Notes under the pieces: model-generated
Told to the model about the DNA's origin: nothing
Seen by the model: only the letters and a program-made list of their open reading frames with translations
Databases searched by the model: none
Assembly (NCBI GenBank): GCA_040905805.1
Contig: JBBDQS010000034.1
Span: 1 to 41,901 of the forward strand
Direction: 5' to 3'
DNA length: 41,901 bases
DNA from: Egibacteraceae bacterium
GTDB lineage: Bacteria > Actinomycetota > Nitriliruptoria > Euzebyales > Egibacteraceae
Position numbers and translations under genes: made by a program
Shown: piece after piece, positions 1 through 41,901 of the stretch
How positions within the stretch are numbered: position 1 is the first letter of the stretch
How the letters are laid out: the number at the start of each line of letters is the position of its first letter

Positions 1-115
1 CGCCGGCCGCTCCCCCCGCGCCGCTCGCGCCGGCCGCTCGCGCCGGCCGCTCGCGCCGGCCGCTCCCCCCGTGCCGCCCGCGCCGGCCGCTCGCGCCGTG
101 CCGGCGCGGCCCCCG
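1..115. repeat. GC-only tandem repeat downstream of polA
   Basis: The 13-mer CGCGCCGGCCGCT occurs exactly at 26-38, 39-51, 52-64 and 79-91, with degenerate copies around it and C6 tracts between blocks. Each unit contains the palindrome GCCGGC. It lies just beyond the polA stop, so it could end polA transcription by forming GC hairpins, or it could be simple slippage-grown repeat DNA. A short GCGAGAC repeat follows near 127-140. I see no coding gene in 1-149. Confidence 0.75.
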
Positions 116-149
116 CGCCGCTCGCACGCGAGACGCGAGACGCGGGCCG

Positions 150-2825
150 TCAGTGCTTCTCGGCCTCCGCCCAGGACCGGCCGGAGGCGGTGTCGACCTC
201 CAGGGCGACGGCCAGGTCGACCACCCCGCTCATGGCCTCGACCAGCAGCTCGCGCAGCGCCTCCTCCTCGCCGGGCGCGGTCTCGCAGACCAGCTCGTCG
301 TGCACCTGCAGCAGCAGCTGGGACGCCATGCCCTCGGCCCCCATGCGCTGGTGGACGGCCACCATGGCCATCTTGATGATGTCGGCGGCCGTGCCCTGGA
401 TGGGGGCGTTCAGCGCCATGCGCTCGGCCATCTCGCGGCGCTGGCGGTTGTCGCTCATCAAGTCGGGCAGGTAGCGCCGGCGGCCGAACAGCGTGGACGT
501 CCACCCGTCCTTGCGGGCCTGCTCCACGCCGTCGTACAGGTACGCGCGGACACCGGGGAAGCGTGCGAAGTAGGCCTCCATGAGCTCGCGAGCCTCGTCG
601 GGTGGGATGCCGAGCTGCTGGGACAGCCCGAAGGCCGACAGGCCGTAGGCCAGCCCGTAGGTCATCCCCTTGATGCGGCTGCGCAGCGTGTTGTCCACCG
701 CCGAGATCGGGAGATCCCACACCAGCGCCGCGGTCGTCGCGTGGATGTCCTCGTGGCTGGTGAACGCCGCGATCAGGTCCTCGTCGCCGGACAGGTGCGC
801 CATGACCCGCAGCTCGATCTGCGAGTAGTCGGCGAGCAGGAGGCTCGTGTAGTCCTCGCCGGGGACGAAGGCCCGGCGGATCTCCCGTCCGGTGACCGAG
901 CGGATGGGGATGTTCTGGATGTTGGGGTGCTGCGACGACAGCCGACCGGTCACCGCCACGGTCTGGCGGAACTCAGCATGGATGCGCCCCGTCGACGGGT
1001 CGATCAGGGGCGGCAGCGCATCCACATAGGTGCCTTTGAGCTTCGAGACCTCGCGGTACTCCAGGAGCGGCGCGACGATGGGGTGGGTGTCGACCATCGC
1101 GGTCAGCGCTGCGGCATCGGTGGAGTAGCCAGTCTTGATGCGCTTCGTCTTGGGCAGGTCCAGGCGGTCGAACAGCACCGCCTGCAGCTGCTTGGGGGAA
1201 TCGAGGTTGAACTCCTCGTCGGCCCAGCCGTAGATCTCCTCCTGCAGACCGCGCATCCGGTCGCCGAGGGTCTCGCCGATCTCCACCAGCACCTCGAGGT
1301 CCACGGCGACGCCGGCGTGCTCCATGCCGACCAGCACCGCGACCAGGGGCAGCTCCAGCTCGCCGAGCAGGCGTGCCTGGTCGCGCTCGGCCAGGGCGCC
1401 GGCGAGCACGTCGGCGATCTCGTGCAGCGCCTGGGCCCGCAGGGCGCGCTCGGGCCAGTCGTCGGCGATGGCCATCGCCAGCTGCTGGCTCCCCTCGTCG
1501 GTCGCGGTCCCCGCGGTCAGCTGCTTGTTCAGGTACTGCAGCGCCAGGGCCTCGAGGTCGTACGCGCGCTGCTGGGGCTGGACCAGGTAGGCGGCCAGCT
1601 CCGTGTCCATCTGCACGCCGGCCACCGGCCACCCGCGGGAGGCCGCCGCGTGGCACAACGCCTTCAGGTCGTGCACCAGCAGTGGGCGGTCCTCCGCGGC
1701 CAGGAGGGCGGCGAGCAAATCGAGGTCCTCCCGCGCCAGCTCGGCGAGGGTCGCCGTCGCGGGCGCGACGCCGGTGGCGGCGACCGCGACGGCATCCCAC
1801 GCCACCACCGGGGGCCGGCCCCGGGCGAACGGCACGAGCGCCACCGGCAGGTCCGGGGACACGCTCCCGAGCCAGGTGACCAGCTCCCCCGCACCAAGGC
1901 GCCTGGGCTCCACGGCGAACGATCCCGCCTCGACGTCCCCGACCCCGGCATCAAGGGCTTCGGCGAGCCGCTCCCACAGCGCGCGGAACTCGAGGGTGGC
2001 GAACAGGCTGCGCACCGCCTCCATGTCGGTGTCGCCGCGCCGCAGCACGTCGATGGACAGGGGGACCTCGACGTCGCGGCGCAGCTGTGCGACCGCGTAC
2101 CCGTCGAGCACCGCCTGCTGGTGCTCGGCCAGCGCCTCGCCGCGCTTGCCGCGGATGTGCTCGAGGTTCGCGAAGATCCCCTCCAGGTCGCCGTACTCGG
2201 CGAGCAGCTTGGCGGCGGTCTTCTCCCCCACCCCCGGGACCCCGGGGATGTTGTCGCTCGGGTCCCCGCGCAGCGCCGCCAGGTCGGGGTAGCGGTCCGG
2301 GCCGACGCCGTACTTGGCCGCGATCGCCCCCGCGTCCATGACCACCGTGTCGGAGATGCCCCGTCTGGTGTAGAGCACCGAGGTGTGCTCGTCCACCAGC
2401 TGGAACGCGTCACGGTCACCGGTGACCACCAGGGTGTCCATCCCCGAGCCGGAGGCCAGCGTCGCGTACGTCGCGATCAGGTCGTCGGCCTCCACCCCGT
2501 CGATGGTCACCTGGGGGATGGCGAGCGCGTCGAGGACCTCGCCGATCAACGGCAGCTGGGAGCGGAAGGCGTCGGGGGTCTCCCGGCGGTTGCCCTTGTA
2601 CTCGGGCAGGATCGCCAGGCGCTCTGCGGGCCGGCCCTTGTCGAACATCACCGCGATGCCGTCGGGCCTGTGCTCGGTGAGCAGCTTGATGAGCATGCTG
2701 GTGAAGCCGTACACGGCGTTGGTCTGCTGGCCGGTCGTGGTGCGCAGATCCTCTGGCAATGCGAAGAACGCCCGGTAGGCCAGGCTGTGGCCGTCGAGGA
2801 GTGCGAGGACGGGGCGGGCAGGCAT
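150..2825 (-). CDS. polA: DNA polymerase I
   Basis: DNA polymerase I fills repair gaps and removes Okazaki primers. It has 891 residues, normal for the family. The N-terminal 5'-3' exonuclease (about 1-290) shows the GVEADDLIATYA and GDPSDNIPGVPGVG motifs. The middle domain (about 300-500) lacks the DxE of exonuclease motif I and the Tyr-x3-Asp of motif III, so 3'-5' proofreading is predicted to be dead, as is usual in actinobacteria. The polymerase domain has motif A (DYSQIELR, near 663), an O-helix with KGMTYGLAYG and motif C (QVHDELV). The O-helix position that is Phe762 in E. coli is Tyr723 here, a change known to reduce discrimination against dideoxynucleotides. The ATG start lies 7 nt from a TATCAT box, suggesting a leaderless message. 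Confidence 0.97.
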   Translation of the reverse strand: MPARPVLALLDGHSLAYRAFFALPEDLRTTTGQQTNAVYGFTSMLIKLLTEHRPDGIAVMFDKGRPAERLAILPEYKGNRRETPDAFRSQLPLIGEVLDALAIPQVTIDGVEADDLIATYATLASGSGMDTLVVTGDRDAFQLVDEHTSVLYTRRGISDTVVMDAGAIAAKYGVGPDRYPDLAALRGDPSDNIPGVPGVGEKTAAKLLAEYGDLEGIFANLEHIRGKRGEALAEHQQAVLDGYAVAQLRRDVEVPLSIDVLRRGDTDMEAVRSLFATLEFRALWERLAEALDAGVGDVEAGSFAVEPRRLGAGELVTWLGSVSPDLPVALVPFARGRPPVVAWDAVAVAATGVAPATATLAELAREDLDLLAALLAAEDRPLLVHDLKALCHAAASRGWPVAGVQMDTELAAYLVQPQQRAYDLEALALQYLNKQLTAGTATDEGSQQLAMAIADDWPERALRAQALHEIADVLAGALAERDQARLLGELELPLVAVLVGMEHAGVAVDLEVLVEIGETLGDRMRGLQEEIYGWADEEFNLDSPKQLQAVLFDRLDLPKTKRIKTGYSTDAAALTAMVDTHPIVAPLLEYREVSKLKGTYVDALPPLIDPSTGRIHAEFRQTVAVTGRLSSQHPNIQNIPIRSVTGREIRRAFVPGEDYTSLLLADYSQIELRVMAHLSGDEDLIAAFTSHEDIHATTAALVWDLPISAVDNTLRSRIKGMTYGLAYGLSAFGLSQQLGIPPDEARELMEAYFARFPGVRAYLYDGVEQARKDGWTSTLFGRRRYLPDLMSDNRQRREMAERMALNAPIQGTAADIIKMAMVAVHQRMGAEGMASQLLLQVHDELVCETAPGEEEALRELLVEAMSGVVDLAVALEVDTASGRSWAEAEKH

Positions 2826-2832
2826 GCCCGCG

Positions 2833-2838
2833 ATGATA
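2833..2838 (-). promoter_or_regulatory. Putative -10 box of polA (leaderless)
   Basis: TATCAT on the minus strand ends 7 nt before the polA ATG at 2825, which would place the transcription start at or next to the start codon. There is no Shine-Dalgarno sequence in the gap. No convincing -35 box was seen. Confidence 0.4.
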
Positions 2839-2885
2839 GAGGCCTGATCCGGGGGCCCGACATCTGGTCGAAACTATCGCCTTCG

Positions 2886-2896
2886 TAGGATAGGAT
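2886..2896 (+). promoter_or_regulatory. Putative -10 region of the binding-protein gene
   Basis: Two overlapping TAGGAT hexamers (2886-2891 and 2891-2896) lie about 50 nt before the ATG at 2947. The ribosome site AAGGAG at 2934-2939 has 7-nt spacing. The -35 region is weak, the best candidate being TGGTCG at 2865-2870. Confidence 0.35.
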
Positions 2897-2946
2897 CACA
2901 CCACCGAGCACGCTCCACGCACCACCGGTAACCAAGGAGAACACCG

Positions 2947-4266
2947 ATGTCGAGGACGAGATGGTTGCGCCTCCTGGCGATTGTGACCGTACCTGCCCTC
3001 TTTCTGACGGCCTGTCCGGCCGACGAGCCGGAGGAGGAAGATCCCGAACCCGTCGAGACGCCCGATGACACCGAGACGGAGGAACCTGAGGACGACGTCA
3101 CCCGCGGCGACGGGGTGCTGAGCCTCGGCTTCGTGCTGCCCGAGACCGGTGACCTCGCCTTCCTGGGCGACCCCATGATCGAGGGGCTCAACTACGCCGT
3201 GGAGCAGATCAACGAAGCTGGTGGCGTCCTCGGCGAGGACGTCACCCTCACCGGCGGCGACGAGGCCGGTGACACCGCCGTGGCCAGCGAGACGGCGGAC
3301 CGCCTGCTCGCCGACGGCGTCGACGCCATCATCGGCGCGGCGGCGACCGGCATGTCGCTGGCGATCATCGACCAGGTCACCGGCGCCGGCGTCGTGCAGT
3401 GCTCCGGCTCCAACACCGGCCCGGTCTTCACCACCTACGAGGACGACGGCTTCTACTTCCGCACCGCCCCGACCGACGCGCTGCAGGGGCCGATCCTCGC
3501 CGAGAAGATCGTCGGCGACGGCCACACGCAGGTCGCCCTGGCCGCCCGCTCCGACGAGTACGGCGAGGGGCTCTTGGACGCCACCAGTGCGGCGCTCGAG
3601 GAGCAGGGTGCCACCGTGGTGGAGGAGGTCCTCTACGACCCGACTGCGGACACCTTCGACTCCGAGGTCCAGCAGCTCGTCGACGCCAACGCCGACGCGA
3701 TCGCGCTGATCTCCTTCGAGGAGGGCGCGCAGCTGGTCTCCGGCATGATCGAGGCCGGCATCGGGCCGGGCGAAGTGGCGCTCTACGGCGCCGACGGTGT
3801 CGCCACCGCCGACTTCCCCGCCTCGGTCGACCCGGGTGACCCCAACGTCGTCGACGGCATGTCGGGGACCCGCCCCGACGCCAGCGTCGACCCCGAGTTC
3901 CAGAGCGGGTTGGAGGAGTTCGCCCCCGACCTCGAGGACTTCACGTTCGCCCCGCAAATCTACGACTGCGCGGTGATCACCGCCCTGGCGGCGGTGGCCG
4001 CGAACAGCGACGACCCCGAGGTCTTCGTCGAGGAGATGAACAACGTGACCCGCGACGGCGAGGAGTGCACCAACTTCGCCGACTGCGTCGCCCTGCTCGA
4101 GGACGGCGAGGACATCGACTACCAGGGCCCCAGCGGCGCCACGACGTTCACCGACGCCGGTGAGCCGGCGATCGGCACCTACGAGATCTGGGAGTTCGCC
4201 GACGGCGAGTTCACCGTCATCGAGAGCGGCATCGAGTCCACGCTCGAGGAGGGCGCAGAGGAGTAG
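2947..4266 (+). CDS. Branched-chain amino acid-type ABC transporter substrate-binding lipoprotein
   Basis: Extracytoplasmic solute receptor of the Leu/Ile/Val-binding (periplasmic binding protein type 6-like) family, 439 residues. The signal peptide ends in lipobox LTAC with the lipidated cysteine at Cys23. A strongly acidic, Pro/Glu/Asp-rich linker (about 24-55) follows and would hold the domain off the membrane. The mature domain opens with LSLGFVLPETGDLAFLG and contains IIGAAATGMSLAI, typical of this fold. Start choice is supported by AAGGAG 7 nt upstream. The gene converges on livF and the two stops share a strong terminator hairpin, so it is the likely receptor of the livHMGF transporter although transcribed separately. 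Ligand specificity cannot be read from sequence; other amino acids or urea/amide-like solutes are possible. Confidence 0.93.
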   Translation: MSRTRWLRLLAIVTVPALFLTACPADEPEEEDPEPVETPDDTETEEPEDDVTRGDGVLSLGFVLPETGDLAFLGDPMIEGLNYAVEQINEAGGVLGEDVTLTGGDEAGDTAVASETADRLLADGVDAIIGAAATGMSLAIIDQVTGAGVVQCSGSNTGPVFTTYEDDGFYFRTAPTDALQGPILAEKIVGDGHTQVALAARSDEYGEGLLDATSAALEEQGATVVEEVLYDPTADTFDSEVQQLVDANADAIALISFEEGAQLVSGMIEAGIGPGEVALYGADGVATADFPASVDPGDPNVVDGMSGTRPDASVDPEFQSGLEEFAPDLEDFTFAPQIYDCAVITALAAVAANSDDPEVFVEEMNNVTRDGEECTNFADCVALLEDGEDIDYQGPSGATTFTDAGEPAIGTYEIWEFADGEFTVIESGIESTLEEGAEE

Positions 4267-4282
4267 TCCCGGTCACACCATC

Positions 4283-4310
4283 GAGGGGGTCCGGTTCACC
4301 GGACCCCCTC
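4283..4310. terminator. Bidirectional hairpin terminator between the binding-protein gene and livF
   Basis: A perfect 12-bp stem (4283-4294 with 4299-4310) closes a TTCA loop. It sits between the two convergent stop codons (4266 and 4319) and can end both transcripts. No T-run follows on either strand, which is common in high-GC actinobacteria. Confidence 0.85.
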
Positions 4311-4318
4311 TCGTGGTC

Positions 4319-5050
4319 TTACCGAGCCTTGGCGAGGGTCCCGAGGTACAGCTCGATGACCTTCGGGTCGCCGAGCAGCTCGTCACCCGTGCCGGTGTAG
4401 GCGTTCTGCCCCTGGTCCAGCACGTAGCCGCGGTGGCAGATCTGCAGGCACCGACGGGCGTTCTGCTCGACCATGACGATGGAGATGCCGGCGCCGTTGA
4501 TCTGGCGCACCCGGCGGAAGACGCCATCCTGGTTGGCCGGCGACAGCCCGGCGGACGGCTCGTCGAGGAACAGCACCGCCGGGTCCATCATGAGCGCCCG
4601 GCCCATCGCCACCATCTGGCGCTCACCCCCGGACAGGGACCCGGCCCGCTGCTTGCGGCGGTCAGCCAGGAGGGGGAACAGGTCGGCGACGAACGCGAAC
4701 CGTCGGTCCCACTGCTTGGGCCGCAGGTACAGGCCCATCTCCAGGTTCGCCTCCACCGACAGACGGGGGAACACGTTGGCGACCTGCGGGACGTAGCCGA
4801 CGCCCTTGGCCACGAGCTGGTGCGCCGCCAGGTTGGTGATCTCCTCGCCGCGCAGGCGCACCCGCCCCTCGGTCACGGCCAGCAGGCCGAACATGGCCTT
4901 CACCAGGGTGGACTTGCCGGCGCCGTTCGGCCCGATGATGCCCACGAGCTCGCCCTCGGCCAGCTCCAGGTTGCAGCCGTTCAGGATGTTGATCCCCGGC
5001 ACGTAGCCGGCGACCACCGACTCCGCGACGAGCACCGGGTCACTGGTCAC
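4319..5050 (-). CDS. livF: Branched-chain amino acid ABC transporter ATP-binding protein LivF
   Basis: Second ATPase of the transporter, 243 residues, energising uptake at the inner face of the membrane. Walker A is GPNGAGKST, the signature is LSGGERQMVAMGRALM and Walker B is VLFLDEPSAGLSP. The frame is open further upstream, but the GTG at 5050 is preferred: it follows a GAGGAGG ribosome site, gives the normal family length and overlaps the end of livG by 11 nt, implying translational coupling. It is the last gene of livHMGF before the terminator. Confidence 0.95.
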   Translation of the reverse strand: MTSDPVLVAESVVAGYVPGINILNGCNLELAEGELVGIIGPNGAGKSTLVKAMFGLLAVTEGRVRLRGEEITNLAAHQLVAKGVGYVPQVANVFPRLSVEANLEMGLYLRPKQWDRRFAFVADLFPLLADRRKQRAGSLSGGERQMVAMGRALMMDPAVLFLDEPSAGLSPANQDGVFRRVRQINGAGISIVMVEQNARRCLQICHRGYVLDQGQNAYTGTGDELLGDPKVIELYLGTLAKAR

Positions 5051-5945
5051 GCTCGTCCTCCTCTGGTGGCGGCTCGTCATGGCTTGCGCCGAGGTACGCG
5101 TCGATGACCGCCTGGTTCGCCCCGATGGAGTGCGGGGGGCCCTCCGCGATGATGCGCCCCTCGGCCATGCAGACCACCCAGTCGCTGATGTCCATGACCA
5201 CATCCATGTCGTGCTCCACGAACAGCACGGTCATGCCCTCGTCGCGCAGCGCCTTCACGTGGCCGAGCAGGGACTGCGTCAGCGCGGGGTTGACCCCGGC
5301 CATGGGCTCGTCGAGCATCACCATGGACGGTTCCGCCATGAGGGCGCGGGCCATCTCCAGCAGCTTCTTCTGCCCTCCGGACAGCGTGCCCGCGTAGTCG
5401 TCACGCAGGCCGTCCAGCTTGAAGCGCGCAAGCAGCTCGTCCGCACGGTGCTGGTTCGCTGTCTCCTGACGGCGCCACAGCGCCGGCACGAGGGAGGGCA
5501 GGAAGCGCTCCCCCAGCTGCCCGCCGGCGGCCAGCATCATGTTCTCCAGCACGCTCATGCGGCCGAGTGCCTTGGTCAGCTGGAACGTGCGCACCATGCC
5601 GAGGCGCGCCACCCGGTGCGCCGGCACGCGCGCCAGCGGGTGCCCGTCGAAGGTCCAGCGGCCACGGTCGGGAGCGTCGAAGCCGGTCATCAGGTTGAAG
5701 AACGTCGTCTTGCCCGCGCCGTTGGGACCGATCAGGCCGGTGATGAGCCCGCGCGGCACCTCGAGGTGCGCCACGTCGACGGCCTGCAGCCCTCCGAAGG
5801 ACCGCTCGATCTCGTCGGCGATCAGGATCGGATCGGGTTTGGCGACCCCGGGCTCGGCCGGCACGCCCGCGAGCGGGTCACGGCTGCTCACCGCCGGGGC
5901 TGCGCCGTCCCCGCCCTGGGGGGACGGCCGGGAGTCACTTGGCAT
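5040..5945 (-). CDS. livG: Branched-chain amino acid ABC transporter ATP-binding protein LivG
   Basis: First ATPase of the transporter, 301 residues, longer than the usual ~255 because of a Pro/Ala-rich N-terminal extension of about 38 residues and an acidic tail. Walker A is GPNGAGKTTFF, the signature is LSGGQKKLLEMARALM and Walker B is MVMLDEPMAGVNP. The typical C-terminal LivG segment with the switch His (VLFVEHDMDVV) is present. It overlaps livM by 11 nt and livF by 11 nt. A later start would remove the extension but would lose the overlap. Confidence 0.95.
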   Translation of the reverse strand: MPSDSRPSPQGGDGAAPAVSSRDPLAGVPAEPGVAKPDPILIADEIERSFGGLQAVDVAHLEVPRGLITGLIGPNGAGKTTFFNLMTGFDAPDRGRWTFDGHPLARVPAHRVARLGMVRTFQLTKALGRMSVLENMMLAAGGQLGERFLPSLVPALWRRQETANQHRADELLARFKLDGLRDDYAGTLSGGQKKLLEMARALMAEPSMVMLDEPMAGVNPALTQSLLGHVKALRDEGMTVLFVEHDMDVVMDISDWVVCMAEGRIIAEGPPHSIGANQAVIDAYLGASHDEPPPEEDERDQ

Positions 5946-7071
5946 CGAGCTGCATCTCCCTGCGGTCGCCGAGGAGCCCCTGCGGGCGGTAGACCATGAG
6001 GAGCATCAGGCCGAGCCCCACCAAGGCGAACCTTGTCGCGCCGATGGAGCCCGACCCGAAGTACTCGGGGGGCAGCAGCTCCGCCGCTGCCGCGCGCCGC
6101 AGGAAGCTGTCGAACCCGGCCACGATGAACCAGAAGATCACCGACCCGACGATCGGGCCCAGGATGCGGGCTGCGCCCCCGAGGATCAGCACCGTGTAGG
6201 CGAAGAACGTCAGCTGCGGCTGGAAGGTGTCCGGTTGCACCGTCTGCAGGGTGAGGGAGAACACCACGCCGCCGATCGCGCCGACCACGCCGCCGATGAC
6301 CAGGCTCTGCATCTTGTAGGAGAAGACGTTCTTGCCGAGGCTCCGGGCCGCGTCCTCGTCCTCCCGGATCGACTTGATGACCCGGCCCCAAGGGCTGCGC
6401 ATGAGCGCCCACATGAACAGCGAGATCAGCGTCACCAGTGACCACCCCACGACGATCACCCACAGCCGCCGCGAGCTCAACGTGAGCAGGAGGATGTCGT
6501 AGTCGCCCGGCGGGATGGGGTTGAGGCGGTAGAACTCGTCGGCGAACCCCCGCAGGCCGAACACCCCGTTGGTCACCGGACGGGCGTCGCTGGAGCGGAA
6601 GATGAACCGCAGGATCTCCGCCGCGGCGATGGTGGTGATCGCCAGGTAGTCGGCGCGCAGCCGCAGGGTCGGTGCGCCGAGGAGCAGCGCCAGGACGACC
6701 GCCAGCCCGATGGAGATCAGGATCCCGACCCACAGGCCGAGCCCGAAGGTCGAGACCCCGATCGCGACACCGTAGGCCCCCACGAGCATGAACCCGACCT
6801 GCCCGAAGTTCAGCAGACCCGTGTAGCCGAAGTGCATGTTCAGCCCGATGGCCAGCAGCGCGTAGACCGCGGCGGACGGTCCGGTGGCCGTCCGCAGGGC
6901 GTCGGTGAAGATCGTCAGGCTGCTGAGGCCGACCGCCTCGGCGGCGGCGAACACCACCACGGTCACCGCCACCAGCACGGCGACGAGCTTGATCTGGCCG
7001 CGGGCCTTCGGGGTCCACCGGGGGGCAGGCGTCTCCTCCTGCTCGTCGGCGGCCGCCTGGGTGGATGTCAC
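5935..7071 (-). CDS. livM: Branched-chain amino acid ABC transporter permease LivM
   Basis: Membrane permease subunit, 378 residues with roughly nine or ten hydrophobic segments. Family hallmarks are GLNMHFGYTGLLNFGQVGF in the first third, the cytoplasmic ATPase-contact loop near IREDEDAARSLGKNV, and the C-terminal VYRPQGLLG. The GTG start at 7071 has a GGGAGGAG ribosome site 7 nt upstream and lies 16 nt after the livH stop, so it belongs to the same transcript. Confidence 0.95.
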   Translation of the reverse strand: MTSTQAAADEQEETPAPRWTPKARGQIKLVAVLVAVTVVVFAAAEAVGLSSLTIFTDALRTATGPSAAVYALLAIGLNMHFGYTGLLNFGQVGFMLVGAYGVAIGVSTFGLGLWVGILISIGLAVVLALLLGAPTLRLRADYLAITTIAAAEILRFIFRSSDARPVTNGVFGLRGFADEFYRLNPIPPGDYDILLLTLSSRRLWVIVVGWSLVTLISLFMWALMRSPWGRVIKSIREDEDAARSLGKNVFSYKMQSLVIGGVVGAIGGVVFSLTLQTVQPDTFQPQLTFFAYTVLILGGAARILGPIVGSVIFWFIVAGFDSFLRRAAAAELLPPEYFGSGSIGATRFALVGLGLMLLMVYRPQGLLGDRREMQLDAK

Positions 7072-7087
7072 GGGCGGGCTCCTCCCA

Positions 7088-8350
7088 TCAGCCGATCCGC
7101 TCCTTGAAGCCCAGGATGCCCTGAGGTCGGACCAGCAGGATCAGGATGAGGATCAGCAGCGCCCACATGCTCTTCAGCTCGGTCGAGAACCAGATCGTCG
7201 ACAGCTCCGTGACCAGGCCGACGACGATGCTGCCGACGATGGCGCCGTACGCGGTACCGAGCCCGCCCAAGATCACCCCGGCGAACATCAGCAGCAGGAG
7301 GCGGAACCCCATCAGGTAGTGCACGGTCTCGACCAGGCCCAGCAGGATCCCGCCCAGGGCGGCCAGTCCGGCGCCGACCACCCAGACCACGAGGATGATG
7401 CGCTCCACGTTGATGCCCGAGGACTCGGCGAGGTCCCGGTTGTCGGCGACCGCCCGCATGGCCTTGCCCAGGCGCGTGCGGTTCAGCAGCAGGCCGACGC
7501 CGACCAGGACGACCAGGGCGAGCCCCATCGCGAACAGGTCGCGGGGGGTGATCCGCACGGGACCGAAGATGAGCGCCGTCTGGACCGTGTAGTCACGGTA
7601 GGGATTGGGACTCCCGCCGTGGAAGAAGAGAATGACGTGGCGCACGAAGAACGCCAGACCCACCGTGATGACGAGCATCTGGACCAGCCCGGTCCGGCGC
7701 CGGCGCAGCGGCCGCCACATGCCGGCCTCGAGGGCGCCCCCGAAGCCCGCACCGATCCCCACGGCGATCACCGCGGCCGGGACGATGTGCAGCCCCGCCG
7801 TGTTCAGCACCAGCGCGGTGATGGCACCGAGGGTCACCAGGTCCCCGTGGGCGAAGTTGATCAGCCCCGTCGTGCCGAAGATCAACGACAGGCCGATGGC
7901 GGTCATCGCGATGATCAACCCGAACTTCACGCCGTTCAGGCTGCTCTGCGCGAGGCGTCGCACGAACTGGCCCTCGGCGGCCTCCCGCTCGCCGAGCTGG
8001 AAGATCAGCGTGCGGACCTGCCTCGGGCGGATGGTGACGTCGAGCGTCGCACGATCGGGGTTCGTGAGCCCGAGGTCTGCCGGCAGGGTCTCCACGTCGA
8101 GCGTGGCCTCGTACGGGCCAGGGCCAGGGAGGTCGACCGTCCACGACCCGTCATCGTCGCTCGTCACGCTGTCGATGACCGCACCGTCGTCGTCGGCCAC
8201 CGTGATGGCCACGTCCTCGACCGGCTCTCCCTCCTGGTCGGTCAGGGTGCCCTGGACGCGTTCGTCGGCTTCCTGGGCCACCGCGGGCGACGCCGTCAAG
8301 GCGGCGAGCACCATGATCGTGCCGAGCACCACCCCCACGAGGTTGCCCAC
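7088..8350 (-). CDS. livH: Branched-chain amino acid ABC transporter permease LivH with secreted N-terminal domain
   Basis: Permease subunit with an unusual front end, 420 residues against about 290-310 for a plain LivH. From the GTG at 8350 there is a classic signal peptide ending ASPAVAQ. Next, at about residues 30-120, is a carboxypeptidase-regulatory-like (transthyretin-type) beta-sandwich domain, opening VQGTLTDQEGEPVEDVAITV. The normal LivH follows (LSLIFGTTGLINFAHGDL, the ATPase loop near VADNRDLAESSGINV, and the final VRPQGILGF). The frame stays open to 8572 but upstream residues do not look like protein; the signal peptide and an AGGAGG (8363-8368, 12 nt away) favour this start. The extra domain should face outside, where it could contact the binding protein or the wall; that role is inferred. 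Confidence 0.9.
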   Translation of the reverse strand: MGNLVGVVLGTIMVLAALTASPAVAQEADERVQGTLTDQEGEPVEDVAITVADDDGAVIDSVTSDDDGSWTVDLPGPGPYEATLDVETLPADLGLTNPDRATLDVTIRPRQVRTLIFQLGEREAAEGQFVRRLAQSSLNGVKFGLIIAMTAIGLSLIFGTTGLINFAHGDLVTLGAITALVLNTAGLHIVPAAVIAVGIGAGFGGALEAGMWRPLRRRRTGLVQMLVITVGLAFFVRHVILFFHGGSPNPYRDYTVQTALIFGPVRITPRDLFAMGLALVVLVGVGLLLNRTRLGKAMRAVADNRDLAESSGINVERIILVVWVVGAGLAALGGILLGLVETVHYLMGFRLLLLMFAGVILGGLGTAYGAIVGSIVVGLVTELSTIWFSTELKSMWALLILILILLVRPQGILGFKERIG

Positions 8351-8371
8351 CGTGCCGCCTCGCCTCCTCTG

Positions 8372-8389
8372 CCGGTCCCGCCGGTCCCG
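8372..8389. repeat. Tandem 9-bp repeat in the livH leader
   Basis: Two perfect adjacent copies of CCGGTCCCG (8372-8380 and 8381-8389) lie between the candidate livH -10 box and its ribosome site. They could be an operator or part of an RNA structure; there is no direct evidence for either. Confidence 0.5.
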
Positions 8390-8390
8390 G

Positions 8391-8396
8391 ATTCTA
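8391..8396 (-). promoter_or_regulatory. Putative livH -10 box
   Basis: TAGAAT on the minus strand is close to the actinobacterial TANNNT consensus and would give a leader of about 34 nt before the GTG at 8350. The -35 is weak (TGACCC about 18 nt upstream). The transporter may therefore have its own promoter besides read-through from the response-regulator gene. Confidence 0.4.
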
Positions 8397-8407
8397 GTGT
8401 GAAAGTC

Positions 8408-8449
8408 GACGCAAGGGTCACAGGACCTGCACACCTTCGACGATGCGTC
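8408..8449 (-). other. Inverted repeat between the ANTAR regulator and livH
   Basis: GACGCA and TGCGTC arms (8408-8413 and 8444-8449) enclose an imperfect inner stem. It could end the regulator transcript, serve as an operator, or be part of an antitermination leader. No pair of hexaloop hairpins of the known ANTAR target type was recognised by eye. Confidence 0.35.
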
Positions 8450-8487
8450 CGCGATCCAGGAGGATGAGCTGGTCCGCGCTGCCGGCC

Positions 8488-9126
8488 TCAGGGCTGCTCG
8501 TATCGCTCCACGACCTGTTCGGCGACGGCCTTCATGGTCAGGCGGCGCTCCATCGCAGTGCGCTGCAGCCACCGGAACGCGGACGCCTCGGTCATCTCCT
8601 CGCGTTCCTGCAGGAGGCCCTTGGCCCGCTCGACGAGCTTGCGGGCCTCGAGACGATCGGTGAGGTTGCCGACCTGGCTCTCCAGGCCCTGCAGGTCCTT
8701 GAAGCGCCCGGCGGCGATCTCGATCGCCGGCAGCAGGTCGTGCTTCTGGAACGGCTTCACGAGGTAGGCCATGGCCCCTGCGCGGCGGGCCTTCTCGATG
8801 AGGTCGCGCTGGCTGAACGCCGTCAGGATCAGCACCGCCGACAGCCGCTCGCGGGTGATCTGCTCCGAGGCCTGGATGCCGTCCATGACCGGCATCTTCA
8901 GGTCGAGGATCGCGAGGTCCGGACGCAGCTCACGGGCAAGACGCACCGCGGTGGCCCCGTCGCTGACCTCCGCCACCACGTCGAAGCCCTCCTCGATGAG
9001 CATCTCCTTCAGGTCGAGGCGGATGAGGGCCTCGTCCTCGGCGATGAGGACCCGGATGGGACGGTCGGGTCGCTTGGTCACCTGGTCCTCCTCGGGTGCC
9101 GGCGCTGCGGCGGCGGGTCTGGGCAT
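8488..9126 (-). CDS. ANTAR-domain response regulator
   Basis: Two-component response regulator acting on RNA, 212 residues. The receiver domain (about 22-140) has the acidic pair in LIAEDEALIRLDL, phospho-acceptor Asp in LAILDLKMPVMDG, Thr in ILTAFS and Lys in YLVKPF. The C-terminal ANTAR domain (about 150-205) includes LVERAKGLLQ and EASAFRWLQRTAMERRLTM. ANTAR proteins usually bind paired RNA hairpins to prevent termination; PdtaR is the actinobacterial relative. The ATG at 9126 has AAGGAG 7 nt upstream. An internal GTG at 9081, also with a good GAGGAGG site, would drop a Pro/Ala-rich leader. No cognate histidine kinase is present in the window. It precedes livHMGF on the same strand. Confidence 0.93.
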   Translation of the reverse strand: MPRPAAAAPAPEEDQVTKRPDRPIRVLIAEDEALIRLDLKEMLIEEGFDVVAEVSDGATAVRLARELRPDLAILDLKMPVMDGIQASEQITRERLSAVLILTAFSQRDLIEKARRAGAMAYLVKPFQKHDLLPAIEIAAGRFKDLQGLESQVGNLTDRLEARKLVERAKGLLQEREEMTEASAFRWLQRTAMERRLTMKAVAEQVVERYEQP

Positions 9127-9151
9127 CGGGCATCTCCTTGCGTCGTGCTCG

Positions 9152-9436
9152 CTAGCCCATTCGGTCGAGCAGGGCGTCCTGCTCGGCGGTCAGCTCCTCG
9201 ATCAGCGCGGCGGTCTCGTCCCGCTGCCGCTGCAGCCGTCGGAGGTCTTCCGCGGTGGTCCGCCGTTCTCGGTCCGCCAGCGGCGTCCCGGCGACGGTGG
9301 CCCGTGTCGCCGCGTCGTCTGCGACGTCCTTCTGGTAGGCCACCTGCTCGTCGAGCACGCGCAGGGTCTCCCGGAGCCGGCGCGCCTCGTCGCGCGCCTC
9401 CGCGAGTCGCTTCTCAACGCTTCCGTGCAGTCTCAC
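9152..9436 (-). CDS. Small coiled-coil protein of unknown function
   Basis: A 94-residue, highly charged protein, mostly predicted coiled coil (VEKRLAEARDEARRLRETLR and a second Arg/Glu-rich helix), with no signal peptide and no recognised domain. It ends 25 nt before the ANTAR regulator on the same strand, so the two are probably co-transcribed and may be functionally linked. GTG start; only a weak ribosome site is visible. A TAGGGT box at 9469-9474 is a possible -10. Confidence 0.65.
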   Translation of the reverse strand: MRLHGSVEKRLAEARDEARRLRETLRVLDEQVAYQKDVADDAATRATVAGTPLADRERRTTAEDLRRLQRQRDETAALIEELTAEQDALLDRMG

Positions 9437-9554
9437 GCCACCCGTTTCGTCGTGGGGACAGGGGCACCACCCTAGGGGCAGAGGGACTTAGACCGTCGCG
9501 GCCCCCGGGGAAGGCGCAGTCTACGACACCTACCCGGCCTGCCGGGAGATGACG

Positions 9555-10391
9555 TCAGAACAACGTCAGCTGCCCGGCGAGCATGTCTGGTGCTCCGGGA
9601 GGGATTCGAACCCTCATGCCTTTCGGCGTGCCCTTTTGAGAGGCATGCGTCTGCCTGATTCCGCCACCGGAGCGCTGCCGTTCCGCCACGAGTGTAGATC
9701 GCCGACCGCGGTTCCTTCCACACCAGGTATCGGTCTGCGCGTGGCAGTTTGGGCAGAGGAGGCGGAGGTTCTCAATGCGGTTGTCGGTGCGATCCCCGTT
9801 GATGTGGTCGAGCTGGAGCGGGATGGGTTGCCCTTGCCACTCGGTCCCGCCGCAACCCTCACACCGCGCCTCTTTGCGCCCTTCCGCGAGCAACCGCAGC
9901 CGCAGCTTGTGGGTGTTTCGGTACGTGGACTCCGCAACCAGGATCTCCTCCAACGGGATCGGCAGGCCGTTCGGCACCCGACCCTTGTTCCAGCCCTGTC
10001 CGGTGAAGTGGCCCGTGTCCAGCCCGAGCTCGGCGATGCGCTCCTTGAGCGTCACGTAGGTGCCACCACCGTACTTGAGGCCCAGCTCACGGTGGACGGC
10101 GGCGAGCGAACGGGACACCGCGACCGCGCGGGCCAGGTCCGCATCCGACCACATCCGCCCCCGCGGCCGAGCAGGCGACAAGGTCGACGGGTCGACACTC
10201 CATGCCGGGGATCGCAGACGCCGCCGTATGTGCGGTCGGTCCAGCCCCAGCTCCAGGATCCGCGTACGAACGGCGACCATGGTGGCACCGCCCTTGGCCA
10301 ACCCCAGCCTGCTCAGCACCTCGGTGATCGACTCGGACGCGTCCACGGCAGCGCGGAGCTGCTCGTCCGTCCACCGTCGCGGTCTGGCCAT
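9555..10391 (-). CDS. HNH endonuclease whose frame runs through a tRNA gene
   Basis: Free-standing HNH nuclease, 278 residues as read. Two related helix-turn-helix-like repeats come first (about 5-50, starting RRWTDEQLRAAVDAS, and about 75-125, starting MWSDADLARAVAVS). The HNH/zinc domain follows, with CEGCG, LDHINGDRTDNRIENLRLL and CPNCHAQTD. This layout resembles homing-type HNH proteins. The frame has no stop before the downstream tRNA-Leu gene, so about the last 38 residues are encoded by the tRNA and its flank (stop at 9555). The ATG start lacks a clear ribosome site. A true end soon after GRNRGRR would be expected from the domain layout, but the sequence provides no stop there. Confidence 0.8.
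   Translation of the reverse strand: MARPRRWTDEQLRAAVDASESITEVLSRLGLAKGGATMVAVRTRILELGLDRPHIRRRLRSPAWSVDPSTLSPARPRGRMWSDADLARAVAVSRSLAAVHRELGLKYGGGTYVTLKERIAELGLDTGHFTGQGWNKGRVPNGLPIPLEEILVAESTYRNTHKLRLRLLAEGRKEARCEGCGGTEWQGQPIPLQLDHINGDRTDNRIENLRLLCPNCHAQTDTWCGRNRGRRSTLVAERQRSGGGIRQTHASQKGTPKGMRVRIPPGAPDMLAGQLTLF
9588..9673 (-). tRNA. tRNA-Leu (anticodon CAA)
   Basis: 86 nt on the minus strand with encoded CCA (9588-9590). The acceptor arms GCTCCGG and CCGGAGC pair perfectly (9667-9673 with 9592-9598). The anticodon loop CTCAAAA carries CAA (plus-strand 9636-9638), closed by a 5-bp stem. The T arm has GGTTCGAATCC. The long variable arm is that of a class II leucine tRNA. The gene lies inside the 3' part of the HNH reading frame, same strand. 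Confidence 0.97.
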
Positions 10392-10465
10392 GACCGTACA
10401 GTCCCACGCCCCTGCGACAACCGGCTGCGGATCTGCCACGGTTGTGCACAGCCTGGGCGGGCCCA

Positions 10466-10484
10466 CGTCACCGCCACCGTGACG
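10466..10484. promoter_or_regulatory. Inverted repeat in a divergent intergenic region
   Basis: CGTCAC-N7-GTGACG (arms 10466-10471 and 10479-10484) lies between the divergent HNH and SDR genes. It looks like a dimeric regulator site. It overlaps a possible -35 (TGACGC at 10480) for a TAGCGT -10 at 10505-10510. Confidence 0.35.
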
Positions 10485-10539
10485 CTGGGGCGCCGCCCGT
10501 GCGCTAGCGTGGCGGCAGCCGTCTGGAGGAACCGTCCAC

Positions 10540-11442
10540 ATGCACCTCGCCATCACCGGTGCGACCGGGTTCATCGGCTCGGCGCTCGTCGCGGCGATGG
10601 CGGCCGCCGGGCACGACACGACCCGGGTGACCCGCCGCCAGTCCGACGCGCCCGGCGAGATCAGCTGGGACCCGGCGAGCGGGCGGCTTGACCCCGAGGC
10701 CCTGCGTGGCGTGGACGCGGTGGTGCACCTCGCCGGCGAGCCGATCGCGTCGGGTCGATGGACGCAGAAGCGCCGGCGCCGGATCCGCGACAGCCGGGTG
10801 GAGGGGACCGCGCTGCTCGCCAAGACCATGGCCGGGATGCCCGACGGACCCCGGATCCTGGTCGCCGCGTCGGGGATCGACTACTACGGCGACCGCGGTG
10901 ACGAGGTGCTGACCGAGGACAGCGCGCCCGGCGACGACTTCCTGGCCGAGGTGTGCGTCGCCTGGGAGGCTGCCGCCGACCCCGCCCGCGACGCCGGGGT
11001 GCGGGTCGTGCACCTGCGGACCGGCATGGTGCTCGGCGAGGGCGGGGCGCTGCCCAAGCTGGCGTTGCCCTTCAAGCTGGGTGTGGGCGGAAGGCTCGGC
11101 TCGGGCAAGCAGTACATGAGCTGGATCACGCTCGACGATCACCTGGCGCTCATCGCGTACGCGCTCAGTGACCGCCTGGACGGGCCGGTGAACGCGGTGG
11201 CCCCGGCACCGGTCACCAACGCCGAGTTCACCCGCACGCTCGCCGACGTGCTGTCCCGGCCGGCGCTGGTGCCCGTCCCGCGGTTCGCGCCGCGTCTGGT
11301 GCTCGGCGAGCTGGCCGACGCTCTGCTGTTCTCCAGCAAGCGGGCCCTCCCGGAGCGCGCCGAGGCGAACGGCTTCGTCTTCACCCACCCCAACCTCGAG
11401 GACGGTCTGCGCCACGTGCTCGACCGACCTCGGACCGGATGA
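10540..11442 (+). CDS. TIGR01777-family NAD-dependent epimerase/dehydratase-like protein
   Basis: Extended short-chain dehydrogenase fold, 300 residues. It has the nucleotide-binding motif ITGATGFIGSALV at the N-terminus, VVHLAGEPIASGRW typical of the YfcH/SDR39U1 group, and a C-terminal DUF1731-like segment (RALPERAEANGFVFTHP). The substrate of the family is not established. Start supported by GGAGG at 10525-10529. It overlaps the next gene by 4 nt (ATGA). Confidence 0.93.
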   Translation: MHLAITGATGFIGSALVAAMAAAGHDTTRVTRRQSDAPGEISWDPASGRLDPEALRGVDAVVHLAGEPIASGRWTQKRRRRIRDSRVEGTALLAKTMAGMPDGPRILVAASGIDYYGDRGDEVLTEDSAPGDDFLAEVCVAWEAAADPARDAGVRVVHLRTGMVLGEGGALPKLALPFKLGVGGRLGSGKQYMSWITLDDHLALIAYALSDRLDGPVNAVAPAPVTNAEFTRTLADVLSRPALVPVPRFAPRLVLGELADALLFSSKRALPERAEANGFVFTHPNLEDGLRHVLDRPRTG

Positions 11443-11681
11443 GGGCGGCCATGGGCCCCCACGGCGGCGACTCCGATCCTGGGGCCGAACCGGGCCCGAG
11501 CGATGGGACCGGTGGGGACGACCCCGTGGAGCGCAACCGCGCGACGCCCGCGCGCACCACCCCGAACCGGCCCGCCGTGGGCGCGGCGGTCACCAACCGC
11601 CTGCGCCGCATCACCGGTGCGGCACTGCTGATCGCCACCCTGGTGCTCGTGGCCGCGATCATCGCCGAGCGCGCCAGCTGA
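11439..11681 (+). CDS. Small single-span membrane protein, unknown function
   Basis: 80 residues: a Gly/Pro/Asp-rich polar N-terminus, a basic patch (TNRLRRI) and one C-terminal transmembrane helix (GAALLIATLVLVAAIIA). The ATGA overlap with the SDR gene suggests translational coupling. No family recognised. An in-frame Met at residue 5 is an alternative start. Confidence 0.6.
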   Translation: MRAAMGPHGGDSDPGAEPGPSDGTGGDDPVERNRATPARTTPNRPAVGAAVTNRLRRITGAALLIATLVLVAAIIAERAS

Positions 11682-11687
11682 CCCAGC

Positions 11688-11722
11688 GACCCGTGCATCG
11701 CCCGAGCCTGCGAGGGCGGGTC
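11688..11722. terminator. Possible hairpin between convergent gene ends
   Basis: CGCCC (11699-11703) pairs with GGGCG (11714-11718), extended by GACC/GGTC (11688-11691 with 11719-11722) around a bulge. It sits in the 41-nt gap between the small membrane gene and trpA, which converge. Confidence 0.45.
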
Positions 11723-12535
11723 TCAGCCCCTCCCGGGGCGCCGGCACCCCTCGGCCAGGCCGGCGACGAGCTCGCGGACCGCCTCCGGCCCGCCCTCACC
11801 GGCCGCGCGCACCGCCGCGGACCCGACGATCACCCCGTCGGCGAAGCCAGCGACCTCCGCCGCGTGGGCAGCGGTCGACACGCCGATACCCACGCACACG
11901 GGCCGGTCGGTGCAGGCGCGCAGCCGCTCGACGAGGGGTGCCGCCATGGTCGACAGGGATGCCCGCTCGCCGGTGACACCGAGCGTCGAGGTCGCGTACA
12001 CGAACCCCGTCGAGGCGGCGGCGACCGCGCGCAGCCGCTCCTTGCTCGAGGTCGGGGCCGCGAGGAACACGGTCGCCAGGCCATGGGCGGCTGCGGCGGC
12101 GGTCCATGGCGCGCCCTCGTCGGCGGGCAGGTCCGGCAGGATCGCCCCGGCCAGTCCGGCGCCCGCGGCCGCGGCAGCGAAAGCGTCGAGCCGTTCGGTC
12201 CCCCCGTAGTGCCAGACGAGGTTGTAGTAGGTCATCACGAGTGCCGGCACCTCGATCGCGGCGGTGAGGGCAGCGCACATCTCCAGGTCGTCGCCGGGGG
12301 TGTAGCCGCGCTCCATGGCCGTGTGGCAGGCCGCCTGGATCACCGGACCGTCCATCAACGGGTCGGAATACGGGAAACCGACCTCCAAGAGGTCGGCGCC
12401 CGCCTCCGCCGCGGCGACCAGGCAGGCTCGTGACGTGTCGAGATCGGGATAGCCGGCGGGGAGGTAGACGATGAGCGCCGCGCGGCCGCCGTCGTTGGCC
12501 GCCCGTACCGCCTTCTCGACCATGACGGCGGTCAC
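11723..12535 (-). CDS. trpA: Tryptophan synthase alpha subunit
   Basis: Cleaves indole-3-glycerol phosphate to indole and glyceraldehyde-3-phosphate; the indole passes to TrpB. 270 residues. Catalytic Glu is in [16 protein letters not shown] and the second acid in [15 protein letters not shown]. Phosphate loops GVTGER and [11 protein letters not shown] are present. GTG at 12535 overlaps the trpB stop as GTGA; an ATG at 12523 is an alternative, giving 266 residues. It is last in trpCBA. Confidence 0.95.
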
Positions 12536-13743
12536 CCGGACACCTGCCCGCCGCGCCGCTCCAGGACCTCGAGAACCTCGTCGACGTCCTTGTCCCCCCG
12601 TCCGGACAGGTTGAGCACCACGATCCCGCTGCGGCCCACCTCCCGGGCGAGGCGGATGGCGGGCAGGACCGCGTGGGCGGGCTCCAGTGCCGGGATGATG
12701 CCTTCGAGCTCGCAGAGCAGCCCGAACCCCTCCAGCGCCTCGCCGTCGGTGGCCGTCACGTAGCGCGCGCGCCCCGTGTCGGCAAGCCAGGCGTGTTCGG
12801 GCCCGACGCCCGGGTAGTCCAGGCCGGCGGACACCGAGTGGGTCGGGCGGACCTGACCGTAGTCGTCCTGCAGCACGAACGAACGGGCGCCGTGCAGGAT
12901 GCCCTCGCTGCCCCCGGACAACGACGCCGCGTGGCGCGGGCCGTCGAGGCCCTCGCCCCCGGCCTCGACGCCCACCAGGGCCACCGTTTCGTCTGGTATG
13001 AAGGCGTGGAAGGCGCCGATGGCGTTCGAGCCTCCCCCGACGCACGCCACCACCGCGTCGGGCAGGCGGCCCTCGGTCTCGAGCATCTGCCGGCGGGCCT
13101 CCTCGCCGATGACCTTCTGGAACTCGCGCACCAGCAGCGGGAACGGGTGTGGGCCCACCACCGAGCCGATGAGGTAGTGGGTGGAGTCGACGTTGGTGAC
13201 CCAGTCGCGCATCGCCTCGTTGATGGCGTCCTTCAGCGTGCGGCTGCCGCTGGTCACCGGCACGACCTCCGCCCCCATGAGCTGCATCCGCACGACGTTC
13301 AACCGCTGGCGGCGGCAGTCCTCCTCGCCCATGTAGACCGTGCACTCCAGGCCGAACAGCGCCGCGGCTGTGGCGGTGGCGACGCCGTGCTGCCCCGCCC
13401 CCGTCTCGGCGATCACCCGGCGCTTGCCCATCCGGGTGGTCAGCAGCGCCTGCCCCAGCACGTTGTTCAGCTTGTGGCTGCCGGTGTGCGCCAGATCCTC
13501 ACGCTTGAGGTAGATGCGACCGCCTCCGGCGTGCGTGGTCAGCCGCTCGGCCAGGTAGAGCGGCGTCGGGCGACCGCCGTAGTCGCGGGCCAGCGCGGCG
13601 AGCCGCCCGGTGAACGCCGGGTCGGCCGTCGCTGCGGCGAAGGCCGCGGCGAGCTCGTCGAGCGCGGCGACCAGCGCCTCGGGCACGAAGCGCCCGCCGA
13701 ACCGTCCGTAGTGACCGAGATCAGACCGGTCGGTGGCGGTCAC
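12532..13743 (-). CDS. trpB: Tryptophan synthase beta subunit
   Basis: PLP enzyme joining indole and serine to make tryptophan, 403 residues. The PLP lysine is in [15 protein letters not shown], followed by [15 protein letters not shown]. The PLP phosphate site [11 protein letters not shown] and the C-terminal SGRGDKD are present. The start is GTG at 13743, overlapping the trpC stop (GTGA), before the typical opening [16 protein letters not shown]. The frame continues upstream but only as an out-of-frame shadow of trpC. Confidence 0.97.
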
Positions 13744-14579
13744 CGGGGCGCCCCGGTGGAGGCGTCCGCAACTTGCGCCCCCGCCGTGGCGAGCGCCCGC
13801 ACCGCCACAGCGGGGTCGTCCGCGCACGCCACGTGCTCGCCCACGAGGACGGCGTCCGCGCCCAGGGCTCCCAGCCGGCGCACGTCGTCGGGGCCCTTGA
13901 CGCCGCTCTCCGCGACCGCCAGCGCGCCGGCGGGCAAGGCGTCGACGACGGCGGCGAACCGGTCCGGGTCGACCTTCAGGCTCGTGAGGTCGCGCGCGTT
14001 GACGCCGACTACCAGGCGCCGGCCCGTGGCCGCGGCCGCGTGCGCCGTCGCAGCCCGGGTGGCCTCGCCCGCGTCGTGCACCTCGACCAGCGCATCCAGT
14101 CCGGCGCGGTCCGCGGCAGCGAGCAGGCCCTGCAGCTGCGGGTCGTCCAGCGCGGCGACGATCAGCAGCACGGCGCTGGCCCCCGATGCCCGTGCCTCCC
14201 ACACCTGGTACTCCTCGACCACGAAGTCCTTGCGCAGCACGGGAATCGCCACGGCTCCGACGACGGCCTCCACGTCGGCCAGCGACCCGCAGAACCAGTG
14301 CGGTTCGGTCAGCACGCTGACGGCGCCGGCGCCGCCCTCGGCGTAGGAACGCGCCAACGCCGCGGGGTCGGGGATCGGCGCGATCGGGCCCCGCGACGGG
14401 CTGGCCCGCTTCACCTCGGCGACGACCGTCACCCCGGGTGCAGCCAGCGCTGCCACCAACCCCGGCGGCGGGTCAGCACCCGCCACCCGGCGCCGGAGGA
14501 CGCCCAGGCTGACCACGGCGGCAGCGGCGGTGGTCCGTGCGCGCGCGGCCGCGCACGCCTCGTCCAGGAAGTTCGTCAC
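13740..14579 (-). CDS. trpC: Indole-3-glycerol-phosphate synthase
   Basis: Closes the indole ring from carboxyphenylamino-deoxyribulose phosphate, 279 residues. Family motifs are [35 protein letters not shown] and [14 protein letters not shown] at 14579 is chosen because AAGGAG lies 6 nt upstream; an in-frame ATG 30 nt earlier lacks a site. It is separated from the upstream surface-protein gene by 88 nt. Overlaps trpB by GTGA. Confidence 0.95.
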
Positions 14580-14667
14580 CGGCTGCTCCTTGGGGTGGGC
14601 AGCCATCGTAGGGCGGATCGCGGCCAAGCCGCCATCGGGGAAACGACGGTCCGGCTGGGCGACGACC

Positions 14668-16422
14668 TTACGCCTCGGCGTCGGCGCAGATGACGCTGGA
14701 GTGCGCCTCGGCGACGACGATGTCGGCTCCCTCACTGTCGAGCAGGTCCACGCGCAGACCGCGCACGGTGAACCCGTGGCCCTCACCCGCCTCGTCGGGG
14801 ATCACCTCGTTGATCCACACCTCGGCGACACCGGGGATCACGATGTTGGTGTTGGGCGGCGGGTCCAGGGGCAGCTCCACACCGGCGACCGTGACGTTGA
14901 CGAACTGCGAGCCCTCCATGGCCTCCTCGAACGTGCCCTCGTCGGGGCACGTCGACGTCGAGATCGTCCGGATCGCGTCAGCGGTGACCAACGGCTCCTC
15001 GTCGAGGGGGTCCCCCGAGAGGATCTCCAGGTCGGTGACCGCCGCCTCGCCTTGCGCGAAGCCGAGGTCGAGGTCGCCTCTGGCGAACACCTCGATCACC
15101 TCGGCCTCCACCAGCGGCTGCAGCGGCAGCCCCCCCAGCACCTCGTCGGTCTCCTCGGCCTGACGCGGCTCGGGCAACGCGATCGCCACGCTCGGCTCCT
15201 CGTCGAGCACCTCCACCCCCAGCAGGTTCACGTCCAACCCGAACGCGCTGGCGGTCAACGAGTCCGCGGGGGACGTCGGCGTCGCGCCCTCCTGCCACGT
15301 CTTGGTCGCCGTGTCGGACACCCGTGCGTCGGCGTCGGGATCGCCGGTGAACTGGATGCCGTCGGTCTCCGCGTCGGTGTCGACGACCTCACACGTCTCT
15401 CCGGGGCGCACCGGGCACGCCACGATCACGTCGCTGGCAGGGTCGCCGGGGCCCGTGTAGGTGAAAGACGACTCGCCGTCGTCCCCGGTGCGCTGCTCCT
15501 CTTGCGCAACCGGGCCGCTGAACACACCCGCACCGGTGTCGCGGTACACCTCGAAGCGCACGTTGGCGTCGGCCAGCAGCGCCTCCTCGTCGTCGCGCAC
15601 CGTCGCGGTCACCGTGTGCTCGGTGCCCACCGCGTTCGTCGCGGTCGCCGGGGTGAGATCCAACGTCTGCGCCCGGTCCTCCGCCGGGATCAACGAGCCC
15701 TCCCGCAGCGCGGCCAGCAACCGCACCAGGAACGACGCCATCTGGTCACGCCGCGTCGACGTGGCCGGGTCGTAGGTGCTCGCCGTGCGCCCGATCGTCA
15801 GGTTCAGCGCCTGCGCCCCGTTGATGTTGCGGGCATGCACGTTGCTCGCCGGCACATCGGTGAACGGCCCGCTGTCCCGCTGCAGGTTCTCCAGCGGCAC
15901 GTCCTCGATGAACGACGCCGCCCGCAAGATGAACGAGGCGATCTGATCACGCCGCAGCGGCAACGACGGGCTGTAGGTCGTGGAGGTCGTGCCCGCGGTG
16001 ATCCCGGTCGCGGCGAGGATGTTGATGTTGTCCTCGTGGACGTTGCCCGAGATGTCGGTGAAGCCCTGGTCGCTGGCCGGGGGCAGATCCACATCCGCCG
16101 CCCGCAACGTGCGCACCATGAACGACGCGAACTGGTCACGCTGCACCTGCGTGCTCGGCCGGAAGCTCCGATCCGCGAAACCCAGCGCGATGTCGTTGTT
16201 GTACGCGCAGTCCACGTTCAACCGGTGCACCTCAGGGATCTGCAACCGGTCGGTGAACGGCGCCGGAGGGTTGACCTCGTCAGGACACGCATCGTTGGGG
16301 TCGTCCACCGGCTCCTGCGCCAACCCCACCAACGGCAGCAACGACACCGCCATCAGCGCCACGGCCACCGCCGCCACAATCCGCCACGGGTACGAACCCA
16401 TCGTGCTCGTCTGCTGCGTCAT
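14668..16422 (-). CDS. SLH-domain surface protein with one Ig-like domain (short paralogue)
   Basis: Secreted S-layer-type protein, 584 residues. Signal peptide ends PLVGLAQ. Three S-layer-homology repeats (about 45-230) follow: GFADRSFRPSTQVQRDQF, then FTDISGNVHEDNINILAATG, then FTDVPASNVHARNING. One bacterial Ig-like (Big_1-type) domain covers about 255-375. The C-terminal ~190 residues resemble the choice-of-anchor-P beta domain (SLTASAFGLDVNLLG to VVAEAHSSVIC). The second of two ATGs (16422) is preferred: GGAGG is 7 nt upstream, the same spacing as in the paralogue. The SLH and C-terminal DNA blocks are identical to the neighbour at 16596-19118. It lies between trpT-like and trpC genes but has no obvious link to tryptophan synthesis. 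Confidence 0.88.
   Translation of the reverse strand: MTQQTSTMGSYPWRIVAAVAVALMAVSLLPLVGLAQEPVDDPNDACPDEVNPPAPFTDRLQIPEVHRLNVDCAYNNDIALGFADRSFRPSTQVQRDQFASFMVRTLRAADVDLPPASDQGFTDISGNVHEDNINILAATGITAGTTSTTYSPSLPLRRDQIASFILRAASFIEDVPLENLQRDSGPFTDVPASNVHARNINGAQALNLTIGRTASTYDPATSTRRDQMASFLVRLLAALREGSLIPAEDRAQTLDLTPATATNAVGTEHTVTATVRDDEEALLADANVRFEVYRDTGAGVFSGPVAQEEQRTGDDGESSFTYTGPGDPASDVIVACPVRPGETCEVVDTDAETDGIQFTGDPDADARVSDTATKTWQEGATPTSPADSLTASAFGLDVNLLGVEVLDEEPSVAIALPEPRQAEETDEVLGGLPLQPLVEAEVIEVFARGDLDLGFAQGEAAVTDLEILSGDPLDEEPLVTADAIRTISTSTCPDEGTFEEAMEGSQFVNVTVAGVELPLDPPPNTNIVIPGVAEVWINEVIPDEAGEGHGFTVRGLRVDLLDSEGADIVVAEAHSSVICADAEA
14686..15176. repeat. 491-bp direct repeat, copy 1 (C-terminal domain)
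   Basis: Identical base for base to 16602-17092 at a constant offset of 1916 bp. It encodes the C-terminal domain of the short SLH paralogue. Mismatches begin at 15177 (A) versus 17093 (G), and at 14685 on the other side. Confidence 0.95.
15815..16228. repeat. 414-bp direct repeat, copy 1 (SLH region)
   Basis: Identical base for base to 18508-18921 at an offset of 2693 bp. It encodes most of the three SLH repeats. First differences are at 15814 and 16229. Confidence 0.95.
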
Positions 16423-16459
16423 CATCGGGCCTCCAACCTGAAAGGTGCTCTATCGCTTG

Positions 16460-16483
16460 CCGGCACCGAGACCGGTGCCGGCT
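16460..16483. terminator. Hairpin between the two SLH genes
   Basis: GCCGGCACC and GGTGCCGGC form a 9-bp stem around a 6-nt loop in the 173-nt gap between the paralogues. It could stop transcription of the upstream gene or lie in the leader of the short paralogue. There is no T-run. Confidence 0.5.
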
Positions 16484-16553
16484 CGTCACGAGCGGTCCCG
16501 ACGCCGCGTGTCAGTACCTCATGGCGGTCGCTGCGCGACCACCTCACCCGGCA

Positions 16554-16590
16554 CAGCGGAGAATCGCCTCCGCTGGCGCTCCGGCGATTC
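16554..16590. terminator. Overlapping alternative hairpins just after the long SLH gene
   Basis: Two 8-bp stems share bases: CAGCGGAG/CTCCGCTG (16554-16561 with 16568-16575) and GAATCGCC/GGCGATTC (16561-16568 with 16583-16590). They lie 5 nt past the stop codon of the long paralogue. Only one can form at a time. Confidence 0.5.
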
Positions 16591-16595
16591 ACGTG

Positions 16596-19118
16596 TCAGT
16601 TGCAGATGACGCTGGAGTGCGCCTCGGCGACGACGATGTCGGCTCCCTCACTGTCGAGCAGGTCCACGCGCAGACCGCGCACGGTGAACCCGTGGCCCTC
16701 ACCCGCCTCGTCGGGGATCACCTCGTTGATCCACACCTCGGCGACACCGGGGATCACGATGTTGGTGTTGGGCGGCGGGTCCAGGGGCAGCTCCACACCG
16801 GCGACCGTGACGTTGACGAACTGCGAGCCCTCCATGGCCTCCTCGAACGTGCCCTCGTCGGGGCACGTCGACGTCGAGATCGTCCGGATCGCGTCAGCGG
16901 TGACCAACGGCTCCTCGTCGAGGGGGTCCCCCGAGAGGATCTCCAGGTCGGTGACCGCCGCCTCGCCTTGCGCGAAGCCGAGGTCGAGGTCGCCTCTGGC
17001 GAACACCTCGATCACCTCGGCCTCCACCAGCGGCTGCAGCGGCAGCCCCCCCAGCACCTCGTCGGTCTCCTCGGCCTGACGCGGCTCGGGCAGCGCGATC
17101 GCCACGCTCGGCTCCTCGTCGAGCAGGTGCAGCCCCAGCAGGGTCACGTCCAACCCGAACGCGCTCGCGGTCAACGACTCCGCCCCGACCGGATCCAGCC
17201 ACGTTTTGGTGGCCACGATGTTGGGCTCGGCGCCCACCACCGGGACACCGACGAACTGGATGCCCGCGGTGCCCGCGTCGGTGTCGGTGACCTGGCAGGT
17301 GCCCTCGTCGGGCGCGCAGATCACGATGCGGTCCACCGCCTCGGCGTCGTGGCTGTAGGTGAAGGTGGCCACCCCATCCCCGTCGGTGGTGACCGTTGCC
17401 GACTCCACCGGACCCGAGAACGTCGCGTCGGCGGTCTCCGCCCGGTACACCTCGAAGCGGATCGCGGCGCCCTCCACCAACTCGTCCTCGAAGCGGGCGG
17501 TGGCCGTCAGCGTGTGGTCCGCACCCAGCGGGTTGACCGCATTCAGCTCACCATCACCGAGCTCGATCTCGTCCACCGGCGGCACGTCCTGCCACGTCTT
17601 GGTGGCCACGATGCTGGGCTCGGCGCCCACCACCGGGACACCGACGAACTGGGTCCCCGCGGTGACGGGATCGGTGTCGGTCACCTGGCAGGTGCCCTCC
17701 TCGGGCGCGCAGACCACGATGCGGTCCACCGCTTCGGCGTCGTGGCTGTAGGTGAACGTGGCCACCCCATCCCCGTCGGTGGTGACCGTCGCCGACTCCA
17801 CCGGACCCGAGAACGTCGCGTCGGCGGTCTCCGCCCGGTACACCTCGAAGCGGATCGCGGCGCCGGCGACCGTCTCGCCATCGACATCACGGGCGGTGGC
17901 CGTCAGCGTGTGGTCCGCACCCAGCGGGTTGACCGCGTTCAGCTGACCATCACCGAGCTCGATCTCGTCGACCGGGGGCGGCTCGACCCACGTCTTGGTC
18001 GCCGTGTCGGACACCCGTGCGTCGGCGTCGGGATCCCCGGTGAACTGGATGTCCTCGGTCTCCGCGTCGGTGTCGACGACCTCGCAGGTCTCCTCGGGGC
18101 GCACCGGACACGCCACGATCACGTCCTCGACGGGCTCACCCGGGCCGGTGTAGGAAAAGCCCGACTGCCCCTGGCTGTCGGTGCGCTGCTCGCCCTGCTC
18201 CACCGGCCCGCTGAACACGCCCTCACCGGTGTCGCGGTAGACCTCGAAGCGCACGTTGGCGTCGGCCAGCAGCGCTGCCTCGTCGTCGCGGACCGTCGCG
18301 GTCACCGTGTGCTGGGTCCCCACCGGGTTGGTCGCCGTCGCCGGGGTGAGGTCAAGCGTCTCCGCCCGGTCCTCCGCCGGGATCAGCGGGCCCTCCCGCA
18401 GCGCGGCCAGCAACCGCACCAGGAACGACGCCATCTGGTCGCGCCGCGTGGCCGTGCCCGGCTCGTAGGTCCCCGCCGTGCGCCCGATCGTCAGGTTCAG
18501 CGCCCGTGCCCCGTTGATGTTGCGGGCATGCACGTTGCTCGCCGGCACATCGGTGAACGGCCCGCTGTCCCGCTGCAGGTTCTCCAGCGGCACGTCCTCG
18601 ATGAACGACGCCGCCCGCAAGATGAACGAGGCGATCTGATCACGCCGCAGCGGCAACGACGGGCTGTAGGTCGTGGAGGTCGTGCCCGCGGTGATCCCGG
18701 TCGCGGCGAGGATGTTGATGTTGTCCTCGTGGACGTTGCCCGAGATGTCGGTGAAGCCCTGGTCGCTGGCCGGGGGCAGATCCACATCCGCCGCCCGCAA
18801 CGTGCGCACCATGAACGACGCGAACTGGTCACGCTGCACCTGCGTGCTCGGCCGGAAGCTCCGATCCGCGAAACCCAGCGCGATGTCGTTGTTGTACGCG
18901 CAGTCCACGTTCAACCGGTGCGCCTCGGGGACCTGCAGCCGGTCGGTGAACGGCGCCGGAGGGTTGACCTCGTCAGGACACGCATCCTGCGGGTTCTCCA
19001 CCGGCTCAGGCTGCGCCAACCCCACCATCGGCAGCAACGACACCGCCATAAGCGCCGCGGCCACCGCCGCCACGCCCCGCCACCGGTACCAACCCGCCAC
19101 ACTCGTCTGCTGTGTCAT
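16596..19118 (-). CDS. SLH-domain surface protein with three Ig-like domains (long paralogue)
   Basis: Secreted S-layer-type protein, 840 residues, same plan as the 14668-16422 gene. It has a signal peptide (ending MVGLAQ), three SLH repeats (about 45-230), Ig-like domains (about 253-378, 383-512, 513-642) and the choice-of-anchor-P-like C-terminal domain (about 645-840). Ig-like domain 1 matches that of the paralogue; domains 2 and 3 are near-identical copies with a 393-bp period. SLH repeats probably bind pyruvylated secondary wall polymer; the Ig stalk length differs between the paralogues. ATG start with GGAGG 7 nt upstream. The 156-nt gap after the Trp-associated membrane gene holds alternative hairpins and possibly its own promoter. 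Confidence 0.88.
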   Translation of the reverse strand: MTQQTSVAGWYRWRGVAAVAAALMAVSLLPMVGLAQPEPVENPQDACPDEVNPPAPFTDRLQVPEAHRLNVDCAYNNDIALGFADRSFRPSTQVQRDQFASFMVRTLRAADVDLPPASDQGFTDISGNVHEDNINILAATGITAGTTSTTYSPSLPLRRDQIASFILRAASFIEDVPLENLQRDSGPFTDVPASNVHARNINGARALNLTIGRTAGTYEPGTATRRDQMASFLVRLLAALREGPLIPAEDRAETLDLTPATATNPVGTQHTVTATVRDDEAALLADANVRFEVYRDTGEGVFSGPVEQGEQRTDSQGQSGFSYTGPGEPVEDVIVACPVRPEETCEVVDTDAETEDIQFTGDPDADARVSDTATKTWVEPPPVDEIELGDGQLNAVNPLGADHTLTATARDVDGETVAGAAIRFEVYRAETADATFSGPVESATVTTDGDGVATFTYSHDAEAVDRIVVCAPEEGTCQVTDTDPVTAGTQFVGVPVVGAEPSIVATKTWQDVPPVDEIELGDGELNAVNPLGADHTLTATARFEDELVEGAAIRFEVYRAETADATFSGPVESATVTTDGDGVATFTYSHDAEAVDRIVICAPDEGTCQVTDTDAGTAGIQFVGVPVVGAEPNIVATKTWLDPVGAESLTASAFGLDVTLLGLHLLDEEPSVAIALPEPRQAEETDEVLGGLPLQPLVEAEVIEVFARGDLDLGFAQGEAAVTDLEILSGDPLDEEPLVTADAIRTISTSTCPDEGTFEEAMEGSQFVNVTVAGVELPLDPPPNTNIVIPGVAEVWINEVIPDEAGEGHGFTVRGLRVDLLDSEGADIVVAEAHSSVICN
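16602..17092. repeat. 491-bp direct repeat, copy 2 (C-terminal domain)
   Basis: Partner of 14686-15176, same orientation, no mismatch found on line-by-line comparison. Confidence 0.95.
17197..17982. repeat. Two tandem 393-bp units encoding Ig-like domains 3 and 2
   Basis: Sequence at 17209 recurs at 17602, and the block at about 17360-17470 recurs at about 17753-17863, a constant 393-bp (131-codon) period. Stretches of about 60 bp or more are identical, with scattered differences elsewhere. This is an internal duplication of one Ig-like module. Confidence 0.85.
18508..18921. repeat. 414-bp direct repeat, copy 2 (SLH region)
   Basis: Partner of 15815-16228, same orientation, no mismatch found. 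Confidence 0.95.
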
Positions 19119-19234
19119 CCTCGGTCCTCCAACTCGCTCACCAGGGCTGCCCGCACATGACCGCGAGACGGGCCGGGAGAAACTCCTGCTCGACGCTCCT
19201 AACGCCCGAGCCGCCGATGCGTGACGCCCGATGC

Positions 19235-19261
19235 CCCCCGAAAGGGGGATTCATGATCCCC
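19235..19261. promoter_or_regulatory. Alternative hairpins upstream of the long SLH gene
   Basis: CCCCC-GAAA-GGGGG (19235-19248) and GGGGAT-TCATG-ATCCCC (19245-19261) share the central G-run, so they exclude each other. They lie 14 nt beyond the Trp-associated gene's stop and over 110 nt before the SLH gene start. They could be a terminator or a switchable leader. Confidence 0.45.
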
Positions 19262-19274
19262 TATAGGTGGGATG

Positions 19275-19784
19275 TCATGGTTCGTCGCTGGCGAGCCCCC
19301 AATCACCCTGGTCCTGGCCGGCGGCCCCGTCGATCGAGTACCGGTCGCCGAGCGCCGGCGGCGGCGCCGGGCGGCGCCACGCCACGACCCCGGCGCCGGC
19401 GATGGCCACCGCTCCGAGGCCGGCGACCCACGGCGCGGTGGTCAGGCGTCCGGGTGCATCCAGCGCGCGGACGACGCCGACGGCGACCACGACGACCGTC
19501 ACCGTTCCGACCAGGCACAGCAGCGCACCGAGCACGCGCCGCCCGCGCCCACGCGCCACAATCAACCCCAGCCCACCGAGGACGGCGAGCACCCCCGCCG
19601 CGATCCCCCTTGCGGCCAGCGCGATACCCGCCGTGCCCTCGGGCTCGGCCAGGGGCACGCCCCCGACCTCGCGGACCTGTTCGGTCACCACCCAGTTGCC
19701 GCTCGTCGCGCCGACCAGGAGCAGCCCGCCGATCACCGCCAGACCGACGGCCAGCGGGGGGAACGTCGTTCCATTCACCGTCAC
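19275..19784 (-). CDS. Tryptophan-operon-associated membrane protein
   Basis: 169 residues with four hydrophobic helices (LAVGLAVIGGLLLVGATSG first), a conserved-looking TSGNWV segment and a polar C-terminal tail. Size, topology and position directly after trpE match the actinobacterial Trp_oprn_chp family (PF09534), whose function is unknown. GTG at 19784 overlaps the trpE stop as GTGA, so it is translationally coupled. In many actinobacteria trpC follows closely; here two surface-protein genes intervene. Confidence 0.85.
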   Translation of the reverse strand: MTVNGTTFPPLAVGLAVIGGLLLVGATSGNWVVTEQVREVGGVPLAEPEGTAGIALAARGIAAGVLAVLGGLGLIVARGRGRRVLGALLCLVGTVTVVVVAVGVVRALDAPGRLTTAPWVAGLGAVAIAGAGVVAWRRPAPPPALGDRYSIDGAAGQDQGDWGLASDEP

Positions 19785-21301
19785 CGCCCGCGGACGGTCG
19801 GCCCGGCCATCAGCCGCTCGGCGGCCCGGACAGCGGCGAGCAGCGCCATCGCCTTGTCCTGCGTCTCCGCGTACTCCTGTTCCGGGACGCTGTCGGCGAC
19901 CACGCCGGCACCGGCCTGCACGTGGGCCCGCCCGCCGGTGAGCACGAGCGTGCGTATCGCGATGCACAGGTCGACGTTGCCGGCGAGGTCGAGGTAGCCG
20001 ATCCCCCCACCGTAGAGACCCCGCCGCGTGCCCTCCAGCTCGTCGATGATCTCCATCGCGCGGACCTTCGGCGCCCCGGTCAGGGTGCCTGCCGGGAACG
20101 TCGCCCGCAGCACGTCCACGGGGCCGACGCCGCGGCGCACCGTGCCGGTCACCCGCGAGGAGATGTGCATGACGTGGCTGTACCGCACGACCTCCATGAA
20201 GTCCGCGACGCGCACTGAGGCGGTCTCGCAGACCCGACCGAGGTCGTTGCGGGCGAGGTCGACGAGCATGACGTGCTCGGCCCGCTCCTTCTCGTCGGCG
20301 AGCAGGGACCGGCCCAGCTGGATGTCCTCCTCATCGGTCGCCCCTCGCGGCCGCGAACCCGCGATCGGCCAGATCGAGGCGGTGCAGCCCTGCACCCGCA
20401 CCAGCGCCTCCGGTGAGGAGCCCACGACCTGCAGGTCCCCGTAGTCGAACAGGTACAGGTACGGCGACGGGTTGATGACGCGCAGCACGCGGTAGACGGC
20501 GAACGCGTCCACGTCGGTCTCCAGCGAGAACCGCTGGGACGGCACCACCTGGAAGATGTCACCGGCCCGGATGTGCTCCTTCGCGGACTCGACGGCGCCC
20601 AGGTACTGCTCCTTGCTCATGTTCGCGGCGGCGTCCGCGACCGAGGTCGCCTCGGGCGGCGCGGCGGGCGGCGCATGGACCTGACCCCCGAGCATCGCGA
20701 TCAGGCGTTCGGAGTCCACCACCGCCTGGTCGTACTGCCGCCCCGGGTCGTCGCCGACCAGGATGTTGGACACCACGAGCAGGCGCTGGCGCAGATGGTC
20801 GAACGCCACCAGCTGTCCGGGGAACATCAGGCGCACGTCGTCCATGCCGAGGTCGTCGACCGTGCCGTCGGGCAGCGCCTCGATGTAGCGCACCACGTCG
20901 TAGCCGAGGTAGCCGACCGCACCGGCGAACAGCGGCGGGAGCCCGGCCAGCTCCGGCGCCCGCAGCGTCCCCATCAGCGCCTCCAACGTCGCCAGGGGGT
21001 CGCCCGTCTCGGCCGCCTCCCGAGCGGTCGGCGGGGCTGTCCCCTCCAGGCGCACCATGCCCCCGCGGGCGGACATGGTGAGGAATGGCCGCAGACCGAT
21101 GAACGAGTAGCGCCCCCAGCGCTCGCCGTGCTCGACGGACTCGAGCAGGAAGGTCGGCCCTTCGACGCCGCGGAGCCGGTCGTACACCGCCACCGGTGTC
21201 TGCAGGTCGGCGAGCACCTCGCGCCACACCGGCACGACCGCATGGGTGCGGGCGAGGTCGACGACCTCGTCACGCCCCGGCCGATAGGGCGCGGCCGTCA
21301 C
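19781..21301 (-). CDS. trpE: Anthranilate synthase component I
   Basis: Converts chorismate to anthranilate using ammonia from the TrpG subunit (not in the window). 506 residues. The N-terminal LLES (in [13 protein letters not shown]) is the tryptophan feedback-binding motif, so end-product inhibition is expected. The chorismate-binding domain has [33 protein letters not shown] and [23 protein letters not shown] at 21301 overlaps the hisI stop (GTGA), joining the his and trp parts of the cluster. There is no room for a Trp attenuator in front of it. Confidence 0.96.
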
Positions 21302-21630
21302 GGGGCGGTGACCGGCTGGTGGAAGCAGCTGCGGGCGCCGGTGTGGCAGGCCCCCGGTCCCTGCTGGTCCACCGCGACCAGCACCACGTCGGCATCGCAG
21401 TCGGCGGTCACCGCCACGACCCGCTGGGTGTTCCCGCTGGTCTCGCCCTTGTGCCAGCGCTCACCGCGGCTGCGCGACCAGAAGACGGTCTCGCCGCCGC
21501 GCAGGGTCTCGGTGAGCGTGTCCTCGGTCATCCACGCGACCATGAGGACCTCGCCGGTGTCGTGTTGCTGGACGACCGCGGGGATGAGCCCTCGATCGTC
21601 GTAGCGCAGACGGGCAGGTTCGCAGACCAT
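21298..21630 (-). CDS. hisI: Phosphoribosyl-AMP cyclohydrolase
   Basis: Opens the adenine ring of phosphoribosyl-AMP in histidine synthesis. 110 residues, cyclohydrolase only, without a fused HisE domain. Motifs are [32 protein letters not shown] and the metal-binding [21 protein letters not shown]. The ATG at 21630 is the natural family start, although the frame stays open upstream. A TACGCT box 8 nt before the ATG suggests a leaderless internal promoter after the surface-protein gene. Confidence 0.95.
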
Positions 21631-21638
21631 GGGTCGCA

Positions 21639-21644
21639 AGCGTA
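21639..21644 (-). promoter_or_regulatory. Putative -10 box of hisI (leaderless)
   Basis: TACGCT on the minus strand ends 8 nt before the hisI ATG, with no ribosome site between. It lies in the 47-nt gap after the CWB2/RlpA gene. Confidence 0.3.
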
Positions 21645-21677
21645 GCCGTCCCGCAGTCGTGGCGGTCCCGGCCCGGC

Positions 21678-23105
21678 CTACCGTCCGCCGCGGCTCGGAT
21701 GGGTGACCCCGGGGCCGGACGCGTCGGAAGCGCTGGCGGCAGTGGCGCCGTGGGACGCAAGGACCTCGCCGCGGACGGGGGCCAGCCCCGCCCCGCGGAA
21801 GCCCAGGACCGCCGCCGCGTGCTCCGACAGGTCGATCACGCGCCCGTCGATGTACGGACCCCGGTCGTTGATGCGGACCGTCACCTGCGCCCCGTTGTGC
21901 AGGTTCGTCACGCGCACGTTCGTGTTGCAGGGCAGGCTGGGGTGGGCGGCGGTGCGGGCCCCCGGGTCGAAGGGCTCCCCGCATGCCGTGGTCCGTCCGG
22001 CGAACGCCCCGCCGTACCAGCTGGCCTGCCCTTCGAACGCCCCGACCACCACAGGGGACGGCGGTGGCGGCGGTGGCGGCTCGGGACGCGGGGCGCCCTG
22101 CAGCGCCGCCGCCACCTGCTGGACCACGAGGTCCTCGACCGCCTCGGATCCCCCGACGGTGACGGCGCCGGAGAGGCGGTCGCGGTGGTCGCGCAGCCAC
22201 TGGTCCGTGCCCGGGTTCAGGGCTTCCCCGGGAACCAGGAGGACCAGGCCCTCGACCACCGCGGCGAGGGGCGCCGCGACCAGCGCGTCGGGGAACGCCT
22301 CCCCCGAGGCCATGACCAGGGGGCCCGCCCCGTCGGGCATGCGGTCCAGCGCCCGTTCGGCGAAGGCCGCCGAGGTGAGGTACCGGGACCGGCCCGCGAC
22401 GCGCTCGACGGGGTAGCCCACGTCGCGCAGACGGCGCTCCACGGCGGGTGACAGAGATCCGGTACCGCCCGCGATCAGCACGCGCGTGGCGCCGAGGTCG
22501 CGAAGGCCGCGTTCGACGTCCGGTGACAGGCGATCGAACCGGGTCAGAAGGACCGGGATGCGATCCGGGCCACCGGCCAGCGCTCCCGCCGCCAGGGCGT
22601 CGGGCCAGGAGCGGTCCGCCACCGGATGCCGGCCGGGCGCCACCACGACCTCCCCGGTCATCGACGCACCGGCCGCGACCGCGGCCCGCCGGGCGGTCGC
22701 GTAGCGGTGCTCGCCTGCGAGCCGGGTGACGTCCTGCCCCGCGTCCGCCAGCTGCGCGGCGACGGCGGAGGACACGGCGTGCTCTCCTCCGACGACCCAG
22801 ACCTTCGTGACCCCGAGCCGCCCGAGCTCGGCTGCCACGGCTGCCGGCAGCCGGTCGCGCGCGGTGAGCAGGATCGGTCCCTCGACGCGGGCGGCCAGGG
22901 CCGTCGAGGCGACCGCGTCGGCAAACGTGTCGGCGGTGGCCAGCACGGCCTGGTCGGCCGTCTCCCAGTACGTCTGAGAGACGGCCACCGCGGTCGCGAT
23001 CCGATCATGCCCCTGGGTGCGCTGCACGGTCTGCGCAGCGGCGGAGACGATCAGCATGCCCGTGAGGGCCACACCAGCCGCGAGCACGGCAGCGTGACGA
23101 AGCAC
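21678..23105 (-). CDS. Secreted protein: three cell-wall-binding repeats plus RlpA-like domain
   Basis: 475 residues. Signal peptide ([15 protein letters not shown], ending SAAAQ), then three cell-wall-binding-2 repeats (about 25-305; each with DxFADA/WPDALA/FPDALV and VxxVGG/IAGG/VGG elements). A Pro-rich linker (about 325-340) leads to a C-terminal RlpA-type double-psi beta barrel (about 345-435: [39 protein letters not shown]). RlpA proteins act on peptidoglycan as lytic transglycosylases or bind it. Cys in TTACGE and in LPCNTN could form a disulfide. GTG at 23105 has GGAAGGG upstream; the open frame before it is not protein-like. It sits between hisF and hisI, splitting the histidine genes. 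Confidence 0.88.
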
Positions 23106-23167
23106 GAGGGACCCTTCCGAGTGGGTGATGGCCGAGGAGCGGTGACTGGGCCAGGGTTCACTCTGCC

Positions 23168-23204
23168 CAGACGCTCGGCCGGCGAACCATCCGGCGCCCG
23201 TCTG
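23168..23204. other. Two-part hairpin between hisF and the CWB2/RlpA gene
   Basis: Outer arms CAGACG/CGTCTG (23168-23173 and 23199-23204) enclose inner arms GCCGG/CCGGC (23178-23182 and 23191-23195). It lies 11 nt past the hisF stop and about 60 nt before the next GTG. It may be a terminator/attenuator separating hisF from the surface gene, or a leader structure. Confidence 0.5.
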
Positions 23205-23214
23205 CCGGCGCGGA

Positions 23215-23982
23215 TCAGCGCCGGACGGGAAGCCCGGCGGCGGCCATCGCGTCCTTGACCTCGTGGATGCGCACCTCGCCGAAGTGGAAGATCGACGCGG
23301 CGAGGACCGCCGAGGCATGTCCGTCGCGCACGCCGGCCACCATGTCGGCCGCGCTGCCCACCCCGCCCGAGGCGACGATGGGCACGTTCACGACAGCGGT
23401 CACGACCCGGAGCTGCTCGAGGTCGAACCCTGCTCTGGTCCCGTCGCGATCGATCGAGTTCAGCACGAGCTCCCCCGCTCCCCGCTGCTCGCACTCGACG
23501 GCCCACTCCACCAGGTCCCGCCCCGTCGGCGTGCGCCCACCATGGATGAAGACCTCCCACCCGGTCGCCGGCGGCGGCCGGCGCCGGGCATCGATGGACG
23601 CGACGACGCACTGGCTGCCGAACGCGTCGGCGGCTTCGCTCAACACCTCCGGGCGCTGCGGGGCGGCCGTGTTGAACGACACCTTGTCCGCTCCTGCCCG
23701 CAGGAGCCGGCGGGCGTCGTCGACGGTGCGGACCCCACCGCCCACCGTCAAGGGGATGAACACCTGCTCAGCCGTCGCAGCGACGACGTCGTAGATGGTC
23801 TCCCGCCGGTCCGACGAGGCGGTGATGTCGTAGAACACGAGCTCGTCGGCCCCTTCGGCGTCGTAGGCCCGAGCGAGCTCGACCGGGTCGCCGGCGTCCC
23901 GGAGCTCCACGAACTGGATGCCCTTCACCACCCGGCCGCCGTGCACGTCGAGGCATGGGACCACCCGCGCGGCCAAGGTCAT
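23215..23982 (-). CDS. hisF: Imidazole glycerol phosphate synthase, cyclase subunit
   Basis: With HisH, makes imidazole-glycerol phosphate and AICAR. 255 residues, (beta/alpha)8 barrel. Catalytic Asp is in [15 protein letters not shown] and the second in [14 protein letters not shown]. Phosphate sites are LTVGGGVRT and [13 protein letters not shown]. Overlaps hisA by 4 nt (ATGA). Confidence 0.97.
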
Positions 23983-24713
23983 CCCCGTTGCCCCCGCACG
24001 GCGGCCAGGGCGTCTTCGAGCGTGAACCGGTCGGCGTAGAGGGCTTTGCCGACGATCACCGCGTCGACACGCTCGTGCGCGTCGGCCAGGACCTGGAGGT
24101 CGTCGAGGCTCGACACCCCGCCGCTGGCGGTCACCCGCGCCGAGGTCGCCTCGGCCACCTCGGCCAGGCGGGCCACGTTCGGGCCCGTGAGCATCCCGTC
24201 ACGGGCGATGTCGGTGAACACGAACCGCGAGACGCCCATGACCGTGAAGGTGTGCAGCGCGTCGAAGAGGTTGCCCGACTCGGTGGTCCACCCCCGTGCC
24301 TTCAGCGTCGTGCCGTCTGCGTCCAGGCCCACCGCGACCCGGTCACCGTGCTCGGCGACGGCGGCCGCCACGAACGAGGGCTCCTCCAGCGCCATGGTCC
24401 CGATGATCACGCGGCTGGCGCCGTAGCGGATCGAGTCGTCCAGGTCCGCCATGGAGCGGATCCCACCGGAGGCCTGCACGGGGACCCCGGTCGCCTCCAC
24501 GATCCGGGCGATCAGGTGGCGGTTGCGCGGGTCGCCGTGGAAGGCGGCGTCGAGGTCGACGACGTGCAACCACTCCGCGCCGGCCTGGACCCAGCGCATC
24601 GCCGCGGCGACGGGGTCGGCGTCGTAGACGGTGGTGGAGTCCTCGCGGCCTTGGACCAACCGCACCGCCCGACCGTCCTGGATGTCCACGGCCGGGTACA
24701 GGGTGAAGCTCAC
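23979..24713 (-). CDS. priA: ProFAR isomerase, probably bifunctional HisA/TrpF (PriA)
   Basis: Isomerises ProFAR in histidine synthesis; the actinobacterial PriA form also isomerises phosphoribosyl-anthranilate in tryptophan synthesis. 244 residues with catalytic Asp10 ([17 protein letters not shown]) and the second Asp in FTDIARDG. PriA hallmarks are Arg18 and Arg140-Gly-Trp142 ([13 protein letters not shown]), matching Mycobacterium PriA Arg19, Arg143 and Trp145. No trpF is seen in this his-trp cluster, which fits a dual role. GTG start with AAAGGA 7 nt upstream; 31 nt after hisH. Confidence 0.9.
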
Positions 24714-24744
24714 GAACGGATCCTTTCGGGGCGTGCAGCGCGGG

Positions 24745-25374
24745 TCATGCGGTGCGGTCCCGGCGCTCGATGCCGCCGACCCAGTTGGTCAGGAGTGCGG
24801 CGCCCACCATGCTGGACTTCTCGGGGTGGAACTGGGTCGCCACCACGCTGTCCACCCGCACGATCGCCGCGAGGGCCACCCCATAGGTGGTGGTGGCGAC
24901 CACATGCTCGTCGACCGCCTCGGAGTAGTAGGAGTGCACGAAGTAGGCGTGGGCCCCAGCCAAGCCCTCCATCAGGGGGTCGACCCGTGCGGGCTCGAGT
25001 GTGTTCCAGCCCATGTGCGGCACGATCACGTCATCCGGCAGCCGGCGCACCGTCCCGGGCAACAGCCCCAGGCCGGCGACGTCGGGGTCCTCGTCGCTGC
25101 CCTCGTAGAGGATCTGCATGCCGACGCACACGCCGAGCAGTGGGCGGCTGTCCGCGACCCAGTCCCGGGCCAGGGTCTCCAGGCCCTCCTGCCGGAAGCG
25201 GCGGACACACTGGCCGAAGCGGCCCACGCCGGGCACCACAAGGGCGTCGGCTGCGAGAGCCGCCTCGGCCGAGTCCGTCACGAACGCGTCCCCGCCGGCA
25301 CGGACCAGCGCCTTCTCCATCGAGTGCAGGTTGCCCGCGCGGTAGTCGAGCACCGCGATCCGCGGACGCCTCAC
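24745..25374 (-). CDS. hisH: Imidazole glycerol phosphate synthase, glutamine amidotransferase subunit
   Basis: Supplies ammonia to HisF from glutamine, 209 residues. The class I amidotransferase triad is visible: nucleophile Cys in LLGVCVGMQILYEGS, then His and Glu in TQFHPEKSS. The start MRRPRIAVLDYRAGNL is typical. Overlaps hisB by 4 nt (ATGA). Confidence 0.97.
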   Translation of the reverse strand: MRRPRIAVLDYRAGNLHSMEKALVRAGGDAFVTDSAEAALAADALVVPGVGRFGQCVRRFRQEGLETLARDWVADSRPLLGVCVGMQILYEGSDEDPDVAGLGLLPGTVRRLPDDVIVPHMGWNTLEPARVDPLMEGLAGAHAYFVHSYYSEAVDEHVVATTTYGVALAAIVRVDSVVATQFHPEKSSMVGAALLTNWVGGIERRDRTA

Positions 25375-25961
25375 AGCACACCCTTGGTCGAGGGCACCGC
25401 CCCGCCCTCGCCGTGGGGTCTGGCGACCGCTCGGCGCAGCGCGACGGCGACCCCCTTGAAGACCGCCTCCTGGATGTGATGGCTGCCCTCACCGGCGAGC
25501 TTCGCGACGTGGAGGGTGATCGCCGCGTTGGCGACGAGCGCCTCGAAGAAGTGCTTGGTCAGCGTGGTCTCGTAGGTCCCGACCAGCTCGACGGGGGTGT
25601 CGGCGTCATAGACCAGGTAGGGGCGGCCGGAGAGGTCCACGGCGACGCGCACGAGTGCCTCGTCGATCGGCACGGTCGCGTCGCCGAAGCGCTCGACGCC
25701 GGCCTTGTCGTCCAGGGCGTGCGCGAGCGCCTGCCCGAGGGCGATGCCGGTGTCCTCCACGGTGTGGTGGGCGTCGACCTCGAGGTCCCCGTCCGTGCGC
25801 ACCACCAGGTCGAAGCGGGCATGGCGGCCGAGCTGGTCGAGCATGTGGTCGAAGAAGGGCACGCCGGTGGCCGCCTGGACCTGCCCCGTCCCGTCCAGCT
25901 CCAGGCGGACGTGCACCGTCGTCTCCTTGGTCTCGCGCGTGACCTCGCCGGTCCTAGACAT
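25371..25961 (-). CDS. hisB: Imidazoleglycerol-phosphate dehydratase
   Basis: Dehydrates imidazole-glycerol phosphate to imidazole-acetol phosphate. 196 residues, monofunctional. The Mn-binding His motifs are FFDHMLDQLGRH, DAHHTVEDTGI, TKHFFEAL and EGSHHIQEAVFK. Overlaps the hisC end by 8 nt (ATGTCTAG holds start and stop). Confidence 0.97.
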   Translation of the reverse strand: MSRTGEVTRETKETTVHVRLELDGTGQVQAATGVPFFDHMLDQLGRHARFDLVVRTDGDLEVDAHHTVEDTGIALGQALAHALDDKAGVERFGDATVPIDEALVRVAVDLSGRPYLVYDADTPVELVGTYETTLTKHFFEALVANAAITLHVAKLAGEGSHHIQEAVFKGVAVALRRAVARPHGEGGAVPSTKGVL

Positions 25962-27021
25962 CGAGGGACTCCTTCGTCGCCGTGAGGAACGCGTCGTTCT
26001 CCTCGGGTGTCCCGACGGTCACCCGCAGGCAGCCCGCGAGCCGCGGATGGCGCGAGAAGTCGCGGACGAGCACCCCGCGGGCCAGGAGCCGGTCGAACAG
26101 GTCGTCGACCTCCGTGCGCAGCAGCAGGAAGTTCGCGTCCGACGCGAAGACGTGCACGCCGAGGTCGGTGAGGGCGCGGCGCATCCGGTCGCGCTCGGCC
26201 ACGATCGTCGGGATGTGCGCGGTGACCTCGGCCGCCAGGTCGACGGCCACCAGACCGGCCTCCTGGGTCATCACGTCCAGGTGGTAGGGCAGGCGGACCT
26301 TGCGCAGGTCGTCGACCACCCAGTCCGGGCCGAGGAGGTAGCCGAGGCGCACCCCGGCCATGCGCCACGCCTTGGAGAACGTGCGGACCACCACGACGCG
26401 CTCGCAGTCGCCGATCAACGAGGTCGCCGACGCCGTCGATGCGGCATCGGCGAACTCCATGTACGCCTCGTCCACGACCACCAGCGCCCTGCCCGCCTGG
26501 TGCACCGCCCGCACCACCGCAGGTGGCACGGACAGGCCGGTGGGGTTGTTGGGGCTGGCCAGGACCACGAGGTCGGGGTCGAACCGGGTCACCGCCTCCG
26601 TGGCGATCGCCGCGGTCAGCCGGAAGTCCTCGTCGAGGTCGCCCTCGACGTGGCCCGTGGCGGTCGTCCGCGCGATCTCCGGATACATCGAGTACGTCGG
26701 CCGGAAGGTGAGCATGCGCCGCCCCGGACCCCCGTACGCCTGGAACAGCTGGGCCAGCACCTCGTTGGAGCCGTTGGCGGCCCAGACCTGCTCGGGCGGC
26801 AGCCCGAAGCGCCCGGCGAGGGCGAGGCGCAGGGCCCAGGCCCGGCGGTCGGGGTAGCGGTGCATCTCCAGGGCCGCCACCCGCTTCGCCAGGTGCTCGG
26901 TGAAGGAGGCCGGCGGCGGCCAGGGGGTCTCGTTGACGTTGAGGCGGACCGGGACGTCGAGCTGCGGCGCGCCGTAGGGCTCGACGGCCACGAGGTCGTC
27001 GCGGACCGGCAGGCGGGCCAT
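25954..27021 (-). CDS. hisC: Histidinol-phosphate aminotransferase
   Basis: Class I/II PLP aminotransferase making histidinol phosphate, 355 residues. RLNVNETPW opens the fold, ANGSNEVLAQL is the cofactor-phosphate region, SPNNPTG and VVDEAYMEFA are family signatures, and the PLP lysine is in RTFSKAWRMAGVRLGYLL. ATG at 27021 overlaps the hisD stop (ATGA); the open frame upstream is only a shadow of hisD. Confidence 0.96.
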   Translation of the reverse strand: MARLPVRDDLVAVEPYGAPQLDVPVRLNVNETPWPPPASFTEHLAKRVAALEMHRYPDRRAWALRLALAGRFGLPPEQVWAANGSNEVLAQLFQAYGGPGRRMLTFRPTYSMYPEIARTTATGHVEGDLDEDFRLTAAIATEAVTRFDPDLVVLASPNNPTGLSVPPAVVRAVHQAGRALVVVDEAYMEFADAASTASATSLIGDCERVVVVRTFSKAWRMAGVRLGYLLGPDWVVDDLRKVRLPYHLDVMTQEAGLVAVDLAAEVTAHIPTIVAERDRMRRALTDLGVHVFASDANFLLLRTEVDDLFDRLLARGVLVRDFSRHPRLAGCLRVTVGTPEENDAFLTATKESLDV

Positions 27022-28313
27022 CACCGGCCCTCGAGCCGGATGCGCACCGCCCTGGCGTGGGCGGGCAGGTCCTCGGCCGCGCCGAGGGCGTCGACCACCG
27101 GGGCGAACGCCGCGAGGGTCTCGGCGTCGTAGGACACCCAGTTGATCGGCACGAGGAAGTCGTCGGTGCGAAGGCCTCCCGCGAAACGCGCCGTCCCACC
27201 GGTCGGCAGGGTGTGGTTCGGGCCGGCGGCGTAGTCGCCGAGCGACACCGGTGTGTGCGCCCCGACGAAGATGGCGCCGGCCGCACGGACACGGTCGGCG
27301 ACCGAGTGTGCGTCGAGCGTCTGGACCTCCAGGTGCTCGGCGGCGAACGCGTCGGCGACGGCGACGGCGTGCTCGAGGTTGTCGACGAGCACGGCAGCGC
27401 CCTGCCCGATCAGGGCGGTGCGGATGCGCTCGGCGTGCCGGGTGGCGGCCACCTCGACGGCAAGGGCGTCGATGACCCGCTCCACCAGGCCCGGGTCGGG
27501 GGTGATGAGGATCGCCACGGCCAGAGGGTCGTGCTCGGCTTGGGCGACCAGGTCCGCGGCGACATGGCGGGGATCGGCGCTGTGGTCGGCGATGATCGCC
27601 ACCTCGGTCGTGCCCGCGAGCAGGTCGATCCCGCAGGCCCCGGCGGCGGCGACCTGCTGCTTGGCCTCGGCCACGTAGGCGTTGCCCGGCCCGACGACCT
27701 TGTCGCACCGCGGCACGCTGGCCGTCCCGTACGCCATCGCCGCGACCGCCTGCGCCCCGCCGAGCGCGAAGACGCGGTCGGCGCCGCCGGCGATCTCGGC
27801 CGCCGCCAGGATGGCGGCGGGGATGCGTCCGTCCGCGTCGGGCGGGGACGCCAGCACGACCTCGTCAACACCCGCCACGCGCGCCGGCACGATCGTCATG
27901 ACCGCGGTGGACACCAGGGGTGCCAGGCCCCCCGGCACGTAGGCCCCCACCCGGCGGAGCGGGCTGTGGCGCACACCCATCACCGCCCCGTCCCGGCGAT
28001 CGGACCAGTCCGCCGGCCGGGCACGCTCGTGGAACCAGCGCACCTGGTCGGTGGCGCGCTCCAGGGCCGACCGCAGTGCCGGGTCGAGGGCGTCGACCGC
28101 CGACTTGCACGCGTCGCGGCTGACCTCCGCCACGGGTCCGGAGTAGCCGTCGAGCTCGCCGGTGAGACGCCGCAGGGCGGCGTCGCCCTCCTCGTGGACC
28201 GCTGCGAGGATGTCGGCGACGGTCGCCCGCACCTTCGCGGGCGCTCCGCCGGCGGCGCGCCACCGCTCCGCCGGGTACGGGCGGCCCCCGCGCAGGTCAT
28301 GAACGCTGATCAT
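27021..28313 (-). CDS. hisD: Histidinol dehydrogenase
   Basis: Oxidises histidinol to histidine in two NAD-dependent steps, 430 residues. Zn/active-site segments include VGPGNAYVAEAKQQV, IDLLAGTTEVAIIAD, AAEHLEVQT and DYAAGPNHTLPTGGTARF. First gene of the his run; ATG 28313 opens MISVHDLRGG. A TAGAGT box 7 nt upstream suggests a leaderless message for the whole hisDCBHAF run. The open frame beyond the ATG overlaps the divergent gene and is not real. Confidence 0.96.
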   Translation of the reverse strand: MISVHDLRGGRPYPAERWRAAGGAPAKVRATVADILAAVHEEGDAALRRLTGELDGYSGPVAEVSRDACKSAVDALDPALRSALERATDQVRWFHERARPADWSDRRDGAVMGVRHSPLRRVGAYVPGGLAPLVSTAVMTIVPARVAGVDEVVLASPPDADGRIPAAILAAAEIAGGADRVFALGGAQAVAAMAYGTASVPRCDKVVGPGNAYVAEAKQQVAAAGACGIDLLAGTTEVAIIADHSADPRHVAADLVAQAEHDPLAVAILITPDPGLVERVIDALAVEVAATRHAERIRTALIGQGAAVLVDNLEHAVAVADAFAAEHLEVQTLDAHSVADRVRAAGAIFVGAHTPVSLGDYAAGPNHTLPTGGTARFAGGLRTDDFLVPINWVSYDAETLAAFAPVVDALGAAEDLPAHARAVRIRLEGR

Positions 28314-28320
28314 GGGGCCG

Positions 28321-28326
28321 ACTCTA
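28321..28326 (-). promoter_or_regulatory. Putative -10 box of hisD (leaderless)
   Basis: TAGAGT on the minus strand, 7 nt before the hisD ATG, no ribosome site between. It would drive the his cluster. Confidence 0.45.
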
Positions 28327-28380
28327 CCGACGCCCCGCTCACCGGGCGAAGCCGGCGGAGACATTACCCCGCCGCGCACA

Positions 28381-28386
28381 TAGGGT
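28381..28386 (+). promoter_or_regulatory. Putative -10 box of the Lon-domain gene (leaderless)
   Basis: TAGGGT, 8 nt before the ATG at 28395, in an 81-nt divergent region shared with hisD; no ribosome site. Confidence 0.4.
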
Positions 28387-28394
28387 AGGTCGCG

Positions 28395-29036
28395 ATGGAG
28401 CTGCCCCTGTTTCCGCTGCATCTCGTCCTGTTCCCAGGGCGGCCTCTGCCCCTCCACATCTTCGAGCAGCGCTACCGCACCATGCTCGACGACTGCATGA
28501 AGGACGACCGGCGCTTCGGCGTGGTCGCGATCAAGGCGGGACAGGCCGAGGGGGGCTGCGCGGAGATCTTCGAGGTCGGCACCATCGCCCAGATCGAGTC
28601 GGTGACGCCCTTGCCCGACGGACGCTCCGACGTCATCACCCGTGGCACGCGGCGCTTCCGCGTCGACGGGCTCGTGCCCGGCACGCCCTACATGAAGGGC
28701 GCGGTCGAGCTGCTCGACGAGCAGTGCAGCGATCCCGACGACCACGTGCACGCCGCCCAGCTGCGGGAGCTGCTCGTCCCCTACCTCGCCGGTCTGGGCG
28801 CCCCCGAGGAGCTGCTGGCGCGTCTGCCATCCGAGCCCAACGAGCTCGCCTACCTGGCAGCGGCGGCGCTGCAGACCGAGGTGCCGGAGCAGCAGCGCCT
28901 CCTGGAGCTGGACTCGACCAGCACCCTCCTGGCGGCGACGCTGCAGACGCTGCGCCGGGAGGTCTGCCTGATGCGCCACTTCGGGACGGTCGGCTCGTTG
29001 CGGCCCCCGGACCCGAACGGCGCCCAGCTGAACTAG
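28395..29036 (+). CDS. Lon N-terminal (substrate-binding) domain protein
   Basis: 213 residues containing only the LON_substr_bdg domain (PUA-like start LPLFPLHLVLFPGRPLPLHI, then FEQRYRTMLDD and FGVVAIKAG) and a helical C-terminus. It has no ATPase or protease domain, so it is not Lon itself. Such stand-alone proteins are common in bacteria, with no firm function. It lies 1 nt before lgt and is probably co-transcribed with it. Confidence 0.93.
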   Translation: MELPLFPLHLVLFPGRPLPLHIFEQRYRTMLDDCMKDDRRFGVVAIKAGQAEGGCAEIFEVGTIAQIESVTPLPDGRSDVITRGTRRFRVDGLVPGTPYMKGAVELLDEQCSDPDDHVHAAQLRELLVPYLAGLGAPEELLARLPSEPNELAYLAAAALQTEVPEQQRLLELDSTSTLLAATLQTLRREVCLMRHFGTVGSLRPPDPNGAQLN

Positions 29037-29037
29037 C

Positions 29038-29856
29038 ATGCGGGCCATGCTCGCCACCATCCCCTCCCCGTCCTCCAACGCCTTGGAGCTCGGGCCGCTG
29101 ACCGTGCACTACTACGGGTTGGCAATCGCCCTCGGGATGGTCCTCGCCGTGACGGTGGTACGCCGGCGCTACCGCGCAGCCGGCGGCGACCCCGACCTGG
29201 CGGACCGCACCGCGGTGTGGGCCATCCTGGCCGGCCTGGTCGGCGCCCGGATGGGCTACGTCTCGACCAACCTCGACCGCTTCTTCCCGGATCGGCCGGC
29301 GGCCGTGCTGTTCGTCTGGGAGGGCGGCCTGGCGTTCTTCGGCGGGCTCACCCTCGGTGCTCTGGCGGCCCTGTGGTACCTGCGCCGCAACGGGGCCCTG
29401 TCGCCGACCTTCATCGATGCGGCAGCCCCCGCGATCCCCCTGGCCCACGCCGTCGGACGGTGGGGCAACTACTTCAACCAGGAGCTGTACGGCACGCGCA
29501 CCGACCTGCCGTGGGGACTGGAGATCGACCGCGAGCCCGGCCCGGTACATCCCACGTTCCTCTACGAGTCCCTCGCCAACCTCCTGCTGATGGGCATCCT
29601 GGTGCTGCTCGGCCGTTCCGGGCGACTGGCCCGCGGCTCACTCATCTTCGTCTACCTCATCGGCTACGGCACCGTGCGGTTCCTGCTGGAGCTGATCCGC
29701 ACCGACACCGAGTTCCGGCTGCTCGGCATCAGCCGCAACGGCTACGTCGCCATGCTGGTGGTCACCCTCGGAGTGGCCGGTCTGGTGTGGTGGAACCGGC
29801 GCCGGCCGGTCGCGGAGCACGACCCCCAGTCCGAGGCGGCCGCGGTCGACGAGTGA
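29038..29856 (+). CDS. lgt: Prolipoprotein diacylglyceryl transferase
   Basis: Transfers diacylglycerol from phosphatidylglycerol to the lipobox cysteine of prolipoproteins, in the membrane. 272 residues, about seven helices. The Lgt signature is HAVGRWGNYFNQELYG, with GARMGYV upstream and HPTFLYESL downstream. Start could also be the Met three codons later (29047). It would process the binding-protein precursor encoded at 2947. Confidence 0.96.
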   Translation: MRAMLATIPSPSSNALELGPLTVHYYGLAIALGMVLAVTVVRRRYRAAGGDPDLADRTAVWAILAGLVGARMGYVSTNLDRFFPDRPAAVLFVWEGGLAFFGGLTLGALAALWYLRRNGALSPTFIDAAAPAIPLAHAVGRWGNYFNQELYGTRTDLPWGLEIDREPGPVHPTFLYESLANLLLMGILVLLGRSGRLARGSLIFVYLIGYGTVRFLLELIRTDTEFRLLGISRNGYVAMLVVTLGVAGLVWWNRRRPVAEHDPQSEAAAVDE

Positions 29857-29875
29857 GCGTGCGGGTCGGCCACGA

Positions 29876-30700
29876 TCAGGAGAAGGGGGTCTGGGGCCGC
29901 GTCCACGGCCGGCCGTCGACCTCGACGTCGACCTTCTCGTTGTAGAAGGCAACCAGCCCCTCGATCCCGCGCACCTCGGCGTGCACCTCGTCGTAGGCCC
30001 ACGCGACGTTCTCGAGCCGCTCCCCGCCGGCCTCGGCGGTGTAGTAGCGGCTGGTCGTCCCCTTGTACGGGCAGGACGTCTGGAGGTCGCTGCGCTGCAG
30101 CGCGTCCACGCGCACGTCGTCGTGCGGCAGGTAGAACCGGGGAGGCAGACCCGTCTCGAACAGCAGGGTCGGCCGGGTGCTGTCCGCCACCACCTCGCCG
30201 CCGACTCGCACGACGACGTGCCGGTCGGAGCGGACGACGTCGCAGCGGTGGTAGGGATCCCGCGGATGCACGCCGATCCGCTCGGCTTCCTCCCACCACT
30301 CGTCCACCGCGTCCCACTCGAAGGCCAGGTAGCCCGACAGCGGCGGCGCCTGCGGCAGCGGCTCGGGGTAGCTCCACACCGCGTTCTCGCGCTCCTCACC
30401 GCCCACCCGGATCGTCCAGTACGACGCGTCCCCTTTGAACGGGCAGTGTGTCGACTGCTCGGTCGCGGCGAGGAGATCGGTGCGCACGTCCTCCTCGGGA
30501 AGGTAGTACACGGGCATCAACCCGGTCTCGTGCAGCAGCATCGCGCGGTCGCTTTCGGCGATCCCCTGCCCGCAGACCACGACACGGATGCGTCGTGGCG
30601 TCGGCTCGAAGTACAGCACGTGCCCCGGTGTCTCGCAGTCGAAGTTGAACACCCCCGCGGGCGCATACGCGAAGGGTCCGGTCCCTACCATCAATGCCAT
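29876..30700 (-). CDS. Tandem DUF427 protein
   Basis: 274 residues made of two DUF427 domains, about 20-125 and 130-265. Both repeat the pattern RVVVCGQGIAESDRAMLLHE / HVVVRVGGEVVADSTRPTLL, YYLPEEDVRTDLL / FYLPHDDVRVDAL and THCPFKGDASYW / TSCPYKGTTSRYY. Cytoplasmic, no signal peptide. The biochemical role of DUF427 is unknown. ATG start preceded by AGGGGG; a TAGGAT -10 candidate lies at 30731-30736. The gene ends 19 nt from lgt (convergent). Confidence 0.9.
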   Translation of the reverse strand: MALMVGTGPFAYAPAGVFNFDCETPGHVLYFEPTPRRIRVVVCGQGIAESDRAMLLHETGLMPVYYLPEEDVRTDLLAATEQSTHCPFKGDASYWTIRVGGEERENAVWSYPEPLPQAPPLSGYLAFEWDAVDEWWEEAERIGVHPRDPYHRCDVVRSDRHVVVRVGGEVVADSTRPTLLFETGLPPRFYLPHDDVRVDALQRSDLQTSCPYKGTTSRYYTAEAGGERLENVAWAYDEVHAEVRGIEGLVAFYNEKVDVEVDGRPWTRPQTPFS

Positions 30701-30730
30701 GCTGACCCCCTGAGCTGATGACCACTGTCG

Positions 30731-30736
30731 ATCCTA
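30731..30736 (-). promoter_or_regulatory. Putative -10 box of the DUF427 gene
   Basis: TAGGAT on the minus strand, about 30 nt before the ATG at 30700, followed by an AGGGGG ribosome site. No clear -35. Confidence 0.35.
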
Positions 30737-30758
30737 GCTGGCGCGCCCACCCCGCGGG

Positions 30759-32399
30759 TCAGCCGAGGAGGGAGAAGAAGCGGCCCGCGGCGGGGGCGGC
30801 AACGGTCCCGCCGAACCCCCCGCTCTCCACCAGTACCGCCACCGCCAGGTCGCCGCGGTACGCGATGAACCAGGCGTGGGTGGCCGTGCCGCTGCCGAAC
30901 TCCGCCGTCCCGGTCTTGCCGGCGACCGGTGCCCCGGGCACCTGCGCGGCGGTGCCGGTGCCGGTGCCGTCGGCGACGGCGTGCCGCATCAGGTCCTCCA
31001 GCTGCGCGTGCACACGCGCGGACAGCGGCTCGCCGCCCGGCGTCGCCTCGGCGTCGTCCAGGATGCGCGGCGAATCCCAGCGGCCTCGGGCCACGGCGGC
31101 AGCGACGCTGGCCATGTGCAGCGGGGTGGCCTCCACCCGGCCCTGGCCGATCGACGCGGCGACGTGCTCCACGGGGTCGGCCGGCTCCGGGAAGCGCGAG
31201 CTGGCGACGGGCACGCCGATGTCGTAGTCGATGCCGAAGCCGAACCGGCGGGCGATGGCTTCCAGCGCCCCGGCGGGCAGCTGGTCTGCCGCGTCAACGA
31301 AGGCGGTGTTGCAGGACTCGGCGAAGGCCTCCCGGAAGCTGATCGGCCCGAGGACGGCGAACCCGGCATTGCGGAAGCTGCGCCCGCCGATGCTGGTGGT
31401 CCCCGGGCACCCCACGGTGGCGGTGGGGTCGAGCCCCTGCTCCAGCAGGGCCGCGGTCGTCACCACCTTGAACGTCGAACCGGGGGGATAGCGCCCGGAC
31501 AGCGCACGGTTGAACCCGCCCGGCGGCGTGTTCACCACGGCGCGGACCTCGCCGGTCGGGACATCCACGGCCACGAGCGCCGCGGGATCGCCGATGGGGG
31601 CCAGCGCGGCCTGTCCCGCCTCCTGGACGCCAGGGTCAAGGGTCGTGCGCACCTGGCCGGGCTCGGTGGCGGCGAAGGCGTGCAGGACCGTGACCACCTC
31701 CCCGTCGGCGCTGACGACGCGGACCTCACCGCCTGGGGCCCCGGCGAGGCGCGACTCCAGGGACCGCTGCATCCCCGACTGACCGACCACGTCGCTGGCC
31801 TGGTAGGGCACCCCGAGCTCGGTGAGCTGCTCCTCGGTCACTGCCCCGACCGAGCCCGCCAGCTCGGCGAAGGGCCCATCGCCCAGGACGGTGCCGTCGC
31901 GGTCCACGAGGGCTGCCCGCACGGGCCACGCGCGGACCCGACCCAGTCGCTGCCCCGCGTCGAGCTCGGGGTGCAGGGCATGCGGCCCCCACGCGACAGC
32001 CCAGTCCGACTCGCCGGGCTGCAGGCCGACCGCACCCTCGTAGCGCCACTCCCCCAGCCCGGAGAGCGTGAGCGTCACCGTGTAGGACGCGAGGGCATCG
32101 GTCGGCCCGGGGGCGTCGAAGACCACGTCGGTGAGGGTCACCTCCGCGTCGGCGACGTGCAGCGTCTCCCACGCCTGCGCGTGCGCGGCGCCGGCACCGC
32201 CGTCGGGATCGGCCACCACGGCGTCGAGGCCCTCCCAGTCGCCGGTCTCCCAGGCAGCGGCGAACTGCTCGGCGGTGGAGATCGCCGCCAGCCGGACCTG
32301 ACGGGCCCGCTCCGCGCGCTGGGCCGCGAAGAGACCCGCGGTTACCGCCAGCGCCACCGCGGTTCCGGCCACGACCGCAATCGTCAGCCACCGCCGCAC
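30759..32399 (-). CDS. Penicillin-binding protein (transpeptidase) with NTF2-like N-terminal domain
   Basis: Peptidoglycan D,D-transpeptidase, 546 residues. One N-terminal membrane anchor (IAVVAGTAVALAVTAGLFAA) leads to an NTF2-like MecA-N-type domain (about 40-150) and a linker/dimer region. The transpeptidase domain (about 255-545) has the three active-site motifs: STFK (in YPPGSTFKVV), SCN (in AESCNTAF) and KTG (in VAGKTGTAEF). There is no glycosyltransferase domain, so it is class B. GTG start with GAGGAG 5 nt upstream. It follows dnaE on the same strand after 125 nt. Confidence 0.93.
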   Translation of the reverse strand: MRRWLTIAVVAGTAVALAVTAGLFAAQRAERARQVRLAAISTAEQFAAAWETGDWEGLDAVVADPDGGAGAAHAQAWETLHVADAEVTLTDVVFDAPGPTDALASYTVTLTLSGLGEWRYEGAVGLQPGESDWAVAWGPHALHPELDAGQRLGRVRAWPVRAALVDRDGTVLGDGPFAELAGSVGAVTEEQLTELGVPYQASDVVGQSGMQRSLESRLAGAPGGEVRVVSADGEVVTVLHAFAATEPGQVRTTLDPGVQEAGQAALAPIGDPAALVAVDVPTGEVRAVVNTPPGGFNRALSGRYPPGSTFKVVTTAALLEQGLDPTATVGCPGTTSIGGRSFRNAGFAVLGPISFREAFAESCNTAFVDAADQLPAGALEAIARRFGFGIDYDIGVPVASSRFPEPADPVEHVAASIGQGRVEATPLHMASVAAAVARGRWDSPRILDDAEATPGGEPLSARVHAQLEDLMRHAVADGTGTGTAAQVPGAPVAGKTGTAEFGSGTATHAWFIAYRGDLAVAVLVESGGFGGTVAAPAAGRFFSLLG

Positions 32400-32524
32400 G
32401 GGCGCTCCTCACACATAGGTCGGGACGGTCGACCGACCCGTTCGCTCCTCACCACCGTAGCGCGCATCCGTCCTATTTCCGGACGAGTGGCGCATCGCCC
32501 AAAGGATCAGCAGGCCCCATGGGA

Positions 32525-35500
32525 TCAGGAGACGCTGTCGGACCCGAGCAGCATCTTCAGCTCGGCGTACAACCCCGGGCTGCGCGAGACGTAGAGGTCG
32601 GAGGGCAGGCGCAGCGTGGTCCCGTCGCCGTTGGCGCCCGCCAGCCGCAGGTGCACCTGCACGACCCCCGGGTGGCCGCCGAGGACGTCCTTCAGGCGCT
32701 CGACGACCTCGGCCGTGCACTGCTGCGGGGCCACGGTCAGCCGCAGCGGTGACGACGTCGCGTCGGACAGATCCGGGGCGTGCACGTCGGCGGCGATCAC
32801 CTTGGGGGTGTCGCCGTCGTCCAGACGACCCTTGACGCAGAGCACGGTGTCCTCCGTCAGGATGTCCTGCGCCGCCTGGTACACCTGCGGGAAGAAGATC
32901 GCCTCGATCCCGCCCTGGAGATCCTCGATCGTGCCGACGACGTAGGGCTCCCCGCGGCGGGTGAACTTCTTGGTGATGCCGGTCAGGATCCCCGCGACGG
33001 CGACGGTCCCCGACGCACCCTGCTCCAGCAGGCGTGCGATCGGCGCGGTCGACAGCGTCGCCAGCAGGCGCTCGAGCCCCAGGAGGGGATGGTCGGAGAC
33101 GTACAGCCCGAGCATCTCGCGTTCGGCCGCCAGCTTCTCCTTGCGCTCGAACTCCCCGTCGGGGATCGACACCGCCTCCACCAGTTCCGCGGTGCCCGCG
33201 GTCTCGCCGAACAACGAGAACTGCCCTTCGGCCTCAGCCCGCTTGCGGGCGATCGCCTGCTCGGTGATGGCCTCGAACACGGCCAGCAGACCCTTGCGGG
33301 TATGGCCGAGCGACTCGAACGCCCCTGCTTTGATGAGCGACTCGATCGTGCGCCGGTTCAGGACTCCCGCATCCACCTTGGCGCAGAAGTCGGCGAAGTC
33401 GGCGAATCGGCCCTTGGCGTGCCGGGACGCCACGATCGACTCCACGACCGCCTCGCCCACGTTGCGCACTGCGGACAACCCGAAGCGCACCTGGGGAACC
33501 GCCGTGTCGGGCGATGGCGTGAAGTCCAGGTCGGACTCGTTGACATCGGGGGCCAGGACGGTCATCCCCATCATGCGGCAGGAGTGCAGGTACAGGGGCA
33601 GGCGGTCCTTGTTGCTCTTGACGCTGGTGAGCAGCGCCGCCATGTACTCGACCGGGTAGTGGGCCTTCAGCCATGCCGTCTGGTAGCTGACGAGCCCGTA
33701 GCCGGCCGAGTGCGACTTGTTGAAGGCGTAGTCGGCGAAGCCCTCGATCAGGTCCCAGAGGTCGGTGGCGAGCTTGCTGGTGTAGCTGTTGGCGACGCAG
33801 CCGTCGACGAACTTCGACTTCTGCGCGTCCATCTCGTCTTGCTTCTTCTTGCCGATGGCGCGCCGCAGGAGGTCGGCCTGGCCCAGGCTGAACCCCCCGA
33901 GCTGCTGGGCGATCTTCAGGACCTGCTCCTGGTAGACCAGCAGCCCGTAGCTGTCTGCCAGGATGTCGGCGAGGTCGGGATGGGGTACCTCGACCTTCGA
34001 CCGTCCGTGCTTGCGCTCGGCGTACTCGCTGTGCAGACCCGCTGACATCGGCCCCGGGCGGTAGAGCGCCAGCAGGGCGATGATGTCGTCGAAGCAGTCG
34101 GGGCGCAGGTGGCGGCACAGCGACTTCATGCCGGCCGAGTCGAGCTGGAACACCCCGTCGGTGTCGCCGTCGGCCAGCATCGTGTACGTCGCGGCGTCGT
34201 CGAGGGCGATGTCCTCGATCACGACGTCCCGCCCGGTGTTGACGGCGATGTGGCGCAGGCAGTCGCTGATCACGGTGAGGTTGCGCAGGCCGAGGAAGTC
34301 CATCTTCAGCAGGCCGATGTCCTCGACCATGCCGCCGTCGTACTGCGTGACGATCTCCCCGTCGGACTCCAGCCGCAGGATCGGCGTGTACTCGGTGATG
34401 GCGTCGGGGGCGATCACCACCCCCGCGGCGTGGATCGAGTGCTGGCGCCGCAGCCCTTCGAGGCTGAGCGCGGTGTCGAGCACCTTGGCGGCGTCCGGTT
34501 CGTTCTCCCACGCCCCGCGCAGCTCGGCGGACAGCTTGCGGGCCTCGGCCAGCGGCTTGTCCTTGCCCATCACCGGCGGAGGCATCATCTTCGTCAGGCG
34601 GTCGCCGAAACCGAACGGGTAGCCGAGGACCCGTGCCGAGTCGCGGATCGCCTGCTTGGCCTTGATGGTCGAGAACGTGACGATCTGCGCGACCTTGTCG
34701 TCGCCGTACTTCTCCGTGGTGTAGCGGATCATCTCCCCGCGCCGGCGCTCGTCGAAGTCCATGTCGATGTCGGGCATCGACACCCGCTCGGGGTTCAGGA
34801 ACCGCTCGAAGATGAGCCCGTAGCGGATGGGATCGAGGTCGGTGATGCCGGTGCAGTACGCCACCAGGCAGCCGGCCGCCGAGCCGCGCCCGGGACCGAC
34901 GCGGATGCCGACCGCCCGGGCGTGGTCGCAGAGGTCGGCCACGATCAGGAAGTAGCCGGGGAAGCCCATCTGCTCGATGACGGCGAGCTCGGTCTCGAGC
35001 CGCTCCCGGACGTCGTCGCGCAGCGGGACGCCGTAGCGGCGCTCCGCGCCCTCGTAGACCTTGCGGCGCAGGTACTCCGCCTCGGTCATCCCGTCCGGAC
35101 AGCTGAAGGCGGGCAGATGGTGACCGCCGAAGGTGAGCTCGACGGCGCAGCGCTGCCCGATCTCCAGCGTGTTGCGCCAGGTCTCGGGGTGCTCCGGGAA
35201 GAGGGCGTGCATCTCCTCGGGCGCCTTGACGTAGAACTGGTCGCCCTTGAACTGGAAGCGGTCGGGGTCGTCCTTCTTGGACCCGGTCTGGATGCAGAGC
35301 AGCGCGTCGTGCGCCTCGGCGTCGCCCTGGTCGGTGTAGTGGCTGTCGTTGGTGGCGACCAGCCCGATGCCGAGATCCCGGGCGATCTCGACCAGGAGCG
35401 GGTTGTTCGCCCGCTGCTCGGGGATGGTGGTGTGGTCCTGCAGCTCGACGAAGTAGCTGTCCTGACCGAAGATGTCGCGGTGCCGGGCTGCGGCCGCGAC

Positions 35501-36001
35501 CGCCCCGTCGCGGTCGTCGGCGAGCAGCAGCTGGTTGACCTCGCCGCCGAGGCATCCCGACAGGCAGATGAGGCCCTCGGCGTACTCCGCCAACAGCTCG
35601 GCGTCGGCACGCGGCTTGTACCAGTAGCCCTCCAGGTAGGCCCGCGAGACGAGCTTCATGAGGTTGCGGTACCCCTGCTGGTTCTCGGCGAGCAGGGTCA
35701 GGTGGTGGTAGGGCTCGGCACGCGGGTTCGGTGCCCCGTCAGCGCCGGCGCCCCGTCGGCCGCCCTTGGCGAACCGGCTGTCGGGCGCGACGTACACCTC
35801 GCACCCGATGATGGGCTTCACCCCGTGGCGGAGGCCGGCCTTGTAGAAGTCGACCGCACCGAACATGTTGCCGTGATCGGTCATCGCGATCGCGGGCATC
35901 CCCAGCTCGGCGACCCGTCCCATGAGCGCGTCGATACGGCTGGCCCCGTCGAGCATCGAGTACTCGGTGTGGGTGTGCAGGTGTACGAACGAATCGCTCA
36001 C
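32525..36001 (-). CDS. dnaE: DNA polymerase III alpha subunit
   Basis: Replicative polymerase, 1158 residues, DnaE1 type. The PHP domain (about 1-270) keeps all nine metal-binding positions: HLHTH, MLDG, TDHGN, GCEVY, YHHLTLL, SGCLGG and NDSHYT, so PHP proofreading is probably active, as shown for mycobacterial DnaE1. The palm has the catalytic Asp pair in PDIDMDFD (near 410). Fingers, helix-hairpin-helix and an OB fold (about 1000-1085, VAGILTGITKKFTRRG) follow. GTG start; the nearest AGGAG is 13 nt away, a poor spacing. Confidence 0.96.
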   Translation of the reverse strand: MSDSFVHLHTHTEYSMLDGASRIDALMGRVAELGMPAIAMTDHGNMFGAVDFYKAGLRHGVKPIIGCEVYVAPDSRFAKGGRRGAGADGAPNPRAEPYHHLTLLAENQQGYRNLMKLVSRAYLEGYWYKPRADAELLAEYAEGLICLSGCLGGEVNQLLLADDRDGAVAAAARHRDIFGQDSYFVELQDHTTIPEQRANNPLLVEIARDLGIGLVATNDSHYTDQGDAEAHDALLCIQTGSKKDDPDRFQFKGDQFYVKAPEEMHALFPEHPETWRNTLEIGQRCAVELTFGGHHLPAFSCPDGMTEAEYLRRKVYEGAERRYGVPLRDDVRERLETELAVIEQMGFPGYFLIVADLCDHARAVGIRVGPGRGSAAGCLVAYCTGITDLDPIRYGLIFERFLNPERVSMPDIDMDFDERRRGEMIRYTTEKYGDDKVAQIVTFSTIKAKQAIRDSARVLGYPFGFGDRLTKMMPPPVMGKDKPLAEARKLSAELRGAWENEPDAAKVLDTALSLEGLRRQHSIHAAGVVIAPDAITEYTPILRLESDGEIVTQYDGGMVEDIGLLKMDFLGLRNLTVISDCLRHIAVNTGRDVVIEDIALDDAATYTMLADGDTDGVFQLDSAGMKSLCRHLRPDCFDDIIALLALYRPGPMSAGLHSEYAERKHGRSKVEVPHPDLADILADSYGLLVYQEQVLKIAQQLGGFSLGQADLLRRAIGKKKQDEMDAQKSKFVDGCVANSYTSKLATDLWDLIEGFADYAFNKSHSAGYGLVSYQTAWLKAHYPVEYMAALLTSVKSNKDRLPLYLHSCRMMGMTVLAPDVNESDLDFTPSPDTAVPQVRFGLSAVRNVGEAVVESIVASRHAKGRFADFADFCAKVDAGVLNRRTIESLIKAGAFESLGHTRKGLLAVFEAITEQAIARKRAEAEGQFSLFGETAGTAELVEAVSIPDGEFERKEKLAAEREMLGLYVSDHPLLGLERLLATLSTAPIARLLEQGASGTVAVAGILTGITKKFTRRGEPYVVGTIEDLQGGIEAIFFPQVYQAAQDILTEDTVLCVKGRLDDGDTPKVIAADVHAPDLSDATSSPLRLTVAPQQCTAEVVERLKDVLGGHPGVVQVHLRLAGANGDGTTLRLPSDLYVSRSPGLYAELKMLLGSDSVS

Positions 36002-36127
36002 CGGTGACGCAACGCTCCTGCATGGTCGGTGGTCTCGTCACCGCAGGCAAGCACACCGACCCGTGAATCACAAGGGTGGAAGTCGCTGCGGGAAGTCGCG
36101 GGGAAGCGGCGGGGAAGGGCGGCCAGT

Positions 36128-37120
36128 CTACCCCCCTGGACCCGGGCGGGGGGCGGTCCCCGCGAGTCGGCGCAGCGTCTCCCGCGCGGCGACGAGGTCC
36201 GCGGGCAGGGGCTCGTCGACCGCCACGCGCGCGCCGGTCACCGGATGCACGAACGCCAGGCGACGGGCATGCAGGGCGGGACGGTCCAGCCCCAGCTCGG
36301 CGGCCAGCGCGGGGGACGCGCCGTAGAGGCGATCCCCGCAGACCGGGTGGCCGACCGCCGTGAGATGCACGCGGACCTGGTGGGTGCGACCGGTCTCCAA
36401 TCGCACCGTGAGCACCGCCGCCCGGCCGAGGTCCTCGTCGAGGTCGTAGTGGCTGATCGCCCGCCGGCCGGAGGGGTCGACGGCGAAGCGGGTGCGACGC
36501 GCGGTCGAACGCGCGATGGGCGCGTCGATGGTGGCCCGTGGCGGGCTCGGCACCCCCGCGACCAGCGCGGTGTAGACCCGCTCGACGTCGTGGGACCGGA
36601 AGCGGGCGGTGAGACCCTCGTGCGCCGCCAGGGTGCTGGCCACGACGAGCAGTCCCGAGGTGCCGCGGTCCAACCGGTGGACGATGCCGGGCCGCCCGGT
36701 CGGGCAGGCGGCGGCATGCGGGCCGCACGGGTCGGCCAGCGGTACGCCCATGGCGGTGAGGCCGTCCACCATGCTGCCCGTGCTCGGGTCTGTGCCGGCC
36801 CCGGCATGGACCACCAGGCCCGCGGGCTTCGCCACGACGAGCAGGTGCTCGTCCTGATAGCGCACGGGGATGGCGTCGGGCATCGGCGACGGCGCCTGCT
36901 CCGCGGCCGTCACCCGGACGCGCTGGCCGGTCCGGAGCCGCTGCGACTTGGTGATCGCGACACCGTCGACCGTGACGTCACCGGCGTCCAGGCGGGACTG
37001 CGCCCGCCCCCGGGTCTCGCCCAACCAGGCCGCCAGGGCCACGTCCGCGCGCCGGCCGTCCTCAGCGGCGTCCACGACCTGATCGAGCAGACGCTCCTGA
37101 CCGCGGTCGCTGCGATTCAC
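36128..37120 (-). CDS. RluA-family ribosomal RNA pseudouridine synthase
   Basis: 330 residues. An N-terminal S4 RNA-binding domain (about 25-85, RADVALAAWLGETRGRAQSR) precedes the catalytic domain. The active-site Asp is in GIVHRLDRGTSGLLVV, with ETGRTHQVRVHL and GHPVCGDRLYG downstream. It is probably RluD-like, modifying 23S rRNA, but the exact target cannot be told. GTG at 37120 overlaps the lspA stop (GTGA). It belongs to a lspA-rlu pair common in bacteria. Confidence 0.94.
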   Translation of the reverse strand: MNRSDRGQERLLDQVVDAAEDGRRADVALAAWLGETRGRAQSRLDAGDVTVDGVAITKSQRLRTGQRVRVTAAEQAPSPMPDAIPVRYQDEHLLVVAKPAGLVVHAGAGTDPSTGSMVDGLTAMGVPLADPCGPHAAACPTGRPGIVHRLDRGTSGLLVVASTLAAHEGLTARFRSHDVERVYTALVAGVPSPPRATIDAPIARSTARRTRFAVDPSGRRAISHYDLDEDLGRAAVLTVRLETGRTHQVRVHLTAVGHPVCGDRLYGASPALAAELGLDRPALHARRLAFVHPVTGARVAVDEPLPADLVAARETLRRLAGTAPRPGPGG

Positions 37121-37872
37121 GGCTTCCGGTCTGGGGACTCCGGTCGCACCGACTGGTGCGTCGCGCGGGCGGCCGCGGCAGCGCGCTCCTCCCGGTCGAC
37201 GATGGTGAGCAGCACCGCGATGCCCACCGCTCCAACGACGATGCCGATGTCCGCCACGTTGAACACGGGCCACCAGCCGATGTCGAGGAAGTCGACGACG
37301 TGGCCGGAGGGAAAGCCCGGTGGGCGCAGCAGCCGGTCGGTGACGTTGCCGAGGGCCCCGCCGGTGACCAACCCGTACACGGCAGCCAGGGAGAGACGGT
37401 CGGTCCGCGGGAGCGCGCGCACCACCAGGACGACCACGAGGATGGTGACGACCAGGAACAGCGCGGGGAACGCTGGGATCCCGAACGCGCCGCCCGGATT
37501 GCGGACCAGCCGCAGATCGAGCGGACCCACGGAGGTGCCGGGCACCCCCGTCGCGGGCAGCTGGGCGACGGCCAGCACCTTGGTGGCCTGGTCGAGCAGC
37601 AGCCAGATCACCGCCACGCCGAGCGTCGTCGCGTAGATCAGGCGGCGGGGCAACAGGGGCTTGGCCTCCGGCGCGGGCGACGCCGACGCCGACGCCACAA
37701 CGGCGGAGCGTCGCGTGGGGACCGCGTCGCCGACGCTGCCGGTGCCTTTCGGACCGCCCTTGTCGGGACGGAAACGTCGCCGTTTCGCCCCCTGCTCGTC
37801 CGCCGACCTGGTCGGCTCGGCGGGGGCGTCGGCAGGGCCGTCGTCGGTCGTGTTGGTCTCCATGGCGTTCAT
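37117..37872 (-). CDS. lspA: Lipoprotein signal peptidase with long N-terminal extension
   Basis: Cleaves signal peptides of lipidated prolipoproteins. 251 residues from the ATG at 37872; a typical LspA is about 160-200. About 80 N-terminal residues form a polar, Ala/Pro/Asp- and Lys/Arg-rich region ahead of helix 1. Core motifs: LLLDQATK, VRNPGGAFGIP, GALGNVTDRLL (first catalytic Asp) and FNVADIGIVV (second). A TACACT box 7 nt upstream suggests a leaderless message. An in-frame ATG 42 nt further upstream and a Met four residues in are alternatives. Confidence 0.93.
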   Translation of the reverse strand: MNAMETNTTDDGPADAPAEPTRSADEQGAKRRRFRPDKGGPKGTGSVGDAVPTRRSAVVASASASPAPEAKPLLPRRLIYATTLGVAVIWLLLDQATKVLAVAQLPATGVPGTSVGPLDLRLVRNPGGAFGIPAFPALFLVVTILVVVLVVRALPRTDRLSLAAVYGLVTGGALGNVTDRLLRPPGFPSGHVVDFLDIGWWPVFNVADIGIVVGAVGIAVLLTIVDREERAAAAARATHQSVRPESPDRKP

Positions 37873-37879
37873 CGCCCGC

Positions 37880-37885
37880 AGTGTA
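37880..37885 (-). promoter_or_regulatory. Putative -10 box of lspA (leaderless)
   Basis: TACACT on the minus strand, 7 nt before the lspA ATG at 37872, no ribosome site between. Confidence 0.4.
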
Positions 37886-37946
37886 GCGGTGGACGCGGCC
37901 ATGGCTGGCTGCACCCTCCCGACGACGGAGGCCGCAGGTCGGGCGT

Positions 37947-37952
37947 TACGAT
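37947..37952 (+). promoter_or_regulatory. Putative -10 box of ileS
   Basis: TACGAT, 32 nt before the GTG at 37985, followed by an AGGAGG ribosome site (37975-37980). If correct, the leader is too short for a T-box riboswitch. Confidence 0.45.
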
Positions 37953-37984
37953 GCCCTGACCCTTTCCGATGCGCAGGAGGACCT

Positions 37985-40900
37985 GTGGGTTTCGAGCCTG
38001 TGGAGCAGCATCCCGACTTCCCGGCGCTGGAACGCCGGGTGCTGGAGCGGTGGCGGGGAGAGAAGATCTTCCAGCAGTCGGTGGATGCCCGCGCGGACGG
38101 GCCCCTGTTCCGCTTCTACGAGGGGCCGCCGACCGCCAACGGGCAGCCGGGTGTGCACCACGTCGAGTCGCGGGCCTTCAAGGACCTCTTCCCCCGCTAC
38201 CGCACCATGAAGGGCTACCGCGTCCCCCGCAGGGGGGGATGGGACTGCCACGGCATCCCGGTGGAGATCGCGGTGGAGAAGGAGCTCGGCTTCACGCGCA
38301 AGTCCGACATCGAGGCCTTCGGCGTCGCGGCCTTCAACGCCCGCTGTCGCGCCTCGGTGACCCGCTACGTCGAGGACTGGGAGCGCCTGACGCAACGCAT
38401 CGGCTTCTGGGTCGACACCGACGACGCCTACTGGACCATGTCCACGCCCTACGTGGAGAGCGTGTGGTGGTCCCTGGCGGAGCTGTGGTCCAAGGGCCTC
38501 ATCTACGAGGGCCACAAGGTCGTGCCCTACTGCCCCCGGTGCGGCACGGCGCTGTCGGACCACGAGGTCGCGCTCGGCTACGACACGGCGGTCGACCCGT
38601 CGGTCTACGTGCGACTGCCGGTGCTCGAGGACAGGCTGGCCGAGGAGGGGGCCGCCCTGCTCGTCTGGACGACCACGCCGTGGACCCTGGTCTCCAACAC
38701 CGCGGTGGCCATCGGTGCGGACATCGCCTACGTCCTCGCTCGTCGACCGACCGACGACGGTCCGCTCGTGCTGGCAGCCGAACGGGTCACCGAGGTGCTC
38801 GGCGAGGACGCCGAGATCATCCGTACGGTGTCCTCCGACGAGCTGTACGCCCTGCACTACCGCGCGCCGTTCGACGACCTCGACGATGAGGTGTCGGACG
38901 ACTGGCACTACGTCACCGTGGCGGATTTCGTCACCATCGCTGAAGGCACGGGGCTCGTGCACCTCGCCCCGGCCTTCGGGGCCGACGACATGGCGGTCGC
39001 CCGTACGGACGGGTTGCCGGTGGTGAACCCTGTCGACCTCGAGGGCTGCTTCGACGCGCGCGTGCCTGCCCTCGCCGGTCAGTTCGTCAAGGCCGCCGAC
39101 CCGGCGATCATCGAGATGCTGCGCGACCGCGGCCTGTTGGTGCGGTCTGGTGAGTACACGCACACCTACCCGTTCTGCTGGCGCTGCTCCACGCCACTGC
39201 TGTACTACGCCAAGCCCTCGTGGTACATCGCCACCACCACGGTCCGCGACCGGCTCCTGGAGGTCAACAGCCAGGTCGACTGGCATCCCCCGCACATCCG
39301 CGAGGGGCGCTACGGCGACTGGCTTCGGAACAACGTCGACTGGTCGCTGTCGCGCGAGCGGTACTGGGGCACACCGCTGCCGCTCTGGCGCTGTGAGCAG
39401 TGCGACACGGTGACCGCGGTCTCGTCGTTGGCCGATCTCGGGGAGAAGGCGGGGCGCGACGTGGCGGGCCTCGACCCCCACCGCCCCGCCGTCGACGAGA
39501 TCACGATCGCCTGCCCGGCCTGCAAGGCGACCGCGCACCGTGTTCCCGAGGTGATCGACGCCTGGTACGACTCGGGGTCGATGCCCTTCGCGCAGATGGG
39601 CTACCCGCATGTCGAGGGCAGCACCCGGCAGTTCGAGGACGCCTTCCCGGCTGACTTCATCTGCGAGGCCATCGACCAGACCCGCGGATGGTTCTACTCG
39701 CTGATGGCCGTCTCCACGCTGCTGTTCGACGCCAACAGCTATCGCACCGTGCTCTGCCTCGGGCACATCGTCGATGCCGAGGGCAAGAAGATGTCGAAGT
39801 CGCTCGGCAACGTGCTCGACCCGTGGGAGCTGATCGAGTCGCGCGGCGCCGACGCACTGCGCTGGCTGCTGCTGACCGACGGCTCGCCATGGCTGGCGCG
39901 GCGGGTCGGGCCCGAACCGCTCGACGAGGTCACCCGCAAGTTCCTCCTGACGCTCTGGAACACCTACTACTTCTTCGCGACCTACGCGCGCATCGACGGC
40001 TGGGAGCCCGCGAGCTCACAAGCCCCACCGGTGGGGGAACGCCAGGTCCTCGACCGGTGGGTGCTGGCCGAGCTCGCCGAGGTCGTCCGCGTGGTGGACC
40101 GCAGCCTGGACGGCTTCGATGCCACCACCGCAGGCCGTGCCATCGCCGTGTTCGTGGACGACCTGTCGAACTGGTACGTCCGCCGCAGCCGACAGCGCTT
40201 CTGGACCGCCGATGACGTCACCTCTGCCCCGGGAGCCGACAAGGACGCGGCGTTCTCGACCCTGCACGAGTGCCTGGTGACCCTCGCCGCACTGGTCGCG
40301 CCGTTCATCCCGTTCCTGGCCGACGAGCTGTACGGCAACCTGGTCGGCGCGGTGGACCCCCACGCGCCGGCGAGCGTCCACCTGCTCGACTTCCCCACGG
40401 TCGACGAGCGCGCCGTCGACGACGGCCTGCGCGCCGCGATGGGCGCGGCCCGGCGCACCGTGGAGCTGGGGCGGCGGGCCCGCAACGACGCCAAGGTGGG
40501 TCTGCGGCAACCGCTGCGACAGGCATTGGTCACCGTCCCGGCGGACGTGCGCGAGACCTGGCCGACGGTCGCCGGGGTGGTCGCCGATGAGCTGAACGTC
40601 AAGCACCTGGGCGTCCCCGACAGCCGAGACGGTCTGGTCACCCACCGCGTGAAGCCGAACTTCCGGGCCCTCGGGCCTGACTTCGGCAAGCGCACCCCGG
40701 CCGTTGCGGCCGCCATCGAAGCCGCCGACCCGGCCATCCTGGCGGCCGCACTCGCAGAGACCGGGGAGGCCGAGGTGCTCGTCGACGGCGCCCCTGTCCG
40801 CGTCACCGCCGAGCAGGCGCAGGTGCACGAGGAATCCGCCCGGGGCTGGCAGGTCTCCAGCGACGGGCCGTTCAGCATCGCCCTCGATCTCGCCCTCGAC

Positions 40901-41167
40901 GACGAGCTGCGCCGGGAGGGCCTGGCCAGAGAATGGATCCGTGCGTTGAACGATCTGCGCAAGCAGGCCGGACTGGCCTTCGACGACCGAATCGAGTTGG
41001 AGGTGGCCGCCGAGGGCGAGCCGGCCGCCGCCCTCGACGAGCATGCTGCGGGCATCGCCAGCGAGGTGCTGGCCGTGTCCCTGCGGCGCGGCACGGCCGA
41101 GGGCGGCCAGGCGCTGTCCTTGAGCGGGGGCGCCCAGGTCCGGGTGCGGCTGGCGGTCGCCCGATGA
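37985..41167 (+). CDS. ileS: Isoleucyl-tRNA synthetase, type 2, with swapped HIGH motif
   Basis: Charges tRNA-Ile; 1060 residues. The usual HxGH signature (as in PHYGH of related enzymes) reads GVHH at residues 56-59 (PTANGQPGVHHVESRAFKD, codons 38150-38161): Gly and His have changed places. KMSKS is intact near 600. The CP1 editing domain is bracketed by CPRCG, WTTTPWTL and GWDCHGIPVE. The late class-I core and tRNA-binding C-terminus look complete. The GXHH form has been reported in hyper-mupirocin-resistant type 2 IleRS. GTG start with AGGAGG 4 nt upstream; the long open frame before it overlaps lspA and is not real. Overlaps the next gene by 4 nt (ATGA). Confidence 0.95.
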   Translation: MGFEPVEQHPDFPALERRVLERWRGEKIFQQSVDARADGPLFRFYEGPPTANGQPGVHHVESRAFKDLFPRYRTMKGYRVPRRGGWDCHGIPVEIAVEKELGFTRKSDIEAFGVAAFNARCRASVTRYVEDWERLTQRIGFWVDTDDAYWTMSTPYVESVWWSLAELWSKGLIYEGHKVVPYCPRCGTALSDHEVALGYDTAVDPSVYVRLPVLEDRLAEEGAALLVWTTTPWTLVSNTAVAIGADIAYVLARRPTDDGPLVLAAERVTEVLGEDAEIIRTVSSDELYALHYRAPFDDLDDEVSDDWHYVTVADFVTIAEGTGLVHLAPAFGADDMAVARTDGLPVVNPVDLEGCFDARVPALAGQFVKAADPAIIEMLRDRGLLVRSGEYTHTYPFCWRCSTPLLYYAKPSWYIATTTVRDRLLEVNSQVDWHPPHIREGRYGDWLRNNVDWSLSRERYWGTPLPLWRCEQCDTVTAVSSLADLGEKAGRDVAGLDPHRPAVDEITIACPACKATAHRVPEVIDAWYDSGSMPFAQMGYPHVEGSTRQFEDAFPADFICEAIDQTRGWFYSLMAVSTLLFDANSYRTVLCLGHIVDAEGKKMSKSLGNVLDPWELIESRGADALRWLLLTDGSPWLARRVGPEPLDEVTRKFLLTLWNTYYFFATYARIDGWEPASSQAPPVGERQVLDRWVLAELAEVVRVVDRSLDGFDATTAGRAIAVFVDDLSNWYVRRSRQRFWTADDVTSAPGADKDAAFSTLHECLVTLAALVAPFIPFLADELYGNLVGAVDPHAPASVHLLDFPTVDERAVDDGLRAAMGAARRTVELGRRARNDAKVGLRQPLRQALVTVPADVRETWPTVAGVVADELNVKHLGVPDSRDGLVTHRVKPNFRALGPDFGKRTPAVAAAIEAADPAILAAALAETGEAEVLVDGAPVRVTAEQAQVHEESARGWQVSSDGPFSIALDLALDDELRREGLAREWIRALNDLRKQAGLAFDDRIELEVAAEGEPAAALDEHAAGIASEVLAVSLRRGTAEGGQALSLSGGAQVRVRLAVAR

Positions 41168-41793
41168 GGCGGCCCCCCCGGCGCGTCGCGCTCGATGTCG
41201 TGCTCGTGGGCGTTACGGCCGCAACCGGCGTGGCCGTCGCGCGCCGGGCCTTGGCGCGCATCGAACCGCCGACCAACATCACCGGGGCGCCGGTGCCCCT
41301 CGACCGGCCGTTCCGCCCGCGGCTCGGCAGCGCGCCAGACGCCCGCATCCTGCCGCCGCGGTGGGAACCGCTCGGGTTGTCCGCGCTGGCACGGTGGGAA
41401 CCGGCGCCACCCCGGCGCGCTGTGGCCCGCGCAGCCGCCTACGCCTGGGCTGCGCCGCTGACCGCTGTCGGTCTGCTCGTCGGCGGTCTCGCCGGCGTGC
41501 GCCCCCGCGTCCGCGAGGGCGTGCTCCTGTTCGCCGACGCCCGCGGTCCGGCCGGTGCGGTGCTGCGCTCGCGAGGGTTCTCCGCCGGGGCGATCGGCCA
41601 CGTGGTCGTGGCGCTCAACGACCCGTCACCACGGCTGTTCGCCCACGAGCTCGCGCACGTGCGCCAGGCCGAGCGCCTCGGCCTGGGCCTGGCCCCGCTG
41701 TACCTGGGACTGCTCGCGGTGTACGGCTACGCGCGGCATCCGTTGGAGCGAGCGGCCAGGGTCGCGGCGCGCCGCACCGCGGGCGCCCCCTAG
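41164..41793 (+). CDS. Small membrane protein with HELAH motif, unknown function
   Basis: 209 residues with three hydrophobic stretches (about 8-28, 90-110 and 180-195), an Arg/Pro-rich middle, and FAHELAHVRQAERLG near 160-175. HELAH fits the HExxH zinc-protease signature, so a membrane metallopeptidase-like role is possible, but the rest matches no family I recognise and the third zinc ligand is not obvious. The ATGA overlap with ileS implies coupled translation. Confidence 0.75.
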   Translation: MRRPPRRVALDVVLVGVTAATGVAVARRALARIEPPTNITGAPVPLDRPFRPRLGSAPDARILPPRWEPLGLSALARWEPAPPRRAVARAAAYAWAAPLTAVGLLVGGLAGVRPRVREGVLLFADARGPAGAVLRSRGFSAGAIGHVVVALNDPSPRLFAHELAHVRQAERLGLGLAPLYLGLLAVYGYARHPLERAARVAARRTAGAP

Positions 41794-41807
41794 CCCCGCG
41801 CCCCGCC

Positions 41808-41901
41808 CTACGACCGCTCGTCTGGCGGCGTCGCCTTCTTCGTGGCCTTCTTGGCGCTCGTCTTCTTGGCCGTGGACTTCTTGGCCGTCTTCTTGGCGCT
41901 C
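41808..41901 (-). CDS. Partial: Lys/Ala-rich C-terminus of an unidentified protein
   Basis: Last 30 codons of a minus-strand gene that continues beyond the window. They encode repeated AKK units (SAKKTAKKS, TAKKTSAKK) ending PPDERS and TAG. Such tails occur on actinobacterial nucleic-acid-binding proteins. The lspA-ileS neighbourhood often holds a TraR/DksA-type zinc-finger gene, but nothing in these 30 residues proves that. Confidence 0.7.
   Translation of the reverse strand, partial: SAKKTAKKSTAKKTSAKKATKKATPPDERS

Follow-up and report, generated by a model that had tools for sequence, protein, structure and literature searches.

A tandem pair of SLH genes in the trp gene cluster

The window, by which we mean the whole stretch of 41,901 nucleotides analyzed here, belongs to the 3.6 Mb genome of an Egibacteraceae bacterium (G000), which is represented by a single draft assembly of 166 contigs. 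The one other genome of the genus available for comparison, here called the congener (G001), served as the outgroup. The window contained 2 adjacent genes on the minus strand, which we refer to as A and B, with B located immediately upstream of A (Table 1). The pair was situated inside the trp gene cluster (positions 12532 to 21301), with trpE and a gene for a small membrane protein on one side and trpC-trpB on the other. Upstream of the start codon, A and B had no more than about 12 bp of related DNA, and a scan for consensus promoters and terminators gave nothing at the pair.

Table 1. Features of the tandem gene pair and its surroundings, with positions given in the window.
Feature	Position	Strand	Basis
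Gene B (upstream copy), 840 amino acids	16596..19118	-	ORF; Pfam SLH 3.3e-11, Big_1 6.9e-11 (3 stretches); NF040603 111 bits
Gene A (downstream copy), 585 amino acids	14668..16425	-	ORF; Pfam SLH 3.7e-10, Big_1 8e-4 (below curated cut-off); NF040603 113 bits
414-bp tract, A copy; residues 66-204, SLH1 to middle of SLH3	15815..16228	-	Exact match to 18508-18921
414-bp tract, B copy	18508..18921	-	Exact match
491-bp tract, A copy; residues 417-580, most of choice-of-anchor P domain	14686..15176	-	Exact match to 16602-17092
491-bp tract, B copy	16602..17092	-	Exact match
Diverged core of A, single Ig module	15295..15666	-	A-B comparison of Ig1
Second and third Ig modules of B, absent from A; ends approximate	17178..17975	-	393/396-bp direct repeat, about 92% to 93% alike
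REP/BIME-like dispersed repeat between B and A	16505..16599	-	Its CTGA provides the stop codon of B
trpC, downstream anchor	13740..14579	-	NCBIfam TrpC models, best 1.5e-85 (286.6 bits, cut-off 329)
trpE and small membrane protein gene, upstream anchor	19275..21301	-	TIGR00564 551 bits for trpE

The 2 proteins had a common layout, consisting of a signal peptide (a hydrophobic N-terminus, judged by eye), 3 SLH modules, Big_1-like modules, of which there was 1 in A and 3 in B, and a choice-of-anchor P domain. The SLH modules scored 40 to 43 bits, above the Pfam cut-off of 20.8, and both proteins belonged to the choice-of-anchor P family by scores far above the curated cut-off of 27 bits. The structure model of the full-length B protein was poor (mean pLDDT 38), and the choice-of-anchor P domain gave a confident all-beta AlphaFold model (pLDDT 89, pTM 0.87; positions 14692 to 15255). 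A search of solved structures by fold and by sequence gave no match to this domain, and no activity could therefore be inferred for it; the modeled fold may be novel or have few known representatives. It was also noted that 2 choice-of-anchor P domains occurred in one protein, apparently in one frame, in L110 (G008:C60:23063-24226) and at G059:C18:33203-34309.

Judging from the domain families, the A and B proteins are probably held at the cell wall by binding of the SLH modules to a pyruvylated polymer, and their likely role is to carry the choice-of-anchor P domain on Ig spacers, closer to the wall in one protein and farther from it in the other. The genome of the window was rich in SLH proteins, with 64 matching stretches, and encoded a single CsaB-like pyruvyl transferase homolog, which scored 195 bits against a curated cut-off of 213.1 (G000:C127:17701-18606). 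Several SLH genes were clustered on the contig with this homolog (G000:C127:3000-18606), and the same combination was seen on contig C21 of the congener.

Identical tracts and a diverged core

The 491-bp and 414-bp tracts that had been reported as identical in an earlier, sequence-only reading of the window were confirmed as exact and maximal matches, with offsets of 1916 and 2693 bp, respectively. The DNA between the tracts differed by 12.8% between A and B and, as that reading had also described, B contained 2 additional Ig-like modules. In an ungapped codon alignment, 81 of the 580 codons differed, and the longest unbroken runs comprised 163 and 137 codons, whereas the longest run never exceeded 90 when the differing codons were permuted 20,000 times. 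Since both runs were far longer than the permutation maximum, chance could be excluded as the cause of the tracts.

The synonymous sites revealed the same pattern. None of the 166 fourfold sites in the tracts differed between A and B, compared to 22 of the 144 sites outside (Fisher p 2e-8). In the comparison of A with the congener, differences were observed at 23 of 50 fourfold sites in the 414-bp tract and at 31 of 54 sites in the 491-bp tract, while the corresponding counts between A and B were 0 of 71 and 0 of 95. With 54 of 104 sites in the 2 tracts together differing from the congener, the synonymous sites in the tracts are evidently free to change, and codon constraint was ruled out as the cause of the identity. 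Constraint at the RNA level was likewise rejected, a search with Rfam having given nothing at the pair.

The dS values between A and B were zero in the tracts, where those between A and the congener were about 0.64 to 0.66. Outside the tracts, they mostly ranged from about 0.12 to 0.42, peaking midway through the Ig module, and included values of 0.14 to 0.19 for the signal peptide and N-terminus and 0.12 for the end of SLH3. Values of 0.05 to 0.18, depending on the interval used in the calculation, were obtained for a short stretch where the choice-of-anchor P domain begins. The first Ig module was 85% identical in amino acid sequence between the 2 proteins (dN 0.095, dS 0.33), with differences at 15 of 68 fourfold sites. 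Synonymous divergence, which the sequence-only reading had suggested should be computed along the pair, was thus patchy rather than equal along both genes, the latter being a pattern that this reading had set against its own proposal.

The suggestion that the identity ends sharply at domain edges was not borne out. The 414-bp tract began within SLH1 and stopped midway through SLH3. The 491-bp tract set in after about 25 residues of the choice-of-anchor P domain. Beside the tracts, the identity dropped stepwise, to about 90% to 97% and then lower. The only abrupt edge was the end of the 491-bp tract on the 3' side of the gene, which adjoined the REP/BIME-like element.

A dispersed repeat at the border of the 491-bp tract

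The REP/BIME-like element, located between the 2 genes, both abutted the 491-bp tract and supplied the stop codon of B. It was 85 to 95 bp long, had 2 hairpins, was bounded by CTGA, and sometimes occurred in tandem. There were 47 matches in the genome of the window, at least 40 of them beyond the copy in the window (for example, G000:C81:18799-18892, C11:9926-10102 and C166:42761-42970), and almost none in the congener. A 28-nt core of the element had 24 matches in the genome of the window, including the copy in the window, and none in the congener or in a reversed control. As is characteristic of REP/BIME elements, the element was dispersed, palindromic, present in many copies and, judging by eye from a few of them, mostly extragenic. 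Several copies started with CTGA and, to judge from their placement, the TGA may serve to terminate the gene that precedes them. The REP-associated Y1 transposase (RAYT-type, PF01797) was found in neither G000 nor G001, whereas 5 of 14 control genomes were positive.

Many contigs in the genome of the window ended inside the element, namely at the starts of C151, C133, C77, C87, C75, and C122 and at the ends of C119, C85, and C84, which suggests that it is probably a main cause of the fragmentation of the assembly.

Reliability of the assembly

A short-read draft in 166 contigs could, in principle, produce identical tracts, or the pair itself, if alleles from co-existing strains were collapsed or joined. 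The ends of contigs C151 and C133 shared exactly 55 bp, which points to an assembler k of about 55, and both tracts are longer than this. Isolated differences could have been lost by merging if they were spaced by more than 55 bp, and the neighboring differences between A and B outside the tracts were never more than 51 bp apart, so that the assembler could indeed have removed isolated differences inside the tracts. However, if k was about 55, at most about 15 of the 905 positions in the tracts (1.7%) can hide a difference, as compared to 12.8% outside (p 5e-21), and the contrast between the tracts and the surrounding DNA therefore holds even if the perfect identity does not. Moreover, the junction from B to A crosses a copy of the repeat for which the longest exact match among the scanned copies was 49 bp, which is shorter than the presumed k, and the assembly graph probably did not branch there. 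Given the unique trpE and trpC flanks, a path on which a 414-bp tract comes after a 491-bp tract needs 2 copies. We therefore consider an assembly artifact to be quite improbable and the tandem pair itself to be probably real. The assembly could nevertheless have swapped the cores between A and B, and with them the pairing of core and signal peptide.

History of the duplication

The congener contained a single orthologous gene, encoding a protein of 718 amino acids with 2 Ig modules, which was located between the gene for the membrane protein and trpC, and the trp neighbors of the gene were arranged in the same order. This gene was found at the site in none of the other genomes of the family for which the surroundings of trpC were checked. 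This suggests that the SLH gene probably entered the trp cluster in the genus and was then duplicated in the lineage of the window. Relative to the single-copy congener, the pair is a lineage-specific tandem duplication, and the copy number has thus changed at least once. In several relatives, the membrane-protein gene and trpC were separated by only about 100 to 270 bp.

Outside the tracts, 197 differences from the congener were common to A and B, while 38 to 39 changes were derived in A and 33 in B. This is what is expected from a duplication after the split from the congener, followed by evolution at similar rates in both copies, and with such a balance neither core looks imported. The second and third Ig modules of B, between which dS was 0.16, corresponded to the second module of the congener protein, the counterpart of which was missing in A. 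The simplest history would be that an ancestor with 2 Ig modules lost one of them in A and duplicated it in B.

Origin of the mosaic

A mosaic of identical ends and a diverged middle, with exact tracts flanking the core on both sides, would also be obtained if a very recent duplication of the whole gene had been followed by recombination that exchanged one copy's Ig core for that of a diverged allele from another strain. Such a replacement should have made one core more derived than the other and left the region for the signal peptide identical. Instead, the derived changes were balanced, the upstream regions of A and B were unrelated, and A and B differed outside the core as well, in the signal peptide and N-terminus, at the end of SLH3 and at the start of the choice-of-anchor P domain. 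We therefore regard the import of a core as unlikely.

The best explanation, which we consider to be the probable one, is a duplication followed by recent gene conversion of both ends. According to this model, a single gene for an SLH-anchored stalk protein between trpC and the membrane-protein gene on the trpE side would have been duplicated in tandem after the split from the congener, and the copies would have diverged by about 13% at the DNA level. The stalks would have changed in length independently, through the loss of the second Ig module in A and its duplication in B. Gene conversion, which is homologous recombination without crossover, would later have overwritten the SLH segment and the C-terminal domain of one gene with those of the other. 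The 2 tracts would thereby have become identical again, whereas the Ig core, with its unequal number of modules, would have remained diverged. A gene-conversion mosaic is expected to show almost no synonymous divergence within its tracts and a significantly greater one next to them, with no codon constraint at work. This is the pattern seen here, and it agrees with the recent gene conversion or recombination put forward in the sequence-only reading. The direction of the conversion and the number of events, like the process itself and the loss and gain of modules, are what we infer from this pattern, and the 2-tract mosaic fits one conversion event or several alike.

No other pair of SLH genes with long, near-identical tracts was found among the approximately 50 SLH loci fetched from the genome of the window and related genomes. 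On the basis of these loci, a family-wide homogenization of the SLH genes in the genome of the window was rejected, which argues for a local event, helped by the tandem placement of the genes, rather than a genome-wide process.

Deletion and surface variation

Since the repeats are direct, the sequence-only reading had predicted that recombination would delete 1916 or 2693 bp and leave one functional gene with a changed stalk. Both sizes were correct: deletion through the C-terminal tracts would give an open gene for a protein of 844 amino acids with 3 Ig modules, and deletion through the SLH tracts an open gene for a protein of 585 amino acids with a single module. Surface variation by deletion is thus possible, if unsupported; the length of the stalk could change, and the trigger would be ordinary recombination between direct repeats.

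A stronger version would be that the pair is a contingency or phase-variation locus, in which recombination between the direct repeats recurrently deletes and rebuilds the copies, switching between proteins with 1 and 3 Ig modules. That each deletion leaves one open reading frame with a different stalk length, and that the congener has one gene with 2 modules, is in line with such a locus. However, deletion is a one-way process, and regeneration of the pair would require another duplication. Furthermore, none of the 65 further genomes of the class contained the tandem pair, neither a dedicated recombinase nor a recombination site was apparent beside it, and dN was below dS in the Ig core (0.10 vs. 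0.33), so that the excess of amino acid changes expected from strong diversifying selection was not seen. We consider phase variation to be very unlikely. It is just as doubtful that the pair acts as a switch at the population level, in which ongoing conversion would keep the tracts identical, cells would carry the 1-module protein, the 3-module protein or both, and the cores would be exchanged between promoter and signal-peptide contexts.

Comparison with known systems

The pair appears to be a clean, outgroup-anchored case of 2 recently homogenized tracts in tandem genes for wall-anchored Ig-stalk proteins, from a high-GC lineage known here from draft genomes, in which duplication, loss and gain of modules, and conversion would all be displayed at one locus. 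Such evolution is ordinary, and the pair leaves the knowledge of how bacterial surface proteins evolve unchanged.

In their layout, the A and B proteins resemble SLH-module proteins that have stalks of bacterial Ig-like modules (Pfam SLH, Big_1), with which they share the signal peptide, the 3 N-terminal SLH modules, the Ig-like spacers, and a number of modules that varies between paralogs. They are distinguished from these by the C-terminal choice-of-anchor P domain (NF040603) and by an SLH motif that reads RRDQ or QRDQ, the textbook form being TRAE.

Variation has been reported for the surface-layer paralogs encoded by the sap S-layer gene family in Campylobacter fetus (PMC3887049). The likeness to A and B lies in the paralogy of surface-layer proteins, and recombination in the sap family changes the surface. 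The sap system has a movable promoter, several silent cassettes and demonstrated switching, whereas these are neither present nor shown for A and B.

The closest published parallel that we found, at the DNA level, is provided by the tandem arrays of tipC and esaG immunity genes at type VII secretion loci, which have conserved blocks near both ends of the genes and variable middles, and in which recombination between the blocks reshuffles the genes and alters their copy number (PMC9484751). The arrangement of tandem paralogs with conserved end blocks and variable middles is shared with A and B. For the tipC and esaG arrays, the recombination was inferred from numerous gene copies in many firmicute strains, whereas the pair described here consists of 2 copies in one genome, encodes a wall-anchored surface protein, and differs in the number of Ig modules as well.

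Follow-up and report, generated by a model that had tools for sequence, protein, structure and literature searches.

A non-canonical GXHH signature in the housekeeping type 2 isoleucyl-tRNA synthetase of an Egibacteraceae bacterium

The isoleucyl-tRNA synthetase (IleRS) encoded in the 41,901-nucleotide stretch of Egibacteraceae DNA analyzed here (the window) carries GVHH in place of the class I signature HxGH. It is the only ileS found in its genome, and it is very probably a type 2 enzyme (IleRS2) from a GXHH subclade that has already been described. Its third-position histidine would both support catalysis and clash with mupirocin. The exchange itself is not new, since Brkic et al. 2023 (PMC10485003) already described it in IleRS2. 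The initial annotation had pointed to the right paper, and its interpretation as a whole is partly supported.

The ileS gene, its type, and its locus

The gene lies within a longer open frame and probably starts at the GTG at 37985, upstream of which stands AGGAGG. The features of the gene and its surroundings are as follows.

32525 to 36001, minus strand: dnaE, DNA polymerase III alpha (NF004226, 1448 bits)
36128 to 37273, minus strand: RluA/RluD-family pseudouridine synthase (TIGR00005; extent of the ORF, true start inside)
37117 to 37914, minus strand: lspA, signal peptidase II, divergent neighbor of ileS (PF01252)
37661 to 41167, plus strand: full open frame containing ileS, likely start inside
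37975 to 37981, plus strand: probable ribosome-binding site of ileS (AGGAGG), from the sequence upstream of GTG 37985
37985 to 41167, plus strand: ileS, type 2 isoleucyl-tRNA synthetase, 1060 amino acids (ORF, TIGR00392, PDB matches)
38039 to 39874, plus strand: class I catalytic domain with the CP1 editing insertion (PF00133, Pfam, residues 19 to 630)
38150 to 38161, plus strand: GVHH, non-canonical class I signature replacing HxGH, residues 56 to 59
38960 to 38989, plus strand: editing-site signature HLAPAFGADD in CP1, residues 326 to 335 (read from the sequence)
39788 to 39802, plus strand: KMSKS, intact, residues 602 to 606
40052 to 40519, plus strand: anticodon-binding domain (PF08264, Pfam, residues 690 to 845)
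40577 to 41146, plus strand: C-terminal DUF5915, the type 2 C terminus (PF19302, Pfam, residues 865 to 1054)

The codons ggtgtgcaccac (ggt-gtg-cac-cac) at 38150 to 38161 of the plus strand are read in the ileS frame as Gly56-Val57-His58-His59. The alignment is ungapped at this site: the window protein has ANGQPGVHH, wild-type IleRS2 of Priestia megaterium (PmIleRS2) has ANGLPHVGH, and the GVHH mutant of the latter has ANGLPGVHH. Structures 8c8u and 8c8v place HVGH opposite GVHH with no gap nearby, and the alignment to the IleRS2 enzymes of the PDB revealed no other HxGH at the active site of the window enzyme. The replacement reported by the initial annotation, and the intact KMSKS reported with it, are thus confirmed. 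The sequence with which it compared the site, LPHYGHLLTGYVKD, is real but comes from the other actinobacterial IleRS2 clade. Residues W132 and H594 correspond to W130 and H582, which lie near the site in PmIleRS2, and both are conserved.

Membership in the IleRS family is given by the equivalog model TIGR00392, against which the protein scores 892 bits (cutoff, 621). The assignment to type 2, also proposed initially, holds on several grounds. Pfam finds PF19302 and no match to the C-terminal zinc finger of IleRS1, the PDB search gives 914 to 931 bits for the IleRS2 of P. megaterium and Thermus thermophilus and at most 342 for IleRS1 structures, and the trees place the protein with IleRS2. The best PDB match is 8c8w, the engineered GVHH mutant of PmIleRS2 (E value of 1e-278). 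A GXHH IleRS2 was defined by Gly or Ala at position 1, His at positions 3 and 4, and a retained KMSKS, and the window protein has all of these. Two other identities were rejected. The GPPYANG.IHxG context and the C terminus of IleRS1 are absent, the window protein reading GPPTANGQPGVHH and carrying DUF5915; and the exception models for the acquired resistance enzymes MupA and MupB require more than 1900 bits, whereas the window protein reaches 828 and 781.

Judging from its domains, the enzyme looks fully functional, with the catalytic, editing, and anticodon domains intact. A second editing signature, WTTTPWTL, was also found, and the last Asp of HLAPAFGADD is presumed to be the catalytic editing residue, as the positional equivalent of D333 in the Streptomyces griseus enzyme (SgIleRS; PMC4861432).

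The initial annotation took the gene to be the housekeeping ileS, and the locus agrees: lspA, rluD, and dnaE adjoin it, all on the opposite strand. A search of the organism's own genome (95.3% complete, 166 contigs) with the ileS family returned one full IleRS match, the remaining long matches being ValRS, LeuRS, and MetRS by sequence; the check for a second ileS proposed with the annotation thus yielded none in this assembly. Extra IleRS copies are known in other bacteria (PMC12945691), and Allokutzneria holds a GVHH copy besides an HYGH copy, so that a paralogous resistance or biosynthetic enzyme, as are MupA and SbzA, had to be considered. The single IleRS found, the conserved core locus, and the three intact domains make this very unlikely, and the window ileS is a housekeeping gene of the lspA-rluD-dnaE locus, present as a single copy in what was assembled.

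Two further genes of the window were recorded. At 30759 to 32399 (minus strand) lies a penicillin-binding protein with MecA_N (NTF2-like) and transpeptidase domains, and at 41164 to 41793 (plus strand) a small ORF overlaps the end of ileS and carries a metalloprotease-like HELAH motif, with no Pfam match.

Characterized GXHH enzymes and the expected response to mupirocin

In the published tree, 86 IleRS2 sequences carry G/AXHH versus 77 with HXGH, and none of the IleRS1 sequences carries G/AXHH, all of them being stated to have HXGH (PMC10485003). The wild-type IleRS2 of Deinococcus radiodurans (DrIleRS2), which reads ALHH, has a Ki for mupirocin of 6.6 mM, and changing the motif to HVGH lowers it 823-fold, to 8.1 μM (PMC10485003). 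In the opposite direction, the change from the natural HVGH to GVHH raises the Ki to 460 μM in PmIleRS2 and to 35 μM in the T. thermophilus enzyme (TtIleRS2), a gain of about 200-fold or more in these two enzymes (PMC10485003). SgIleRS, a GXHH IleRS2, has a Ki of 10 mM and rescues mupirocin-inhibited Escherichia coli (PMC4861432; motif from PMC10485003). In the structures, the third His occupies the site of the first, and its steric clash with mupirocin is the authors' explanation of hyper-resistance (PMC10485003).

By analogy with these enzymes, His58 of the window protein would take over the stabilization of the transition state from the missing first His, with Gly56 filling the vacated first position. 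What would permit the substitution is that, in IleRS2, the helix bearing the motif sits farther from the adenine. His58, being bulky, would in turn clash with bound mupirocin and exclude it, so that the expected Ki for mupirocin is high-micromolar to millimolar. Since the values published for GXHH enzymes run from 35 μM to 10 mM, how strong the resistance would be is uncertain. The hyper-resistance announced by the initial annotation is thus supported as a prediction from the published mechanism, but it was overstated as a property of this enzyme and organism, to which it is extended from relatives.

The characterized relatives differ in how closely they match. SgIleRS is, like the window enzyme, an actinobacterial GXHH IleRS2 (PMC4861432, PMC10485003), but its Ki of about 10 mM is a measured value whereas the resistance of the window enzyme is deduced. 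The motif of DrIleRS2 is likewise natural and of the swap type, with His in third place, but it begins with Ala (ALHH), and the enzyme belongs to another lineage. PmIleRS2 (8c8u, 8c8v) shares the type 2 architecture and KMSKS, and its mutant 8c8w has exactly GVHH; unlike the window enzyme, however, the wild type reads HVGH, and the species also has an IleRS1. The initial annotation had cited PmIleRS2 as a natural GXHH enzyme, which is mistaken because PMC10485003 gives it as naturally HVGH, with GVHH a laboratory mutant. The literature searched contained no paper dealing with Nitriliruptor and mupirocin together.

Distribution and inheritance of the motif

The nearest named relatives of the window IleRS belong to Euzebyaceae, Nitriliruptorales, and Egibacter metagenome-assembled genomes, at 66 to 72% identity, which most likely puts this uncultured organism in Nitriliruptoria (Actinomycetota). 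A sweep of 66 genomes of the window's class, 57 of them with ileS, showed GXHH in nearly every ileS, that of a genome of the same genus included. The exceptions have HYGH only (the three genomes of family f3, G024, and G059) or carry both forms (G021 to G023). An evenly drawn set of 297 Actinomycetota genomes was then searched with patterns for the two motifs: GXHH was matched in 146 of the 297 and HXGH in 72, both together only in G022 and G023. For genomes with neither motif, two loose DNA patterns gave almost only chance matches, and most of these genomes were resolved by family search and reading of ORFs. GXHH is therefore the rule in the window's class and occurs in about half of the sampled Actinomycetota. 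The motif is no rarity, whether in this census or in PMC10485003, where about half of the bacterial IleRS2 carry it; on this point the initial annotation, which placed it in a subset of IleRS2, needs correction.

The same counts bear on the reality of the swap. Although the window is part of a draft assembly (166 contigs), independent assemblies from the same genus and from across the class show this motif at the equivalent position, which leaves a negligible probability for an artefact of sequencing, assembly, or reading frame. With GXHH in the same-genus genome and in nearly all members of the class, chance and sequencing error are excluded.

A tree of the sequences found by the patterns, computed after masking the motif columns, unites the GXHH sequences in one clade (SH-aLRT 99) and the HXGH IleRS2 in another (SH-aLRT 93); within the first, the window is the sister of the relative from its own genus. 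On the basis of these clades and of the window's place in them, GXHH in this lineage is read as old and vertically inherited. Canonical actinobacterial enzymes of the FANGLPHYGHLLTGYVKD type (L118-L147) are likewise IleRS2, but they keep HxGH, form a separate clade, and are about 40% identical to the window protein. A large-genome family (f23, L099-L106), probably Streptomyces-like, has GAHH where the window has GVHH. In the window's own family, four GVHH enzymes (L044, L071, L072, L073) carry KMSKR instead of KMSKS.

Why the motif exists is a separate matter. It may be an ancient, near-neutral catalytic alternative fixed at the base of the clade, with mupirocin resistance as a by-product, a reading to which we give somewhat less than even chances and which is compatible with the proposed role of His58. 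In favor of it, the clades of the IleRS2 trees are cleanly sorted by motif, few changes being needed, the motif is fixed in many families, and in DrIleRS2 the non-canonical form brings no catalytic trade-off (PMC10485003). The authors of that study, however, favor antibiotic selection, and since the gain is ancient, the present distribution says little about the original selection.

Two-gene genomes, reversion, and other altered signatures

Two IleRS2 genes each, one GVHH and one HYGH, occur in three genomes of a single genus from the window's order (L148 and L149 in G021, L150 and L151 in G022, L152 and L153 in G023); G024, of that genus, has HYGH only. The GVHH gene of G021 has divIVA and sepF nearby, and the HYGH gene is located elsewhere. 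Tree placement puts the HYGH copies of G021 to G024 amid HYGH enzymes from other actinobacteria; f3 and G059 have HYGH copies on separate branches. This suggests that HYGH was acquired two or three times in the class. Allokutzneria sp. A3M-2-11 (L018:5893-9168 and L166) has a GVHH IleRS2 that groups with Nitriliruptoria in addition to its own HYGH IleRS2; the GVHH gene adjoins a TetR regulator and is possibly a natural acquired resistance copy.

In family f12, two IleRS2 (L199, L200) read HIGH, and a GIHH enzyme from that family groups with them at 100% support. This is probably a reversion inside the GXHH clade of Actinomycetota, and such reversions have been reported for Deinococcus-Thermus (PMC10485003).

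Other signatures are altered as well. Deep-branching IleRS2 of families f44, f45, f53, and f58 (L204, L205, L207-L211) have GVHH, GVHT, or AVHT, and MHYS, MHKS, or MHGS in place of KMSKS, each being the sole strong ileS-family match in its genome; a further member of this clade, L206, combines GVHH with FSKSR. In L203 (G099), an IleRS2 with GVHN and KMSKH, both signatures are changed. Among the sampled IleRS1, 29 read HXGT, the fourth His being replaced by Thr (L167, L168, L170-L175, L177-L191, L193-L196, L212, L214), versus the HXGH given for all IleRS1 in PMC10485003. A second ileS-like fragment of G047 (L087, HLGT) was set aside as probable contamination, as it lies at a contig end in a haloarchaeal-looking context.

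Taken singly, the window IleRS is of little significance: it adds one lineage to the naturally mupirocin-hyper-resistant IleRS2 already described. According to the census, most members of some parts of Actinomycetota have the swap. The genomes with both forms, the reversion, MHxS in place of KMSKS, and HXGT in IleRS1 offer test cases for the cost and mechanism of altered signatures. We tentatively propose, as a possibility we hold to be distinctly less probable than its negation, that in the window's class an ancestral GXHH was joined or replaced two or three times by a laterally gained HYGH, and that GXHH gave way to HIGH elsewhere in the phylum, implying that GXHH carries a cost. If this is true, GXHH should be measurably costly to fitness when no inhibitor pressure acts, and the window's class would serve as a natural experiment on what the swapped motif costs.
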